Below are positions 1-64,000 of a stretch of DNA of 64,000 bases, piece by piece. A program made the position numbers and the translations under genes. The first letter of the stretch is position 1. Each line of letters starts with the position of its first letter. This stretch comes from an uncultured bacterium (GTDB lineage Bacteria > Bacteroidota > Bacteroidia > Chitinophagales > CAIODY01): NCBI GenBank assembly GCA_903857255.1, contig CAIODY010000123.1, positions 1 to 64,000 of the forward strand. Direction: 5' to 3'. Under the pieces are notes generated by a model that did not search any database, was not told the origin of the DNA, and saw only the letters and a program-made list of their open reading frames with translations.

Positions 1-109
1 CAAAAGCGAAATTATTGTTCCCTGTTTTTTTCGATTACAGTTGCTTTTCAGTTTTCACAAATCATCTTTCTAAATTTTTTTTTAACAAACCAATAAAAAT
101 TAAATCAAA

Positions 110-592
110 ATGGACAACAACATCAATGTAGTAGTCAGCGCAGCTGACCAAGCAGCTATCACAGCCGCACTTGCCACACTTAGTCAAAAACTGACACCCT
201 ATTTAAAAGCCTTGACCGATGCCGAACGCCGAGGTGGCTTAAAAATGGGCGACAAATCAGTAGCCTTTGTGCAAAAAGCACAAACTTATGGCACTCAATT
301 TACCAACCAATTACCAAGCTATATCAGTTTGGCTAATTTAACAGTAGATGTGAATGCAGTAGTATTATTAAATGGCTATTTAGCCCAGTTAGAGCCTTTG
401 GTAAGAGCAGTGGAAGACACCATGATGCTTTCAGGTGGCGAAGCTATGGAGGCAGCTAATGCAGTATATGCAGCATTACAAATGGCAGCCGCTAACAATG
501 TGCCTGGCGCACAAGATGCGGTAAATGATATGAAACAACGTTACCCTGGCAAAGTAAAAAGTCAAGCCCCGGCTGCTGCGCCTAAAGCATAA
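110..592 (+). CDS. Small helical Bacteroidota protein of unknown function
   Basis: This encodes 160 residues with no signal peptide, membrane segment or catalytic motif that I can see. The sequence looks all-helical, with the stretches KMGDKSVAFVQKA, EDTMML and NNVPGAQDAV. From memory these resemble a family of about 150-residue Bacteroidota proteins carrying KMGDK, DTxMLAGSEA and VPGAK motifs; no function is known to me and this was not checked by search. The C-terminus (APAAAPKA) is a low-complexity tail. It stands alone ahead of a repeat-filled non-coding stretch, and its ATG follows an AT-rich leader. The reading frame is secure and the family link is tentative. Confidence 0.75.
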   Translation: MDNNINVVVSAADQAAITAALATLSQKLTPYLKALTDAERRGGLKMGDKSVAFVQKAQTYGTQFTNQLPSYISLANLTVDVNAVVLLNGYLAQLEPLVRAVEDTMMLSGGEAMEAANAVYAALQMAAANNVPGAQDAVNDMKQRYPGKVKSQAPAAAPKA

Positions 593-634
593 ACATAGAT
601 TATGTGTTAGAAAATAAAAAAGAAAATGTTATCA

Positions 635-703
635 GTTATTCGTTAATAGTTAATTGGAAATACAATTGCCTTTGCTAATAACCAATAACTATTAACGATT
701 AAC
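635..703. repeat. Imperfect inverted repeat in intergenic region
   Basis: The left arm at 640-657 (TCGTTAATAGTTAATTGG) is mirrored at 682-698 with one extra base in the left arm, around a loop of about 24 bases. With one mismatch the pairing extends outward to 635 and 703. It lies about 45 bases after the first gene and could act as a transcript-end structure, but it has no T-run. It looks more like one of the AT-rich intergenic repeats of Bacteroidota. Confidence 0.5.
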
Positions 704-735
704 TTGATTAATAGATTTCATCGCACTTGTATTTG

Positions 736-769
736 CCTCCTCTGCTTCGGAAAGGGCTGGGGTGAGGTC
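736..769 (+). repeat. G-rich palindromic repeat, degenerate copy
   Basis: The right half (AGGGCTGGGGTGAGGTCA) matches the right half of the element inside ispG at 28888-28904 apart from one C/T difference. Its left arm (CCTCCTCTGCTTCGG) is a decayed version of CCCTCTCC. This marks a dispersed short palindromic family with at least two copies in the window, one non-coding and one inside a gene. Confidence 0.5.
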
Positions 770-826
770 AAAAAAGCCTAAATCAACAACCTGATTGCTG
801 ACTGACCCAATCTGAAAGCCAAAATA

Positions 827-956
827 GGCAATATACATTGGGTAAATTGACAATCAGAAAGCCTACGGAGGCATTCAAAATGTTGAAATAGGCAATGTGG
901 ATTGGGTAAATCGGCAATATAGATTGGGTAGTTTGGCAATTGGAATGCTAATGGAG
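827..956. repeat. Degenerate tandem repeat with about 22-base period
   Basis: Units begin at 827, 891, 913 and 935 with GGCAAT, and the first three continue into a variant of ATTGGGTA. Positions 891-912 and 913-934 are directly adjacent 22-base units. The stretch 849-870 resembles the unit at 935-956 and ends in the same GGAG. A 22-base period is not a multiple of three, so this is unlikely to be a coding repeat. It sits in the 593-1169 region, which has no convincing gene. Confidence 0.5.
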
Positions 957-1012
957 GGAATCGGAAAGTGGAAATGACAGTTAGCAGTAAATACAGTATA
1001 GCCTTTTCAGCC

Positions 1013-1038
1013 ATCGTTGGTGTTTGTTCACCAACGAT
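1013..1038. repeat. Perfect hairpin, 10-bp stem, 6-base loop
   Basis: ATCGTTGGTG is followed by loop TTTGTT and then CACCAACGAT. The same element, in the opposite orientation and with a matching ATGGCTGAA flank, recurs around 45514-45545, so it is a dispersed repeat rather than a local terminator. Confidence 0.7.
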
Positions 1039-1047
1039 TCAAAGGAA

Positions 1048-1073
1048 GTTGTCGGAGGACAAACTCCGACAAC
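1048..1073. repeat. Second perfect hairpin, 10-bp stem, 6-base loop
   Basis: GTTGTCGGAG, loop GACAAA, CTCCGACAAC. It lies nine bases after the preceding hairpin and has the same stem and loop lengths, so the two look like a paired REP-like unit. No T-run follows. Confidence 0.7.
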
Positions 1074-1108
1074 GGCTATAAATAGTAACCAAATAGAAAT
1101 TTAACATC

Positions 1109-1149
1109 AATCTTGAGCAGGAAAGAAAACCTGCTCAAGATTATTTTTA
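1109..1149 (+). terminator. Strong hairpin with T-rich tail upstream of first T9SS gene
   Basis: A perfect 13-bp stem (1109-1121 with 1130-1142) closes an 8-base loop and is followed by TATTTTT. This fits a rho-independent terminator on the plus strand. It lies only about 20 bases before the start at 1170, so it may block read-through into the T9SS gene or act as a leader structure. Confidence 0.55.
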
Positions 1150-1169
1150 AACAATCAAAAACAAACAAC

Positions 1170-2600
1170 ATGAAAAACATTTTATTACTCCTCATTTCAG
1201 GTTTATTTTTTTTAAAAGCAAATTCACAATCGTGGCAGGAGGTAGGCAGCGTAGCGAATGCTTTGAATGCTAATGACATCATTAATTCAGTCATAGCTGA
1301 TAAGCAAGGTAATATATATGCAGCTGGAGGATTTACTGATACTAATGGCGGTGTATATGTAGCTAAATGGAACGGGACAACTTGGAGTGAATTAGGCACA
1401 GGAGCGAACGCCTTGAATGCAAATAATCAAATACTGACATTGGCATTAGATAAATCAGGCAACTTGTATGCAGCAGGTTTATTTACAGATTCAGTTACTT
1501 CAAATAAAGGACATCAGTATGTAGCCAAATGGGATGGAAACAGTTGGAGTCAATTAGGGGTTGGCACACAAGCACTAAATGCCAATGCACAAATCAATAC
1601 CTTATCATCAGATAGTGTAGGTAACATATTTGCAGCAGGTGATTTTACAGATTCAGTAGTTTGGAAATGGAATGGCAGTAGATACATAGCTAAATGGAAC
1701 GGAACAAATTGGGCAGAATTAGAAGGACCTATTCCATCATTAAAAGCCCGAGGAACAATCGGGACAATTAATTCATTAATTACAGATAATATAGGGCAAG
1801 TATATGCCGCAGGCAGTTTATATGATTCACTATTATCGTCTTACTTTGTAACCAGATTCAATGGAACCAATTGGACTTATATGGGTAGTGCTCCAGTTTG
1901 TGTTGATTTTACAGTGCCAATTAAAAGCCTTGTGATTGATTCGAATAGTACTATTTATGCCTCAGGAAATGAATACTTTACTAATGTGTCAAATACAATT
2001 GTAACCCAACTAAAAACGCTATCTTGTTCGAGGGTTGGAGCAATCTTTTTTAATAATGAAATTTTCGCATCAGCCATTGACAAAAATAAAAATTTATACG
2101 TAGCAGGTAGGTTTACGGATTCGACAACAAGTTTGTTGGGTAATCCTTATGTAGCTAAATGGGACGGCACTACATGGAGTGAATTAGGCACTGGTGCTAA
2201 TGCTTTAAAACCAAACAATTCAATTATATCCATTACAACTGATACAGCAAATAATGTGTATGCCGCTGGTTATTTTTATAACAGTTCAAATAAATATTAT
2301 GTAGGCAAATACACCCAACCAGCAGCAGGTATTAACAACCTAACAAACAATGCAGCTAATGATTTAAAAGTGTATCCGAATCCAACAACCAATCAGTTAA
2401 CAGTAAGCGGTATTCAGTTTTCAGGCAATACAAAAATAGAAATAGAAAATATTTTGGGGCAGGTCATGGTGAGCTTGTCGAACCATCTGACTACTGCTAA
2501 CTGCCAACTGACTACAGCCAACTTGCCTTCAGGCATTTACATCCTCAAAGCCACCGATGAAAAAGGGTTTGTGCATACAGCTAAGTTTGTGAAAGAGTAA
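1170..2600 (+). CDS. T9SS-secreted seven-repeat beta-propeller-like protein (copy 1)
   Basis: This encodes 476 residues. I chose the ATG at 1170 because it starts a clean signal peptide (MKNILLLLISGLFFLKANSQ); the in-frame codon farther upstream falls within the hairpin. The body holds seven repeats of about 55-60 residues, most reading roughly YVAKWNGTTWSELGTG, then NALNANN, then a DKxGNxYAAGxFTDS segment, as expected for a seven-bladed propeller. The C-terminus (VYPNPTTNQLTV to LPSGIYILKATDEKGFVHTAKFVKE, about 80 residues) is a T9SS type A sorting domain, so the protein is exported and then secreted to or anchored on the cell surface. A tandem paralogue follows. The sorting domain carries the in-frame insert MVSLSNHL. 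The binding partner is unknown. Confidence 0.85.
   Translation: MKNILLLLISGLFFLKANSQSWQEVGSVANALNANDIINSVIADKQGNIYAAGGFTDTNGGVYVAKWNGTTWSELGTGANALNANNQILTLALDKSGNLYAAGLFTDSVTSNKGHQYVAKWDGNSWSQLGVGTQALNANAQINTLSSDSVGNIFAAGDFTDSVVWKWNGSRYIAKWNGTNWAELEGPIPSLKARGTIGTINSLITDNIGQVYAAGSLYDSLLSSYFVTRFNGTNWTYMGSAPVCVDFTVPIKSLVIDSNSTIYASGNEYFTNVSNTIVTQLKTLSCSRVGAIFFNNEIFASAIDKNKNLYVAGRFTDSTTSLLGNPYVAKWDGTTWSELGTGANALKPNNSIISITTDTANNVYAAGYFYNSSNKYYVGKYTQPAAGINNLTNNAANDLKVYPNPTTNQLTVSGIQFSGNTKIEIENILGQVMVSLSNHLTTANCQLTTANLPSGIYILKATDEKGFVHTAKFVKE
2463..2486 (+). repeat. REP-like repeat in coding sequence (copy 1)
   Basis: A 24-base element containing ATGGTGAGCTTGTCGAACCA, translated in frame as part of VMVSLSNHL inside the sorting domain of the first T9SS protein. 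The ends ATGGT and ACCAT are complementary. Identical copies lie at 2701 and 3985. From memory, peptides such as MVSLSNH turn up in many Bacteroidota proteins as translated short repeats. Confidence 0.7.
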
Positions 2601-2618
2601 AAGCAACCAAATTGGTTT

Positions 2619-2626
2619 TATTTTCG
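2619..2626 (+). promoter_or_regulatory. Possible -7 box for second T9SS gene
   Basis: TATTTTCG is one base off the Bacteroidota TAnnTTTG box and lies 36 bases before the ATG at 2662. A short AACCA/TGGTT hairpin sits just before it at 2605-2617. No clear -33 element was found. Confidence 0.3.
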
Positions 2627-2661
2627 TCATAGTTTTTTACTAACAATCAAAAACAATAATC

Positions 2662-4122
2662 ATGAAAAAAACACTTCAACTTTCGTTTCTTTTTATCACT
2701 GTCATGGTGAGCTTGTCGAACCATTTACTTGCACAAACTTGGCAAGAATTGGGCACAGGAACTAATGCTTTGAATCCCAATGGTGGAATTTATTCTGTAA
2801 TTGCTGATAAGCAAGGCAATGTGTATGCAGCAGGGACATTCTACGATACCTCTACGCAAAAATATTATGTAGCAAAATGGAACGGCACCACTTGGAGCGA
2901 ATTAGGCACAGGCATCAATGCTTTGAATGCTAATGACCAAATATTTACATTAGCCCAAGATAAATTTGGAAATATTTATGCAGCAGGCAAATTCACCGAT
3001 TCAGCTATTTCAACTAAAGGACATCGCTATGTAGCAAAATGGGATGGTAATTCATGGAGTGAATTAGGTACAGGTATTCATGCTTTGAATGCTAACAATT
3101 TTATTAATTCGGTTTCTACTGATAGTACAGGCAATGTATATGCAGCAGGCAGATTCACTAATTCTCCTATTTGGTCAATGAATGGTACTCATTACGTAGC
3201 TAAATGGAATGGAACAGATTGGGTTGATTTAGATGGATTAATTGACAGCTTGCATAAAATGGGGCAAATTGGTGAAATACAATCATTAGTAACTGATAAA
3301 AATGGGTATTTGTATGCAGGGGGTAATTTATTTGATACCGTTTATCAAAAGTATTTTGTTGCCAGATTTACGGGTACGAATTGGTCGTATATGGGAGGGC
3401 ATACTCCAACCTGTATTCGTTTTCTCAACATAGCAACATTAGCAGTTGATACCTCAAATAAAGCTATATATGAAGCTGGATATGATAATTACAGTCAAAA
3501 CAATAAAAATTTCCTTTCTAAGCTTTATCAGGGTTCATGTTCTTTTCTTGGAAGTGGTACTTCAAGTTTAATAAATGATTATGTTCTCACCTCTGCGGTT
3601 GATATCAACGACAACTATTATGTAGCAGGCAACTTTACTGACTCTACTCCAAATTTAGGTTACCGATTTGTCGCTAAATGGGACGGAACAAATTGGAGCG
3701 AATTAGGCACAGGAGCTAACGCATTAATGGCAAATAATGCTATCAACAGCATCACTACTGATGCACAAGGCAATGTGTATGCAGCAGGCAATTTTACTAA
3801 TGGTAATGGCAAACCTTACGTAGCCAAATACACCCAACCAGCAGCAGGTATTAACAACCTAACAAACAATGCAGCAAAGAATGATTTAAAAGTGTATCCC
3901 AACCCAACAACCAATCAGTTAACAGTAAGCGGTATTCAGTTTTCAGGCAATACAAAATTGGAAGTGGAAAATATATTGGGGCAGGTCATGGTGAGCTTGT
4001 CGAACCATCTGACTACTGCTAACTGCCAACTGACTACAGCCAACTTGCCTTCAGGCATTTACATCCTCAAAGCCACCGATGAAAAAGGTTTTGTGCATAC
4101 AGCCAAATTTGTGAAAGAGTAA
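2662..4122 (+). CDS. T9SS-secreted seven-repeat beta-propeller-like protein (copy 2)
   Basis: This 486-residue paralogue of the preceding gene has the same seven repeats (blade ends KYYVAKW, HRYVAKW, HYVAKW, YFVARF, NFLSKL, RFVAKW, PYVAKY) and a T9SS type A sorting domain. The signal peptide is odd: after MKKTLQLSFLFIT comes VMVSLSNHL and then LLAQ, so a short palindromic repeat has been translated inside it. The last roughly 300 bases are nearly identical to the end of copy 1, while the propeller bodies have diverged, which suggests gene conversion or a recent exchange of the tail. It is a likely surface protein and its ligand is unknown. Confidence 0.85.
   Translation: MKKTLQLSFLFITVMVSLSNHLLAQTWQELGTGTNALNPNGGIYSVIADKQGNVYAAGTFYDTSTQKYYVAKWNGTTWSELGTGINALNANDQIFTLAQDKFGNIYAAGKFTDSAISTKGHRYVAKWDGNSWSELGTGIHALNANNFINSVSTDSTGNVYAAGRFTNSPIWSMNGTHYVAKWNGTDWVDLDGLIDSLHKMGQIGEIQSLVTDKNGYLYAGGNLFDTVYQKYFVARFTGTNWSYMGGHTPTCIRFLNIATLAVDTSNKAIYEAGYDNYSQNNKNFLSKLYQGSCSFLGSGTSSLINDYVLTSAVDINDNYYVAGNFTDSTPNLGYRFVAKWDGTNWSELGTGANALMANNAINSITTDAQGNVYAAGNFTNGNGKPYVAKYTQPAAGINNLTNNAAKNDLKVYPNPTTNQLTVSGIQFSGNTKLEVENILGQVMVSLSNHLTTANCQLTTANLPSGIYILKATDEKGFVHTAKFVKE
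2701..2724 (+). repeat. REP-like repeat in signal-peptide coding region (copy 2)
   Basis: The same 24-base element as at 2463 and 3985. Here it encodes VMVSLSNH inside the signal peptide of the second T9SS protein, between the hydrophobic segment and the likely cleavage site near LLAQ. Confidence 0.7.
3985..4008 (+). repeat. REP-like repeat in coding sequence (copy 3)
   Basis: The same element at the equivalent place in the sorting domain of the second T9SS protein. It is followed by the same CTGACTACTGCTAACTGCCA stretch as copy 1, so copies 1 and 3 share ancestry through the duplicated tail. Copy 2 in the signal peptide is an independent insertion. Confidence 0.7.
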
Positions 4123-4129
4123 AAGAAAA

Positions 4130-4151
4130 GTTGAATCAAATTTAATTCAAC
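4130..4151. terminator. Hairpin between convergent T9SS gene and recN
   Basis: GTTGAAT (4130-4136) pairs with ATTCAAC (4145-4151). AAAGAGT just before it can extend the pairing with ACTCTTT just after. It lies at the convergent ends of the plus-strand T9SS gene and minus-strand recN and could serve both. Confidence 0.45.
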
Positions 4152-5794
4152 AACTCTTTTGCATTTGCCAAAGCGGCTTCGCCTGGTTGATTGCCGCTCA
4201 ACATTTTTGCAATTTCAACTATTCGCTCATGCTCATTCAGCGATTTTATTTGCGATAAAGTTCGTTCGCCGCTGGTTGTTTTATAAACAAAATAATGAGC
4301 ATTGCCTTTGGCTGCAATCTGCGGCAGATGGGTGATACAAAGCACTTGATGCGATGAAGCTAACTGCTGCAAAACCTTTCCAACTTGCATCGCTACTTCG
4401 CCACTGATGCCGGTATCAATTTCATCAAAAACTAAAGTTGGTAAATGTGTTGATGCCGCTACTAAAGATTTTATGCACAACATTAATCGGCTCAATTCGC
4501 CACCCGAAGCCACTTTGCTGATTTCTTGTAATGCACTTCCTTTGTTAGCAGTAAATAAAAATTTAAAATTGTCGCTGCCGGTTTGATTAATGTCTTGTAA
4601 AGAATGATGCTCAATTTTCAATAAAGCATGTGGCATTCCGACCTGATGCAATAATTCATTTACATTTTTTTCAAATGGTGTTGCAGCTTGCAAACGCTTA
4701 TTTGATAAGGATTTTGCCTTTGTCAATAAGTTTTGATGAAGTGTTGAAATTTCCTTTTCGATAGACTCGATTTCATCATTGCCAATTTCGATGGCTTTTA
4801 TTTTTTGCTCAAAATCATTTTGAATTTGTAACAATTCATCATCGTTGGCAGCGTTGTGTTTTTTCATCAATCTATTCAACAAATCAATTCGTTCACTTAC
4901 CATTTGCATTCGTTCTGCATCCGTATTAATGTGTTGATTCAAGTTATCAATTTCATCAGCAATGTCTTTAATTTCTAAAGCTGCGCTGTTTAATCTCTCA
5001 TGCAATTCAGCAATTTCAGGTTTTAAATTTTTTATAGAATTGAGTTGTGAAATAATATTTTTCAATTGCGAAGTAATCGCTTCATCACTTTCACTCAAAC
5101 CTTGAAATGCTTGCTGTAAGGTGCTTTTAATGTTATCGGCATTTTCTAATAATTGTAATTCGTTTTCCAATTCAGTTAGTTCATTACCAAGTAATTTTGC
5201 TTCACTTAATTCTTTGAATTGAAATTGAAAATAATCAAGATTGCGTAAAAGCTGCTCCTGTTCGTCTTTTAAAGCTGTTAAACGATTTTGTTTTTGTTGA
5301 TAGTTTTTAAATTGTTGCTGATATTCTTTTAGTAAATTTTCATTTCCAGCCAACGCATCCAACATCACCAATTGAAATTTTGAACTATTCAATGATAAAG
5401 TTTCATGCTGACGATGTACATCAATTAATTCTTCCGAAAGCTGCTTTAATGCAGATAAATTAACTGGCGTATCATTGATAAAGGCTCTTGATTTTCCATT
5501 GGCTGTAATTTCGCGACGGATAATGCAATGCGTATCAAAATCAATTTCATTCTCTTTAAAAAATTCTTCCAAGCCTAAATTTTCAATCAGAAAATTTCCT
5601 TCTACCACACATTTTTTTTCTTTGTCAAACAACACATCGCTATCAGCTCTTTCTCCTAACAACAAGCCTAAAGCACCTAACAGTATTGATTTTCCAGCGC
5701 CTGTTTCGCCAGTGATAATAGTGAGTTGGTTGGAGAAATTAATTTCCAACTGTTGTATTAAAGCGTAATTCTGAATGTGTAAACTATGCAGCAT
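4142..5794 (-). CDS. recN: DNA repair protein RecN
   Basis: This 550-residue SMC-like ATPase is about the length of E. coli RecN (about 553). The N-terminal IQNYALIQQLEINF is followed by Walker A GETGAGKS at residues 29-36. The middle is a long coiled coil (about residues 150-380), and the C-terminal half holds the ABC-type signature region VASGGELSRLML and Walker B VFDEIDTGISG. RecN gathers double-strand break ends for recombinational repair in the cytoplasm. The gene appears to be a single-gene unit convergent with the T9SS pair. The identification is firm. Confidence 0.95.
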   Translation of the reverse strand: MLHSLHIQNYALIQQLEINFSNQLTIITGETGAGKSILLGALGLLLGERADSDVLFDKEKKCVVEGNFLIENLGLEEFFKENEIDFDTHCIIRREITANGKSRAFINDTPVNLSALKQLSEELIDVHRQHETLSLNSSKFQLVMLDALAGNENLLKEYQQQFKNYQQKQNRLTALKDEQEQLLRNLDYFQFQFKELSEAKLLGNELTELENELQLLENADNIKSTLQQAFQGLSESDEAITSQLKNIISQLNSIKNLKPEIAELHERLNSAALEIKDIADEIDNLNQHINTDAERMQMVSERIDLLNRLMKKHNAANDDELLQIQNDFEQKIKAIEIGNDEIESIEKEISTLHQNLLTKAKSLSNKRLQAATPFEKNVNELLHQVGMPHALLKIEHHSLQDINQTGSDNFKFLFTANKGSALQEISKVASGGELSRLMLCIKSLVAASTHLPTLVFDEIDTGISGEVAMQVGKVLQQLASSHQVLCITHLPQIAAKGNAHYFVYKTTSGERTLSQIKSLNEHERIVEIAKMLSGNQPGEAALANAKELLN

Positions 5795-5847
5795 GAATCA
5801 AAAAAAATATCGTGGGTTAAAATTAGTGAAAATGAATAAAGCCGAAA

Positions 5848-6240
5848 TCATTTTATCCAATTCATTTTTTTGAAGGCTTCAATTCCTTTTTTAAAAAGTG
5901 CGTTTAATTCTTTTTCATCTACTTGTTCTTCTTTTTTAAAATGAAAACAAGTTTTTCCTTTCAAGGTTTTCCAGGTGTTGGGTGCTAATGGTTTGAATTC
6001 TTTTTCATTCATGTAAGTGGGGAAAAAATAAAAAGTAACGGCATCTTTTCTAATCACTATCGAAGCGAAATACATACCTGGCACCATCACTTTTTTGCTG
6101 CCATAAGGTGTTGGGATATTTCCAATCACTTCAAAAGCATGCTGGCTGCCTTTGTTGACAACCAATGGCGGACAATGTTTTTCCATCACCATTTTCAATT
6201 GCTGAAAAATTTTCGATTTTGATTCTTCACTTAATGCCAT
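5848..6240 (-). CDS. DUF1801-like (YdhG fold) protein
   Basis: This encodes 130 residues, cytoplasmic, with no signal peptide. The core (FASIVIRKDAVTFYFFP, then a Lys-rich segment ending KGKTCFHFKK, then DEKELNALFKKGIEAF) has the layout of DUF1801/YdhG-like proteins, a small alpha-beta fold of unclear function. It lies 53 bases upstream (in coordinate terms, to the right) of recN on the same strand and could be co-transcribed with it. The family call is from pattern memory and moderate; a function cannot be given. Confidence 0.6.
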   Translation of the reverse strand: MALSEESKSKIFQQLKMVMEKHCPPLVVNKGSQHAFEVIGNIPTPYGSKKVMVPGMYFASIVIRKDAVTFYFFPTYMNEKEFKPLAPNTWKTLKGKTCFHFKKEEQVDEKELNALFKKGIEAFKKMNWIK

Positions 6241-6267
6241 AAAAAATGTTTTGAAACGAAAATAAAA

Positions 6268-6990
6268 TTATTCTACAACAAAAGCTACATGCAAATAATT
6301 GTTGCAAGCACCAATCATTTTTAATGGAATTCGGAACGAACGAATAAATTCATCGTACACTAAAAACTCGTGTTGAGGCACACCAAATTCATCAAAAATA
6401 ATTACGTCATTTTTTTTGAGCAATGGTGCTAATGAAGTGAGAACGAATAAAGCTGAAGTGTATAAATCAGAATCGATGTGAATCACTTTGCGTTTATCAT
6501 CATTAAATTTTTTCAGAAAATTCCAAAGTGTGTCTTGAAACAATCCTTTGTGAAAACTAATTCTGTTATCGTTGATGGCTGGAAACTTTCCGCCAACGCT
6601 CATTTCGCCAGCTTTGTAATTATTCCAATCTTCAGGCAAACCTTCAAATGTATCGAAACCATCAAATTTACTTTCGGCTGATTGATTGTTTTCAACCCAC
6701 CATTTAAAAGTGCTACCTTCTCTTACACCAAATTCTAAATAATTAATTGGCGCATTTAGTTTTTCACTTTCCAAAATGGAAGCGTATAATTTGAAACGAT
6801 TGTTGGCATTGAATGTAGCATTATAAAAATCGTTGTAAGCCACTTTGGGTTGATGCCGATGCCATTGCGAAAGCTTGCTCAAATAAACCAAATTGAGCAA
6901 AGCCGATTCAAAAGGTTTAACAAAAACATGCAAACCCAAGCGAATAAAATTGGCTTTGGTTTTACGAATAAAAAGTAATGAAAGTCGCAT
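6268..6990 (-). CDS. TylF/MycF-like SAM-dependent O-methyltransferase
   Basis: This encodes 240 residues. NYLEFGVREGSTFKWW is the SAM-binding loop, FDGFDTFEGLPEDW follows, and VIHIDSDLYTSALFVL and VIIFDEFG supply the Asp residues that bind metal in the TylF/macrocin O-methyltransferase family. Such enzymes methylate sugar hydroxyls, often in antibiotics or surface glycans. It has an N-terminal extension rich in basic and hydrophobic residues before the catalytic core. It sits next to a tRNA and recN rather than inside the glycan locus, so its substrate is open. Confidence 0.75.
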   Translation of the reverse strand: MRLSLLFIRKTKANFIRLGLHVFVKPFESALLNLVYLSKLSQWHRHQPKVAYNDFYNATFNANNRFKLYASILESEKLNAPINYLEFGVREGSTFKWWVENNQSAESKFDGFDTFEGLPEDWNNYKAGEMSVGGKFPAINDNRISFHKGLFQDTLWNFLKKFNDDKRKVIHIDSDLYTSALFVLTSLAPLLKKNDVIIFDEFGVPQHEFLVYDEFIRSFRIPLKMIGACNNYLHVAFVVE

Positions 6991-7042
6991 GGGTGCAAGA
7001 TAATTAATGAAACTTTTTTGGCGAAGCTATTTGTAGAAATAA

Positions 7043-7075
7043 AAAAAGCAACTTCCATTTCGAAAGTTGCTTTTT
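7043..7075. terminator. Terminator downstream of tRNA
   Basis: A 12-bp perfect stem (7043-7054 with 7064-7075) and a 9-base loop. A-runs and T-runs flank both sides, so it can end transcripts in both directions. On the minus strand it follows the tRNA 3' end directly. Confidence 0.75.
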
Positions 7076-7076
7076 G

Positions 7077-7150
7077 TGCGCCCACATGGACTTGAACCAA
7101 GGACCCCCTGATTATGAGTCAGATGCTCTAACCAACTGAGCTATAGGCGC
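7077..7150 (-). tRNA. tRNA with CAU anticodon (Met or Ile2)
   Basis: The minus strand folds as a tRNA: acceptor GCGCCTA with TGGGCGC, D-arm GCTCAGTTGGTTAGAGC, anticodon loop CTCATAA giving anticodon CAU, and T-loop TTCAAGT. The discriminator is A and no CCA is encoded, as is usual in Bacteroidota. The CAU anticodon means either elongator Met or an Ile tRNA with lysidine-modified C34, and I cannot decide between these by eye. A terminator follows. Confidence 0.9.
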
Positions 7151-7172
7151 ATGCTTTTTTTGAAAGCGGTTG

Positions 7173-7180
7173 CAAAAGTA
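7173..7180 (-). promoter_or_regulatory. -7 box of the tRNA promoter
   Basis: On the minus strand this reads TACTTTTG, a perfect TAnnTTTG box, and it lies 22 bases before the mature 5' end of the tRNA. That distance fits a short 5' leader removed by RNase P. Confidence 0.55.
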
Positions 7181-7224
7181 ATTTTTTTTGAAAATAAATC
7201 CGCATTTTGCAGCCAGATTTTTTT

Positions 7225-8223
7225 ATGCAAAGTCCAACCATTTTAGCGATTGAATCATCGTGCGATGATACTTCTGCTGCCGTTTTTAAAAATGGCAAAG
7301 TAGTTTCTAATTTTATTTGTAATCAAAAAATTCACGAGCAATACGGAGGTGTAGTGCCCGAATTGGCTTCCAGAGACCATTTGAAAAACATTGTTCCAGT
7401 TGTTGAAGAAGCATTGAAGCAATCCAACACCAAATTAGAAGATGTGGATGTTTTTGCTTGCACCGTTGCGCCAGGTTTGATTGGTTCGTTGATGGTGGGC
7501 GTATGTTATGCAAAAGGATTAGCATTTGCCATGAACAAACCATTGATTGGTGTGAATCACATGCAAGCGCATGTGTTGGCAAATTTTATAGATGAGCCAA
7601 TGCCAAAATTTCCTTGTTTGTGTTTAACCGTTTCGGGTGGGCACACACAAATTGTTTTAATCAAGAATTTTTTAGAGCAAGAAGTCATCGGTGAAACGCT
7701 GGATGATGCTGCTGGGGAAGCTTTCGACAAAACAGCAAAGATGTTGGGGTTGCCTTATCCTGGCGGACCATTAGTTGATAAATATGCACAATTAGGCAAT
7801 GCAAAAGCTTACGATTTTCCAGAACCGAAAATTGCTGATTTGAATTTTAGTTTTTCGGGTTTGAAAACTTCGGTGTTGTATTTTTTGCAAAAACAGAAAT
7901 TAGCAAACTCAAATTTTGTAGAAGAAAACTTGAATGATATTTGTGCATCGGTTCAGCAACGCATTGTTTCAATTTTGTTGAATAAGCTAAGCAAGGCGTC
8001 AAGTCAAACTGGCATCAATGAAATTTGTATTGCTGGCGGAGTAAGTGCTAATAGTGGTTTACGACAAATGGCAACTGATTTAGCAAAACAAAAAGGCTGG
8101 AATTTATACATCCCTGAATTTGAATACTGCACCGATAATGCAGGCATGATAGCTATTACGGCTTATCAAAAATTTCTAAAAAAAGAATTCGATGATTTAA
8201 GTTTAAGCCCAATGGCAAGATAA
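7225..8223 (+). CDS. tsaD: tRNA threonylcarbamoyladenosine synthase TsaD
   Basis: This encodes 332 residues. I chose the ATG at 7225 (MQSPTILAIESSCDDTSAAV), which matches the family N-terminus; the upstream TTG lies in a promoter-like TTTTGCA. TsaD transfers the threonylcarbamoyl group to A37 of ANN-decoding tRNAs. Metal ligands are in NHMQAHVLAN (H112, H116); SGGHT, the NFSFSGLKTSVL segment and AGGVSANSGLR complete the Kae1/TsaD pattern. The gene is convergent with the HPt gene, with a two-base gap. The call is firm. Confidence 0.96.
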   Translation: MQSPTILAIESSCDDTSAAVFKNGKVVSNFICNQKIHEQYGGVVPELASRDHLKNIVPVVEEALKQSNTKLEDVDVFACTVAPGLIGSLMVGVCYAKGLAFAMNKPLIGVNHMQAHVLANFIDEPMPKFPCLCLTVSGGHTQIVLIKNFLEQEVIGETLDDAAGEAFDKTAKMLGLPYPGGPLVDKYAQLGNAKAYDFPEPKIADLNFSFSGLKTSVLYFLQKQKLANSNFVEENLNDICASVQQRIVSILLNKLSKASSQTGINEICIAGGVSANSGLRQMATDLAKQKGWNLYIPEFEYCTDNAGMIAITAYQKFLKKEFDDLSLSPMAR

Positions 8224-8225
8224 AA

Positions 8226-8573
8226 TCAATCTCTTTGCAAAAGCTGTTTGATGATTTCATTGGAATGAATTTCTAATCGTTTTGACACCTCAAAAACTTG
8301 TTCATTCAAATTCCCATTTTCCGTTTCTTTTTCTAAAAAAATCACTTCATCAATCATAATTTTTGAACAAATATTTTGCATGGCTGGTTTCAAACGATGT
8401 GCGGCAAAACGCACCATTTCAGCATCTTTCAATTCAAAACCAGTTTTTATTTTTTCAATTTGCGAAGGTGTATCTCTGATAAAAATCTGAATCATTTTAT
8501 CCATGAATTTTTTATCGCCCTCACACAATTTCTCTAACTTCGATAAATCGTAAAGTTTTTCTTGTGTTTCCAC
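8226..8573 (-). CDS. Histidine phosphotransfer (HPt) domain protein
   Basis: This 115-residue stand-alone HPt protein is helical throughout. The phosphorylatable His is H59 in FAAHRLKPAMQNI, the canonical AHxLK pattern. HPt proteins relay phosphate from hybrid kinase receivers to response regulators. It follows the NtrC-like regulator gene by about 31 bases on the same strand, so the two should share a transcript. A hybrid kinase without its own HPt domain lies at 56062-57831 and is one candidate donor, but that pairing is inference. Confidence 0.85.
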   Translation of the reverse strand: METQEKLYDLSKLEKLCEGDKKFMDKMIQIFIRDTPSQIEKIKTGFELKDAEMVRFAAHRLKPAMQNICSKIMIDEVIFLEKETENGNLNEQVFEVSKRLEIHSNEIIKQLLQRD

Positions 8574-8604
8574 TTCATTTTTATTTTTGAAAAAGAGCCA
8601 ACAA

Positions 8605-9960
8605 TTAATTCGGCATTTCTAATTCTTTATTCTGAATCATTTTATAAATAGTCGATTTACCAATATCCAATTTGTCGGCCACTCGAACCACATTATGGTC
8701 GTACTTGCGTAAAAAATGCTGAATAATATCTTGTGTATAAGCTCTCAAAGTTTTTTCTTCACTAATTAAATTTTGTTGCTTAGCAGTGGCAGATAAGTTC
8801 ACATCATCGGCTGTTATTTCTTTTCCGTTGCACATCACAGTTGCTACATCCATCAACGCTTTCAGCTCTCTTACATTGCCTGGAAAATGGTAGCCTAATA
8901 ATTTTTCTTGCGTATCGGCATGTATGCTTGGGATAGATAAATTATTGCTTTTGCAAAAATCTTCAACAAAATATTTTGCCAATAATAAAACATCACTTCC
9001 TCTTTCACGTAAGGCTGGTAACTCAATAGGCAAGCCAATTACACGATAGTATAAATCTTCTCTAAAATTCTTCAACGCTACTTCTTCTTTCAAATTTTTG
9101 TGTGTTGCTACAATTACTCTTACATCCAATTTTACTTTTTCTTCGCCGCCAACCCTTGTCAATTCACGTTCTTGAAGCACTCGTAATAATTTGCTTTGCA
9201 AATTCAAATCCAATTCGGCAATTTCATCTAAGAAAATTGTTCCACCATTCGCTTGCTCGAACAAACCTATTTTTCTGCCTGTTGAACCCGTGAACGAACC
9301 TCTTTCATGACCAAATAATTCGCTCTCAATCAAATCTTTTGGAATCGCAGCCATGTTTACTGCTACAAAAGGTTTTTTCTTTCTTTCTCCATTATAATGA
9401 ATTGCTTTTGCCACCAGCTCTTTTCCTGTGCCAGTTTCGCCAGTAATAGAAACATTAATGTTGGTTTGCGAAGCTTTTTCCATCATCGAGAATATTTTCC
9501 GAATCGCCAAGCTGTTTCCAATAATGGTTTTACTGAAGTCATATTTTTTCCCCAATTCATCTTTCAATACATCCACTTGTTTTTTGAGTGATGTATTTTC
9601 TTTGATGCGCATCACCATATTCCACAAGCGGTCTTTGGTGTTTTCATCCTTAATTAAATAGTCGTAAGCGCCATGCCGAAGCAAGTCAACAGCCGTGTTG
9701 ATGTTATCTTGTCCGCTGATAATAATGACAGGAATATCAGGGTCATACTGTTTTATTTTTTTCAAAAAATCTAACCCGTTGCCATCAGGCAAACTATAAT
9801 CGAGCGTAATTAAATCGGGCGATTCAGTTAAATGCCCAATGCAATCTTTGCCGTTCAAAAACTTTTGTACAGCGTAATCAGGGTTCATTGAAAGATGGTA
9901 CTCTAATAATTCGCCGTACCATGCGTCATCTTCTACTACGAAAATTTTAAAATTTTCCAT
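8605..9960 (-). CDS. NtrC-family response regulator (REC-AAA+-HTH)
   Basis: This encodes 451 residues. The receiver domain (1-125) has phosphoacceptor D54 in ITLDYSLPDG. The AAA+ domain has Walker A GETGTGK (174-180) and Walker B TIFLDE (241-246). The Fis-type HTH is at about 425-447 (RVADKLDIGKSTIYKMIQ). The sigma-54 contact loop reads GSFTGS (221-226) instead of GAFTGA. Such proteins remodel sigma-54 RNA polymerase from enhancer sites. It is divergent from the receiver and polysaccharide genes at 10297 onward and resembles that receiver closely, so regulation of the locus is likely. I saw no clear sigma-54 promoter nearby. Confidence 0.9.
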   Translation of the reverse strand: MENFKIFVVEDDAWYGELLEYHLSMNPDYAVQKFLNGKDCIGHLTESPDLITLDYSLPDGNGLDFLKKIKQYDPDIPVIIISGQDNINTAVDLLRHGAYDYLIKDENTKDRLWNMVMRIKENTSLKKQVDVLKDELGKKYDFSKTIIGNSLAIRKIFSMMEKASQTNINVSITGETGTGKELVAKAIHYNGERKKKPFVAVNMAAIPKDLIESELFGHERGSFTGSTGRKIGLFEQANGGTIFLDEIAELDLNLQSKLLRVLQERELTRVGGEEKVKLDVRVIVATHKNLKEEVALKNFREDLYYRVIGLPIELPALRERGSDVLLLAKYFVEDFCKSNNLSIPSIHADTQEKLLGYHFPGNVRELKALMDVATVMCNGKEITADDVNLSATAKQQNLISEEKTLRAYTQDIIQHFLRKYDHNVVRVADKLDIGKSTIYKMIQNKELEMPN

Positions 9961-10296
9961 TTGGGGTAAATAAAATTAATTGTCTAAAAACTGGAATTTC
10001 CGGAGTTTGATTTTTTCGCAATAAAAGTATTACTTCTATTTGATTTTTGCTAACCTAAAAATTGAACAACAATGAATTTAAAGGTGGAAAACAATTTAAA
10101 CACTTTCTGTTTTAGGCTTGCTTCAAAATTATCTTTGTAAGGTGCAAAGGCTGAATCATGCAGCATTTTTTGAGTGTTGGAAATTATTTCTTTAAATCAG
10201 ATTTTCATCATTTCAATTTCTTAAATGAGTGTTAGCATTTTGTTTCTTTTTTAATTTTTATTCAAATCAAAATTGTAAAAAATAAATTTTCACGTT
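9961..10296. promoter_or_regulatory. 336-base divergent intergenic region before the polysaccharide locus
   Basis: No gene was found here. A TATCTTTG box at 10130-10137 matches TAnnTTTG on the plus strand, about 160 bases before the receiver gene. Just after it, GCTG/CAGC followed by ATTTTTTG could form a weak hairpin. I looked for GG-N10-GC sigma-54 elements on both strands and found none convincing. It probably holds the promoters of both transcripts and binding sites for the NtrC-like regulator. Confidence 0.4.
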
Positions 10297-10728
10297 ATGA
10301 AATCAAAAGAAGATTTAAAAATTTTTGTGGTTGACGATGACCCATTTTGCCGAAAAATGTACAGCACCCAATTAAAAAAATTGGGCTATAACAATCTTGT
10401 TGAATTTTCAAATGGACAAGATTGTATCAACGAAATCATTCAAGAACCTATTGTCATTTTCTTGGATTACGAAATGGCGCCGATGAATGGTATGGAGGCT
10501 TTGAAAAAAATAAAACGTTTCGACCCCAACATTTTGTGCATCATGTTGAGCGGACAACAAGATATGCAAGTGGCTGTAAATATTTTAAAATACGGTGCTT
10601 TCGATTACATCATCAAAGGCAAAAACGAATTAGAAACCATTGCTGCCGTGATGCAAAAAGTTGAAAATGTAATTGAATTGCTCACACAACCACAACCCAA
10701 CAAATGGGCAAAATTATTTCCGTTTTAA
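10297..10728 (+). CDS. Single-domain response regulator
   Basis: This 143-residue receiver domain has no output domain. Acidic pocket VDDD (12-15), phosphoacceptor D57 in FLDYEMAPMNG, and conserved Lys in DYIIKGK. It shares NGQDCI, LDY, SGQ and GAFDYIIK with the receiver of the NtrC-like regulator across the divergent region, so the two look like paralogues. It lies 15 bases before the Wza-like gene and is probably the first gene of the polysaccharide operon. It may compete for phosphate from the HPt protein or act on a partner protein. Confidence 0.88.
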   Translation: MKSKEDLKIFVVDDDPFCRKMYSTQLKKLGYNNLVEFSNGQDCINEIIQEPIVIFLDYEMAPMNGMEALKKIKRFDPNILCIMLSGQQDMQVAVNILKYGAFDYIIKGKNELETIAAVMQKVENVIELLTQPQPNKWAKLFPF

Positions 10729-10743
10729 AAAATAAAATTATTA

Positions 10744-11496
10744 ATGCTGAATAACAAATCGGTTTCCATTTTATCTGTAATAGCAGTATTCATAGTGCTT
10801 TGCGGTTGTTCATCGCAAAATTTATTCAATTCAAAAATGGCAAGTAGTAAAGAGTTTTTTGCTTACAATCCAAAGTTGGAATACATTATTAAAAAGGATG
10901 ACAAAGTGATGATAAGCATTTGGAATCATGACGATTTAAGTGTGGGTACATTGTATAACAGTGCTTACAATTCAAACGAAGTATATGGCAAATGGATGAT
11001 GGTAAATGATAGTGGCATTATTAATTTGCCAAAGATTGGTCAATTTAAAATTGAAGGACTTTCGATGACGGCTGCCGAAGATTCGTTGAAATTGCGTTAT
11101 AAAAAACTAATCGTGAATCCGATTATGGAGGTAAGAATTTTGAATCGCGAAATTATTGTGATGGGCGAAGTGAAAACTTCAGGCAAACAATTGTTGGAAA
11201 AACAAAACAACACTTTGCTGGATGTGATTGCTAAGGCTGGTGATTTGGATATTTATGCCAACAAGAAAAAAATAAAAGTCATCAGAAAATTTGGCAACTA
11301 CTCGAAATTTGTAAACATCAACCTAACAAAAATGGATAGCACTTTGTCGCAAAATATTCCCGTTTTTCCAGGCGACATTGTGTATGTGCCAAGCCGCGGC
11401 ATGAAAGTGTGGGAAAAAAATTCCACCTCCATTATTTACCCACTTTCGGCAATTGTAAGTTCGTTGGTACTGTTAAGCAGCTTGCAAAAAAAATAA
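10744..11496 (+). CDS. Wza-like polysaccharide export lipoprotein
   Basis: This encodes 250 residues. The N-terminus is a lipoprotein signal ending LCGC, lipidated at C22. The poly_export domain (YIIKKDDKVMISIWNHDDLSV, about 49-70, to about 145) is followed by one SLBB-like segment (VMGEVKTSGKQLLEKQNNTL). The C-terminus has a hydrophobic helix (YPLSAIVSSLVLL), matching the amphipathic or membrane end of outer membrane export channels. It forms the outer membrane exit for polysaccharide with the Wzc-like inner membrane protein encoded ten bases downstream. Confidence 0.88.
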   Translation: MLNNKSVSILSVIAVFIVLCGCSSQNLFNSKMASSKEFFAYNPKLEYIIKKDDKVMISIWNHDDLSVGTLYNSAYNSNEVYGKWMMVNDSGIINLPKIGQFKIEGLSMTAAEDSLKLRYKKLIVNPIMEVRILNREIIVMGEVKTSGKQLLEKQNNTLLDVIAKAGDLDIYANKKKIKVIRKFGNYSKFVNINLTKMDSTLSQNIPVFPGDIVYVPSRGMKVWEKNSTSIIYPLSAIVSSLVLLSSLQKK

Positions 11497-11506
11497 CCAC
11501 AAATCA

Positions 11507-13663
11507 ATGAAGGAAACGAATTCAACCATCAACACATTGCGCCCATTTTATCGTGGCATTCCCATCATTATTTTGGTGTTGATTTTAGCTGAATTTTTCA
11601 TCGGGCGATATTTGAAATATGCAACGCCGATGTATGAAAGCACAGCCAAAATAAAATTAGCTGACCCACGAATGGATATGTCGAGCAGCCAGCTTTACAA
11701 GAACTTTGATGTGTTTGCCAACATCAATAATATTGGTGCTGAAGTAGAAGTTTTGAAGTCGAGAATTTTAACAGAAAAGGCGATAAAAAATTTGGATTTG
11801 CATGTGTCGATTTATCGAATTGGCGGCATCCGAAAAAAAGAATTGTATGACGAATCGCCGGTGTATATTATTGCCAGTATTACCAACCCCGAATGGGAAG
11901 AACAAAAATTTAAACTGAATGTAAATAACAATCGCGATTTAAAAATCACAACACCCGAAGGTGAAGTGGTTCAAGGCTTTTTGAATCAAATTATCACACT
12001 AAAAGGTGCGATGTTGAAAATAGATTTGAATGATTCGTTGATAAGAAGAAAACCCGATTTGGCTGTGAATGATAATTATGAATTTGTGGTTCATAATTAT
12101 GATAAATTGACGGACAAATTGATTGATGATTTAGATGTGATGTCGGTGGATAAAGATGTGGCGGTGTTAAGAATCAATTACAAATGTGCTGTGCCGCAAA
12201 AAAGTGCCGACATTGTAAATGCCGTAGCCACAGCCTATATCAACGATTACATCGAAACTAAATACAAATCCGCCGATACCACCGTTAACTTTTTGGAAGG
12301 CGAATTAAAAGGCTACACACAAAAATTATCGAGCAGTGAAGACCAAATGGAGCAATATCGCGATGCGAAAAGAATCATCAATTTGAATCAAGAATCGGAA
12401 ACTGATTTGCGAAAACTTTCAGACCAAAAGAAAGATTTAGCAACGCAACAAGGAACGATGTTGGCGATTGATAGTTTGTATAATTATTTGCAAAGTGGTA
12501 AGGATAAATTTTTAGAATTAGCCCCAAACTTCCAAGCCTACAACGATTTATTGAGCAGCGAAATGGAAAAACAAGTGAAAGCACTGCAATTAGAACGTCA
12601 AGAATTGTTGTTGAAATACACGCCTGAAAACGATAAAGTAAAAATCATTGAACAAAAATTACAAGCCATCAATGCTTATTTAATCGAGGGTGTGCACAAC
12701 ACACAAATCAATTTGCGAATCAGATACAAGGATTTGCAAAAGAGTATTGCCGAATCGGAACATGCTTTTGATGGATTTCCAACCAAAGAAAAAGAGTTGC
12801 GGATTTTAGAAAGAAATTTCAACATGAACGAACAAATTTTTCGGTTTTTGCACGAGAAAAAAACCGATGCAGAAATTGCTCGAGCAGCCACCATTTCGTT
12901 TCATCGTATCATTACATTTGGTGAAGTATCGCAAACACCAGTGTCGCCCAATGCGCCATTGTTAAAGGCTTTTGGTGGGTTTATGGCATTTCTGTTAGCT
13001 GTTTTTGGAATTTATTTTGTGCATTTCATGAAAGGCAGAGTAAGCGATGAAAATGCGATTTATAAAAATTCTGAAACACCAGTTTCTTACTCCATTCCTT
13101 ACTTTAAAAATCAAAATGAGAAAAATACTTTCTTCACCAAATGGGCTTTGGAGTTGAATTTGAATCACGAGTTGAAAAATTTAATCGTCAGCATTTCATC
13201 CATGAATGAGCTGGAAGGCAAGCGCACCAACGCAACAGGATTAGCTGAAGCCATCACTCGATTAGGAAAGAAAGTTTTGTACATCAGTGCCGATGGACGA
13301 ATGAAATCAGAATATGCCAATTATGATTTTTTGAATTTGCAAGATAGCCGCGAAAACTGGCGACTGCCAACGGTTTGGGCATCGTTAACTGAAAAGTGGT
13401 TGAAAGAATTTGATGTGGTAATCATTCAAAATTTAAGTGTTCAAAATGACTCTTCATCATTGATGTTGATGAAAGAAGCAAACGTAAATTTCTTTGTTTT
13501 AGATAGCCGCCGTACAAAAAAGAAAATGATGGAAGAAGCCGATGATACGTTCCAAAAAATCAGCATTCCCAATGTGAGTTATGTGCTGAATCGTGCAGGA
13601 TATACGCCCACTTTGTTTGCACAATTAAAACAATGGTTAAACAGAAACAAAACCAATGTTTAA
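11507..13663 (+). CDS. Wzc/GumC-like chain-length protein with degenerate ATPase
   Basis: This encodes 718 residues: a Wzz-type inner membrane protein with TM1 near residues 20-40 (IPIIILVLILAEFFI), a long periplasmic coiled-coil part, and TM2 near 485-505 (FGGFMAFLLAVFGIYF). The cytoplasmic C-terminus has the fold order of a bacterial tyrosine kinase but its motifs are broken. Walker A reads LEGKRTNA with R573 where Ser/Thr should be, the A' motif is YISADGRM, Walker B is VVIIQNLS, and there is no C-terminal tyrosine cluster (it ends LNRNKTNV). I infer a structural or regulatory pseudokinase that pairs with the export channel. Its end overlaps the flippase gene by eight bases. Confidence 0.85.
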   Translation: MKETNSTINTLRPFYRGIPIIILVLILAEFFIGRYLKYATPMYESTAKIKLADPRMDMSSSQLYKNFDVFANINNIGAEVEVLKSRILTEKAIKNLDLHVSIYRIGGIRKKELYDESPVYIIASITNPEWEEQKFKLNVNNNRDLKITTPEGEVVQGFLNQIITLKGAMLKIDLNDSLIRRKPDLAVNDNYEFVVHNYDKLTDKLIDDLDVMSVDKDVAVLRINYKCAVPQKSADIVNAVATAYINDYIETKYKSADTTVNFLEGELKGYTQKLSSSEDQMEQYRDAKRIINLNQESETDLRKLSDQKKDLATQQGTMLAIDSLYNYLQSGKDKFLELAPNFQAYNDLLSSEMEKQVKALQLERQELLLKYTPENDKVKIIEQKLQAINAYLIEGVHNTQINLRIRYKDLQKSIAESEHAFDGFPTKEKELRILERNFNMNEQIFRFLHEKKTDAEIARAATISFHRIITFGEVSQTPVSPNAPLLKAFGGFMAFLLAVFGIYFVHFMKGRVSDENAIYKNSETPVSYSIPYFKNQNEKNTFFTKWALELNLNHELKNLIVSISSMNELEGKRTNATGLAEAITRLGKKVLYISADGRMKSEYANYDFLNLQDSRENWRLPTVWASLTEKWLKEFDVVIIQNLSVQNDSSSLMLMKEANVNFFVLDSRRTKKKMMEEADDTFQKISIPNVSYVLNRAGYTPTLFAQLKQWLNRNKTNV

Positions 13664-14903
13664 AATTTTTCCACTTACCGAAAAACACTGGGTGATGGCT
13701 GACCAGGCGGTGGTTAGCGGAACAACTTTTGTAACCCAATTTTTAATCGCTCGTCAATTAGGCATCACCGATTATGGTTATTTTTCGGTGATGGTTTTGG
13801 GACAATTATTTTTGTTGTCGTTGCAGCAATCTGCCATCAGTGGGGTTTTTCAGGTGATGTTTCATCAAACCAAAGAAGTGAAACGACAAAAATATGTGAA
13901 TGGAATTTTGAGCATTCAATATCTTTTTTTGCTGCTCGTAGTTTTTGGTTCAATGCTGTATTATCATTTTGTTGAAAACACAGGATTGTCGAAATACGCA
14001 TTGGTAGTGGGTTTGAACATTGTTTTGTTTTTACTCGAAGATTTTTATCGCCGATATTTTATCACTATTGATGCTGCGCCAAAAGCATTTTTGATTGATG
14101 CCATCAACAATTTTGGGCAACTTTTTTTTCTGTTAATTTTTGCTTTTACTAATCGACTAACGCTCGAAAATACGCTTTGGATATGCGCTTTGAGCTTTGT
14201 GCCTGCAATTGTGATGTCGTTGTTTTGGGCAAAACCAAAAATGTTTAATTGGGCACATATTCAATACACATTTGTATTGCATTATGCACAAGCAAAATGG
14301 ATGTTACTTTCGGCATTGATGCAATGGTTGTCAGGAAATTTTTTTATCGTAGCTGCGGGCTGGTGGCTGGGTGCAGCCGCATTAGGTGCTTTGCGAATTG
14401 GGCAATATTTATTCGGTTTCATCAATGTTTTTATGCAAGCTGTTGAAAGTTATGCGTTGCCAAAAGTTTCTGAAACCACCTCGGATATTGCCGACACATT
14501 TTTATACTTAAAAAAATTGGTGTTAAAACTTTTTAAAACAGCTATTCCGATAATTATTTTGATTGTCATTTTCGCAAAACCTTTGTTGCAATTTTTAAAA
14601 ATTGAAACCACAGCCGAACATTTTTATGTTATCATCGGTTTGGCTGTAACGCAGATGGTGATTGTGTTTGGTTATCCTGTTCGCATTGCAATTAGAGTGT
14701 TAAAATTGAACAGAAATTATTTCATTGGCTATGTAATGGCAACCGTTTTTAGTTTACTAACAGCATACGTTATCATTCATCAATGGCAAGTGAAAGGTGT
14801 GGTATTTGGCATTTTTTGTTCGCAAATTATTTTGGTTAGTTATTGGCTTTGGGTGTTGAAAAAAAATCATTTTGACTCATGGAAATCATTCATCTCATTT
14901 TAG
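13656..14903 (+). CDS. Wzx-like polysaccharide flippase (MATE/MOP fold)
   Basis: This 415-residue polytopic inner membrane protein has about 12 hydrophobic segments. The start (ADQAVVSGTTFVTQFLIARQLGITDYGYFSV) is typical of oligosaccharide flippases in the MOP superfamily. It would move lipid-linked repeat units across the inner membrane. The start overlaps the preceding gene by eight bases and the end overlaps the next by 25, so it is translationally coupled in the operon. Confidence 0.82.
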   Translation: MFKIFPLTEKHWVMADQAVVSGTTFVTQFLIARQLGITDYGYFSVMVLGQLFLLSLQQSAISGVFQVMFHQTKEVKRQKYVNGILSIQYLFLLLVVFGSMLYYHFVENTGLSKYALVVGLNIVLFLLEDFYRRYFITIDAAPKAFLIDAINNFGQLFFLLIFAFTNRLTLENTLWICALSFVPAIVMSLFWAKPKMFNWAHIQYTFVLHYAQAKWMLLSALMQWLSGNFFIVAAGWWLGAAALGALRIGQYLFGFINVFMQAVESYALPKVSETTSDIADTFLYLKKLVLKLFKTAIPIIILIVIFAKPLLQFLKIETTAEHFYVIIGLAVTQMVIVFGYPVRIAIRVLKLNRNYFIGYVMATVFSLLTAYVIIHQWQVKGVVFGIFCSQIILVSYWLWVLKKNHFDSWKSFISF

Positions 14904-15979
14904 GCAAAGCCAATCCGCAGCGAATGAATGGCGTAAACAAAGTGGTTTATCAATTAGCTACTGAACAAACCAATGCCGGTAAAACTGTTGCTGTATATGG
15001 TATTGCAGCCGACACCAACATTAATTACCCTGAAAGAAATTTTACAACAAAACTTTTTCAAGCACAAAAATTTTCATTTCAGTTAGATGAAAATTTGAAA
15101 AAAGATATCATTAAAAAAAAAGGAAAAGCTATTTTTCATTTGCATGGTGGCTACATTTCTACACTTTTTTCTGCAGCTAAATTTTTGCACAAAAACAAAA
15201 TTCCATTTGTGTTCACACCGCATGGTGCCTACAATCTGATTGCGATGCAGCGAAGTGCATTTACCAAAAAAATTTACATCGCTTTGTTTGAAAAAAAATT
15301 ATTGCAATGGGCAAAATTTATTCATTGCATTGGCAAAAGCGAAGTGGATGGATTGAAAACCATTTACAAAACCGATAAGTGGAAATTAATTCCTTATGGC
15401 TTTGAAATACCAGCATTCAAGCCTATTTCAAAAGATAACACCAAACACTTAATTGGTTTTTGCGGACGATTAGATGTGCACACCAAAGGATTAGATGTGT
15501 TGGTAGATGCATTTATTTTGTTGCAAAAAAAATATGCCGATGCAGAGTTGTGGTTGATTGGCGACAGTGATGAAAGAAAAAATTTTGAAGAAAAAATTAT
15601 TGCAAAAAATATTTCGGGAATAAAATTTTGGGGCAGCAAATTTGGCGAAGAGAAAAATGAATTGCTGCAACAATTAAATGTGTTTGCTCATCCATCACGA
15701 AATGAAGGTTTGCCATCTGCCGTGTTAGAAGCTTGTGCAATGGGCATTCCAGCCGTTGTAACGGATGCTACAAATGTTGGCGATGTAATTGTAAAACATC
15801 AATGCGGCGAAAGTATTTTGGAATTGAATGCAGAAAATTTGAGCACCGCTATTCAAAATATTTTTGAAAAAATAAAATCAGATGGTGCTGAAAATATTGC
15901 CCACAAAGCAATTGAAATGGTGAAAGAAGAATTTGATTGGAAAAAATTGGTGAATAAATTCGATGAATTGTATTTTTAA
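14879..15979 (+). CDS. Glycosyltransferase family 4 protein
   Basis: This encodes 366 residues. The GT-B fold has a donor-binding half with GFCGRLDVHTKGLDVLVDA and the GT4 motif HPSRNEGLPSAVLEACAMG, including the E-x7-E pattern. It adds a sugar from a nucleotide donor to a growing lipid-linked glycan on the cytoplasmic side. It starts inside the flippase gene (25-base overlap), and the next gene's TTG start is three bases after its stop codon. Donor and acceptor cannot be read from the sequence. Confidence 0.88.
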   Translation: MEIIHLILGKANPQRMNGVNKVVYQLATEQTNAGKTVAVYGIAADTNINYPERNFTTKLFQAQKFSFQLDENLKKDIIKKKGKAIFHLHGGYISTLFSAAKFLHKNKIPFVFTPHGAYNLIAMQRSAFTKKIYIALFEKKLLQWAKFIHCIGKSEVDGLKTIYKTDKWKLIPYGFEIPAFKPISKDNTKHLIGFCGRLDVHTKGLDVLVDAFILLQKKYADAELWLIGDSDERKNFEEKIIAKNISGIKFWGSKFGEEKNELLQQLNVFAHPSRNEGLPSAVLEACAMGIPAVVTDATNVGDVIVKHQCGESILELNAENLSTAIQNIFEKIKSDGAENIAHKAIEMVKEEFDWKKLVNKFDELYF

Positions 15980-15981
15980 AA

Positions 15982-17310
15982 TTGAAGAGTAGCGTACAAA
16001 ATATCACTCACGAAAAATTCCTGAAGCAAACCAACTTCTGGCTGCACATCGTGCTGTTCATTATGATTGCCAGCTATTTTACTTGGAATGATAGTGTGAT
16101 TATTACACGTGTTTTCAAAACCTCGGCTCGTGTTTTTATGGCATTGGCAGCAATTATCATTTACTCAAAAATCATTAGCAAAGGAGCAGTAAATTCTTTC
16201 AAATGGAACAACGAATTGTCAATTGGTTTGTATGCTTGTTATCTGTTGCTGGGCTTGATTTCATTCAGTTGGAGTACCGACATCGGATACAGCGCATTGC
16301 AATGGGCAATGGATATTGCTGGATTAATTTTTGCTTACTATTTTATTAAATCGTTGTATTTACTCGATGAATTTTTTCCGAATGAAAATATTCGCTTCTA
16401 CAATTTGATGGGAAATATTTCATTTGTCATCATGTTGATTTTTACGGTCGGAATGATTGTTGACCCCGACCATTATTTTCGATTGGTGGAAGGTGGTGAA
16501 GATAGAAGACTTGGTGGTTACATCATGAATCCGAACGAATTAGGGATGTATTGCGGTTTAGGAATTTCATGTATCATTTTCGACTTGTACCGCAAGCCAC
16601 AAAAGGCTTGGACGATTTTTAAAATCTTGATTTTAGGCGTTGGATTAATCATGACAAAATCACGTTCATCATTAGTTGGCTTATTGCTCATTATCTTCTT
16701 TCATATTCGAGCAGCAAAAAATACGAAGCTCGAAATCCTTACCTACATTGGTGTTACAGCTGTTATACCGATTGCTATTTCAAAATTAATTTTGCGAAAA
16801 GGTGGCTTAGATGACATCCTAACATTCACAGGTCGTGGTCCATTTTGGGTAGCATTAATCACTGAAGGATTGCCTCGTGAACCTTTGCTGGGCTTCGGTT
16901 TCATGCGAATTAATTATACGGACACTTTCGGAAGTGTACACACTTACACAGCACACATGACACACAATACCTTTATACAAGTGTTGATGAATCTGGGTTT
17001 TGTAGGCTTTGCCATTGTTTTGTTTCAAATGATTTTTACTGTGAGAGGATTTTTAAAAGAAGAAAAAGAAAAACGATTGATGCTGCTTGGAATCCTTATT
17101 CCTGTTGTGATTAATTCATTTACTGAGTTTGGAATTTTTGGCGAAACCAACTACGGTATTCTGTTTTATCAAATGCTCATCTTGTTGATTTGTTTCAAAT
17201 TCAATCCAAGATTTACACCCAATGAAAAAAGATTCTTGAGAAGAAGAAGACCTGATTATATTTTTCAAAATGATTTAGGAATTGCAACGAATGGACGAAT
17301 GAAGGCTTAG
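15982..17310 (+). CDS. O-antigen ligase/polymerase (Wzy-like) membrane protein
   Basis: This encodes 442 residues with about 10-12 membrane segments. The large periplasmic loop and its end (TGRGPFWVALI, LLGFGFMRINY, then THNTFIQVLMNLG) match the O-antigen ligase/Wzy family, including the conserved His-Asn. It polymerises or ligates the exported glycan. The best start is a TTG at 15982, three bases after the previous stop; the first internal Met is already within the first membrane helix. Basic residues crowd the C-terminus (KRFLRRRRP). Confidence 0.82.
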   Translation: MKSSVQNITHEKFLKQTNFWLHIVLFIMIASYFTWNDSVIITRVFKTSARVFMALAAIIIYSKIISKGAVNSFKWNNELSIGLYACYLLLGLISFSWSTDIGYSALQWAMDIAGLIFAYYFIKSLYLLDEFFPNENIRFYNLMGNISFVIMLIFTVGMIVDPDHYFRLVEGGEDRRLGGYIMNPNELGMYCGLGISCIIFDLYRKPQKAWTIFKILILGVGLIMTKSRSSLVGLLLIIFFHIRAAKNTKLEILTYIGVTAVIPIAISKLILRKGGLDDILTFTGRGPFWVALITEGLPREPLLGFGFMRINYTDTFGSVHTYTAHMTHNTFIQVLMNLGFVGFAIVLFQMIFTVRGFLKEEKEKRLMLLGILIPVVINSFTEFGIFGETNYGILFYQMLILLICFKFNPRFTPNEKRFLRRRRPDYIFQNDLGIATNGRMKA

Positions 17311-17311
17311 C

Positions 17312-18493
17312 ATGGAAAAAATCTCTCAACATATTATTCCTGTTTTTGAAAAATTGAACATCGAATGTTCGACTGAAAAAAGCGACGAACAAAATATTGC
17401 AGTTCAACTTTTTTCATACAACAATCCTGATGGAGCAATTCGTTGGATTTTTCCTGCAAGTTCCAAAAGCCCATTAATGTTGAAGTTTTATGGAGTGATT
17501 GGTTGGAAATCAAAATTATTTTCAACAATGATGCGATTGATTTTTTTCTTCGGAATGAAAAAATTAATTGCCAAACAATACGAAGAAATATTTTTTTCAG
17601 AATTGGAATTTGAAAAATACAAAATTCAACTTGGTGCTGAATGGGCTTTGTTTACTGGCACTCCTGGCAAATTGCGAAAAGCATTGATTTATGTTTCAAA
17701 AAAATCTGAGAGGTTTTTTCTAAAAATTCCATTAACCGAAGCGGCAAAAGAAATTGTACAACACGAAACAAAATTTTTACATCAACTCAATCAATTTAAT
17801 TTTCAGCACACAAAAATTCCAAAAGAAAAATCAACTGAAAATTATTTGCAACAATCTGATTTGAGTGTGGAATGCAGCCACCGAAGCAGTATTTGGACAA
17901 TTGTGCATCAACAATCTGCCGAAGAAATATTTTCGTTTACAAAACAAAAAAAGAAAATTTCTGAAACAGAATTTTGGAAAAAAGTAAACCAGAATTTTTC
18001 TGAATTAAAAAGTCATCAAGCGCATCCATCAGTTCCTGAATGGAATTCAATCGTTGAAAAATTGTTTTTGTTGAAAAATAAAATTGATGTTGAACAACAA
18101 ATTTTTACTTCTATTGCTCATACTGATTTAACGCCGTGGAATTGTTTTTGCGATAATCAAAAATTATACATTTACGATTGGGAACTGGCAATGCTTGATG
18201 CGCCTGCCTTGTACGATTTGTTCCATTTTCATTTACAAGGAAATTGTTTGTTAGGCAATCAACCATTTGAAATTGTGAACCAAAAATTGCAAGGCACTAT
18301 TCAGCAAAAATCAATTCAACATTTCGCTGCTGATAATTCGATTGACATGGCTTTGCATTTGAAATTATATTTGTTGTATCATGTGAGTACATCAATGTGC
18401 TGGTATGCAGTGCAGCCCAATTTACATTTACAAGTACATTGGTTGATGAAACTTTGGAATGATTATTTAGACGAAATTTTACAAAACAATTGA
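17312..18493 (+). CDS. Kinase-fold phosphotransferase (APH/choline-kinase-like)
   Basis: This encodes 393 residues. The C-terminal third has the phosphotransferase signature: HTDLTPWN at about 269-276, holding the catalytic Asp and Asn, then YIYDWE at about 284-289 as the metal-binding Asp. An N-lobe-like segment (ALIYVSKKSERFFLKIP with Lys, then a Glu-bearing helix HETKFLHQL) precedes it at about residues 130-170. The first 120 residues are unassigned. It would phosphorylate a small molecule such as a sugar or alcohol. It sits between the ligase and the nucleotidyltransferase fusion, whose TTG start overlaps its stop codon, so the two products are probably needed together. Confidence 0.65.
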   Translation: MEKISQHIIPVFEKLNIECSTEKSDEQNIAVQLFSYNNPDGAIRWIFPASSKSPLMLKFYGVIGWKSKLFSTMMRLIFFFGMKKLIAKQYEEIFFSELEFEKYKIQLGAEWALFTGTPGKLRKALIYVSKKSERFFLKIPLTEAAKEIVQHETKFLHQLNQFNFQHTKIPKEKSTENYLQQSDLSVECSHRSSIWTIVHQQSAEEIFSFTKQKKKISETEFWKKVNQNFSELKSHQAHPSVPEWNSIVEKLFLLKNKIDVEQQIFTSIAHTDLTPWNCFCDNQKLYIYDWELAMLDAPALYDLFHFHLQGNCLLGNQPFEIVNQKLQGTIQQKSIQHFAADNSIDMALHLKLYLLYHVSTSMCWYAVQPNLHLQVHWLMKLWNDYLDEILQNN

Positions 18494-19785
18494 GAAAAGA
18501 ATTTTTAAATACTGTTCAAAATATTTTAGCCAACTACACTTATGTTGTGGTAAAACCATCGGCTGCAAACCTTGATGAATGGAGCGAATTCAGCGATATT
18601 GATATTGCGATTGATGAAAATTCAGCCATTAAAATTTGGGAAAAATTAGAGAAAAATGAGGTGGTAAAAAAAGTGAGAGCTGCTGATAAATCGTACATGT
18701 TTCAACTCTATTTTATTTTGAAAGATGATTCAATTGTCGCCATTGATTTTATTTTTCAGCACAAACATTTGCGTAAGCATTTAATGACTTTGGAAGAAAT
18801 GCTGTATCATAGAAAGCAGAACCAAAGCGGCTTGTGGGCGATGGATGAAATGGTGGAGTTTGAATTTATTTGGTTGTTTTATATGCTCAACAAAAGTGCA
18901 TTGCCTGAAAAATATGTGCAGCAATTCAATGCTTTCAACGATGATTTGAAATACAATATTATCCAACAATTGAAAGCCAAATATGAAACTGTGGTGGTGA
19001 AATTTGAGGAGCTATTTGCGTTGCAGAATTTCAGAAAAATTGTTTTGAAGAACATTTTCAAAAAGTCTGAAAACCGAGGATTGAAAGGACTTTCAAACAG
19101 AATTGATTATTATTTGGATTTAGGAAATGAATTCTTTTTAGCTGATGGTTTGATGATTACTTTTTCGGGTGTTGATGGCGCAGGAAAATCAACGGTGATT
19201 GAAAATTTAAAACATAAAATTGATAAACAATTAAGAAGAAGAGTGGTGGTGATTCGTCATCGTCCATCGTTGTTACCCATCATCAATGCATGGTTTGTTG
19301 GAAAGAAAAAGGCTGAAGAATTATCGGTTCAAAAATTACCACGACAAGGTGAAAATAAAAGTTCTATTTCATCCTTCATTCGTTTTGTTTATTATTTCAT
19401 GGATTATTTTTTTGGACAGTTTTGGATTGAATTAATTTATGTAAGCCGTGGTTATATTGTGTTGTACGACCGCTATTATTTTGATTTTATCAACGACAGC
19501 AAACGCAGTAATATCAAGCTATCCAAAGGCTTCACAAAGTGGTTTTACAGATTTTTAATCAAGCCCGATTTGAATTATTTTTTAACTGCACCAGCCGAGG
19601 AAATTTTAAAACGTAAGCAAGAATTATCTGCCGAAACGATTCATGAATTGACTGCTGAATACAAAAAATTATTTAGCGATTTGCAATCGAAAACCTCTAA
19701 AGTGAAATACGAAATCGTGAATAATATTGTGTTGGATGAAACGGTTGAAAACATTTTTAAGGATGTAAAAACTAAAACAATTTAG
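18490..19785 (+). CDS. Nucleotidyltransferase - thymidylate-kinase-like fusion
   Basis: This encodes 431 residues. The N-terminal domain has SDIDIAID with D36 and D38 and a third carboxylate D86 in VAIDFIFQ, the Asp triad of polymerase-beta-type nucleotidyltransferases. A linker follows. The C-terminal domain from about residue 220 is a P-loop kinase with GVDGAGKST at about 226-234 and LYDRYYFDF, resembling thymidylate kinase, though the downstream LID/substrate parts differ. The TTG start at 18490 overlaps the preceding stop codon. Its place in a glycan locus argues against a role in dTTP synthesis; activation or modification of a glycan building block is more likely. The true substrate is unknown. 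Confidence 0.7.
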   Translation: MRKEFLNTVQNILANYTYVVVKPSAANLDEWSEFSDIDIAIDENSAIKIWEKLEKNEVVKKVRAADKSYMFQLYFILKDDSIVAIDFIFQHKHLRKHLMTLEEMLYHRKQNQSGLWAMDEMVEFEFIWLFYMLNKSALPEKYVQQFNAFNDDLKYNIIQQLKAKYETVVVKFEELFALQNFRKIVLKNIFKKSENRGLKGLSNRIDYYLDLGNEFFLADGLMITFSGVDGAGKSTVIENLKHKIDKQLRRRVVVIRHRPSLLPIINAWFVGKKKAEELSVQKLPRQGENKSSISSFIRFVYYFMDYFFGQFWIELIYVSRGYIVLYDRYYFDFINDSKRSNIKLSKGFTKWFYRFLIKPDLNYFLTAPAEEILKRKQELSAETIHELTAEYKKLFSDLQSKTSKVKYEIVNNIVLDETVENIFKDVKTKTI

Positions 19786-19799
19786 CCACGAATGCACGA

Positions 19800-20489
19800 A
19801 TGAAATCAATCATCGAAAAAATATTACGTCTCCGAAATCCAAACTTTTCATTTCATGAAAAAGTGGATGGGCGACTATTGATGAGTTTGCTATGTTCCTT
19901 ATTAATCGGGCATTTGAGGACTTACAAACTTTTATTGAAAGGTTCTATGCCATCGCAATCAGCAATTGGAAAAAGATGTAGAACACAATATCAGCACAAA
20001 ATAAAATGGGGGAAAAAATTAAAATTAGGCAATGATGTTTTGTTGAGCGCTTTGGGAACAGAAGGAATTATTTTAGGTGATAATGTGGGAATTGGTTCTT
20101 ACAGTTGCATCATTGTTTCCACCACTTTTAATAATTTAGGTTCGTATATAAAAATTGGCAACAACGTGGGAATGGGCGAATTTACTTATCTCGGTGGTGC
20201 TGGTGGTTTGGAAATTGGCGATGATTGCATCATTGGTGAGTATTTAAGTTGTCATCCTGAAAATCATAACTATGCTGATTTGGAAACGCCGATTCGCTTG
20301 CAAGGTGTGAACAGAAAAGGAATCAAGATTGGAAAAAATTGTTGGATTGGAAGTAAAGTAACAATTTTGGATGGCGTTGAAATCGGCGATGGGTGCATAT
20401 TAGCAGCTGGTGCTGTGGTTACAAAAAGTTTTCCGCCAAACTCCATCATTGGTGGTGTGCCTGCAAAATTGATTAAAGAAAGAAAATAA
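19800..20489 (+). CDS. Left-handed beta-helix acyltransferase (WbbJ/MAT type)
   Basis: This encodes 229 residues. Hexapeptide repeats run from about residue 80 to 220 (LGDNVGIGSYS, IKIGNNVGMGEF, LEIGDDCIIGE, IKIGKNCWIGSKVTIL, GVEIGDGCILAAGAVV), and HPENHNY supplies the likely catalytic His. It ends in SIIGGVPAKLIK, typical of maltose/galactoside-type O-acetyltransferases. It probably acetylates a sugar of the exopolysaccharide using acetyl-CoA. The N-terminal 75 residues are an extra basic, partly hydrophobic segment. Confidence 0.85.
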   Translation: MKSIIEKILRLRNPNFSFHEKVDGRLLMSLLCSLLIGHLRTYKLLLKGSMPSQSAIGKRCRTQYQHKIKWGKKLKLGNDVLLSALGTEGIILGDNVGIGSYSCIIVSTTFNNLGSYIKIGNNVGMGEFTYLGGAGGLEIGDDCIIGEYLSCHPENHNYADLETPIRLQGVNRKGIKIGKNCWIGSKVTILDGVEIGDGCILAAGAVVTKSFPPNSIIGGVPAKLIKERK

Positions 20490-20493
20490 TTTT

Positions 20494-21726
20494 TTGAAAA
20501 CAATCCTCATAACCGCTTATGCAGTCAATCCTTACAAAGGCTCGGAAGATGCTATGGGATGGAATTTTGTAATGCAAGCTGCTCATTTTCAAAATGTATT
20601 TGCAGTAACCCGAAAAAATAATCGTGAGCATATCGAAAAATTTATTGCTCAAAATCCTCAATTAAAAAATCAAACAGATAGAATTCAGTTTTTGTATTAC
20701 GATTGGCACAAAGCATTTTTATTTTGGAAAAAAGGACCAATTTTGAGTTTGATTTATTTTTATTTCTGGCAGCTTGGTGTTGCACTTTTTTTAAAAAGAA
20801 AAAAATTGAACTTTGATGTTGCTCATCATTTAAATTTTCACAACGATTGGACACCAACTTTTTTGTGGATGCTCGGAAAGCCTTTTGTATGGGGACCTGT
20901 GGGGCATCATCCGAAAATAAAAAAAATGTTTTTGCAAGAGTATGATTTCTCTGCAAAGTTGTTGGATAGATTTCTGTGGGTGCTAAAAAATATTTTTTGG
21001 AAGCTCGACCCGTTCTTAAAAATTGCCAAAAATAAAGCCGCTTGCATTTGGTATATGCATCATGGTTCGGTTGAAAAATTGAAACCGAAAAATAATTTTT
21101 TCATTTCGCCATCTATCGCAGCGGAGGAAGTTGATTTTAAATGCAAACAATCAGTTGACTTTGTAATCCTTTCTGTTGGCAGGTTTGTGGCTTTGAAAGG
21201 TTTTGATGTAACGATAAAATCTTTCGCGAAATTTTATCATGGGCTTTCATTCGAAGAAAAACTGAAAACAAAATTGGTGATAGTTGGCACCGGAAAATAC
21301 AAATCAAAAGTGCGACAATGGATTTCAGAAAATAAAATTGAAAATGCCGTAGAAATGCATGAATGGATGCCTCGAGAGCAGTTGAAAAATATTTACAAGC
21401 AATCGGCTTTGTTCTTTTTTCCATCGCATGAAGGCGCAGGCATGGTGGTGGCAGAAGCGATGAGTGCTGATATGCCTGTGTTGTGTTGGAATAATTTTGG
21501 ACCTGGAGAAATCACTCATCCTGATTCAAAATTGAAAGTGAATTATTCAGATAATTATCAAAACGGAATTAATGAATTTGCTGAAAAACTGCAACAGCTT
21601 TTTTCTAACGAAACTTTTTACAAACAAGAGCAAATACTTGCTCATCAAAGATTTCAAAGCCTGTTGAAATGGAATGTGAGAGGTGAGCAGTTGAGGGAAA
21701 TGTATGAAAAGGTTAAGTTGCTTTAG
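20494..21726 (+). CDS. Glycosyltransferase (GT4-like)
   Basis: This encodes 410 residues. The N-terminus [22 protein letters not shown] binds the acceptor side; [15 protein letters not shown] and FVWGPVGHH follow. The C-terminal half has [19 protein letters not shown] and [17 protein letters not shown], the GT4 donor motif. It starts at a TTG four bases after the previous stop. It is the last gene of the polysaccharide operon and ends in a four-base convergent overlap with the serine dehydratase gene. Confidence 0.86.
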
Positions 21727-23156
21727 CACTCTGCCAAACCAATTGGGACATTGGTAGCCAAACCACCATCAGCAGTTTCTTTGTATTTAGTGTTCATATC
21801 CAAAGCCGTATCCCACATGGTTTTGATGACACTATCTAACGACACTTTCATTTGTGCTGAATCATTTTGCAATGCTAATTGCGAAGCCACAATTGCTTTT
21901 GCTGCGCCCATGGTGTTGCGTTCGATGCAAGGAATTTGCACCAATCCGCCAATCGGGTCGCAGGTCATGCCGAGGTGATGTTCCATTGCAATTTCAGCCG
22001 CTTGCAAACTTTGTTGCGGTGTGCCGCCCATGCAAGCTGTGAGTGCACCAGCCGCCATCGCACTGCTGACGCCTATTTCAGCCTGACAGCCACCCATCGC
22101 TGCTGAAATGGTTGCGCCTTTTTTAAACAAACTTCCAATTTCGGAAGCGGTGCAAATGAATTTGATAATGTCTTCACCTTTTTCGCCACCAGCCAACAAA
22201 TGATAGTACATCAACACCGCAGGAACTACGCCAGCTGCGCCATTCGTGGGTGCTGTAACCACTCTGCCAAACGAAGCATTTTCTTCGTTCACTGACAATG
22301 CAAAACAACTTACCCAATTTAAAGTATCGCTAAAATTTTTTGAAACAGATTTCACCGCATGTGTCCAACTATTCAAATCGGCGTAAGAAATTTCTTTTAA
22401 TAATTTTTTGTTCATGTCGGCTGCACGGCGCACCACATCTAAGCCGCCGGGCAATATGCCAGTTGTATTACATCCACGATACATGCACTCCATCATGGTT
22501 TGCCAAATTTTTAAAATGCCATTTTTTGTTTCCAATTCGCTGCGCCAACTCAATTCATTTTGCAAAACTATTTCGGCAATTGTTGCATGATTATCGGCAC
22601 AATATTTCAGCAATTCATCTGCATGATTGATGGGGAATTTGAGTGTAACATTTTTCTTAGCGGAATTTTCTTGTTCGCCTTCTTTTTGTACAAAACCGCC
22701 ACCAATGCTGTAATACGTTTCTTTGATGGAAGAATTATTTTTCAAAATCGCTTCCAAAGTCATAGCATTTGGATGTGCTGGCAACGATTCATTTTTCAAA
22801 AAAATCATTTCGTCATCAAACACAAAATCAATTTCGTGATGATTTGCTAACAACAATTTTTTGGTAGATTTTATTTTGTCAATTTTGAAATTGATTTGCG
22901 AAGTGTCCGTGGTTACTGGGTCTTCGCCCAATAAGCCCATTAAAATTGCAACATCAGTGCCATGACCTTTTCCAGTTTTTGCCAACGAACCATACAAGCG
23001 AACGATGATTTTTTTGACATCAGCCAACTGATTATTTTTTGAGAGCTGAAAAATAAATTGCTCTGTAGCACGCCATGGACCTAATGTGTGAGAACTCGAT
23101 GGTCCTACACCGATTTTCAACATATCAAAAACGCTGATTGCTTCGTGGTTTTTCAT
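21723..23156 (-). CDS. sdaA: L-serine ammonia-lyase (single-chain, iron-sulfur type)
   Basis: This encodes 477 residues, the length of one-chain SdaA/SdaB enzymes. The beta part opens [21 protein letters not shown]; the alpha part has [36 protein letters not shown] and [18 protein letters not shown], which supply the [4Fe-4S] cysteines. It converts L-serine to pyruvate and ammonia in the cytoplasm. Its stop codon overlaps the end of the convergent glycosyltransferase gene. It is followed upstream by an SDR gene on the same strand. Confidence 0.94.
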
Positions 23157-23187
23157 TGCTTATTTTTTCTTCTTAAAGTTACAAAAA

Positions 23188-23973
23188 TTAAATTGCCGCT
23201 GTTCTTCCGCCATCAACTGGAATGCTTGTCCCATTAATATATGCAGCCGATGGTGATGCTAAGAATGCCGCCAATGCTGCAGTCTCAGAAGGGTCGCCAA
23301 ATCTGCCAGCAGGAATTTCGTTCAACATTTCATTTTCAACTTCATCAATTGCTGCATTTGTTTTCCCTGATTTTATTTCAATTAAAGTCTTCAAACGGTT
23401 GGTGGCTGTGGCTCCGGGCAAAACATTATTAACTGTGATACCAAATTTTGCCACTTCAAAACTCCATGTTTTAGCCCATGATGCAACTGCACCACGAATG
23501 GTATTCGATACGCCTAAATTTTTCAAAGGTTGTTTTACCGAAGTTGAAATTACATTGATGATTCTGCCATAATTTTCTTTTTTCATTCCACCCAAAACTG
23601 CTTGCGCTAAAATCTGATTACAGATTAAATGTTGATTGAAAATTTGTAAAAATTTTTCTGTTGATTCGTCAACAATCGCTCCACTGGCTGGTCCGCCGCT
23701 GTTGTTGATTAAAATGTGAATCGTGTTTTTTTTGCAAAATTCTTCTACATTTTTTTTCAACTCATCGGGTTTTGAAAAATCAGCAACTAAAATTTGATGC
23801 GTTTGATGTTGACTTTTATCCAAATCTTGTACAGCATTTTTCAATGCTTCTTCATTTCGTGCCAACAAAGTTACCGATGCGCCAAGCAACGAAAGTTCGA
23901 TGGCTATTGCTTTTCCGATACCTTGTGTGCTGCCGCAAACCAAAGCGTTTTTATTTTTGAGAGATAAATTCAT
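23188..23973 (-). CDS. SDR-family oxidoreductase lacking the Tyr/Lys pair
   Basis: This 261-residue Rossmann-fold protein has the nucleotide-binding motif GSTQGIGKA (14-22) and NNSGGP. The strand ending in the catalytic Ser is present (RIINVISTS), but where classical SDRs have YxxxK this one reads SNTIRGAV, so both catalytic Tyr and Lys appear replaced. From memory, a FabG-like subfamily with SNxxR at this point exists, so this is probably a family trait and not damage. It lies 31 bases before the serine dehydratase gene on the same strand. The substrate is unknown. Confidence 0.82.
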   Translation of the reverse strand: MNLSLKNKNALVCGSTQGIGKAIAIELSLLGASVTLLARNEEALKNAVQDLDKSQHQTHQILVADFSKPDELKKNVEEFCKKNTIHILINNSGGPASGAIVDESTEKFLQIFNQHLICNQILAQAVLGGMKKENYGRIINVISTSVKQPLKNLGVSNTIRGAVASWAKTWSFEVAKFGITVNNVLPGATATNRLKTLIEIKSGKTNAAIDEVENEMLNEIPAGRFGDPSETAALAAFLASPSAAYINGTSIPVDGGRTAAI

Positions 23974-24109
23974 TTGGTAAAATTAATCATTGCGAAGAAG
24001 ACGTTGTGAAAAAAAATTACCACTGATAATTTCAATTTAGAGCAACTGTTAAAACGAATCCCAATCCAGTATCGCCTAAGCTGTGAGAGCAAAAAAAAAT
24101 ACGTAGTAA

Positions 24110-24523
24110 TTATTCACTGACATATAATGTCATATCGGCTTTATTATCACTTCCCACATAGCTTTGCGAAAGTTCTAAACCTGTGTTGCCAGTAACACTT
24201 CTGCCCAAAATATAATCTGTGCCAAAGCCATAAACCCAAATTGCACCTAAAGGTAATTGGTCAAATTCGGCAATGCCATTGGCATCAGAAGTAACTTCAT
24301 ATTCATAATTCGAAACGTCAGTGCCAGGGTAAAGTGTAGCACCTTTTTTTAAATAAACAGTAATGCCAGATAATGGATAAGTATGATGAACTACATGCAC
24401 ATACAAAGTTATATTGCCCTTCAAATCAGCATTGGTAGCGGTGTAGCTGCCGGTTTTTTTTTTGCACGAAAAAATTACAAGGCTAAAAAAAACGAGCAAT
24501 GATATTTTAAAAATGTTTTGCAA
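24110..24523 (-). CDS. Small lipoprotein with carboxypeptidase-regulatory-like fold
   Basis: This encodes 137 residues. The lipoprotein signal ends FSCKKKTG (lipidated Cys near residue 20). The rest is beta-rich: NADLKGNITLYVHVVHH, GITVYLKKGATLYPG, a TSDANGIAEFDQLPLG turn and IWVYGFG, like the Ig-type carboxypeptidase regulatory-like domains found on Bacteroidota surface proteins. It is probably an outer membrane lipoprotein. It stands alone, divergent from adk. No function can be given. Confidence 0.72.
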   Translation of the reverse strand: MQNIFKISLLVFFSLVIFSCKKKTGSYTATNADLKGNITLYVHVVHHTYPLSGITVYLKKGATLYPGTDVSNYEYEVTSDANGIAEFDQLPLGAIWVYGFGTDYILGRSVTGNTGLELSQSYVGSDNKADMTLYVSE

Positions 24524-24601
24524 TGAAACAATAACCGTATTTTTATAGAAATATTATTTGTAAAACTAACAAAAATCTTATTCAGTAATTAAATCAGTTG
24601 C

Positions 24602-24609
24602 TATTTTTG
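24602..24609 (+). promoter_or_regulatory. -7 box of adk
   Basis: TATTTTTG matches TAnnTTTG and lies 25 bases before the adk ATG. No clear -33 TTTG at the usual spacing was seen. Confidence 0.45.
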
Positions 24610-24634
24610 GCATCTACCTAAAAAAACAAATTTT

Positions 24635-25213
24635 ATGCTCAATATAATTTTATTCGGGCCTCCGGGAAGCGGCAAAGGCACACAATCAGAAGGATTAATA
24701 AAAAAATATGCACTGCAACATTTAAGCACGGGTGATATTTTTCGTAGCGAAATTGCCAATCAAACTGCCTTAGGATTGGAAGCGAAAAAATTTATGGATA
24801 AAGGTTTGTTGGTACCCGATGAGGTTGTTATTGGTATGATAGGAAGCAAGATTGATGCTTGTGTTGAGCAAGAAGTGAAAGGATTTATTTTTGATGGTTT
24901 TCCCCGAACTATACCACAGGCAGAAGCTTTGGATAAATTGATGGCGTTTAAAAACATTCCTATCAAAATAGTTCTATCTTTGGAAGTGAGCGAAGAAGAA
25001 TTAGTAAAGCGCTTACTCGGAAGAGGTGCAACAAGCGGCAGAGCTGATGACCAAAATGAAGAAATTATTCGTCAACGAGTTGTAGAATATCGCTCGAAAA
25101 CCGAGCCTGTGGCTGGTTTTTACGATAAGCAACATAAACTTACCCGTGTGAAAGGCGAAGGAAGTGTGGATGAAATTTTTGCTTCACTTTGCCATGCAAT
25201 TGATTCTTTATAA
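24635..25213 (+). CDS. adk: Adenylate kinase
   Basis: This encodes 192 residues, the short form without the long LID insert (GRGATSGRADDQNE). P-loop GPPGSGKGTQ at 8-17, AMP-binding LSTGDIFR and DGFPRTIPQA. It interconverts ATP + AMP and 2 ADP in the cytoplasm. It is followed on the same strand by obg after 73 bases that hold a short direct repeat, so the two may be co-transcribed. Confidence 0.96.
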   Translation: MLNIILFGPPGSGKGTQSEGLIKKYALQHLSTGDIFRSEIANQTALGLEAKKFMDKGLLVPDEVVIGMIGSKIDACVEQEVKGFIFDGFPRTIPQAEALDKLMAFKNIPIKIVLSLEVSEEELVKRLLGRGATSGRADDQNEEIIRQRVVEYRSKTEPVAGFYDKQHKLTRVKGEGSVDEIFASLCHAIDSL

Positions 25214-25245
25214 ATTGTCAATAGTCATTATCAATCGTTATTTTT

Positions 25246-25280
25246 AACGACTTACGACTTATCACTAACGACTTACGACT
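25246..25280. repeat. Direct repeat between adk and obg
   Basis: The 14-base word AACGACTTACGACT occurs at 25246-25259 and 25267-25280, separated by seven bases. Each copy itself contains ACGACT-type half repeats. It resembles the AT-rich filler repeats common between Bacteroidota genes. Confidence 0.5.
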
Positions 25281-25286
25281 AAAAAA

Positions 25287-26282
25287 ATGGAAGCCAGTAA
25301 TTTTGTAGATTATGTGAAAATCCTTTTCCGAAGCGGCGCAGGCGGCAACGGGAGCATGCATTTTCATCGCGATAAAATAACAGCCAAAGGCGGACCCGAT
25401 GGTGGTGATGGCGGCAGAGGAGCCAATATTATTTTAAGAGGCAATCGCCAATTATGGACATTGCTTCATTTAAAATATCGCAAACACATTTATGCACCCG
25501 ATGGTGCAAATGGTTCAGGAGAGTTATGTACAGGACTTTCGGGCGAAGATGTAATTGTTGATGTACCATTAGGAACGGTGGCGAAAGATTTTGAAACTGG
25601 CGAAATTTTATTTGAAATAACCGAAGAAGGCGAAGAAAAAATTTTGTTGAATGGTGGCAGAGGCGGCAAAGGAAATGCATTTTTCAAAACCTCAACAAGG
25701 CAAACACCAAGGTTTGCTCAACAAGGCGAACCACGAAAAGAAAGTTGGAAAATATTAGAGTTGAAAGTGTTGGCTGACGTAGGTTTGGTAGGATTTCCGA
25801 ATGCAGGCAAATCAACTTTATTATCAAAAGTATCGGCGGCAAAACCTGTGATTGCTGATTATCCTTTTACTACTTTAACGCCGCAATTGGGCATTGTAGC
25901 ACATCGCGACCACCAATCATTTGTGATGGCTGATATTCCGGGCATTATTGAAGGTGCTTCGGAAGGAAAGGGTTTAGGATTAAGATTTTTAAAACACATC
26001 GAACGTAATTCTGTATTGCTTTTCATGATTCCAATTGATGCGGCTGACATCAAAAAAGAATTGAAAATTTTGCAAACTGAATTGAAAAGATTCAACAAAG
26101 AATTATTGCTGAAACGCTCGGTTTTAGCCATCACCAAATGCGATATTGTAGATGAAGAATTAAAGAAACTCATCAAAAAAACATTGCCTCGAAAAATCCC
26201 AACGGTGTTGATTTCATCAGCTACTGGCGAAGGTGTACAAACCTTGAAAGACTTGCTGTGGGCTGAATTGAATACTGATTAA
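25287..26282 (+). CDS. obgE: GTPase Obg/CgtA
   Basis: This encodes 331 residues. The glycine-rich Obg fold ([32 protein letters not shown]) occupies 1-158, then the G domain with G1 [10 protein letters not shown]3 [16 protein letters not shown] and G4 TKCD. There is no C-terminal OCT domain. It acts in late 50S ribosome assembly and stress response. The end is two bases from the convergent acetyltransferase gene. Confidence 0.96.
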
Positions 26283-26283
26283 T

Positions 26284-26811
26284 TTATAAATCATTCCAAA
26301 ACCAATAATCGGTTTGGGGTGTTTTTCCAAGTGGAAAATCATTTTCAAAACCAGTGTTAGTAAAGCCCATTTTTTTATAAAATTCTTGCGCCCTAATATT
26401 GTATTCCCAAACACTTAAATACATTTTGTTGTAGCCTAATTGTTTTGCTAAATCAGTGGCGTATTGCATCAAAACCTTTGCTGCACCAGTGCCTTGCGCT
26501 TCTTTCAAAAAATAAAATCGTTTTAATTCAATGGCTTTAAATTTTTTCAAATCATCAAAAGGCAAAATCTTATTTCCTTTCATTCTGAAATAGCCAATCG
26601 CTTTTTCTTGCTGAAAAATGAGGTAGAAAAAATCATTTTCATCTTGCAATTCTTTGCTTACTTGTTCTTTATTAAAAAATGAATCTAACACCAATTTCAT
26701 GTCACTTTTGGTGCAGGTGCCGTTGAAAGTATCGTAAAATGTAGTGCTACCAAGGGTTGAAAGCAATTCAACATCATCTATGATTGAGCGGCGAATAGTT
26801 AAAGTTGACAT
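26284..26811 (-). CDS. GNAT-family N-acetyltransferase
   Basis: This encodes 175 residues. The acetyl-CoA binding region reads KEAQGTGAAKVLMQYATDLAKQLG (a QGTGAA variant of the Q/RxxGxG/A loop), followed by KMYLSVWEYNIRAQEFYKKMGF, the usual C-terminal GNAT strand and helix. The start MSTLTIRRSIIDDVELLSTLG is typical. A near-consensus -7 box (GAACTTTG on the minus strand, at about 26843-26850) lies upstream. The substrate is unknown. Confidence 0.88.
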   Translation of the reverse strand: MSTLTIRRSIIDDVELLSTLGSTTFYDTFNGTCTKSDMKLVLDSFFNKEQVSKELQDENDFFYLIFQQEKAIGYFRMKGNKILPFDDLKKFKAIELKRFYFLKEAQGTGAAKVLMQYATDLAKQLGYNKMYLSVWEYNIRAQEFYKKMGFTNTGFENDFPLGKTPQTDYWFWNDL

Positions 26812-26908
26812 TGGTGATAATAAATTTGACTTACAAAGTTCAACATCTGCTGACAGAATTTATATTTTTATTCCACTACTTTTATTCCTGCTAAAATTTA
26901 AAATTCAA

Positions 26909-26916
26909 TACTTTTG
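26909..26916 (+). promoter_or_regulatory. -7 box of the epimerase gene
   Basis: TACTTTTG is a perfect TAnnTTTG box, 24 bases before the ATG at 26941. It contains the upstream in-frame TTG, which therefore cannot be the start codon. Confidence 0.5.
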
Positions 26917-26940
26917 TTCAATTCTAATTTTGAAATTAAT

Positions 26941-27888
26941 ATGCACAATAGCTACAAAAATAAAATTCTGATTACGGGCGGAGCAGGCTTCATTCCAAGT
27001 TCTTTAGCCGATAGATTAATTGCGGATAGTGATAATTTTGTAGTGTCGGTTGATAATTTTCATACAGGTGAGAAAAGAAATTTACCAACGCACAATCCTA
27101 AAAATTACAAATTCATCAAGTGCGATGTAAATAATTGGGCTGATATCAGCAGCATAATGTTGTCGTATCGTTTTGATTATGTGTTTCATTATGCAGCAGT
27201 GGTGGGCGTTTTGAGAACATTAGAAAATCCAGTAAGTGTATTGAATGATATTGATGGTATTAAAAACATTTTAACCCTTTCAAAAAATTCGGGTGTAAAA
27301 AGAGTGTTTTATTCTTCTTCATCTGAAGTATATGGCGAACCAGTTCATTTGCCTCAAAATGAGACCACAACGCCACTCAACAGCCGCTTACCTTATGCCA
27401 TTGTGAAAAATGTGGGCGAAGCTTTTTGCAAATCGTATCAACAAGAATTTGGTTTAGATTACACTATTTTCAGGTTCTTCAATACTTACGGACCAAAACA
27501 AAGTACTGATTTTGTGATGAGCAAATTTTTAAGATTGGCGATGAAAAATGAGCCAATTACTATTTATGGTGACGGTTCACAAACCCGTACTTTCTGCTAC
27601 ATTGATGACAATTTAGATGCTTGTTTGAATGCGTTTGAGAAAAATTTATTTGTGAATGATGTGGTGAATGTAGGCAATGATGAAACTACAACTGTTTTAG
27701 ATTTGGCAAAAATTATCATCAAACTTACCAATTCAAAATCGGAAATAAAACATTTGCCACCGCTGAAAGATGGCGATATGACTCGTCGGCAGCCTGATAT
27801 AGAAAAAATGAAACAATTGCTCAATCGCGATTTGTTGTCATTAGAAATCGGTATCAAACGAGTGATGGCAAACGGAAATTTCTTTTAA
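26941..27888 (+). CDS. NAD-dependent sugar epimerase/dehydratase (extended SDR)
   Basis: This encodes 315 residues from the ATG at 26941, chosen because the upstream TTG sits in the promoter. The Rossmann motif reads GGAGFIPSSLADRL, with Pro in place of the usual Gly. Catalytic Ser in YSSSSEVYGEP and YxxxK in RLPYAIVKNVGEAF. It ends with a typical sugar-binding half (GDGSQTRTFCYIDD). It acts on an NDP-sugar, such as a 4-epimerase or 4,6-dehydratase. It is about 5 kb from the glycan locus and could supply precursors to it, though nothing links them directly. Confidence 0.88.
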   Translation: MHNSYKNKILITGGAGFIPSSLADRLIADSDNFVVSVDNFHTGEKRNLPTHNPKNYKFIKCDVNNWADISSIMLSYRFDYVFHYAAVVGVLRTLENPVSVLNDIDGIKNILTLSKNSGVKRVFYSSSSEVYGEPVHLPQNETTTPLNSRLPYAIVKNVGEAFCKSYQQEFGLDYTIFRFFNTYGPKQSTDFVMSKFLRLAMKNEPITIYGDGSQTRTFCYIDDNLDACLNAFEKNLFVNDVVNVGNDETTTVLDLAKIIIKLTNSKSEIKHLPPLKDGDMTRRQPDIEKMKQLLNRDLLSLEIGIKRVMANGNFF

Positions 27889-27929
27889 CAGATTTTTCAT
27901 TAGCGAAACATCTTTCTGAATTGTAGTGT

Positions 27930-27937
27930 TATTTTCG
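27930..27937 (+). promoter_or_regulatory. -7 box abutting the ispG start
   Basis: TATTTTCG, one base off TAnnTTTG, ends four bases before the ispG ATG at 27942. If used, the transcript would begin at or very near the start codon. Confidence 0.4.
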
Positions 27938-27941
27938 CACT

Positions 27942-29969
27942 ATGAATTTCTTCCCAAAAAATTATTCAAGATTAATTACCAAAGAAGTAAAAGTTGGTGA
28001 TTTAATTATCGGCAATAGTTCGGCAATAAAAGTGCAAACCATGACTACCACTGATTCTATGGACACTGCTGCCACAGTTGCACAAACTATTCGTTGTATA
28101 AATGCAGGCGCAGAGCTGGTTCGCATCACTGCACCAAGTATCAACGAAGCAAATAATTTACTCAATATTAAAAATGAATTACGCCGTCAAGGCTTCAAAA
28201 CGCCGCTGGTGGCTGATATTCACTTCACACCCAACGCTGCTGAAGTGGCTGCAAGAATCATTGAGAAGGTTCGTGTTAATCCAGGAAATTATGTGGACAA
28301 GAAAAAATTTGAGCAAATTGAATACACTGATTTAGAATATTTGGAAGAGATTGAACGCATCACCGAACGCTTTACGCCGCTGGTAAAAATTTGCAAAGAA
28401 TACGGCACAGCGATGCGAATTGGCACCAATCATGGTTCATTGAGCGATAGAATTATGAGTCGCTATGGCGATACGCCAAACGGCATGGTGGAAAGTGCTT
28501 TGGAGTTTTTACGCATCTGCCGAAATGAATCTTACCACAACATTGTGCTGTCGATGAAAAGCAGCAATCCGCAAGTGATGGTGCAGGCTTACAGACTTTT
28601 GGTGGATAAAATGATGAATGAATTTGGCGAATGTTATCCGTTGCATTTGGGTGTTACCGAAGCTGGCGATGGCGAAGATGGAAGAATAAAATCTGCCATC
28701 GGAATTGGAACTTTATTGGAAGATGGAATTGGCGATACAATCAGAGTTTCATTAACCGAAGACCCTGAGTTTGAAGTGCCAGTTTGTAAAGATTTAGTGA
28801 AGAAATACAATGAAAGAATTAAGAATTATGAATTAGGAATTAGGAATGAAAATGTAGAAAGTGGTATTTCTCCCTCTCCTTTGGAGAGGGTTGGGGTGAG
28901 GTCAATTTCTCCGTTTCAATATTCTAAAAGAAAAAGCAACGAACTTGGAAACATAGGTGGAAAGCATGTTCCATTTGTTGTTGCTGACTTTATGCAAAAC
29001 GAAACTATTCGACATGAAGATTTGCAAAGCATTGGCTACACTTACAATTCTTTGAGTGATAAATGGACAATCGGTGATGCTGCGGCAGATTTTATTTACA
29101 CTGGAAAAAAAATAATTCCGTTTGCATTGCCAGGCACTTTGAAAGTGATTTGTGATTATGAAAGCTGGAAATTGGTGGAGGATAAAACACAGCATATTCC
29201 TTTATTGCAAATTGCAGATTGCAATGAAGAATTAGCAAATAACAATTTGCAATTAGGAATGATTTCAGTAAACACAAATTCAATTTCAGCAGAAAAGTTT
29301 GGCGAACTTTTAAAGTTCGCCAAACTTGAAAACAGGGCTGTGCTTTGTTTATGGAGTGATAGTGAACATGTGATGCCTTGCGTTCGTGATTTTGTTTTTC
29401 AATTAATCGAAAATAAAATTGAGAATCCAATTGTGTTATGCGTTGAAAGCAGCCACAGCACTGTGGATGAGCAGTTGATTGATTTTGCAAAAAACAGCGG
29501 TGCATTATTTTTGGATGGCATGGGCGATGGCATTTGGTTGATGAATGACCCATCGAAAATGCAGGATTTAAAAGTGAGCGGCAGAACATATTTGCCAGTA
29601 AAAAATAATCATCAGTTTTTAAACAATACTTCGTTTTCAATATTACAAGCTACCCGAACTCGAATTTCAAAAACAGAATACATAAGCTGCCCAAGTTGCG
29701 GTAGAACACTTTTTGACTTGCAAGAAACGACTGCAAAAATCAGAGCGGTTACTAATCATTTGAAAGGTGTCAAAATTGCCATCATGGGTTGCATTGTAAA
29801 CGGACCTGGTGAGATGGCAGATGCCGACTATGGCTATGTTGGCAGCGGTGCAGGCAAAATTACTTTGTACAAAAGCAAAGAAGTAATTAAGAAAAATATT
29901 CCTTCCGAAATCGCTGTGGATGAGTTGATTAATTTGATAAAAGAAAATGGTGATTGGGTGGAGAATTAA
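27942..29969 (+). CDS. ispG: 4-hydroxy-3-methylbut-2-enyl diphosphate synthase IspG (three-domain type)
   Basis: This encodes 675 residues, the long form with an extra central domain found in Bacteroidota, Chlamydiae and plants. The TIM-barrel half (IGNSSAIKVQTMTTTDSMDT, VADIHFTPNAAEVAA) and the C-terminal [4Fe-4S] half (SCPSCGRTLFDLQ, GCIVNGPGEMADADYG) are intact. IspG makes HMBPP, the penultimate step of the MEP isoprenoid pathway. Between about residues 290 and 330 the sequence departs from the family (NYELGIRNENVESG, then SPSPLERVGVR): this is a translated intergenic-type repeat inserted in frame near the start of the central domain. The end overlaps the convergent OmpA gene by four bases. 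Confidence 0.95.
   Translation: MNFFPKNYSRLITKEVKVGDLIIGNSSAIKVQTMTTTDSMDTAATVAQTIRCINAGAELVRITAPSINEANNLLNIKNELRRQGFKTPLVADIHFTPNAAEVAARIIEKVRVNPGNYVDKKKFEQIEYTDLEYLEEIERITERFTPLVKICKEYGTAMRIGTNHGSLSDRIMSRYGDTPNGMVESALEFLRICRNESYHNIVLSMKSSNPQVMVQAYRLLVDKMMNEFGECYPLHLGVTEAGDGEDGRIKSAIGIGTLLEDGIGDTIRVSLTEDPEFEVPVCKDLVKKYNERIKNYELGIRNENVESGISPSPLERVGVRSISPFQYSKRKSNELGNIGGKHVPFVVADFMQNETIRHEDLQSIGYTYNSLSDKWTIGDAAADFIYTGKKIIPFALPGTLKVICDYESWKLVEDKTQHIPLLQIADCNEELANNNLQLGMISVNTNSISAEKFGELLKFAKLENRAVLCLWSDSEHVMPCVRDFVFQLIENKIENPIVLCVESSHSTVDEQLIDFAKNSGALFLDGMGDGIWLMNDPSKMQDLKVSGRTYLPVKNNHQFLNNTSFSILQATRTRISKTEYISCPSCGRTLFDLQETTAKIRAVTNHLKGVKIAIMGCIVNGPGEMADADYGYVGSGAGKITLYKSKEVIKKNIPSEIAVDELINLIKENGDWVEN
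28820..28903 (+). repeat. Intergenic-type repeat inserted in frame in ispG
   Basis: AT-rich filler (AATTATGAATTAGGAATTAG at 28824-28843) is followed by a perfect palindrome, CCCTCTCC-TTT-GGAGAGGG (28872-28890), and TTGGGGTGAGGTC. The same G-rich right half occurs in the non-coding stretch at 736-769. The frame is kept open through the insert. Confidence 0.7.
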
Positions 29970-31078
29970 TTCTTCAATAAAATAATTTCTATTCTTCTAT
30001 TTTTTCTTCTTCCTTCTTCTGTTGAATTGGAAACAATCGGATTGCTTGCACCAAGTCCAACTGCTTCAATATTTGATTCATGAATGAATTGTTTTGAAAC
30101 AAAATAATTCGCAACTTCCCTCGCCCTCATTAAAGATAGTTTGGTGTTATACCCTTCACTTCCTTTGTTGTCGGTAAATCCTAAAATTTTAACTTTTTCA
30201 AAATGCCTTTCTTTTAGGCTCATAATAAAACTGTCTAAAACCTTGTTGTAGGCTGCGTTTAAGACGCTTGAATCAAACTTAAATAACACTTCAGGTAAAA
30301 TTAAAGTATCATTTTTGAACTCATTTTCGATTGGAAAAACATTTACAGAAAATGATGTAGTATCAATTTTACTATGTCTTTCATTTTGCAAATAAATAGT
30401 TTTTAATGATTCTGAATAGTCAGAACATGCGCTATCGCAATGATTACAAACAAGCGAAATGTCATCAATGTTGTAATAAACTTTCGATTCATCAAAATCA
30501 TTTCTGCCAAACAATAAATTGTTTTTAGAGTCAGGATATTTTTTAAAATTTCCTAAAACAAAATATTTTTCATTTCCTTTTGCGATAAATATTTTCTTGA
30601 AATGAACCCATTTCTTTGTTGGAAATTCAACTGGCTCTGCTATATCTTTTTCAGTAAGTGAAAACGTTGGGATAGAATCTTCAAAATTAACGGAGTGTCT
30701 CATTTGACTTGATTTGCAAAAGAAAACACTCAACGGAATATATTTTTCCGTTCGCACTTTTAAATAGAAATCTAAGGTGTATTCTTTATCCTTTTCTAAA
30801 TTGCAAATAAGTGGGGCTTCTAAAAACATTTTATCTTTTCTATTTCCTGCATTCAAAATGTAGAACACCAAATAATTTTCGCCAGAATGAGGATTGGTAC
30901 AAGCATCGTCTCTGTATTTTATTTCATTAACTCGATTGTACATATTCCAACCCGAAGGTCCACAAGGACAGTTTTTTTCGCAAATATTTACGTTTTCAAA
31001 ACTGCCATTTGGCAATAAATTTTTTTGTGCAAAAGCAACATTAGAAAATAAAAAAAAAGCAACCAATAATAATCGCAT
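29966..31078 (-). CDS. OmpA-family outer membrane protein
   Basis: This encodes 370 residues. A signal peptide (RLLLVAFFLFSNVAFAQ) leads to a beta-sandwich-like region (NLLPNGSFENVNIC, EYTLDFYLKVR) of the carbohydrate-binding or jelly-roll type with several cysteines. The C-terminal OmpA domain (GFTDNKGSEGYNTKLSLMRAREVANYF, GLGASNPIVSNSTEEGRRKNRRIEI when read through its parts) binds peptidoglycan. It anchors the outer membrane to the cell wall. The gene is convergent with ispG and overlaps it by four bases. Confidence 0.86.
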   Translation of the reverse strand: MRLLLVAFFLFSNVAFAQKNLLPNGSFENVNICEKNCPCGPSGWNMYNRVNEIKYRDDACTNPHSGENYLVFYILNAGNRKDKMFLEAPLICNLEKDKEYTLDFYLKVRTEKYIPLSVFFCKSSQMRHSVNFEDSIPTFSLTEKDIAEPVEFPTKKWVHFKKIFIAKGNEKYFVLGNFKKYPDSKNNLLFGRNDFDESKVYYNIDDISLVCNHCDSACSDYSESLKTIYLQNERHSKIDTTSFSVNVFPIENEFKNDTLILPEVLFKFDSSVLNAAYNKVLDSFIMSLKERHFEKVKILGFTDNKGSEGYNTKLSLMRAREVANYFVSKQFIHESNIEAVGLGASNPIVSNSTEEGRRKNRRIEIILLKN

Positions 31079-31242
31079 AAAATATTCTGGTCTTTAGTAC
31101 CGTTTGAGCAACATTGCTAATGTATAAAATTTAAGTGGGTTTCAATTTTCATTTGCGTTTTTTTAAATGCAACCTGAATAAACTTTTCCGTTCTTTGTTT
31201 CTCTAAATGCAGAATTTTTTCCAGAAATTTCAATTCAACCAA

Positions 31243-32070
31243 ATGAAAAAAATATTTTTTTTAGTTAGTGTAGTCGCTGTTTTATTTGCTTCGTGTGGTG
31301 CTGAAAAGCCCATAGTTACTTATTCGCAGCAAATCACAAAAACGAATGCTAACGACTTGATGTTTCGTTTTTACGATAGTAAAACCAAAATCAGATACGA
31401 TTTTAGAAATGATGATAGCCTATTGTACATCATTATGGAAACCAATAATCGTCCGTCGCAAATGCGAATGTTTAGAAATGGTGTGAAAATTTATTTAAGT
31501 GCTTTGCCAAAAAAAGATGAAACTCGATTTGTACAATATCCAATTCCAAGCAATGAAGCAGAGCATCATTCGGAAGATGGAGAAAATAATCATCAAGGTG
31601 GTGGTGGGCATCATCGTGGCGGTGGAGACCAATCGCACAATTTAGCCAGCATCGGCAAATTGGCTACATGGAATGAGAATGGACAATCGCAAACTTTTTT
31701 AGTTGGTATTGATAAAGTGGGTTTTGGTTATGATTTGAATTATGACAAGGATGGTTATTTTCATTATGAAATTCAAATTGCAAAAAGCAAATTGAAAATG
31801 AATGTAGATACCACAACTGTGATTGGCATTAATATTCCTACTTTAGAAATTCCGCAAAGTGGCGGTGGTGGCGGTGGAAGAGGCGGCAGTGGCGGAATGG
31901 GTGGTGGTGGAATGAGCCGTGGCGGCGGAATGGGTGGCGGCGGAGGCATGGGAAGAGGCGGAATGGGCGGTGGAAGCGGCATGAGAGGCGGCGGCGGAAG
32001 AACTTACGATAGTAGCATGGAAGGTGCTGATGAAAAAATAAATTGGTGGTTTCAATTGAAGGTGAAATAA
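31243..32070 (+). CDS. Lipoprotein with glycine/methionine-rich C-terminal region
   Basis: This encodes 275 residues from the ATG at 31243, chosen because it starts a lipoprotein signal (MKKIFFLVSVVAVLFASCG, Cys at residue 18). Residues 20-200 form a soluble domain without a recognised motif, interrupted by a His/Gly patch (GGGGHHRGGGDQSHN). Residues 205-260 are a low-complexity Gly-Met-Arg tract (repeats like GGMGGGGMSRGG), then a normal-looking end (KINWWFQLKVK). The Gly tract lies inside the protein, before a final beta strand, and is not a simple tail. It is probably an outer membrane or periplasmic protein; metal binding by the His patch is a guess. Confidence 0.72.
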   Translation: MKKIFFLVSVVAVLFASCGAEKPIVTYSQQITKTNANDLMFRFYDSKTKIRYDFRNDDSLLYIIMETNNRPSQMRMFRNGVKIYLSALPKKDETRFVQYPIPSNEAEHHSEDGENNHQGGGGHHRGGGDQSHNLASIGKLATWNENGQSQTFLVGIDKVGFGYDLNYDKDGYFHYEIQIAKSKLKMNVDTTTVIGINIPTLEIPQSGGGGGGRGGSGGMGGGGMSRGGGMGGGGGMGRGGMGGGSGMRGGGGRTYDSSMEGADEKINWWFQLKVK

Positions 32071-32076
32071 CAACTA

Positions 32077-32712
32077 CTAAAATTCAAATTCACTCACATT
32101 TTCGTCTTTCAAAATTGTTGCAATGAGTTGGTGGTGGCGGTTTTCAGCACCAAGCACTGTCCAGTAGCCAGTGGTAGAATTCCCTGACTTTTTATGGCTA
32201 CGAGTCAAAATTTTTAAATGATGTTTCTTGAAAATTAATTCGTATCGCAAAAAATCTTTCGCATCAAATGGGTAAGTGATTTTGTAATTTCTCATTTGAT
32301 TCAATCGGTCGAAATATCTTTCAAACAACTGAAAAATCATTAAAACTGTTAAAACCATTCCGCAACCAATTATTGCAATTAAATAACTGCCTTCACCCAA
32401 AGCCATGCCCAAAGCGGCTGTTACCCACATCGAAGCAGCAGTAGTGATGCCAATTACAATATTTCCCTCGGCTTTAAAAATTACACCAGCACCTAAAAAA
32501 CCTATGCCCACTACCAAGTTGGCAGCAATTCTATCTGGGTTTGCGCCTCCAATTATTTTTGAAAAAATGGTGAATAAAGTTGCGCCTAAGCAAATCAAAA
32601 TCAAAGTGCGAAAGCCAGCTGACTTGCTCCGAAACTCACGTTCTAAGCCAATTACGCCGCCAATTGCAATAGATAAAACTAACTTCAAAATAATTTCGTT
32701 GTTGATATTCAT
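32077..32712 (-). CDS. MgtC/SapB-family membrane protein
   Basis: This encodes 211 residues. The MgtC domain has about four or five membrane helices, with the signature GLEREFRSKSAGFRTLILICLG split over the first loop and GIGFLGAGVIFK. The C-terminal 80 residues are soluble. MgtC proteins are linked to Mg2+ limitation and to control of F-type ATPase in other bacteria. It is the second gene of a unit with the DUF2252 gene, 12 bases downstream of it. Confidence 0.85.
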   Translation of the reverse strand: MNINNEIILKLVLSIAIGGVIGLEREFRSKSAGFRTLILICLGATLFTIFSKIIGGANPDRIAANLVVGIGFLGAGVIFKAEGNIVIGITTAASMWVTAALGMALGEGSYLIAIIGCGMVLTVLMIFQLFERYFDRLNQMRNYKITYPFDAKDFLRYELIFKKHHLKILTRSHKKSGNSTTGYWTVLGAENRHHQLIATILKDENVSEFEF

Positions 32713-32724
32713 GATGCTGTTTTT

Positions 32725-33903
32725 TTATTTTTTTGCTTTCAAAAATTCTTGAAAATATTTTTCATTTCTTGCAGCAATTTCAAAACAAATTGCTGGAATT
32801 TTTTTCTGCCATTTATTTTTATTTGCAAAGCTAATTAGTTCATCAGCACTCGAAGAACCGCTTCTGCCACAGCTTCGCAGTTGAGCATAAGCCATCAACT
32901 CTGCCATTTCCAAAGCCACTTCTTGCAACGCATTGAAATTGGTTTTAAAATCTACCAACGCTAATTTATCAGCAGTAGGTTGCAATTCTTTTACCACAAA
33001 ATTTTTGTTTTGAAATGAAAATGAATGCAAAAAATCGGGTGAATAAAACTGCATGATGTTTTGCACAAAAATTATTCGCTCAGCTTCATTTGCAAATTTT
33101 GGTTGTTTGGTTTTTACCAATTTTGAATAGCAAGATGCTCGGCTTTGTTTGCATTCCATCAAATAATGTTTGTTCTTTTTTTTGTTGAAACATAAAATGG
33201 CATATCGCTGCAAACCCAAGCTGCCTGTGCCCGCTATGCGAAATGCAGCATCTATAAATTCTAAATCGCGAAACATTTTTTCGTGTTTAAAAAATGTTTT
33301 CAATGATAAAAACAATTCAAATTTTAGCTCGTCTTTTAATGGCAATAATTTTTTGTCATCAATTTTTAAAACCACTTTTCCGTTTTTATTTTCGGTTCGG
33401 CTGGCAATAAAATCTTCACGATTTCGGCTTTCCAATTGCTCAAAATATTTTCGCAATTTGCCATGCGCTGTTTCTTTTTCCATCAACAATGCTTTGCCTT
33501 TTTGCAAGGTTGAAATGTAATGTTGCAATAAATTTTCAATGGCAGATATTAATTTGCTTTCAGCCGCTTTCATGTTTTTTGCTGCGATGATGATGCTGCT
33601 CAAAAACCTTGTCAACTCTGCTTCGGGCGTTGTTAAAATGGCTTCATCAAAATCATTCATGTCGAAATAAACCAAGCGATTTTGTGCTTTGAACGAACCA
33701 AAATTTTCAAAGTGCAAATCGCCGCACACCCAAGTTTTTATTTTTGAATTGTAGCCATGTAATTTTTCAAAATCATCGGCAAATAAATTGCATGCGCCGC
33801 GATAGAAGCGGAATGGGCTTTCGCACATCGCTGCATATTTTATTTGCAACAAATCTTCAGGCAAATTTTTGTTGTACGATTTTATTTTTTCCATCACATC
33901 CAT
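32725..33903 (-). CDS. DUF2252 family protein
   Basis: This encodes 392 residues. FRFYRGACNLFADDF, then WVCGDLHFENFGSF and YFDMNDFDEA are the DUF2252 hallmarks; these resemble kinase-fold phosphotransferase motifs (GDLHxxNFG, DxNDFD), so a phosphotransferase-like activity is plausible but unproven. A perfect minus-strand -7 box (TAAATTTG at 33908-33915) ends only four bases before the ATG. It is transcribed with the MgtC gene and divergent from ispH. Confidence 0.82.
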   Translation of the reverse strand: MDVMEKIKSYNKNLPEDLLQIKYAAMCESPFRFYRGACNLFADDFEKLHGYNSKIKTWVCGDLHFENFGSFKAQNRLVYFDMNDFDEAILTTPEAELTRFLSSIIIAAKNMKAAESKLISAIENLLQHYISTLQKGKALLMEKETAHGKLRKYFEQLESRNREDFIASRTENKNGKVVLKIDDKKLLPLKDELKFELFLSLKTFFKHEKMFRDLEFIDAAFRIAGTGSLGLQRYAILCFNKKKNKHYLMECKQSRASCYSKLVKTKQPKFANEAERIIFVQNIMQFYSPDFLHSFSFQNKNFVVKELQPTADKLALVDFKTNFNALQEVALEMAELMAYAQLRSCGRSGSSSADELISFANKNKWQKKIPAICFEIAARNEKYFQEFLKAKK

Positions 33904-33907
33904 GTTT

Positions 33908-33915
33908 CAAATTTA
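33908..33915 (-). promoter_or_regulatory. -7 box abutting the DUF2252 start
   Basis: Reads TAAATTTG on the minus strand, a perfect TAnnTTTG box ending four bases before the ATG at 33903. A leaderless or nearly leaderless transcript is predicted. Confidence 0.45.
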
Positions 33916-33939
33916 ACGGGTTAATCGCAAATGGTTTGG

Positions 33940-33947
33940 TAAATTTG
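33940..33947 (+). promoter_or_regulatory. -7 box of ispH
   Basis: TAAATTTG, the same eight bases as the divergent box at 33908-33915, lies 16 bases before the ispH ATG. The two boxes are 24 bases apart, so polymerases for the two genes must compete for this 60-base gap. Confidence 0.5.
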
Positions 33948-33963
33948 CAACGAAATTGTTATC

Positions 33964-35190
33964 ATGAAATCATTCAACGTACCCATTATTTATCGCAGCC
34001 AACTAATTGCAGCTATCAAACAAAAGCGCAAAGAAGAAGATAAACTGAAAAAAGATTTTACACCAACGCTGCTCGATTTTGGTGCGGTTAAATTTTATTT
34101 GGCTCGTCATTTCGGGTTTTGTTATGGTGTTGAAAATGCGATTGAGATTAGCTTTCGGGCGATTGACGAAAACCCAGATAAACGAATTTTTTTGTTGAGT
34201 GAAATGATTCACAACCCACAAGTGAATGCCGATTTGTTGGCTCGTGGTGTGCAATTTTTACAAGACACATCAGGCAAAGAATTGATTGCCATTGAATCGC
34301 TCGGCAAGGATGATGTGGTGATTATTCCTGCATTTGGCACTACTTTAGAAATGGAAGAACGATTACGAAAAATGCAAATTGAGCCACATCGCTACAACAG
34401 CACTTGTCCGTTTGTTGAACGGGTTTGGAATAAATCGGAACAAATTGGCGAACGTGGCTACACGATTGTGATTCATGGCAAACCGAATCATGAAGAAACG
34501 AGAGCAACTTTTAGTCATAGCCAATCGCACACGCCATCAATTGTGGTGAAAAACATGGAGGAAACGATTGAACTTTCTAAATTTATTTTAGAAGAAGAAT
34601 CAGCAGAAGAATTTGAAAAAAGATTTGGCAAACAGTGTTCGCCAAATTTCAATTTCAAAAAAGATTTGCAAAAAATTGGTGTCGTAAACCAAACAACGAT
34701 GTTGGCAACTGATACACAAGCAATTGCTGATTTTTTGAAAAATGTGATGATTAAAAAGTTCAGATTAAATGGCGAAACCATTCAAAATTATTTTGCTGAT
34801 ACACGAGATACTTTGTGTTATGCCACCAACGATAATCAAACTGCGGTGAGAGGCATGTTGCAGCAAAATGCAGATTTGGCAATAGTTGTAGGCGGATACA
34901 ACAGCAGCAACACTTCGCATTTGGTAGAATTGTGCGAAGAAAAATTACCGACATTTTATATCAGCAGCGAAGATGAAATTGTTGCCAAAAATGAAATTCA
35001 TCATTTCAATTTTCACGAACAAAAAAAAGAAGTTTCGTTTGATTTTATTCCTCAAAAAAATCCTGTAAACATTTTGTTGAGTAGCGGCGCAAGCTGCCCC
35101 GATGCTATGGTTGAGGGTGTTATCAATCGTATCATTTCGTTTTTTGAAAATGCAAAAACAATGGATGAAGTGATGGAAACAATTGCGTAA
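33964..35190 (+). CDS. ispH: 4-hydroxy-3-methylbut-2-enyl diphosphate reductase IspH
   Basis: This encodes 408 residues, the long Bacteroidota/cyanobacterial-type form. The three [4Fe-4S] cysteines are in FGFCYGVENA, NSTCPFVERVW and SGASCPDAMVEG; ETRATFSHSQSH and GGYNSSNTSHLVEL are substrate-binding. It makes IPP and DMAPP from HMBPP, the last MEP step. It is a separate transcription unit from ispG, about 4 kb away. The end is ten bases from the convergent large T9SS gene. Confidence 0.95.
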   Translation: MKSFNVPIIYRSQLIAAIKQKRKEEDKLKKDFTPTLLDFGAVKFYLARHFGFCYGVENAIEISFRAIDENPDKRIFLLSEMIHNPQVNADLLARGVQFLQDTSGKELIAIESLGKDDVVIIPAFGTTLEMEERLRKMQIEPHRYNSTCPFVERVWNKSEQIGERGYTIVIHGKPNHEETRATFSHSQSHTPSIVVKNMEETIELSKFILEEESAEEFEKRFGKQCSPNFNFKKDLQKIGVVNQTTMLATDTQAIADFLKNVMIKKFRLNGETIQNYFADTRDTLCYATNDNQTAVRGMLQQNADLAIVVGGYNSSNTSHLVELCEEKLPTFYISSEDEIVAKNEIHHFNFHEQKKEVSFDFIPQKNPVNILLSSGASCPDAMVEGVINRIISFFENAKTMDEVMETIA

Positions 35191-35199
35191 TTCAATTCG

Positions 35200-38100
35200 T
35201 TATCGCAATAAAGTTACATCGCCTTTTAATGATTTGAACTCGGTGAAATCATAATACTCTACATAGAAAACATAAGTTCCTACAGGCTGTTCGATGCCTT
35301 GAAATTTGCCATCCCAACCTTGATTGATTTGATTAGTGGCGAATACCATTGTTCCCCAGCGATTATAAACTTTGAATGATTTTAAATGTGCATTATCACC
35401 AATTAAAATTGGATAAAAAATGTCATCCACACCATCGCCATTTGGTGTGAAAGCATTTGGAACAACTAATCTTCCATGACTGCAATCAATTGCTTTTACA
35501 AATACTGAATCAGTATTGTAGCAGAAATTTTGATTGTTCATCAAAACCGTATAAAGCCCAGTTTTATTAATGGTTATAGCCGAATCAGCAGAGCCAATAT
35601 TCCACCAAAAATGTGCGCCGCTATTTTGTGCATATAAAGTAATTGACGTGTCTTCACAAATGGTAAATTGTGCGCCATCATACACTTTGTAAGGCATTGG
35701 CACTAAATTCACTTTGATAGAATCGGTGACTGATTTGCAAGCGTTGGTGATGGTAACAATATAATTTCCTGACGTGCCAACAGACAATGCAGTATCGGTG
35801 GAGGCATTGCTCCATAAGTAGTGCAGCGGTTGCGTACCAGTTTCGATAGGGTCCAAAATAACTGCATGATTATCGAAACATTGTTTGATGAAATGCGATG
35901 CAAATGTTACCGTTGGTGATTTTGCAAAGTTCACTTGAATGGTATCAACATCGCTGCCGCATAAATTTGAAGCTATCAAAAAACAATGATTGTTTTGCGA
36001 TACAGTGCATGAAGTGCTTGTTCCGCCTGTGTTCCAAGCATAGCTGATAGGTTGTGTCCCAGTTACAATTGAATTAATTGTAAATGTTTTTGCATCGCAA
36101 ATTAAAGTGTCATTGCCTAATTTCACATTCGGTTTGTTGTTGAAAATAATTTCAGTGGTATCCCATGCGCTGCCACATTCGTTGTAAACTCTTACAAAAT
36201 ACAAACCCGTAGATGTAGCAATAAAAGGCACTACAGCACTGCTATCTTGCCATTTGTAATGCAAAATATTTGAGCCTGTAACAATTGGAATGAGTGAATA
36301 CTGTGATGAATCGCACAAACTTTTTCTTAATCCTAAATCAACCGTTGGTTTTATTTTAAAAGTAAGAGTTGTGGTATCCCAAGCACTTCCGCATTCGTTG
36401 TATGCTCTTAGGAAATAAAGCGCAGTGGTTGTAGCGTTGTAAGTGGCTGTGGTAGTACTGTCCTGCCATTTATAATACAAATTCGCCGAGCCAGTAACAG
36501 TTGGCGAAATGGTAAAACTATTTTGATTGCAAATGGTTTGATGTGCAGGCAAATCAACTGTTGGCATTTTTTTGAAAGTCAAAGTGGTCGTGTCCCAAAC
36601 ACTGCCACAATTGTTGTAAGCTCGTACATAATAGAAACCTGTATTTGTGGCTTTGAATGAATCAACCACAGTGCTGTCTTGCCATTTATAATTCACAGGT
36701 GTGGTACTTACAACAATTGGTTTTAAATAAATAGAATCCAAATTGCAAATGGTTCGATGAATTCCTAAATCAACAGAAGTTGGTGAATTGCCTAAACTAA
36801 TTTTCATCGAATCTCTTTTTGTGCCGCAAACATTTGTTGCATCGCACCAATAAGTTCCTAAAGTGGTGGCAGTAAAAGTTGCAGTCGTTGAACCATTCTG
36901 CCAAGCCAGTGTTGGCACAGGTTTGCCAGTAGTGGTTGGAATAATATTCACATTCACGGTGTTACACAAAAATGAATCTTTAGGTAAAGAAATGGTTGGT
37001 GCAATGTTGGCATATACACGAACTGAATCAGTTAAAGTGCATGTCATGTTGAAACTCAAATCATCCAGCGCAAAGTCGTTACCACCGCCATTTACAGCAT
37101 TATCAACAATACAAATAGAAGCTGTGGTGTTGGCTCCTGAATTCCAAACAGCCGTGTGATTGAGCCATACGCCTGCGGTTACTGATGGACTAAAAGTTGT
37201 GCCCAATTGCGTACCATTAATTTCTAAAGCCCAAATAGGAATATTGGTAGATGATGAAAATGAATCAACATTGGTAAACCAACCCGAAAAAGTATAATTG
37301 GTATTGGGTGCAACAGGCACAGTTTGACACCAAACCGATGTGCCTGCTGTGGTTGCGCCATTTACAATCATCATGTTGCCGCTGCCTGTGGTGTGGTCGC
37401 CAAAGGTTGAAAAACGAAAATGGGTATTATGCGGACAAGTGTTGATGGTATAATAATCATCGCACGAAAGCAAGCCCCAGCTTTGCACACAAAAGCCCGG
37501 TGGAACTGATGCCGAGCAATAAATATAAGAACTAGTAAAGGAAACATTGCCCAATGAAAAATCGCCATTGGCTATCAAAGTGAGTGGTGATAGGGCACTC
37601 ACGGTTACATGATACATGGTGTCTTTGGTAACAGTGGTGGTTGGGTTGTAAATATTCGGATTGCTCAAACCCCAACTGGGTGACCACAATATCGTGCTGA
37701 TGCGGCCTGTATCTAATTTTGCTTTTAATTGTACCAACGAATTTTTACAAACAGTAGTGTCATTATTCAAACGTAAAATTGGGCAACTACCTGTGCAAAT
37801 AACAGTATTTACGCTTACATCAGCGGTATCGGAATAACATCTACCAAAAGGCGAAATGGGGAAAGTGTAAATGTAGTTTCCATTCAAATCTAATGCAGGA
37901 TTAAAAGTTCCTAAATAGCCACCAGTAAGGGTTGATGGACCAGTCCATGCGCCTGTAATATTGGTAATGCCTGCCGATGCTGGAATAGAATCGTGTATGT
38001 TGTAATTTTGATTACCACTACAAACAAAAAAATTGTCGGTAAAATCATAATGGCAATTTTTTAAAACTACATCATCTACACACAAGTCATTACCGCTTTG

Positions 38101-38595
38101 ATTACACGTTGTATTGGATACATTGGTATAAATCTGCCAATTCATAGCACCAGTTGTAGCGGTGAAGACCGGCGATACATATTGTTGCCAAGTAGTTGGG
38201 ATGTTGGAATACCTAACTGAATCTACCAATGTTGTTCCATCATATATTCTAACTGTGATTCCACACAAGCAAGCATCACTTGGCAATGAACGAAAATAAA
38301 ATGAAAACTTGTAACGTCCGCCAACACAAGTAACAAGTGAATGATGATACATTAAACCTATTGGAGCCCCAACTTTTACATTGAAATATAATCCTAAAGT
38401 ATCTGCCCCATTAGGATTACGCGACCCATAAGTTTTAGGCGAAGTGTGATAAACTTCAGTAGCGTTAATTCCAGTATCAACAATACCAGATTGCCCCAGA
38501 TAAGTTAATGAATCAATGTTCTTCCACTTGCATTGTGCTGATGCTAATTGTGAAAAAAGAAAAAATAGAAAAATAAGTGTTGTAAATTTCTTCAT
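35200..38595 (-). CDS. Large T9SS type B surface protein with seven Ig-like repeats
   Basis: This encodes 1131 residues. A signal peptide (KKFTTLIFLFFLFSQLASAQ) is followed by carbohydrate-binding-like domains rich in Cys (about 20-520). Then come about seven repeats of 70-75 residues (for example VDLGIHRTIC, then YKWQDST, then GFYYVRAYNNCGSVWDT), each with a paired Cys, resembling PKD/Ig-like adhesin domains. The C-terminus (VPNAFTPNGDGVDDIF, KVYNRWGTMVF, QGWDGKFQG, PVGTYVFYVEY) is the gliding-motility-associated T9SS type B sorting domain. It is probably a large surface adhesin. No promoter was found in front. Confidence 0.87.
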   Translation of the reverse strand: MKKFTTLIFLFFLFSQLASAQCKWKNIDSLTYLGQSGIVDTGINATEVYHTSPKTYGSRNPNGADTLGLYFNVKVGAPIGLMYHHSLVTCVGGRYKFSFYFRSLPSDACLCGITVRIYDGTTLVDSVRYSNIPTTWQQYVSPVFTATTGAMNWQIYTNVSNTTCNQSGNDLCVDDVVLKNCHYDFTDNFFVCSGNQNYNIHDSIPASAGITNITGAWTGPSTLTGGYLGTFNPALDLNGNYIYTFPISPFGRCYSDTADVSVNTVICTGSCPILRLNNDTTVCKNSLVQLKAKLDTGRISTILWSPSWGLSNPNIYNPTTTVTKDTMYHVTVSALSPLTLIANGDFSLGNVSFTSSYIYCSASVPPGFCVQSWGLLSCDDYYTINTCPHNTHFRFSTFGDHTTGSGNMMIVNGATTAGTSVWCQTVPVAPNTNYTFSGWFTNVDSFSSSTNIPIWALEINGTQLGTTFSPSVTAGVWLNHTAVWNSGANTTASICIVDNAVNGGGNDFALDDLSFNMTCTLTDSVRVYANIAPTISLPKDSFLCNTVNVNIIPTTTGKPVPTLAWQNGSTTATFTATTLGTYWCDATNVCGTKRDSMKISLGNSPTSVDLGIHRTICNLDSIYLKPIVVSTTPVNYKWQDSTVVDSFKATNTGFYYVRAYNNCGSVWDTTTLTFKKMPTVDLPAHQTICNQNSFTISPTVTGSANLYYKWQDSTTTATYNATTTALYFLRAYNECGSAWDTTTLTFKIKPTVDLGLRKSLCDSSQYSLIPIVTGSNILHYKWQDSSAVVPFIATSTGLYFVRVYNECGSAWDTTEIIFNNKPNVKLGNDTLICDAKTFTINSIVTGTQPISYAWNTGGTSTSCTVSQNNHCFLIASNLCGSDVDTIQVNFAKSPTVTFASHFIKQCFDNHAVILDPIETGTQPLHYLWSNASTDTALSVGTSGNYIVTITNACKSVTDSIKVNLVPMPYKVYDGAQFTICEDTSITLYAQNSGAHFWWNIGSADSAITINKTGLYTVLMNNQNFCYNTDSVFVKAIDCSHGRLVVPNAFTPNGDGVDDIFYPILIGDNAHLKSFKVYNRWGTMVFATNQINQGWDGKFQGIEQPVGTYVFYVEYYDFTEFKSLKGDVTLLR

Positions 38596-38698
38596 GTTTG
38601 GTAGAATAATTTTAAGGTAAAATTCTGCTTAAAGTTAAGAATAATTTTCCGCATAGCAATATCACGAAATATAGTGAAGCGCAAAGCCTAAGAATAAT

Positions 38699-38706
38699 TA
38701 CTTTTG
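38699..38706 (+). promoter_or_regulatory. -7 box abutting the rlmD start
   Basis: TACTTTTG, a perfect TAnnTTTG box, ends six bases before the ATG at 38713. The in-frame TTG at 38704 overlaps it and is not a start. Confidence 0.5.
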
Positions 38707-38712
38707 CAGCCG

Positions 38713-40116
38713 ATGAAAAATGACAATATACTTCTTGAAAATATTGAAATTACTGGCATCACGCCCGAAGATAAAGCGATGGGCAAACACGATGGCAAAG
38801 TAATTTTTGTTGATAATGCTGTGCCTGGTGATGTGGTAGATGTGAAAATTTATAAAAGCAAAAAAAGTTTTGCCAAAGGTTCGGCGGTGAAATGGCATAA
38901 AGAATCGGAAATAAGACGCAAACCGCATTGCGAACATTTTGGATTGTGTGGTGGTTGCAAATGGCAGGATATTAATTACGATGCACAATTAAACTTCAAA
39001 CAACAAATTGTAAAAGAAGCTTTTGAGCATATTGGTAAATTAGAAAACTTGCCAACTATCGAATCAACATTAGGTTCGCCGATAACAGAATTTTACCGCA
39101 ACAAATTGCAGTTTGCAGCTTGCAGCAAAGGTTTGGAGTATGATGAATCGTTTTACAATAAGATGCGTTTTGTTGAAAAAGATTCTATTGGTTTTCATGT
39201 GGCTGGGCAATTTCAACGAGTGTTGGATGTGAACAAATGTTGGCATCAAGCCGAGCCGAGTAATAAAATTAGAATGGTGGTAAAACAGTTTGCGATTGAG
39301 AATAAAATTTCGTTTCATGATGTTTTAAAGCATGAAGGTTTGTTGAGAGAAATTACTATTCGTACCACCACATTGGGCGAAGTGATGGCAATTGTTTGTT
39401 TTTATTATGAAGATGAAATCAATGAAAAATTGTTGGGGCATTTGCAACAACAAGTACCAGAAATCACTACACTTCTATACGTTATCAACCCAAAGAAAAA
39501 TGATTTTAGTGGCGATTTACCACATCATCTGTTCAGCGGCAAAGGCTTTATTGTAGAGCAATTGGGCAATATCAAATACAAAATCAGTCCGCAATCTTTT
39601 TTTCAAACCAATAGTTATCAGGCAAAAAATCTGTACAGCATCACTAAAGAATTGGCAGGCTTAACTGGCAATGAGAATGTGTATGATTTATACACTGGCA
39701 CTGGCAGCATCGCTTTGTATTTAGCTGATGGTGCAAAAAAAATTACAGGCGTTGAATATGTGCAAAGTGCGATTGATGATGCGAAAGAAAATGCAGCATT
39801 TAACAACATCAGTAACTGCAATTTTTTTGTCGGCGACATGGCAAAAATATTCACTGATGATTTTATTGCAAAAAATGAAAAACCCGATGTGATTATCACT
39901 GACCCTCCACGAGCAGGCATGCATACTGATGTGGTGCAAATGCTTTGCAAAATTGCTGCGCCACGAATTGTTTATGTAAGCTGCAACCCAACCACTCAAG
40001 CCCGTGATTTGCAATTGCTTCAAGAAATTTATACCATCAAAAAAATTCAACCAGTTGATATGTTTCCGCATACGCCACATGTGGAGTGTGTGGTGTTGAT
40101 GGAAAAGAAAATGTAG
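38713..40116 (+). CDS. rlmD: 23S rRNA (uracil-C5)-methyltransferase RlmD/RumA
   Basis: This encodes 467 residues from the ATG at 38713. The N-terminal TRAM domain (1-60) precedes the Fe-S cluster cysteines in HCEHFGLCGGCKWQ; the SAM-binding motif is DLYTGTGSIALYLAD and the catalytic Cys is in YVSCNPTTQARDL. FFQTN and TDPPRAG are family hallmarks. It methylates C5 of a uridine in 23S rRNA; in Gram-negatives with one such enzyme the exact site (U747 or U1939) can vary, so the gene symbol is by similarity to RumA-type proteins. Confidence 0.9.
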   Translation: MKNDNILLENIEITGITPEDKAMGKHDGKVIFVDNAVPGDVVDVKIYKSKKSFAKGSAVKWHKESEIRRKPHCEHFGLCGGCKWQDINYDAQLNFKQQIVKEAFEHIGKLENLPTIESTLGSPITEFYRNKLQFAACSKGLEYDESFYNKMRFVEKDSIGFHVAGQFQRVLDVNKCWHQAEPSNKIRMVVKQFAIENKISFHDVLKHEGLLREITIRTTTLGEVMAIVCFYYEDEINEKLLGHLQQQVPEITTLLYVINPKKNDFSGDLPHHLFSGKGFIVEQLGNIKYKISPQSFFQTNSYQAKNLYSITKELAGLTGNENVYDLYTGTGSIALYLADGAKKITGVEYVQSAIDDAKENAAFNNISNCNFFVGDMAKIFTDDFIAKNEKPDVIITDPPRAGMHTDVVQMLCKIAAPRIVYVSCNPTTQARDLQLLQEIYTIKKIQPVDMFPHTPHVECVVLMEKKM

Positions 40117-40122
40117 AATTTA

Positions 40123-41598
40123 TTAATACGCCACCGCAAACAAAACCCTTTGCACAGAAGGCTTTCCGCTGTAAATACATTTTCCTTCTTCTTGTTTATT
40201 GTTCAATGGAATACAGCGAATAGTAGCTTTAGTTTCTTGTTTTATTTTTTCTTCGGTTTCGCTGGTGCCGTCCCAATGTGCAGCAATAAAGCCACCTTTG
40301 GCGTTTAATGCTTTTTTAAATTCATCGTAAGAATCAACATGCACAATATTTTCATCGCGAAATTGTAAAGCCTTGTTGAAAATATTTTCTTGAATTTGCG
40401 AAAGCAAATGTTCTAATTTTTCAGCCAAGCCCAACATTTGCAAACTCATTTTTTCTTTGGTATCACGTCGTGCCACTTCGGCTGTTCCATTTTCTAAATC
40501 ACGGGCACCAATAGCAATGCGGACTGGCACACCTTTCATTTCATACTCAGCAAATTTCCAGCCTGGTGATTTGTGGTCGCCATCATCAAATTTCACACGA
40601 ATATTTTTCGCCTTCAATTCATCCACCAAAGGTTTTATTTTTTCAAAAATCGCGTTGAGTTGTTCGGCAGTTTTAAAAATCGGAACGATGACAACCTGTA
40701 TTGGCGCTAATTTCGGAGGCAATACTAATCCATCATCATCGCTGTGCGCCATGATTAATGCACCAATTAATCTTGTTGAAACGCCCCATGAAGTTGCCCA
40801 AACTGATTCTTGTTTATTCTCTTTATTTAAAAAAGTTACTTCAAAAGCTTTTGCAAAATTTTGCCCCAAGAAGTGTGAAGTGCCTGCCTGCAAAGCTTTT
40901 CCGTCTTGCATCAAGGCTTCGATGCAATATGTTTCTACTGCGCCGGCAAATCTTTCATTCGCAGTTTTTACACCTTTTATCACTGGCATTGCCATAAAAT
41001 TTTCAGCAAAATCAGCATACACATTTAGCATTTGTTCGGTTTCAAAAATTGCTTCTTGTTCGGTGGCATGCGCTGTGTGTCCTTCTTGCCAAAGAAATTC
41101 TGTTGTTCGTAAAAACAAACGAGTTCGCATTTCCCAGCGCACCACATTTGCCCATTGATTAATCAACAAAGGCAAATCACGATATGATTTTATCCAACTT
41201 TTATAAGTGTGCCAAATGATAGTTTCGGAAGTTGGGCGAACAATGAGTTCCTCTTCCAGCTTGGCTTCTGGGTCAACAATTACACCACCACCATTGGGGT
41301 CATTTTTCAAACGATAGTGTGTAACCACGGCACATTCTTTTGCAAAACCTTCGATGTGTGCTGCTTCTTTACTCAAAAAACTTTTAGGAATGAACAAAGG
41401 AAAATAAGCATTCTGATGACCAGTGTCTTTAAATTTTTTGTCTAACACATCTCTCATGTTTTCCCACAATGCAAAGCCATAAGGCTTGATGACCATGCAA
41501 CCTTTCACCGCAGAATAATCTGCCAGCCCAGCTTTCAGCACCAAATCAATATACCATTGCGAATAATCTTGCTCACGAGATGTAATTTCTTTGCTCAT
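40123..41598 (-). CDS. proS: Prolyl-tRNA synthetase (archaeal/eukaryotic type)
   Basis: This 491-residue class II enzyme is of the short, archaeal-like ProS type without the bacterial editing insert. Motif 2 is [25 protein letters not shown] and motif 3 lies in [17 protein letters not shown] (each read in parts). It ends [13 protein letters not shown], the type-specific C-terminus. It charges tRNA-Pro. A perfect minus-strand -7 box lies 22 bases before the ATG. The gene is convergent with rlmD with a six-base gap. Confidence 0.96.
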
Positions 41599-41620
41599 TA
41601 TTTTTGAAAATTTTGGAGTG

Positions 41621-41628
41621 CAAATGTA
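41621..41628 (-). promoter_or_regulatory. -7 box of proS
   Basis: Reads TACATTTG on the minus strand, a perfect TAnnTTTG box 22 bases before the proS ATG. Confidence 0.5.
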
Positions 41629-41677
41629 AGTTTTTTGAAAAGAAAAATTGGAAGTGTTGCTTTTTCAATAAAAAAAG

Positions 41678-41710
41678 TAACGCTGCACTTTATAAAAAAG
41701 AGCAGCGTTA
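41678..41710 (-). terminator. Terminator after the FadL-type gene
   Basis: TAACGCTGC pairs with GCAGCGTTA around a 15-base loop. On the minus strand it is followed by CTTTTTTTATT, fitting a rho-independent terminator 22 bases after the porin gene stop. Confidence 0.75.
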
Positions 41711-41731
41711 TTATTGAAAGAAAATCTTGAT

Positions 41732-43279
41732 TTAGAATTTGAAACCGATGGTTGCCATCACCATGGTTTTGTTGGTGGTAATGGTTGCCAATGGCGAAGC
41801 TACGCTTCCACCATCAAACACGTAAGGACTATCAGTTGATTTGTAAATAGTGCGTTGAACTGACATATCGAAGAAATAATCGTGTTCACGAATACCTGCA
41901 CCAAATGAAATGATTTGACGTGTTTGATTATAATCGGTAAACGGAGCTGCATCGTAAGGCGCTTTATTATTGAATGGTGATGAATAATAAGCATAGCCAA
42001 CTCGAAGTGCAAAAATATCATACTTCAATTCGCCACCGATGCGAATATTGCTCGAAAAACTATTGTAATTGTTTGAAATAGTTTGATTGATAGCTGTTGC
42101 ATAATTAATGTCAGAAGCACTACCATTGCTGAATTGTATATGGCTACTAGTATAATCCATCAACTCATAATCAACAGTTATAAAACCAAATTTTTTAAAT
42201 ACCAATGCACCACTTCCGATAAAACGCCAAGGTGTAATAATATTGTAATTGATAGTGTTGTCTGTTACTGATGAATAAGTGCCACCATAACTTGAATCAG
42301 TTCTAACTGTGGTCATGGTTAAAGTTGATTTATCGCTCAAGCTGTAATAAGTTGGTGTATGCACTGCTAAACCTAAGCGTAAATAATCATTCACCAAAAA
42401 CAATGCACCCAATTTCAAATTGATGCCTGCCCCTGATGTAGTGATAGATTGTGTTGAATTGAATGAGTTGAAACCATAGTGCTGGCTCATGGTATCATTC
42501 GGGTTCAAAGTTTCACCATAAGTTATTTGGTTGTAATAATTCACTATTGGAATACCAACCGTGCCACCCACAAATAAGCGATTATCCCAGCTTCCAGCCA
42601 AGCTAAAAGTCATCTCATTTACCGCACCATGTGTTATTGAACTATAAGTTTGATTCACATTTCCACCACGATTAATGGCTGTGTAATTAGTAGTATCTGG
42701 GTAATTTGCATCTAACAAATAAGCATCGTAAGCTAAGCCTGCGCCCATTGGGTCAGTGCTTAAAGCATTTTGTGGTGTAATGCCTTTTCCTGAAAGACTT
42801 TGTGCATAATAATCACCAATACTGCTGGCTTTGTTGAAACCAGTGTAAGTAACATTATTACTAAAGTTGGCTAATTTGTTGATGCCAAATGCGAAAGCTA
42901 CACCAGTCCAGCCTTTGGTGGCAGGTTTGCCTTTAACGGTGTAATTATTTTTTGCCACAAAACCAATATTACCAAACCCAAAACCAATTCGTGAATCAGA
43001 ATTTGCAGTACCTAAATAATTAGTTGAGCTGCTGCCAGCATAAACACTTGGCGAAAAAGTGAACTCACTATTCCTGTACATGGCTAAGCCAGCTGGATTG
43101 TTGGAAGCACAACTAAAATCACCACCTAATGCACCCGTAGCACCTGCCAATGCTGCACTTCGAGCTGTTGTAGAAGGATTGAGTTGCGATAATCGCAGAA
43201 CATCTGCATCGTTTTGTGCAAATATTTTTGGAACATTTAAAACCGACAGACTCAATAAAACAATTGCTATTTTTTTCAT
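41732..43279 (-). CDS. OmpP1/FadL-family outer membrane transporter
   Basis: This encodes 515 residues from the ATG at 43279, which starts the signal peptide MKKIAIVLLSLSVLNVPKIFAQ; in-frame ATGs nine and 36 bases upstream are less likely. The N-terminal hatch signature (SQLNPSTTARSAALAGATGALGGD, then SNNPAGLAMYRNSEFTFSP) is that of FadL/TodX-like porins for hydrophobic compounds. The rest is beta-strand rich and ends in MATIGFKF, with the final Phe expected for BAM recognition. It has its own terminator. Confidence 0.85.
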   Translation of the reverse strand: MKKIAIVLLSLSVLNVPKIFAQNDADVLRLSQLNPSTTARSAALAGATGALGGDFSCASNNPAGLAMYRNSEFTFSPSVYAGSSSTNYLGTANSDSRIGFGFGNIGFVAKNNYTVKGKPATKGWTGVAFAFGINKLANFSNNVTYTGFNKASSIGDYYAQSLSGKGITPQNALSTDPMGAGLAYDAYLLDANYPDTTNYTAINRGGNVNQTYSSITHGAVNEMTFSLAGSWDNRLFVGGTVGIPIVNYYNQITYGETLNPNDTMSQHYGFNSFNSTQSITTSGAGINLKLGALFLVNDYLRLGLAVHTPTYYSLSDKSTLTMTTVRTDSSYGGTYSSVTDNTINYNIITPWRFIGSGALVFKKFGFITVDYELMDYTSSHIQFSNGSASDINYATAINQTISNNYNSFSSNIRIGGELKYDIFALRVGYAYYSSPFNNKAPYDAAPFTDYNQTRQIISFGAGIREHDYFFDMSVQRTIYKSTDSPYVFDGGSVASPLATITTNKTMVMATIGFKF

Positions 43280-43384
43280 GATGAACATTTTATTTTTTTT
43301 GAAAATAGAAACCAAACAACATTTTCATTTTTAAAAAAAGTTGAAGGAATTGAGGAAAATAAATTTTTGGGTTGATAAAAAAAA

Positions 43385-44761
43385 TTAACGATGTCCGCCG
43401 CCACTATGTCCGCCACCGCCGCCACTACTGTGTCCGCCGCCAAAACTTCCACCGCCACCACCACTGCTATGTCCACCACCGTAGCTTCCACCACCACCGC
43501 TTGGTGCACTCATTCGTGGTGCTGAATAACCGCCACCATTGCCACCATAATTTCTTGATGGAGCAGATTCATTGCGTTGATAATTTCTTGGTGCTTGATT
43601 CTCATTTGAGCGATTGTAATTGCCGCCACCATTACCATTATAATTTCTTGGGGATTGTTGTTGTTCGTTTCTACTGTAATTATTGGAGCGTTGTTGGTTG
43701 CTGTTATTATCGTAGTTTCTATTAGAGCGGCTTTGTTGCATTGCTCCATTTCTGCCTTCATACGAACGGTTATTAGAATAATTACTTCTGCCATTGAAAT
43801 GACCATTGTTGGCTCTCATTGAGCCATTTGAATGTGTTGTGAAGGTATGCGGATTAGTGGCATAATGAGCACCACTATGAAAACCTGTTGCGCTGCCAGC
43901 CGAACCACGGCTACCATAATAATAGTAGTGATGATTGTTGTAATAGTTGGATGCGCCATAAAATCCGCTGTAATAACCATTATAGTAATAAGGGCTATAC
44001 ATCGAATACCAAGGATTGTACCATGGGCTATACCAAGGACTCATCCATGAATGCGTATAATAAAAATAAGGGTCGTACATGTAAGGGTTGTAATAACTCA
44101 CACCATAGTAGTAGTAAGGGTTGTAGCCTGAATACATATAAGGTGAGCTAAAAACAGAAGCACCAAAATAAGGGCTTACATAAATGCTAGTTCCCCATGA
44201 AACTGGGTTGTTATCATACCAATAGCGATTCACATAACAATCATCATAGTAGCCAAATCCATCATAATCATTGTGGAAGCGGCGAATGCGACTGCCATAA
44301 TAATAATCGTTGTCATCATCATAATAGCTTTCGTTGGTTGACTGACCATTTTCATTATAATTCCCATTTTCATTTTGAGAATAATTATTGTTGCCTTGTT
44401 GATTGTTATTGTAACCACCATCATCATTTGAGCGATTGTCATTGCGATAATTTCTGTCATTTTGATTTTGGTAGCTATCATTGTTGGAATAATTATCATT
44501 ACGATAGTTGTCATTATTGTTTGAATAATTCCTGTTGCGGCTATTGTTGGCATTATCATTTTGATAATTACCATTAGGCTGATTATTCTGGTTTTCGGTG
44601 GGTTGATTATTCTCATAAGTTCGACTTGGCTCAACAGGTTGGCTGCGTTCAGCACCGGTATAATACGTGTCGTCATAATTGCCTCGAGCCGATTCGTATT
44701 CTGAAGAACAAGAAGCAAAAATAAAAGAAGAAACTATTGCTAAAAAATAAATCGATTTCAT
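43385..44761 (-). CDS. Tyr/Asn-rich low-complexity lipoprotein
   Basis: This encodes 458 residues from the ATG at 44761, which starts a lipoprotein signal (FLAIVSSFIFASCSS; Cys at residue 17). The mature protein is almost wholly low complexity: an Asn/Tyr/Asp-rich part (about 30-170), a Tyr-rich core (about 170-300, PYYYYGVSYYNPYMYDP and alike), an Asn/Ser/Arg-rich part, and a Gly/His/Ser tail (GGGHSSGGGGG). The Asn/Tyr bias is like prion-type or amyloid-forming sequences, and the tail could bind metal. No enzyme motif was seen. Several open frames across it in other frames are by-products of its repeats. Confidence 0.72.
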   Translation of the reverse strand: MKSIYFLAIVSSFIFASCSSEYESARGNYDDTYYTGAERSQPVEPSRTYENNQPTENQNNQPNGNYQNDNANNSRNRNYSNNNDNYRNDNYSNNDSYQNQNDRNYRNDNRSNDDGGYNNNQQGNNNYSQNENGNYNENGQSTNESYYDDDNDYYYGSRIRRFHNDYDGFGYYDDCYVNRYWYDNNPVSWGTSIYVSPYFGASVFSSPYMYSGYNPYYYYGVSYYNPYMYDPYFYYTHSWMSPWYSPWYNPWYSMYSPYYYNGYYSGFYGASNYYNNHHYYYYGSRGSAGSATGFHSGAHYATNPHTFTTHSNGSMRANNGHFNGRSNYSNNRSYEGRNGAMQQSRSNRNYDNNSNQQRSNNYSRNEQQQSPRNYNGNGGGNYNRSNENQAPRNYQRNESAPSRNYGGNGGGYSAPRMSAPSGGGGSYGGGHSSGGGGGSFGGGHSSGGGGGHSGGGHR

Positions 44762-44888
44762 ATTGATTTGATTTTTGTTGATTGATAGACTGATGAATGC
44801 CAAGCTTAGTTTAAAATTAGAAACGTTAATCAGCATTAAATTATTTCAAACGCTATGCCAAAAAGAATTTTTGGTCATACATCGTTTA

Positions 44889-44896
44889 CAAAAGTA
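44889..44896 (-). promoter_or_regulatory. -7 box of the Tyr/Asn-rich lipoprotein gene
   Basis: Reads TACTTTTG on the minus strand, a perfect TAnnTTTG box. It predicts a 5' leader of about 120 bases before the ATG at 44761, including a CCAAAAA/TTTTTGG hairpin at 44858-44874. The rest of the 298-base gap up to 45059 holds a terminator and no gene. Confidence 0.45.
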
Positions 44897-44999
44897 AAAT
44901 TAGTTAAGAATCTTCTATCAACTCAAATTTTTCAACAGGTTTAACAAATTTATTTTGTTAAAGTAATTTACAGAAAAATATTAGTCATTAGCTACAATA

Positions 45000-45039
45000 A
45001 AAAAAATCCACTGCCTTTTTCAAAACGATGGATTTTTTT
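45000..45039. terminator. Bidirectional terminator
   Basis: AAAAAAATCCA (45000-45010) pairs with TGGATTTTTTT (45029-45039). It follows the small gene at 45060 on the minus strand by about 20 bases. Confidence 0.7.
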
Positions 45040-45059
45040 CTGCCATTCACACCTTGCTA

Positions 45060-45509
45060 CTAATTGATAGAAGTATCAAATGGGTTGCTCCACGGACCTT
45101 GCTGATTTTTGCTATTCACCCAGCAGGCAAAGCCCCATATATGTTGCCCTTTCATGTCGGGGTCGAAAGTTAAGCGCAATGGGTTTTTGCTGCTGTAAGC
45201 ACATAAGTTGCATTGCTCCACTTTGGTAGGTGCAGTAGCACCAATCATATACACATACTTACAGTTAGCTACCCCATCGGGTTTGCCACGGCTGCTGCTG
45301 CCATCAGCCTTCGGCGGCTGTTTGTAAAATAATTCTACTACGCCGTTGCCAGGGGCTTCCACTATAATCACAGGTGCATCAGCAGGTGCAGGCACAGGCG
45401 TTCTGTTTCCTTTGTGAGGAATGATGCCACATTGTTCCTTGTTAGCATCAGTCATCACCGTGTTTTGCTGAATCTGACTTTGAGAGAGTTTATTATCTAC
45501 CGCCCACAT
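45060..45509 (-). pseudogene. Probable 5'-truncated fragment of a fibronectin-type-like Bacteroidota protein
   Basis: This open frame of 149 residues starts abruptly (MWAVDNKLSQSQIQQN) just beside a REP-like element at 45512-45545. An in-frame stop lies about 60 bases upstream of the start. The body (GNRTPVPAPADAPVIIVEAPG, then PLRLTFDPDMKGQHIWGFACWVN, then GPWSNPF) looks like the C-terminal half of a Bacteroidota family of about 220 residues that I recall having an N-terminal helical part and a C-terminal fibronectin-like part with xTPVPAP and GPWS. There is no signal peptide. Either it is an intact small protein or the 5' half was lost near the repeat; I favour loss. Confidence 0.5.
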
Positions 45510-45511
45510 TG

Positions 45512-45545
45512 AAATCGTTGGAGATAAACACCACGATGGCTGAAT
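45512..45545 (+). repeat. REP-like hairpin, second copy of the 1013 element
   Basis: ATCGTTGG (45514-45521) pairs with CCACGAT (45531-45537) with one bulged T, and is followed by GGCTGAA. The reverse complement of 1013-1038 and its flank reads almost the same (ATCGTTGGTG, CACCAACGATGGCTGAA), so these are two copies of one dispersed element. Confidence 0.6.
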
Positions 45546-45556
45546 CTATTATCAAT

Positions 45557-45590
45557 ATTAAAAGCCAACTGCATGCAGTTGGCTTTTAAT
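45557..45590. terminator. 34-base perfect palindrome after yceI
   Basis: The whole of 45557-45590 is self-complementary, centred on GCATGC, with AAAAGCCAACT arms and T-rich ends. It lies 18 bases after the yceI stop on the minus strand and should end that transcript; it can work in both directions. Confidence 0.8.
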
Positions 45591-45608
45591 TGTCATACAA
45601 TTTTTTGC

Positions 45609-46139
45609 TTACGCTTGTTTCACCATTTGAATTTCAGCATTTATTTTCACTTCATCTGAAAGTACCACTCCTCCTGCTTCTAAAGCTGCGTTGTAGTTCA
45701 ACCCCCAATCGCTTCTGTTTATTTTTCCTGAAACAGTAAAGCCAGCTTTAAAGTTGCCCCATGAATCTTTAGCCAAGCCACCAAATTCAACATTTAGTTT
45801 TACAGGTGCTGTTACATCTTTCATAGTCAGGTTGCCTTCTAAAGTAAAATCATCCCCATTTTTTTCAAATTTGGTTGATTGAAACTTTATAGCAGGAAAT
45901 TTTTGGGCATCAAAAAAATCAGCTGCTTTTAAATGTCCATCACGTTGTTCATTGTTGGTTGAAATGCTTGCTACATCAGCACTAAAAGAGATAAAAGCGT
46001 TTGTGAAATCATCACCTTCAGTTTCTGCTTCTGCTTGAAAAGATTTAAAACCACCTGTAACATTTGTAATCATCAAATGTTTGATTTTGAAGTTTACTTC
46101 ACTGTGCATTGGGTCTAAAGCCCATTTAATTTTTGTCAT
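45609..46139 (-). CDS. YceI-family protein
   Basis: This encodes 176 residues, without a signal peptide. WALDPMHSEVNFKIKHLMITNVTGGF is the standard opening, DFFDAQKFPAIKFQSTKF and NRSDWGLNYN follow; the fold is a lipocalin-like barrel that binds long isoprenoids or lipids. The missing signal suggests a cytoplasmic form. An inverted repeat TTGT-N4-ACAA 33 bases before its ATG matches one in front of the neighbouring marR gene, so repression by that MarR protein is likely. A 34-base palindromic terminator follows. Confidence 0.9.
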   Translation of the reverse strand: MTKIKWALDPMHSEVNFKIKHLMITNVTGGFKSFQAEAETEGDDFTNAFISFSADVASISTNNEQRDGHLKAADFFDAQKFPAIKFQSTKFEKNGDDFTLEGNLTMKDVTAPVKLNVEFGGLAKDSWGNFKAGFTVSGKINRSDWGLNYNAALEAGGVVLSDEVKINAEIQMVKQA

Positions 46140-46171
46140 TGTTTTATTGTTTTGTTTGTTTAATAATTTAC

Positions 46172-46188
46172 TTGTCTATACAACTATT
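46172..46188. promoter_or_regulatory. Putative MarR operator of yceI
   Basis: TTGTCTATACAACTATT contains the inverted repeat TTGT-N4-ACAA. The 17-base site matches the one upstream of marR at 46684-46700 in 14 of 17 positions, with all differences in the N4 spacer. It is 33-49 bases before the yceI ATG, a position suited to repression. Confidence 0.55.
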
Positions 46189-46207
46189 TTTTAAAAAAAA
46201 AGTTCAA

Positions 46208-46657
46208 TCAATCTCTCATTTTATCCAATAGTTCGCTTAATAGTTTTGCTTCTTTTTCGGTTAATATTTGTTTGATGGATGGGTTTTTTTCCATTTCTAC
46301 ATCAATTTGCTTCAATAATTTCAATCCATTTTGATGAATACCAATTTGATAAAACCGTTTATCCGTTTCATGTTCTTCTATTTCAATCAATTGTTTATCA
46401 ACCAATTTTTTAACAATTCTAGAAGTGTTAGAATTCTTATCCAGCATACGTTCTGTAATTTCTTTCAAACAGCGTTTCATGGGGTGGCTACCTCTTAAAA
46501 CACGTAACACATTATATTGTTCAGCGGAAATATCATACCTTTTAAATAGCTTGCTCATCAATCCATTAATCCAATTAGCTGTGAATAAAATATTCACATG
46601 CGCTTTTTGGTGTTCGCTGCTAAATTTGTTTGATTTTATTTCGTCTGCTAATTTCAT
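46208..46657 (-). CDS. MarR-family transcriptional regulator
   Basis: This encodes 149 residues. The winged helix lies in the middle (YDISAEQYNVLRVLRGSHP, LKEITERMLDKNSNTSRIVKKLVDKQLIE, ETDKRFYQIGIHQNGLKLL, read in parts), flanked by dimerisation helices. MarR dimers bind palindromic operators and release on ligand or thiol signals; only few cysteines are present here (one near the N-terminal part of the wing region), so a ligand signal is more likely. The gene has a perfect -7 box at 46666-46673 and an operator at 46684-46700 over the -33 region, so it should regulate itself and yceI. Confidence 0.9.
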   Translation of the reverse strand: MKLADEIKSNKFSSEHQKAHVNILFTANWINGLMSKLFKRYDISAEQYNVLRVLRGSHPMKRCLKEITERMLDKNSNTSRIVKKLVDKQLIEIEEHETDKRFYQIGIHQNGLKLLKQIDVEMEKNPSIKQILTEKEAKLLSELLDKMRD

Positions 46658-46665
46658 TTGCGATG

Positions 46666-46673
46666 CAAAGGTA
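46666..46673 (-). promoter_or_regulatory. -7 box of marR
   Basis: Reads TACCTTTG on the minus strand, a perfect TAnnTTTG box nine bases before the ATG. The operator at 46684-46700 lies directly upstream, where the -33 element would be. Confidence 0.55.
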
Positions 46674-46683
46674 AATACAATAA

Positions 46684-46700
46684 TTGTATCTACAACTATT
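46684..46700. promoter_or_regulatory. Putative MarR autoregulatory operator
   Basis: TTGTATCTACAACTATT holds TTGT-N4-ACAA and matches the yceI site. A second, overlapping palindrome ATACAAT-A-ATTGTAT spans 46675-46689. It lies between the aroA stop (46703) and the marR -7 box. Confidence 0.55.
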
Positions 46701-46702
46701 AT

Positions 46703-47974
46703 TTATGAAATAACAAAACCCAGTTTTATTAATTCATCCCAATAAGTAGGAAATGATTTTCCAACCACTTCAGGATTATTAATTTCTACTTTACCCAATT
46801 TCAAACATAAGGGTGCTAAAGCCATTGCCATCCGGTGGTCATTATATGATTGAAATGAAATACCTGAATTGGTAGGTATTGGCACATTTACAGCCAATGC
46901 ATAAGCATCATTTTTTCTTTTGAAATCAACATTTAGTTTGGCTAATTCATTTTCCAAAGCTTGCAATCTGTCGGTTTCTTTTAACGCCAAATGGTCAATA
47001 CCTAAAAAATCTGTTTCAATCCCCAAACCAGCACTCATGGCTGCAACTGGCTGCGTTAAATCAGGCGTTGAACGAAAATCAAGTGTCAGTTTTTTCTTTG
47101 TTAAAGTAGCTGAAGTAAATTTATTTTTGATAATCCACAATTGATTATCGCTGAATGAAAACTGTACGCCATATTGCACCGCAATCTGTGAAATGATAAT
47201 ATCGCCTTGAATACTTTTTGGCGAAACATTTTCAATAATTATTTCGGCTACATCAGCTAAAGCAGCCACTAAACAAAAGAATGCAATCGAGCTCCAATCA
47301 GCTTCTACAGCAAATCCAACTTTTATTCTATCGGTATATTGCACCTCAATAATGTTTTGATTTCGACTACATTCAATGCCAAAATGCTTTAAAACTCCCA
47401 AAGTATTTTCGATATAACTTTCTGAAACAGGATTTGCTTCTAACTCAATTCTTAAGCCTTGCGGAAACGTAGGAGCCACCAATAGCAAAGCATTCACAAA
47501 CTGACTGCTTTGTTGTGTATTCATAAATACATCACCACCTTCTAATTTTTTCCCCATAATTTTCAAGGGCGGAAATCCGTCTTTGCTCATGTAAGAAACA
47601 TCCGCACCTAATGATAAAAGCGCATCTACTAAGGGTTTGATGGGGCGTTCTTGCATTCTGTTATCTCCAGTTAAAATCCAATTACCTGGTGTAGTTGCTA
47701 ACAAAGCAGTAAGAAACCGAAAGGCTGTGCCTGCATTCCAAGCATCAATCACATAACTCGATTTTGAATTAGTTTCTAAAACACTTTTGTGATAAGCTAA
47801 TTGGTCGAGGCATTGCATCAGTAATTCTGTATCTTTTGCCATTGATAAATTGCTGATAGTTACTTCATCAGCACCAAATAAATATTGCAAAATTAAGGCT
47901 CTATTACTAATGCTTTTTGAAGAGGGAACTTGTACAGTTCCCTTTACGATTTTTGTGGGGTGTTCGATAAACAT
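46703..47974 (-). CDS. aroA: 3-phosphoshikimate 1-carboxyvinyltransferase (EPSP synthase)
   Basis: This encodes 423 residues. VPSSKSISNRALILQ binds shikimate-3-phosphate, WNAGTAFRFLTALLAT is the PEP loop (NAGTA-x-R), TGDNRMQERPIKPL and the C-terminal NDHRMAMALAPL complete the pattern. It joins PEP and shikimate 3-phosphate in the sixth step of chorismate synthesis. No other aro genes are adjacent. marR lies downstream on the same strand, but with its own promoter. Confidence 0.96.
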   Translation of the reverse strand: MFIEHPTKIVKGTVQVPSSKSISNRALILQYLFGADEVTISNLSMAKDTELLMQCLDQLAYHKSVLETNSKSSYVIDAWNAGTAFRFLTALLATTPGNWILTGDNRMQERPIKPLVDALLSLGADVSYMSKDGFPPLKIMGKKLEGGDVFMNTQQSSQFVNALLLVAPTFPQGLRIELEANPVSESYIENTLGVLKHFGIECSRNQNIIEVQYTDRIKVGFAVEADWSSIAFFCLVAALADVAEIIIENVSPKSIQGDIIISQIAVQYGVQFSFSDNQLWIIKNKFTSATLTKKKLTLDFRSTPDLTQPVAAMSAGLGIETDFLGIDHLALKETDRLQALENELAKLNVDFKRKNDAYALAVNVPIPTNSGISFQSYNDHRMAMALAPLCLKLGKVEINNPEVVGKSFPTYWDELIKLGFVIS

Positions 47975-48045
47975 GGAGTTATTTGAAAAGTTTTCTTAAA
48001 AGATATCGAACAAGATAATTGGTTTTAACAAATGTTCAAAACAAA

Positions 48046-48627
48046 TTACTTCACACCAAATTTCATTCGGTAATCTGTTTTCACAAAACCTTTGCTGATG
48101 TCATTTAAGCGATTAGTCAAAAGCTTGCGCTTCAACGGTTTTAGGTGGTCTATAAATAATATTCCATCAATGTGGTCGTATTCATGCTGAATGATTCGGG
48201 CATTAATTCCGTCAAATGTTTCGGTATGTTTTTTAAAATTTTCATCCAAATATTCCATGGTTATTTCATCAGGGCGAAAAACATCTTCACGGATATTCGG
48301 AATGCTCAAACAACCTTCATTATAACCCCACTCCTCTCCCATTCGTTTCACAATGTGTGCATTGATAAAAATTTTTTTCATCGGGTTTTTATACAAATCA
48401 ATATCCTCATCATCAGGCTCGGCATTCTTAATTATTTGTTCACTATCAGCTACAAACAATCGGATGGCTTGCCCAATTTGCGGAGCTGCCAAACCCACAC
48501 CCGATGCGTTGTACATAGTTTCCCACATGTTGGCAATCAGTTCATTTAATCCTGAAAAATTTTTATCAATATCCACTCCCACTTTTTTCAAAACTGGGCT
48601 TCCGTAAGCTACAATTGGTAAAATCAT
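48046..48627 (-). CDS. def: Peptide deformylase
   Basis: This encodes 193 residues. The three motifs are GVGLAAPQIG, EGCLSIPN (metal-binding Cys) and QHEYDHIDG (HExxH). It removes the formyl group from nascent proteins. An acidic insert (SEQIIKNAEPDDEDIDLYK) lies between motifs 1 and 2, as is usual in Bacteroidota forms. ruvX follows upstream with a 19-base gap on the same strand, so both are likely co-transcribed. Confidence 0.96.
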   Translation of the reverse strand: MILPIVAYGSPVLKKVGVDIDKNFSGLNELIANMWETMYNASGVGLAAPQIGQAIRLFVADSEQIIKNAEPDDEDIDLYKNPMKKIFINAHIVKRMGEEWGYNEGCLSIPNIREDVFRPDEITMEYLDENFKKHTETFDGINARIIQHEYDHIDGILFIDHLKPLKRKLLTNRLNDISKGFVKTDYRMKFGVK

Positions 48628-48646
48628 TTTTAATAATGCTGTTATT

Positions 48647-49060
48647 TTATCTTTTCATTCCCATGTAATACTGCAAAATTATTGTTGCACTTACTTGGTC
48701 AATCAATCCTTTGTTTTGTCGTTCTGTTTTTTTTACACCACTCATCAAAATAGCTTGTGAAGCCATTTTGGAAGTGAATCGTTCATCTACTAAAATCAAT
48801 TCCATAGTTGGAAATTTCTTTTGAAATTGGTACACAAAATTTTTAACGGGTGCGGTGCCATGTGTATCATTTCCCCTTAAATCTTTTGGGTCGCCTACAA
48901 CTACTTTCTCCACTTTTTCTTTCTCAAAATACGTTTTCAAGAACTCAAATAATTTTGGAGTTTCGATGGTAGTGAGTGCCGAAGCAATTAGCTGAAATTC
49001 ATCTGTAACTGCAATTCCGCAACGTTTTAAGCCATAATCAATACCAACAATTCGTGCCAT
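48647..49060 (-). CDS. ruvX: Putative pre-16S rRNA nuclease / Holliday junction resolvase-like YqgF
   Basis: This 137-residue RNase H-fold protein opens GIDYGLKRCGIAVTD (first Asp). VVGDPKDLRGNDT, LVDERFTSKMA and the C-terminal DQVSATIILQYYM (final Asp) are the YqgF motifs. In E. coli the protein trims the 5' end of 16S rRNA precursor. It comes just before def in the transcript. Confidence 0.94.
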   Translation of the reverse strand: MARIVGIDYGLKRCGIAVTDEFQLIASALTTIETPKLFEFLKTYFEKEKVEKVVVGDPKDLRGNDTHGTAPVKNFVYQFQKKFPTMELILVDERFTSKMASQAILMSGVKKTERQNKGLIDQVSATIILQYYMGMKR

Positions 49061-49163
49061 AATATTTGAATTGCAAGATTAAGGAGAAATATTGACGCAG
49101 AAAAAAATTGGAATAGAAAGTTTAAAAAAAGAAATGATTGGTGATGAATTGAAAACACAGAAT

Positions 49164-49430
49164 TTATTTATCCTTCAACAGCTTTCCGCTTTCATCAAAA
49201 GAGGTGCGATGAGTCCTGCTACCCGAAATCCAAACTGCTTCGTAAATAGTTTTTCCATTTTCAACTTTGGTAATCCAATCTTCATACAAAATGTTGGAAT
49301 AGTGGGCTTGAAAAGAAAGCATAACAACCGTTGGTACTTCTTTCATGCTGATTTTTTCTTCCACTTTACAGGCGTTTAGCAGCAAAGCAAAAGTTACTAA
49401 AATTAAATATTTTCGTATTACAACTTGCAC
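49164..49430 (-). CDS. Small PepSY-like lipoprotein
   Basis: This encodes 88 residues. The lipoprotein signal reads LVTFALLLNAC. The mature part (VPTVVMLSFQAHYSN, then EDWITKVENGKTIYEAVWISG, then SFDESGKLLKD) has the strand pattern of PepSY-like/DUF2874 domains. The start is GTG at 49430; no other usable start follows before the hydrophobic core. A perfect minus-strand -7 box (TACTTTTG, 49435-49442) ends four bases before it, so the message would begin essentially at the GTG. It is likely a periplasmic or outer membrane lipoprotein, with no known function. Confidence 0.7.
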   Translation of the reverse strand: MQVVIRKYLILVTFALLLNACKVEEKISMKEVPTVVMLSFQAHYSNILYEDWITKVENGKTIYEAVWISGSRTHRTSFDESGKLLKDK

Positions 49431-49434
49431 GGAC

Positions 49435-49442
49435 CAAAAGTA
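49435..49442 (-). promoter_or_regulatory. -7 box abutting the GTG start of the PepSY-like gene
   Basis: Reads TACTTTTG on the minus strand and ends four bases before the GTG at 49430, predicting a leaderless or nearly leaderless message. Confidence 0.45.
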
Positions 49443-49534
49443 GAAAAGCTGTTTGCTATGCGTTAAAAAAGTTTGTGAAAAGATTATAAATAGAAGATTA
49501 CGTTTTTATAAATAGGCTTTAATTTGTGAAGAAG

Positions 49535-50350
49535 CTAAAAACGGTGTTTGATAGGCAATTTGTAATTAACCGATAAGGTGAAATAAAAAAAATCGTGCAG
49601 CGTTTCGCCTACCGAAGCATTGAATGGCAAATCATAATGTAAGGCTGGTTCAATTTCAAAATGTTTGATGTAAAAAGAAATCGGCAAATAAAAATCATAG
49701 CTCATTATCATGAATTTTATGGGTGATTTCGTATTTCCCCTTCTTCCAATCGCTGGCTGATTCACCGCTTCAGGATTTAATGCAGGATTATGGCGCAAAT
49801 CAGCATCAGTTGTTCCCCAATCTAAACTTACTGTTGGCGATATTTCCATCGAATCAATTTTCCAAAATTCATCCACAAAAAAATCATGACTGATTTCAAT
49901 ATTTTCAAGCAGTGCTTTTTGTTTGCCAAACAAATACATGGTTGAACTGGCGAAATTTATCCAATCAAAATCAGCATTTAAGCCAGCATTAAAATTATTA
50001 TTCAAGCTGTTGATATTTTCGCCATTTCCTTTTCGCATAAACCAATGTTCGTAACCAACGCTTCCGCTAAATACATCATTCCAATCGTGATTATAAGTTA
50101 ATCCCAAATCAGTTTCAGCCAGTTTGTTTTTTGCTTTGCTCCAATAAAATTCACTCAGTGAATAATCAAAACCCTTTGTGGTAGTATATTTCAAAGCAGT
50201 AGTGGTAGCCCATTGCGTTGGTGATACCATTCTGCCTGAATAATTTAGTTTGTTGGTGAAATTATTTTCAACCGAAAAAAAACTGATAGAATCGTTTTGA
50301 GCAAATAAATAATTGGGTAAAATCAAAATCAGAAAATAGATTTTTTGCAT
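49535..50350 (-). CDS. Predicted outer membrane beta-barrel protein
   Basis: This encodes 271 residues. A signal peptide (KIYFLILILPNYLFAQ) is followed by alternating aromatic/polar strands (FDYSLSEFYWSKAK, DLGLTYNHDWND, SGSVGYEHWFMRKG, FEIEPALHYDLPF, FYFTLSVNYKL) ending KHRF, with a final Phe, as in outer membrane barrels of about 10-12 strands. I do not recognise the family. It is divergent from the small His-rich gene at 50480. Confidence 0.68.
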   Translation of the reverse strand: MQKIYFLILILPNYLFAQNDSISFFSVENNFTNKLNYSGRMVSPTQWATTTALKYTTTKGFDYSLSEFYWSKAKNKLAETDLGLTYNHDWNDVFSGSVGYEHWFMRKGNGENINSLNNNFNAGLNADFDWINFASSTMYLFGKQKALLENIEISHDFFVDEFWKIDSMEISPTVSLDWGTTDADLRHNPALNPEAVNQPAIGRRGNTKSPIKFMIMSYDFYLPISFYIKHFEIEPALHYDLPFNASVGETLHDFFYFTLSVNYKLPIKHRF

Positions 50351-50437
50351 CGTATCAATTTAATTTTTTAAAAAAATTCACAATTAATTCACTTAATAAG
50401 TTAGCGCAAATTAAACCATGTTTCGGAAAACAAATCA

Positions 50438-50445
50438 TAGCTTTG
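50438..50445 (+). promoter_or_regulatory. -7 box of the His-rich small protein gene
   Basis: TAGCTTTG is a perfect TAnnTTTG box, 34 bases before the ATG at 50480. Confidence 0.5.
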
Positions 50446-50479
50446 TAAACAATTATTAATAATTCAAATTTCAATCAAA

Positions 50480-50674
50480 ATGAAAAAAAGTATTTTTGCT
50501 TTAGTTGTAGTAGGCTTATTTTCTGCTTCAACAATCATGGCGCAAGGCACTCAAGCACCAGCTCCAACAGCTAAACCAGCAACTGAAAACGAACATGCAA
50601 AAGGTGAAAAAGGTGGCAAACACCATCATCATCATGGCCATAAAGGTGGGCACAAACCTGGTGGACAAAAGTAA
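50480..50674 (+). CDS. Small exported His/Lys/Gly-rich protein
   Basis: This encodes 64 residues. The signal peptide (KKSIFALVVVGLFSASTIMAQ) leaves a mature peptide of about 43 residues: a Pro/Ala-rich spacer (APAPTAKPA), then GEKGGKHHHHHGHKGGHKPGG. The tail has eight His in about 17 residues, which suggests binding of divalent metals in the periplasm. The gene is isolated, with its own promoter box and a strong terminator, so it should be a monocistronic message. No similar named family is known to me. Confidence 0.75.
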   Translation: MKKSIFALVVVGLFSASTIMAQGTQAPAPTAKPATENEHAKGEKGGKHHHHHGHKGGHKPGGQK

Positions 50675-50687
50675 TTTGTTCTTCAAC

Positions 50688-50721
50688 AAAAAAACCTCAA
50701 CCAAATGGTTGAGGTTTTTTT
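50688..50721 (+). terminator. Strong terminator after the His-rich gene
   Basis: A 15-bp perfect stem (50688-50702 with 50707-50721), loop AAAT, with A-run and T-run ends. It can also end the convergent cytochrome gene. Confidence 0.85.
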
Positions 50722-50731
50722 ATGTTATTTT

Positions 50732-51061
50732 TTATTTTCTACTCATTACTACTAAATATCTCAAAATAGCATTTTGAGTATTTTCATCAACAATTACTGA
50801 ACCTGCTTTCTTATTAGCTTTGCGGCTCATCATCGGTACCATTTTATTCCAACCTTCTTCGGTTTGTGATGTTGGTTTTTTTAACCCATGACATGAATTG
50901 CAATATTTTTCGTAAGATTCTTTGCCTTTTTGCAATTGCGCCAAATTGCAATCACTATATTTTTTCGCAGCAAAATCAGCATCGGCTTTTGTTGGTGGCA
51001 TTAGTTTTACGGTGCAAGCTGTAAATCCTAAAACAAAAGTGAAAAGAATTATTTTTTTCAT
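50732..51061 (-). CDS. c-type cytochrome lipoprotein
   Basis: This encodes 109 residues. The lipoprotein signal ends LGFTACTV. One heme site is present, CNSCH (about residues 54-58), with a Met-rich stretch NKMVPMMSRKA as likely axial ligand. NLAQLQKGKESYEKY precedes it as in class I cytochromes. It is a membrane-anchored periplasmic electron carrier. The gene is single and convergent with the His-rich gene. Confidence 0.85.
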   Translation of the reverse strand: MKKIILFTFVLGFTACTVKLMPPTKADADFAAKKYSDCNLAQLQKGKESYEKYCNSCHGLKKPTSQTEEGWNKMVPMMSRKANKKAGSVIVDENTQNAILRYLVVMSRK

Positions 51062-51116
51062 GTTGTAAATATTTTTGGCAAAGTAAATTATTTTTTCAGA
51101 GAAAAAATCTAATCAT

Positions 51117-52073
51117 TTATCTAAAATAAATTTCAGTAGCACCAAACCCAAACCGTGGATGATATTCGTTTGCAAAACTTCTCACTGCACCATATTGTTT
51201 TAAAATTATCCAAATTTCGGCTTTTAATTTTCCTTTGCCAATGCCATGAACCACAGTAAATTTGGGCAATTTATGCACAATTGCTTCATCTAATGCTTTG
51301 CGAAAATGGCGGAGTTGAATGGTGATGATTTCAGCATTCGTCATTCCTTTATGACTATCAATTAAATTTTCGATGTGCAAATCAATCGTGTCTTCAATAT
51401 AGAAATGATGATGCTTTTCGGGTAATTGCTTGTTGAAGTTTTCTTTTATTTTTCGTTCAACTTGTTTGGTAAGTGTGTTATTAATTTCGAGCGGCGCATT
51501 TATTTTTTCCGAAGCATTTTGCAAAATTCCGAAATGATAATTGTACGCTGTTTGATTTAAAATAGGCGTTGATGATAAATCTTTGAAAAAAGTTTTTGGC
51601 TTTAATTTTATTTGTTTCACCAATTGAAATAATGGATGCGAAGCATGCTCAATATTTATTTCGATAGTTGGATTTTCATTCAATTCATCTAAAGCTAAAT
51701 CGCCCAAACGATAGATGTAGCGACGTTGTAGCCGATTTCGCAAGTGCATGTACAATTCATTTTGCAAACTTAATTTTATTTCAAAGCGTACATCATCGTT
51801 GGTATCATTCACTAAAATCATTTCAAAAAAATGAAGTTCATCCATTTCAACAGGTAAAAAAGAAAGGTGAAAGCCGCTTGCAGCATCGGCTTGGTGTTTA
51901 GCAAAAAATAATTCAGCTTCGTTTAAAATCTCTTTGGTGTCGGCTAATTGCTCTTTTTCATTTGCCGATTTTTGTTCGTGATAAATTTCCAAATCATCCA
52001 TAAACACGGGTAAAATCATTTCATCTTCCAATTCTATTTTAAGCATGTGCATATTCACGAAGTCTTTCACCAA
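51117..52073 (-). CDS. Smr-domain (DUF2027-like) protein, N-terminus probably longer
   Basis: The C-terminal Smr domain (EDTIDLHIENLID, KFTVVHGIGKGKLK, with HGIGKGKL the GxGxGxL-type nuclease/binding loop) is clear. The part before is a Bacteroidota DUF2027-like region. The first usable conventional start, TTG at 52073, would cut off an in-frame segment reading HQFKIGDKVLLLHTGEIGL that looks like the family's KOW-type N-terminus. No ATG, GTG or TTG lies between the start of that segment and the in-frame stop near 52190, only ATC (52133) and ATT (52145). A near-consensus -7 box (TTACTTTG, 52156-52163) fits a start there. The protein is probably 338-342 residues and may bind nucleic acid. Confidence 0.8.
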   Translation of the reverse strand: MVKDFVNMHMLKIELEDEMILPVFMDDLEIYHEQKSANEKEQLADTKEILNEAELFFAKHQADAASGFHLSFLPVEMDELHFFEMILVNDTNDDVRFEIKLSLQNELYMHLRNRLQRRYIYRLGDLALDELNENPTIEINIEHASHPLFQLVKQIKLKPKTFFKDLSSTPILNQTAYNYHFGILQNASEKINAPLEINNTLTKQVERKIKENFNKQLPEKHHHFYIEDTIDLHIENLIDSHKGMTNAEIITIQLRHFRKALDEAIVHKLPKFTVVHGIGKGKLKAEIWIILKQYGAVRSFANEYHPRFGFGATEIYFR

Positions 52074-52283
52074 GCCTATTTCGCCAGTGTGCAGCAGTAA
52101 AACTTTATCGCCTATTTTAAATTGGTGTTTGATAACAAAATAAATTTTGTGATTGCAAAGTAATTGAACTTCAAATTTATTTCAATCAATTTTGAAGATG
52201 AATATTTTTATCAACTCAAAACATTCGCTTTGGTTTGTTGTTCTTACAGAATAATTTTAATTTCAACCCATCAAATTTTTATT

Positions 52284-52880
52284 GTGAATTATCAAAAACA
52301 AGAAACTTACAACTTGGAAAATCAAGCAGAATTAATTGAGGTATATAAAAAATCGTTGGAATTGTTGGGTGAAGATGCCAATCGTGAGGGTTTGGAAAAA
52401 ACGCCCGAACGAGTTGCCAAAGCAATGCAGTTTATGACACAAGGCTACACAATGGATGCTTCTGCCATTATCAAAAGTGCGATGTTTAAAGAAGATATCA
52501 GCGAAATGGTGATTGTAAAAGATATTGAAGTGTATAGCATGTGTGAGCATCATTTGTTACCATTTTTTGGAAAGGCACATGTAGCCTACATTCCAAACGG
52601 GTATATTGTTGGGTTGAGTAAAATTGCTCGTGTAGTAGATGTTTTTGCTCGCCGATTGCAAGTGCAAGAAAGATTAACTCGGCAAATTTTAGATTGCTTT
52701 CATGAAAATTTGCAACCACAAGGTGTGGCTGTGATTATCGAGTGCAAGCATCTTTGCATGATGATGAGAGGTGTGCAAAAACAAAATTCAGTAACTACCA
52801 CTTCGGCATTTACTGGTGTGTTTGAAAATAATTCAACCCGTTCGGAATTGATGAAACTATTAAGTGCAAAATTGAGTTAA
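52284..52880 (+). CDS. folE: GTP cyclohydrolase I
   Basis: This encodes 198 residues from a GTG at 52284; the sequence upstream in frame does not look like this family. Zinc ligands are in [19 protein letters not shown] (Cys, His) and KHLCMMMRG (Cys); [18 protein letters not shown] is the family opening. It makes dihydroneopterin triphosphate for folate and other pterins. It is divergent from the Smr-domain gene and convergent with msrB. Confidence 0.93.
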
Positions 52881-52914
52881 CCTTTGAGTGTAAAATTGTA
52901 AAAAAAGCTGCTTC

Positions 52915-52938
52915 AACTTGAAACAACTTTTTCAAGTT
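52915..52938. terminator. Hairpin between convergent folE and msrB
   Basis: AACTTGAAA (52915-52923) pairs with TTTCAAGTT (52930-52938), loop CAACTT. The T-run needed for a classic terminator is weak, but the position between two convergent genes supports the role. Confidence 0.5.
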
Positions 52939-52951
52939 ATTAAACTACCAA

Positions 52952-53458
52952 TTATTTTTTCTTTTCTTCAAATTTTAAAGCGGCTGAATTGATGCAATAG
53001 CGCATACCTGTTGGGTTAGGTCCGTCATTAAACAAATGCCCCAAATGTGCGCCGCAATGTTGGCAAACCACTTCAGTGCGTTGCATGCCATATGAACGGT
53101 CGGTTTTTTCCTTGATATTTTTATCATCATAAGCTTTGTAAAAACTGGGCCAACCGCTGCCACTATCAAATTTGGTATCGCTATTAAATAAGGGCTCACC
53201 ACACACTACACAATAATACATACCAGCCTCGTGATTATCCCAATAAGCATTGTTAAAAGCAGGCTCGGTACCGCAGCTTTGCGTTACATTATATTGTTCA
53301 GGGGTTAATCGTTGTTTCAATTCTTCTTTTGAAATTGATTTTGTTGAATCAGTTGATTTGTTTTCTTGGTTACTCATAGTAGTTGTTTTTTTTGATGAAT
53401 TACATTGTTGAAATGGTAGTGAAGCAATTGCCAGCACCAAAATTAAAATTGATTTCAT
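52952..53458 (-). CDS. msrB: Exported peptide-methionine (R)-S-oxide reductase
   Basis: This encodes 168 residues from the ATG at 53458, which starts a lipoprotein signal ([17 protein letters not shown]). The MsrB domain follows: zinc cysteines in YCVVCGEPL and [18 protein letters not shown], and catalytic RYCINSAAL. It repairs oxidised methionine in envelope proteins, anchored to a membrane as a lipoprotein. An ATG 21 bases upstream is also possible. It is convergent with folE. Confidence 0.93.
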
Positions 53459-53518
53459 GATTAATTTATTTCTTAGCAATTACGATAACAAACGCAAAAT
53501 GGTTTTGTTTTTACGCTT

Positions 53519-54220
53519 TTATAAATTCAAATAAAATGGTTGCATCAGTTGCAAAAAGGCATTGGAATAATTGTCTTGCTCATTTTTCAGCACAAATTTT
53601 TCTTCGATTAATTTCTGAAAATTATTTTTTTGAAGCATAAAAACACTACGCTTGATGCCGCTTTGAGGGTTATCTTGCAAATGAATGATGCTTACACCAT
53701 GCTGTTTTAATTCGTCCATTCGGCGAAAGGGTAATAATAAATAAATGAATCCATTATCATTTAATAATTCAAAAGCACAAGCTAATAATTCCTTCAAAGT
53801 CAAATCGGTACTGTGTTTAGCGATGTTTGTTTTTTTATCGGGCGAAAGCAAATCGTTTTCAAAAAATGGCGGATTGGAAATGATTAAATCATATTTCTGC
53901 GCTGAATTATTTTTTGCAAAATTTTGAATACTACTCAAATGCACCTTGAGTCTATCTTTCCAAATACTGTTGCTGAAATTTTCTTGTGCTTGCTGAAATG
54001 CATTTTGTTCAATTTCAACCGCCTCGATAATGGCTGATGGAAATTTTTGTGCCATCATCAGCGATAATAAGCCGGTGCCGGTGCCAATATCTAAAATATG
54101 AGCGGCTGTGATGTTATCATTTACCAATGCTCCCAGCAAACAAGCATCGGTACTAACTTTCATAGCACAATGTTGCTGATAAACAGTAAATTGTTTGAAT
54201 TGAAAATAATCGTTGGGCAA
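53519..54220 (-). CDS. trmN6: tRNA1(Val) (adenine-37-N6)-methyltransferase
   Basis: This encodes 233 residues. I accept the TTG at 54220 because it gives PNDYFQFKQFTVYQQ, the usual family opening; no ATG is available upstream in frame (only ATA). SAM motif DIGTGTGLLSLMMA and the catalytic NPPFFEND mark TrmN6/YfiC, which methylates A37 in valine tRNA1. It is followed by 39 bases, then msrB reads in the same direction from 53458. Confidence 0.88.
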   Translation of the reverse strand: MPNDYFQFKQFTVYQQHCAMKVSTDACLLGALVNDNITAAHILDIGTGTGLLSLMMAQKFPSAIIEAVEIEQNAFQQAQENFSNSIWKDRLKVHLSSIQNFAKNNSAQKYDLIISNPPFFENDLLSPDKKTNIAKHSTDLTLKELLACAFELLNDNGFIYLLLPFRRMDELKQHGVSIIHLQDNPQSGIKRSVFMLQKNNFQKLIEEKFVLKNEQDNYSNAFLQLMQPFYLNL

Positions 54221-54325
54221 ATTCTTTTTTATGGTAAAAGTAAGGGCTGAAATTGGCTCAACTTATTTTTCATTGTAAAACAATTATTCAGCTTTCAAAA
54301 AAAGTAAATTATCAAATTGAATTTT

Positions 54326-54333
54326 TACATTTG
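54326..54333 (+). promoter_or_regulatory. -7 box of rny
   Basis: TACATTTG is a perfect TAnnTTTG box. It predicts an 80-base leader before the ATG at 54414. Confidence 0.5.
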
Positions 54334-54413
54334 CTCCTTATGCAATTTTCAATAAGAATTTTGCAACTATATCATGAACTCAATTTATCAAATTTTAAAA
54401 ACAAAACAAATTA

Positions 54414-55985
54414 ATGGACTCAATCAGCATAGTATTGATGGGCGCCGCCGCTGTGGTGGGCATAGGAATTGGCGTATTGGCAGGCAAATCTTTTTTCTCG
54501 AAAAATTTTAACGCACAAAAAGAACAAGCCGAAAAAGAAGCCACACTCTTAATTGAAAACGCAAAAAAAGAAGCAGAAAATTTAAAGAAAGAAAAACTTT
54601 TAGAAGCCAAAGAAAAATTTCAACAAGCTAAATTAGCTGAAGAAAAAGAAATCAATCAACGTTCGATAAAATTAGAAGAACGTGAACGTCAGCAAAAACA
54701 AAAGGAACAATCGCTCAACCAAAAATTAGAAACTGCCAACAAAAAAGAACAAGAGTTGGAAGTGTTGAAAGACAATACCAAAAGGCAGTTGGACTTGGTG
54801 AATGAAAAAAAGTCGGCGTTGGATAAACAACACGAAACGATGGTAAAAACTTTGGAAAAAGCTGCCAACATGAGTGCTGCTGATGCTAAAACGCAATTGA
54901 TTGAATCGTTGAAAGCCGAAGCATCTTCGGCTGCATCATCGCATGTAAAAACAATTATGGATGAAGCAAAATTAACGGCAAATAAAGAAGCAAAAAAAAT
55001 CATCATCCAAACTATTCAACGCACAGCGCAAGAACATGCGATTGAAAATTCTATCAGCAGTTTTCAATTAGAAAGTGATGAACTGAAAGGGCAAATTATT
55101 GGACGTGAAGGCAGAAACATTCGTGCCTTAGAAGCCGCTACTGGTGTGGAGTTCATTGTAGATGATACGCCCGATACAATTATTCTTTCTTGCTTCGACC
55201 CAGTTCGTAGAGAAATTGCACGATTGAGTTTGCAACGCTTGGTTACCGATGGAAGAATTCATCCTGCTCGTGTAGAAGAAGTGGTGGAAAAAACGAAGAA
55301 GCAGATGGAAGACCAAATTGTTGAAATTGGCGAACGCACTTGCATCGAATTAGGTATTCATGGCTTGCATCCTGAATTGATTCGGATGGTTGGAAGAATG
55401 CGTTTCCGTTCATCTTACGGTCAGAATTTATTGCACCATAGCAAAGAGGTGGCGAACATGTGTGCCGTGATGGCAGCGGAATTGGGGCTGAATCCAAAGT
55501 TGGCAAAACGTGCTGGTTTGTTGCATGATATTGGTAAGGTACCAGAAATTGAACAAGAATTATCGCATGCTTTGTTGGGTGCAAAATTAGCAGAGCAATA
55601 CAACGAACATCCAAGTATTGTAAATGCCATTGGCGCACATCATGATGAAATGGAAATGAAATTTGTAATTTCCCCAATCATTCAAATTTGCGATTCCATC
55701 AGTGGTGCACGACCTGGCGCACGACGTGATACTTACAATCAATATATGCAGCGCATTAAAGATTTAGAAAACTTGGCACAAAGTTTTGATGGCGTTGAAA
55801 AAGCCTTTGCGGTGCAAGCTGGCAGAGAGCTTCGAGTGATTGTGGAAGCAGGAAAAATAGATGATAAAATGGCTGAACAAATGAGTTTCGAAATGAGTCA
55901 AAAAATCATGAATGAAATGCAATATCCAGGTCAGATTCGTGTTACTGTAATTCGTGAAACACGAGCTGTGGCAGTAGCCAGATAA
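54414..55985 (+). CDS. rny: Ribonuclease Y
   Basis: This encodes 523 residues: a short N-terminal membrane helix ([18 protein letters not shown]), a coiled coil with many Lys/Glu/Gln (about 30-200), a KH domain ([19 protein letters not shown]), an HD domain ([23 protein letters not shown]) and the RNase Y tail. It begins mRNA decay at the inner membrane. It is a single gene followed by a terminator. Confidence 0.96.
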
Positions 55986-56004
55986 TCGATAAGATTTAAA
56001 AATA

Positions 56005-56043
56005 AAAAATCCCTCAATGGTAAAACTGTTGGGGGATTTTTTA
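56005..56043 (+). terminator. Terminator after rny
   Basis: AAAAATCCCTCAA pairs with TTGGGGGATTTTT (two G-T pairs) around a loop of about 11 bases and ends in a T-run. It also faces the end of the convergent histidine kinase gene. Confidence 0.75.
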
Positions 56044-56061
56044 TTTCAACGAGTTTGAAAT

Positions 56062-57831
56062 TCAATTCTCCATTTCCATCTGTTTTTTATTTCGTTGCAG
56101 AATTGTTTGTTGAATTTTATTGAGCAAATCTTCTTTATGAAATGGCTTCGCTAAATAATCATCCATACCCGATTGATAACAATCGGAAATGTCATCATCG
56201 CTTGTACCGGCAGTCATAGCAATAATTCGAGGCTGTTGTAATTGATGATTAGAACGAATAATTGTAGCTGCTTCTTTGCCGTCCATTTCGGGCATTTTAA
56301 TATCCATCAAAATCAAATCAATTAAATTGTTTTTTAAAATTGCTAAAACTTCTTTTCCATTTTCAGCAATATAAAGTTTGGCTTTGGGAATTGATTTTTC
56401 AATGAGTTTTTGTGCTACTAAAATATTCATCTTGTTATCATCAGCAATGATGATGTTGATGGTTTCGTTTTCAATAGCTTCAAAATTATTTTTGTTAGAA
56501 GCTGCTACATAATTTGTAGCTGAAAATTCATACGGAATTTCTACAAAAAATATAGTACCTTTTGCTAATTCACTTTCGCATTGAATAGTACCCTGATGCA
56601 GTTCTATCAATCGTTTGGTGATGCCCAATCCTAAGCCAGTGCCACCAAATTGCGCTGCAATATTTTCATCGGCTTGCACATAATCATCAAAAATTACTTT
56701 GATTTTTTCTTTCGAAATACCAATGCCAGTATCGCTCATTTTTATTTGCAAACTACATTTATTGCTATCTAAATATTTGGTGTAACATGCTACTTTTATT
56801 GTGCCGCTGTTAGTGAATTTGATGGAGTTGCCAACAATGTTTACCAATATTTGTATCAGCCTACTTTCATCGCCCATCACGGTTTTCGGCAGATTATTCA
56901 TTTCTAATTGAAATACTAATCCCTTATCATTTGCATTTATTTTTAGCAAGCGACAAGCCGCTTTAATCGTGTCTTGCAATTGAAAAGGTTGATGACGCAA
57001 TTGCAATTTTCCTTCTTTCAATTTTGAAAAATCGAGGATATCATTTACCATATTCAGCAAATGATTGCTTGATTTTTTCAAGCCATCTATTAATTCAATT
57101 TTTTCATTTTCATCGTTGGGCAAACTCAATAATTCCGAAATACCTTTAATTGCATTCAGCGGTGTTCGCAACTCATGTGTGATGTTTGCCAAAAAATTTT
57201 CTTTGTAGCGTTGCAATTGCAAAATGGCTTCATGCGATTTTTGCAGTTCTTCATTTTTTTCTTTCAAAGCGTTGATAAATTCAGCATTGCGTTCTTCAAT
57301 CACACCTACCACTTTTACGCCTAACAAATAAACGCCCAAAATGCAAAAGAAAAACCAAGTATAATACCACACACCTACATAATCATTTGGGAAAACCTGA
57401 TGAAAAAAAGATTGTTCAATCCAAAAATACGCCATGCTTAATAAACCAATAGATGTCCAGAAAACCGCTGTCTTCTTGCTGTTCACGGTTAATGAAAACA
57501 TATTGATGGCAGCATAATAAGGAATGATGGCAGATACAATTCCACCCGAACGATAGCTTAAAAGAAAGAAAGTGATGTAAGCAATGCCCACCAATAAATT
57601 TTCTGAAACAAAGCGATTAATTAATTGTCGGCGGCGAATGAAAATAACTGAAGCTAAACCAACAGATGATAGTCCGTTGATACAGCCGCCTAAAAAATTG
57701 TGTAAAACAAAAAATGAAAATAGGCTAAAGCAAATATTAATGCCTGTGCCAATTAACGAAAAACCAAGAATGTATTTTTCATCAAATACCGAAGGTGTAA
57801 GCGTTCGGAGCGCATTGATAGTGTGTTTCAT
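56062..57831 (-). CDS. Hybrid histidine kinase (membrane sensor - HisKA - HATPase - REC)
   Basis: This encodes 589 residues. About six N-terminal membrane helices (20-175) lead to a short coiled coil, HisKA with the phospho-His in NITHELRTPLNAI (about residue 220), HATPase motifs (DFSKLKEGKLQLR region, SDTGIGISKEK, FGGTGLGLGITKRL) and a receiver (DLILMDIKMPEMDG). There is no periplasmic sensor domain and no HPt domain, so phosphate must pass to a separate HPt protein such as that at 8226. The gene is alone; no cognate regulator is adjacent. Confidence 0.92.
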   Translation of the reverse strand: MKHTINALRTLTPSVFDEKYILGFSLIGTGINICFSLFSFFVLHNFLGGCINGLSSVGLASVIFIRRRQLINRFVSENLLVGIAYITFFLLSYRSGGIVSAIIPYYAAINMFSLTVNSKKTAVFWTSIGLLSMAYFWIEQSFFHQVFPNDYVGVWYYTWFFFCILGVYLLGVKVVGVIEERNAEFINALKEKNEELQKSHEAILQLQRYKENFLANITHELRTPLNAIKGISELLSLPNDENEKIELIDGLKKSSNHLLNMVNDILDFSKLKEGKLQLRHQPFQLQDTIKAACRLLKINANDKGLVFQLEMNNLPKTVMGDESRLIQILVNIVGNSIKFTNSGTIKVACYTKYLDSNKCSLQIKMSDTGIGISKEKIKVIFDDYVQADENIAAQFGGTGLGLGITKRLIELHQGTIQCESELAKGTIFFVEIPYEFSATNYVAASNKNNFEAIENETINIIIADDNKMNILVAQKLIEKSIPKAKLYIAENGKEVLAILKNNLIDLILMDIKMPEMDGKEAATIIRSNHQLQQPRIIAMTAGTSDDDISDCYQSGMDDYLAKPFHKEDLLNKIQQTILQRNKKQMEMEN

Positions 57832-57974
57832 AAGAAGTAGTGTAATTTATTTTATTTTCAGCTAAAAACAATACGATGTTTTACTGAAAAATTGGGTTAT
57901 GAAAATGAACTTACGAAAGCTTTTGGTAAATGGATTTACCTACACGAAAAAGAAATTATTAGGGCAGTTAAAAC

Positions 57975-57982
57975 TAACTTTG
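57975..57982 (+). promoter_or_regulatory. -7 box of the radical SAM gene
   Basis: TAACTTTG is a perfect TAnnTTTG box ending 16 bases before the ATG at 57999. Confidence 0.5.
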
Positions 57983-57998
57983 CAAATCTTCTTTAGTC

Positions 57999-59666
57999 AT
58001 GAAAATTCTTCTTACAACACTTAATGCAAAATACATTCATCTCAATTTGGCGATTCGCTTGTTGTATGATTTGAACAAAAAAAATGATGGACTTCAATGG
58101 AAAGAATTTACGATTAAAGAACCTAAAGACGAAATTGCTGATTACTGCAAAGCCTTTGATGTAGTGTGTTTTAGCTGCTATATTTGGAATATCACTCAAA
58201 CTTTAGAAGTAGCAAAAAAAATAAAAGCATTAAATCCTTCAACAAAAATTTTGCTCGGCGGACCCGAAGTGAGTTACGATTGGCAAGATGTAATTGCATT
58301 GAATGAAGTTGATTTTATCATTACTGGTGAAGGCGAAATTCCGTTTCAACTTTTTTTAGAAAACTATCCAAACATAGCAGCCGTACCGAATTTAGTAAAT
58401 AAAAAAGATGGCGAAATTGTTTATCACAAAAAAGAATTGCAGTTCGATTTGAGTTTGTATGCCAACACCAATCCCTATGCAAATGAGTCAACAAAAGATT
58501 TATACAACAAAGTTTTGTATATCGAAACATCACGTGGATGCCCTTATAAATGTGAGTTTTGCTTAGCCAGCTTAGATAATATTGTTCGCTATTTACCAAT
58601 TGACCACATCAAAAATAATTTGTTGTATTTGATGCAACATGGCAGAGTAATAAAATTTTTAGACCGAACATTTAATGTGAAAAAAGATTTCACGATTGAT
58701 ATGTTTCAGTTTATGTTAGATAACCATCGCTCTGAAAACGTTTTCCAATTTGAGATTACAGCCGATATTGTGCATGCTGACATCATTAAATTTATCGAAG
58801 AAAAAGTTCCGAAAGGTTTGTTTCGTTTTGAAATTGGAATTCAAACCGTGAATCAAAAAGCAAATTTAGAAGTCAGCCGCAAACAAAATTTTGATAAAAC
58901 ACGAAGCATTATCAAACAATTGCAAAACAAAATTGAGATGCATTTAGATTTGATTGTGGGTTTGCCTTTAGATTATTTTGAAGATGTGAAATACAGCTTT
59001 GAAGAGGTTTTCAAGATTTTTGCGCCTGAATTGCAATTAGGATTTTTGAAGTTTTTAAAAGGCACACCAGTGCGTTATAAATATGCCGAACACAATTTTG
59101 AATTTGATGAAAAACCACCTTATCAAATCATTCGTAGCAAATATTTATCGGCTGATGAATTACTGCAAATCACACAACTGGAGCATGCTTTAGAGATTTA
59201 TTGGAATAAAAAACGCTGCTTAAATACATTGAAATATGTAACGGCAAATTACAGCATCTTCGATTTTTTAGGTGGCTTAGGAAAATATTTTGGCACTGTG
59301 AAAGATTATCATAAATTCACTTTGCAAGATGTGTATGAAATTATTTTTCAGTTTGCACAAAACAATTATGCTGATGATAAAGTGCTTCAACAGCTGATTG
59401 CTATTGATTATTTTTTGCATCATCCTGTTCGCCCAAAAGTTTTATTTGTACAAGAATTGGAGAAAAAAGAACAGCAAAATATTATGCAGCAGTTCAAATT
59501 GAATCATCATAAATATCGCCACATCATGTTCGCTGTTGATTTTGATGTTGAACAATTTTTTGAAAACGGAATTGCAATTCCAACCACCACCAACAATTTA
59601 ATCATGCAATTTAGCGGCGTTGAAAAACCAACTTTTATTTTTCATCAAAAATTGATGACTGTTTAA
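57999..59666 (+). CDS. B12-binding-domain radical SAM protein (DUF4080 type)
   Basis: This encodes 555 residues. The N-terminal 130 residues form a cobalamin-binding-like Rossmann domain (KILLTTLNAKYIHLNLAIR, VVCFSCYIWN, ILLGGPEVSYD), though the classical DxHxxG is not evident. The radical SAM cluster cysteines are C181, C185, C188 in SRGCPYKCEFC. The C-terminal part (about 390-555) is the DUF4080 type. Such proteins act on unknown substrates, possibly methylations. It is transcribed alone. Confidence 0.87.
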   Translation: MKILLTTLNAKYIHLNLAIRLLYDLNKKNDGLQWKEFTIKEPKDEIADYCKAFDVVCFSCYIWNITQTLEVAKKIKALNPSTKILLGGPEVSYDWQDVIALNEVDFIITGEGEIPFQLFLENYPNIAAVPNLVNKKDGEIVYHKKELQFDLSLYANTNPYANESTKDLYNKVLYIETSRGCPYKCEFCLASLDNIVRYLPIDHIKNNLLYLMQHGRVIKFLDRTFNVKKDFTIDMFQFMLDNHRSENVFQFEITADIVHADIIKFIEEKVPKGLFRFEIGIQTVNQKANLEVSRKQNFDKTRSIIKQLQNKIEMHLDLIVGLPLDYFEDVKYSFEEVFKIFAPELQLGFLKFLKGTPVRYKYAEHNFEFDEKPPYQIIRSKYLSADELLQITQLEHALEIYWNKKRCLNTLKYVTANYSIFDFLGGLGKYFGTVKDYHKFTLQDVYEIIFQFAQNNYADDKVLQQLIAIDYFLHHPVRPKVLFVQELEKKEQQNIMQQFKLNHHKYRHIMFAVDFDVEQFFENGIAIPTTTNNLIMQFSGVEKPTFIFHQKLMTV

Positions 59667-59743
59667 TTTATCATTTTGAAATGAAATTGCTTATTTAACA
59701 GCAATAACAATAGCGCAATGGCTAAAAACTAAAAACTTGTCTT

Positions 59744-59751
59744 TACCTTCG
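59744..59751 (+). promoter_or_regulatory. -7 box near the ABC-F start
   Basis: TACCTTCG, one base off TAnnTTTG, ends eight bases before the ATG at 59760. Confidence 0.4.
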
Positions 59752-59759
59752 CCGCCCTT

Positions 59760-61673
59760 ATGTTAACCGTTAATTCAGTATCAGTAAAATTCGGAGCCAC
59801 TGTGCTTTTCGATAATGTTAGTTTTGTTCTTAACCCCAAAGAAAGAGTGGGCTTGGCAGGCAAAAACGGTGCAGGAAAATCAACCTTAATGAAAATTATT
59901 GCCGACTGGCAATCGCCTACCACTGGCTCAATTGACGTAGCCAAAGGCACAAAAATTTGTTACTTGCCGCAAGATTTAAAAGTGAATTTAGATAAAACAG
60001 TTTTGGCTGAAACTAAAACTGCTTTTGATGAAATTATGCGCTTGCAAAAACGATTGGAAGAGGTTACCGATTTAATTATCAATACCGACCCCAACCACGA
60101 TAAATACATGGATTGGTTGGTGGAACAAAGCGATATCATGGAGCGCATGGATATTTTGGGTGCTGAAACCATTGAATCGGACACCATCAAAGTGTTGGAG
60201 GGCTTGGGTTTTCAGCAAACTGATTTTGACAGACCAACTGCTGAATTGAGTGGTGGATGGTTGATGCGAATTGAGTTGGCGAAAATTTTGTTACAACATC
60301 CTGATGTAATTTTATTAGATGAACCTACCAATCACTTGGATATTGAAAGTATTCAATGGCTCGAAGAGTGGTTGAATAACTATTCAGGTGTGGTTTTGAT
60401 GGTGAGCCATGATAGAACTTTTTTGAATACTGTTACCAATCGAACTATCGAAATCAGCAATCAAAAAATTTACGATTACAAATGCAAATACGATGATTAT
60501 TTGATTGAACGTGTAACCCAACGTGAGTTACAATTGGCTACACAAAAAAATCAGATGAAAGAATACGAACGCACCGAAGCGTTGATTGATAAATTCAGAG
60601 CAAAGGCAAGTAAAGCCACCATGGCTCAATCGCTGATAAAAAAATTGGACAGAATGGAAGTGATGGAAATTGATAATGAAGATACATCTTCGATGAAATT
60701 CACTTTTCCTGATGCGCCACGAAGCGGATTGAATGTAGTAGAAGTGATTGATTTAAGTAAAAGCTTTGGTGAAAAGAATATTTTGAATAACGTCAATTTA
60801 AAAATTGAACGTGGCGAAAAAGTTGGCTTTGTTGGTAAAAATGGAATGGGAAAAACCACGATGGGTAAGATGATTGTGGGCGAAGAAAATTATGAAGGTA
60901 TTTTAAATATCGGCACCAATGTTTCAATTGGCTACTATGCACAGCATCAAGCCGAAAAATTATCGAACAACGACACAGTGCTCGAAACCATTGAAAATGC
61001 TATGCATGCAGGCAGTGGCATGAATGCAAGAAGCTTACTTGGCGCATTTTTATTCAGTGGTGAAAATGTAACTAAGAAAGTGAAAGTATTGAGCGGTGGC
61101 GAAAAAAGCAGATTGAGTTTGGCAAAATTAATGTTGGAAGAACACAACGTTTTGATTTTGGATGAACCAACCAATCACTTAGATATTCGCAGCATTGAAG
61201 TATTGAAAGATGCATTGGAACGCTTCACAGGCACCATCATTGTAATTAGCCATGACCGTGATTTTCTAGCAAATCTTACTTCAAAAACTTTTGAATTTTT
61301 AGATGGCAATGTGAAAGAATATTTGGGTGATATTAATTACTTCTTAAGCCAGAAAAAATTAGATAATATTCGCGATTTTGAAGATCAAATGGTTGTCAAT
61401 TTAAAAGCGAAAGAAAAAAAATCGAAGGAAGAAAAAACGGATAATCGAGTGGATGATAAAGCTGCTCAACAACGCAAAAAAGATTTAGAAAATTGCGAAA
61501 AGAAAATTGCCACAACCGAACATGCCATTTCAGTGATTGAATCAAAAATGGGCAGCATGGCTGATTTCAACGGTGATGAATACAAAAAACTTTTTGCCGA
61601 ACATCAAAAGCTGAAAAACGAATTGATGACTTTGATGAATAATTGGGAAGACTTGGTGAGTGAAATTGGTTAA
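59760..61673 (+). CDS. ABC-F family ATPase (Uup/EttA-like)
   Basis: This encodes 637 residues, two ABC ATPase domains and no membrane part. Walker A GKNGAGKST and GKNGMGKTT, signatures LSGGW and LSGGEKSRL, Walker B VILLDEPTNHLD and VLILDEPTNHLD. A charged linker joins the domains and a C-terminal Lys-rich coiled coil (about 550-637) resembles Uup. ABC-F proteins act on ribosomes or on branched DNA; this one cannot be assigned further. The next gene's promoter box overlaps the space just after its stop. Confidence 0.93.
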   Translation: MLTVNSVSVKFGATVLFDNVSFVLNPKERVGLAGKNGAGKSTLMKIIADWQSPTTGSIDVAKGTKICYLPQDLKVNLDKTVLAETKTAFDEIMRLQKRLEEVTDLIINTDPNHDKYMDWLVEQSDIMERMDILGAETIESDTIKVLEGLGFQQTDFDRPTAELSGGWLMRIELAKILLQHPDVILLDEPTNHLDIESIQWLEEWLNNYSGVVLMVSHDRTFLNTVTNRTIEISNQKIYDYKCKYDDYLIERVTQRELQLATQKNQMKEYERTEALIDKFRAKASKATMAQSLIKKLDRMEVMEIDNEDTSSMKFTFPDAPRSGLNVVEVIDLSKSFGEKNILNNVNLKIERGEKVGFVGKNGMGKTTMGKMIVGEENYEGILNIGTNVSIGYYAQHQAEKLSNNDTVLETIENAMHAGSGMNARSLLGAFLFSGENVTKKVKVLSGGEKSRLSLAKLMLEEHNVLILDEPTNHLDIRSIEVLKDALERFTGTIIVISHDRDFLANLTSKTFEFLDGNVKEYLGDINYFLSQKKLDNIRDFEDQMVVNLKAKEKKSKEEKTDNRVDDKAAQQRKKDLENCEKKIATTEHAISVIESKMGSMADFNGDEYKKLFAEHQKLKNELMTLMNNWEDLVSEIG

Positions 61674-61692
61674 TTTTTTTGACAGAAAGTTT

Positions 61693-61700
61693 TATATTTG
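61693..61700 (+). promoter_or_regulatory. -7 box of the orphan membrane sensor-like gene
   Basis: TATATTTG is a perfect TAnnTTTG box, 17 bases before the ATG at 61718, and shows that the gene is transcribed separately from the ABC-F gene. Confidence 0.55.
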
Positions 61701-61717
61701 TCTACAAACTATACACC

Positions 61718-62407
61718 ATGGAAACACCAAATACCGAACATTTAAAATCTAATTTCTTTAACCAAGAAAGAATTGCGCTTTTTATTTTTTTATTTTTCGC
61801 ACTAATTATTTTCGTTGCACAATCATTGCAATACCTAAATTCTCGGCAGATTGATAAAAATTATTCTGACCTAATAAATGCAAGTTCTTACGACATCAAA
61901 ACAGTGAATAGTATGTTAGTTCATTCTTCCAATATTCAGCGCAATGCCGTAAATTTATTGGTGAAGGAAGATGAAATTGAAGAAAGTAAATTCAAAAAAA
62001 ATATCGAAAATTTTGTTCAGTTGACCAACGAAGATTTAAAGAAGTTTGACAGTTCTACTTTTGCTATTTTCAAGGATAAAGACCAAATAAAATACATTAA
62101 CGAATCTTATCTTCGTTACAAAATACGATTAGATACTTTTATGCAACTGGTTAATAATAGTGAGATAGATAAAGCTTCCGTTTATCGTTTGCTAAGTTTA
62201 CGACCATCATTTCAAATTTTCCAAGATTTGCAAAAAGATTTATCAGCACAACTCACAAAAGATTTAATCAAGGAAAGCAACAACCTAACTTCATACACCA
62301 ACAGAAGCAGTTTATCATTGTTATTGATGGGCTTTTCTCCAGCCTTTTTTGTATTATTAGTGTTGATTTATTTTGGAATTCGTTTATTCAAAATGAGAAA
62401 ATACTAA
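61718..62407 (+). CDS. Orphan membrane protein with MCP-like four-helix sensor layout
   Basis: This encodes 230 residues from the ATG at 61718, since the in-frame start at 61679 lies before the promoter. One membrane helix (IALFIFLFFALIIFVAQSL, about 20-38), a periplasmic helical region of about 150 residues (SSYDIKTVNSMLVHSSNIQRNAV and so on) with the layout of 4HB_MCP sensor domains, and a second helix (LLLMGFSPAFFVLLVLIYFGI). Only about eight residues follow in the cytoplasm, so there is no HAMP, kinase or signalling part. I do not recognise the family beyond this resemblance. Confidence 0.68.
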   Translation: METPNTEHLKSNFFNQERIALFIFLFFALIIFVAQSLQYLNSRQIDKNYSDLINASSYDIKTVNSMLVHSSNIQRNAVNLLVKEDEIEESKFKKNIENFVQLTNEDLKKFDSSTFAIFKDKDQIKYINESYLRYKIRLDTFMQLVNNSEIDKASVYRLLSLRPSFQIFQDLQKDLSAQLTKDLIKESNNLTSYTNRSSLSLLLMGFSPAFFVLLVLIYFGIRLFKMRKY

Positions 62408-62413
62408 AGCTAT

Positions 62414-63118
62414 TCAATGCATCACTACAGCAATCGTAGCCACACTTACTTTCGTTCCTTTAATTTGATTTAAAACGCTGCAACATGCGTCCAGCGTAGC
62501 TCCTGTGGTAAGCACATCATCCACCAACAAAACATGTTTGTTTTCTAAAACCAATTCATTGGGGCAATCAAAATCGTGTTCTACATTTTTCCATCGCTCA
62601 AATTTTTTCTTTCTCGTTTGCGATTCGCCCAAGTTTAATCTTTTCAAACCATCTGCAAACACAGTAATATCAAGTGTTTCAGCTAATCCATCGGCAAACA
62701 ATTCTGATTGATTATAACCACGTTTTATTTTTTTTGCAGCATGTAGTGGCACAGGCACAATGCAATCAATCATTGAATAATCTTGCTCTTGCGCCAATAA
62801 TTTGCCATACTTTTTGCCTAAAAAAATTCCGATTTCTTTTTTGTTTTGATACTTCAACAAATGAATCAAATGCTGCACCATGCCTTCTTTGGCGAATAAT
62901 AACATGCTGGTTGCATTTTCAATTTTTGCTCTACCCACAAATTTTTCGCTCACAAAATTTTGTTGATGTTCGTGAAATGGTGTAACGTGCAATTGGCTCT
63001 CACAGCCCATGCACAGCACTTCTTCGCCTTTAAATAATTGCTTGCCACAACCCAAACAAGGGTTGGGAAAAAATAAATGAAACAGATTTTCAAAACTATT
63101 TTTTATTGCTGTTAGCAT
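62414..63118 (-). CDS. comF: ComF-family phosphoribosyltransferase-like protein
   Basis: This encodes 234 residues. The zinc-ribbon-like start (NPCLGCGKQLFKGEEVLCMGCESQL) has two CxxC pairs. The PRTase domain has VPVPLHAAKKIKRGYNQSELFADGL and the PRPP loop VLLVDDVLTTGATL. ComF-type proteins serve DNA uptake in naturally competent bacteria and are also widespread elsewhere, so competence is not implied. It is convergent with the orphan sensor gene and 35 bases after thiL in the same direction. Confidence 0.9.
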   Translation of the reverse strand: MLTAIKNSFENLFHLFFPNPCLGCGKQLFKGEEVLCMGCESQLHVTPFHEHQQNFVSEKFVGRAKIENATSMLLFAKEGMVQHLIHLLKYQNKKEIGIFLGKKYGKLLAQEQDYSMIDCIVPVPLHAAKKIKRGYNQSELFADGLAETLDITVFADGLKRLNLGESQTRKKKFERWKNVEHDFDCPNELVLENKHVLLVDDVLTTGATLDACCSVLNQIKGTKVSVATIAVVMH

Positions 63119-63153
63119 AATTTCTATTGAGCAATTACGAATTAAGTAATTGG

Positions 63154-64000
63154 CTAATTATTAAAAGCTTTCCATCCATCCGCATCAATTTTCACTTTGT
63201 TATTTCCTTTGGTAATTAATTCAATAACGCCTGCTGATTCAGTGGTGTAGCCAATTACACGAATTTCGCTTTCGTCTTTTATTTTATCATAATCACTTTG
63301 CGAAATGGTAAACAACAACTCATAATCTTCGCCACCATTCATCATTGCTGTAACAGGGTCAATGTTCATTTTTACTGCCATTTCATAAGTATCCGATTGA
63401 ATCGGAATTTTTTCTTCATAGATAATTGCGCCGCAATTGCTTTGCTTACACAAATGATGTAACTCACTGCTCAAGCCGTCTGACACATCAATCATCGAAG
63501 TTGGAAGAATATTTTTTTCAGCAAAAATGTCAACAATATCTTTTCGTGCTTCGGGTTTTAATTGCTTTTGCAACAAAAATTTTTGATTCTCCAAATCAGT
63601 TGATGCGCCCGGATGTGCGATGAACACTTGCTTTTCACGTTCCAACAATTGCAAACCCATAAATGCTGCACCCAAATCACCACTCACACAAATCAAATCT
63701 TTTGGCTTCGCACCATTTCTATACACCACTTTTTCTTTCGCCACTTCACCAATTACAGTGATGCTCAAAAACAGTCCTTTCAATGAACTTGTGGTATCAC
63801 CTCCAATCAAATCAACACCACATTTTTCACAAGCAGCTTTCATTCCTTCATAAATTTCGCTGATTGCTTCCACCGTATATTTACTACTCAATGCCATCGA
63901 AACCGTTATGTACAGCGGCTTTCCGTTCATTGCATACACATCGCTCAAATTCACAACCACTGCTTTATAACCCAAATGTTTCAGCGGTGTGTACACCAAA
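63154..64000 (-). CDS. thiL: Thiamine-monophosphate kinase, 5' end outside the window
   Basis: At least 281 C-terminal residues are present and the frame runs off the right edge, so the true start is not in view (the TTG near the end is not a start). YTPLKHLGYKAVVVNLSDVYAMNG, VDLIGGDTTSSLKG, ICVSGDLGAAFMGLQLL and MIDVSDGLSSELHHL mark ThiL, which phosphorylates thiamine monophosphate to thiamine diphosphate. The N-terminal ATP-binding part is missing. It leads into comF. Confidence 0.93.
   Translation of the reverse strand, partial: LVYTPLKHLGYKAVVVNLSDVYAMNGKPLYITVSMALSSKYTVEAISEIYEGMKAACEKCGVDLIGGDTTSSLKGLFLSITVIGEVAKEKVVYRNGAKPKDLICVSGDLGAAFMGLQLLEREKQVFIAHPGASTDLENQKFLLQKQLKPEARKDIVDIFAEKNILPTSMIDVSDGLSSELHHLCKQSNCGAIIYEEKIPIQSDTYEMAVKMNIDPVTAMMNGGEDYELLFTISQSDYDKIKDESEIRVIGYTTESAGVIELITKGNNKVKIDADGWKAFNN

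Follow-up and report, generated by a model that had tools for sequence, protein, structure and literature searches.

The gene pair and its polysaccharide operon

The window, that is, the whole stretch of 64,000 nucleotides analysed here, comes from an uncultured bacterium of the Chitinophagales and carries two coupled genes within a polysaccharide operon, whose members described below all lie on the forward strand. The first gene (17312..18493) starts with ATG and encodes a 393-residue kinase of the APH/choline-kinase fold, assigned by its PF01636 score, an alignment of homologues and Foldseek. The second (18490..19785) starts with TTG and encodes a 431-residue protein in which a predicted nucleotidyltransferase (NT) domain of the Pol-β superfamily (residues 1-220, 18490..19149) is followed by a P-loop domain of the thymidylate-kinase fold (Tmk; residues 221-431 plus stop, 19150..19785). 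The kinase stop codon and the NT-Tmk start codon overlap by the four bases TTGA (18490..18493), and the same TTG/TGA overlap occurs in the congeneric sister genome G001, at a protein identity of 91%. Both reading frames, the overlap and all motifs named in the original prediction, which had been made from the sequence, were confirmed at the positions given there.

Upstream of the pair lie genes for a Wza-like export protein (10744..11496, PF02563), a Wzc/Wzz-like co-polymerase (11507..13663, PF02706 and PF13807) with a poorly conserved kinase part (AAA_31 only at E 0.02), a membrane protein without a Pfam match whose role as Wzx flippase is deduced from its conserved position (13656..14903), a GT4-type glycosyltransferase (14879..15979, PF00534) and an O-antigen ligase/Wzy-like protein (15982..17310, PF04932). 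Downstream follow an LbH hexapeptide O-acetyltransferase (19800..20489, PF00132) and a second GT4-type glycosyltransferase (20494..21726). With Wza, Wzc, ligase/polymerase and glycosyltransferases, and with a flippase by position only, the window has the components of a Wzx/Wzy exopolysaccharide (EPS) locus. In the Wzc-like protein the Walker A motif of the tyrosine kinase is seemingly lost (EGKRTNATGLA), so this protein may be a pseudokinase. The operon start is flanked at 8605-10728 by genes for a sigma-54-type and a single-domain response regulator, and relatives of both recur in many homologous loci.

A scan of genome contigs yielded 51 homologous loci; one Firmicute match (L055, E 1e-3) was left out, which leaves 50 loci from Bacteroidota. 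Their conserved order is Wza-Wzc-Wzx-GT-ligase-[APH-NT-Tmk]-LbH acetyltransferase-GT-GT. The LbH acetyltransferase adjoins NT-Tmk in 46 of the 50 loci, and the second GT4-type gene is likewise found in 46. Because contig ends truncate many of the loci, all neighbour counts are lower bounds: at least 46 each for the LbH acetyltransferase and the GT4 at the second glycosyltransferase position, at least 43 for the third glycosyltransferase, at least 38 for Wzc, 35 for Wza, 34 for the protein in the Wzx position, 33 for the first glycosyltransferase and 32 for the ligase, as well as at least 26 for a DUF1972 glycosyltransferase and at least 23 for a polyprenol-phosphate sugar transferase. Among the 25 commonest families of unlabelled neighbours, a set in which singletons may be hidden, no dedicated phospho-substituent transferase was recognised, including LicD-like ones.

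Folds and catalytic residues of the three domains

The kinase scores 22.7 bits against the Pfam family APH (PF01636), just below the gathering cut-off of 23.2, while its homologues in Leisingera, Agrobacterium, Legionella and Streptomyces reach 24.2-25.3 bits. Its matches to PDB profiles have E-values of 0.08 or worse, including a weak one to choline kinase (E 0.21). The catalytic residues K138, E152, H270, D272, N277 and D289 are all present, and H270, D272, T274, W276, N277, D289 and E291 are invariant in an alignment of 39 homologous kinases. The protein thus combines a protein-kinase-like fold with the HxDxxxxN motif, the downstream aspartate and the lysine and glutamate of the N-lobe. Its motifs are the nucleotide-binding loop FTGTPG (residues 114-119, 17651..17668), the catalytic loop HTDLTPWN (residues 270-277, 18119..18142) and the metal-binding YDWE (residues 288-291, 18173..18184), which is part of YIYDWE (286-291). 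Fold and catalytic residues are shared with the PF01636 family, which comprises LicA, macrolide phosphotransferases and methylthioribose kinase. Sequence similarity to that family is weak, however, and the kinase has signatures of its own, NPDGxIRW and a GTxG in the nucleotide-binding loop that is found again in homologues of other phyla; in many species it is also fused to NT-Tmk.

For the NT domain, the metal-binding pair D36-x-D38 (18595..18603) and the third catalytic aspartate D86 (18745..18747) are invariant in 47 homologous NT-Tmk proteins, which gives it the D-x-D...D triad of the Pol-β superfamily. A sequence search of the PDB with this domain returned no match and no Pfam family fits it convincingly, so the fold assignment rests on the AlphaFold model (mean pLDDT 94.3) and on Foldseek. 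With few exceptions, the top-ranking PDB structures in Foldseek are nucleotidyltransferases of the Pol-β type (poly(A) polymerases, TUTases, CutA and ANT(6)). Since each of them is weak (best E 3.3e-3, TM 0.2-0.35), it is their consistency, together with the invariant D36, D38 and D86, that supports a Pol-β-superfamily nucleotidyltransferase. The original prediction had made this fold its own test, and the model upholds it. The G[GS] motif that typically precedes D-x-D in the superfamily is absent from the alignment, where a conserved lysine, K22, is seen instead. Membership in NTP_transf_5 (PF14907) was considered but is not supported, as a single one of the 47 proteins matches at E 0.018 and hhalign gives a probability of 28.5%.

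The Tmk domain scores 34.3 bits against PF02223 (Thymidylate_kin; cut-off 27), and 30.4 bits in the NCBIfam dTMP kinase equivalog, below the threshold of 83.25. It shares with thymidylate kinases the fold, the P-loop GVDGAGKST (residues 227-235, 19168..19194), the DR(Y/H)/DRY motif and the general region of the LID arginines. The P-loop, with S234 nearly so, and DRYY are invariant in the 47 NT-Tmk proteins. In DRYYFDFI (residues 327-334, 19468..19491) the phosphate-binding DRY is kept, whereas the canonical TMP-recognition motif, SSYAYQ in the Tmk of relatives, aligns with D-F-I-N-D-S-K-R and is replaced by a conserved D-F-I-x-D-x-x-R pattern. Its linkage to NT and APH and its EPS context are further differences from thymidylate kinase. 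With SSYAYQ lost, the domain is probably not a dTMP kinase, and this replacement, beside the retained P-loop and DRY, suggests that its acceptor is a phosphate-bearing molecule other than dTMP.

Could the domain still serve as the housekeeping dTMP kinase, or supply dTDP-sugars for the polysaccharide? NT-Tmk is the sole PF02223 match in the genome of the window, and rfb genes are neighbours of the loci in Leisingera and Agrobacterium. We nevertheless consider both roles extremely improbable: SSYAYQ is replaced, and relatives of rfbB lie near only two of the 50 Bacteroidota loci. In addition, NT-Tmk is absent from 57 of 61 related genomes, and only four of the 61 contain a strong canonical match (E <1e-40). 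NT-Tmk is therefore no stand-in for a missing tmk. A strong PF02223 match to a canonical dTMP kinase was detected neither in the genome of the window nor in 57 of the 61 relatives, and these Bacteroidota may use a divergent enzyme as their dTMP kinase. Two weaker PF02223 matches in the sister genome resemble deoxynucleoside kinases, and the Bacteroides ihuae control genome was not among the controls that gave a PF02223 match.

The invariance of the motifs in 39 kinase and 47 NT-Tmk homologues rules out that they arose by chance. A function in anti-phage defence was also discarded, because the PADLOC matches are short and restricted to the P-loop region. In Foldseek, the AlphaFold model of a Pedobacter sp. 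KBW06 homologue with all three domains (793 residues, mean pLDDT 86.1) finds thymidylate kinases (best E 2e-7) as well as macrolide phosphotransferase and methylthioribose kinase. Models, structural matches and invariant residues together bear out the APH-like, NT and Tmk-like assignments that had been proposed.

These structural matches bear on an alternative in which the glycan is phosphorylated directly, with the APH domain acting on a lipid-linked sugar much as WaaP acts on the LPS core, and with NT and Tmk extending or capping the phosphate. WaaP-type glycan kinases do have a protein-kinase-like fold. A serine phosphate is moreover extended by the lasso-peptide kinase ThcoK and by PsmK/PsmN (PMC9266682). 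The nearest structural matches, however, are kinases of small molecules (macrolide and methylthioribose), and we regard this alternative as distinctly unlikely.

Coupling and distribution of the module

APH, NT and Tmk are encoded in one reading frame in 26 of the 50 loci; 24 of these fusions are complete, one ends at a contig edge (L007) and in one the Tmk frame is broken (L053). A separate kinase gene is found in the same locus in 18 cases, adjoining NT-Tmk in 15 and lying apart in three (L019, L023 and L045), and five genomes carry the kinase elsewhere (L020, L037, L038, L047 and L051). The remaining locus (L054) is cut by a contig end, and in L036 gene calling did not recover the NT-Tmk frame as a single ORF. 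The predicted coupling therefore holds as a single polypeptide in about half of the loci, and the kinase is present in all other genomes that could be checked.

In a quick maximum-likelihood tree, the window pair nests within the fused proteins (SH-aLRT 94 for the group, with moderate support for the forks). The simplest explanation of the TTGA overlap is then that it was left behind when a fusion split, which suggests that the pair in the window derives from a three-domain protein. Among 297 Bacteroidota genomes searched with profiles at E 1e-10, the kinase was found in seven, Tmk in eight and both in six (hypergeometric P about 2e-10, shared ancestry ignored); in a further genome, the seventh with both parts (G218), a more divergent kinase overlaps NT-Tmk. 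The module is thus rare, occurring in about 2% of the sampled Bacteroidota genomes.

The operon of the sister genome is divided between two sites (L005 and L135). APH-NT-Tmk-LbH-GT are kept together behind genes for aspartokinase, thioesterase and homoserine dehydrogenase, and the half from Wza to the ligase is on another contig, at 86% DNA identity; misassembly or contamination of this MAG could also account for the arrangement. A 634-residue APH-NT homologue in genome G079 (L100, 9239-11143) has a decayed Tmk P-loop (GVKGTAGSA), possibly a natural loss of the third domain, and no Wza, Wzc or ligase was found near it.

Relatives outside this set were found by tblastn against plasmids. Those in Leisingera, Agrobacterium, Legionella and Streptomyces sit in polysaccharide clusters of the Wzx/Wzy type with a gene annotated as "phosphotransferase", and a fused one in Hymenobacter, also in a polysaccharide cluster, is annotated as "hypothetical protein". 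The kinase profile matches at E 1e-25 or better in Leisingera, Agrobacterium and Legionella, and weakly in Streptomyces (2.5e-4). The NT profile gives 1e-8 in Agrobacterium, a weak 0.008 in Legionella and a non-significant 1.2 in Leisingera, and it recognised no NT domain in the Streptomyces relative. On the Streptomyces plasmid (L129, 7836-11853), the genes of a stand-alone Tmk-like protein of 202 residues, the phosphotransferase, a GT4 and a member of the O-antigen ligase family form a group. The module is hence recurrent in polysaccharide loci of Bacteroidota, Alphaproteobacteria and Legionella, and probably of Streptomyces.

An enzyme that controls EPS output by phosphorylating or nucleotidylating a protein of the EPS machinery is another conceivable role. 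Some Pol-β-fold enzymes modify proteins, and the operon is flanked by response-regulator genes. On the other hand, three catalytic domains in one chain amid biosynthetic genes fit metabolism better, and separate regulators are already in place, so that we judge a regulatory role to be very unlikely.

Proposed chemistry and comparison with known systems

Neither protein has an assigned role, in keeping with the original prediction that a standard one in polysaccharide export is lacking for both. A search of the literature, as far as titles and the openings of abstracts reveal, brought up no description of an APH-NT-Tmk module. It is a real, widely distributed and undescribed enzyme module of EPS loci, in which known folds are newly combined, and whose chemistry we infer as follows. 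Because its parts are kept together in sugar-polymer clusters across phyla, the polymer probably receives a phosphate-containing group from the module. We tentatively hypothesize, with a confidence that falls a little short of even, that the gene pair encodes, in two halves, a cytoplasmic enzyme of three domains that is devoted to the EPS and either produces a phosphate-linked substituent for the repeat unit or attaches it there, ahead of flipping and polymerisation. In its favour are the well-supported folds with their invariant catalytic residues, their equally well-supported coupling and their constant position in Wzx/Wzy-type loci, with an O-acetyltransferase and GT4 glycosyltransferases as neighbours, as well as precedents, described below, for the use of kinases and nucleotidyl transfer in decorating glycans or peptides; the phosphate-linked product, the substrates and the order of steps are our inference.

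The APH-fold domain would phosphorylate a small molecule or sugar at a hydroxyl, and the Tmk-fold domain would pass a further phosphate to an acceptor, other than dTMP, that already bears one. A phosphoryl-linked group, either an NMP or the activated molecule itself, would then be moved by the NT domain to the glycan or its precursor, again at a hydroxyl. Characterised Pol-β-fold transferases mostly use hydroxyl rather than phosphate acceptors, which suggests a transfer onto a sugar or alcohol. Since no dedicated phospho-substituent transferase was recognised, the NT domain, the LbH protein or a glycosyltransferase would have to act as the transferase. The loss of the P-loop in the 634-residue homologue and the Streptomyces Tmk without a recognised NT domain indicate that the three steps are not always all needed. 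In an improbable variant, which would install a phosphodiester, APH makes X-phosphate, Tmk makes X-diphosphate (or extends it further) and NT transfers X-phosphate from this oligophosphate, instead of from an NTP, to a glycan hydroxyl, so that a single polypeptide would do without a nucleotide-linked intermediate.

Alternatively, the module may make an activated donor: APH would yield X-phosphate, NT would convert it to NDP-X, the Tmk-fold domain would phosphorylate the donor and a glycosyltransferase or other transferase of the locus would use it, on the pattern of Cj1415-1418 or LicA/LicC. Several GT4 glycosyltransferases are available in the loci, but the preference of Pol-β-fold transferases for hydroxyl acceptors and the lack of a recognised phospho-substituent transferase among the commonest neighbour families speak against it. 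A precedent exists in C. jejuni, where the capsule is decorated from a CDP donor with a 3'-phosphate that is made by Cj1415-Cj1418 (PMC11800397). All in all we consider such a pathway possible but unlikely.

Should the preferred reading hold, with the module serving to decorate the polymer, an unrecognised group containing phosphate is probably present on a whole class of EPS, and would alter the charge of these polymers, their binding of metals and the way in which phages or hosts recognise them. The annotations of its members do not go beyond "phosphotransferase" and "hypothetical protein", and the fused versions offer a single protein for direct testing of the chemistry.

Parts of the module resemble known systems. 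In the AmgK-MurU sugar-recycling pair, a kinase and a nucleotidyltransferase activate a sugar; MurU belongs to the NTP_transferase type rather than to Pol-β, and in contrast to the module the pair has no Tmk domain. By analogy, the module can be likened to the methyl-phosphoramidate donor pathway of C. jejuni, in which several capsule-locus enzymes make the donor of a phosphate-containing decoration and Cj1415-Cj1418 produce CDP-phosphoramidate 3'-phosphate (PMC11800397), although no counterpart of the Cj1417 hydrolase or of the Cj1421/1422 transferases was recognised in the loci studied here. A further analogy is provided by pseudomycoidin, a lasso peptide on which the kinase PsmK and the nucleotidyltransferase-family protein PsmN act in succession on one serine phosphate (PMC9266682), their substrate being a peptide.
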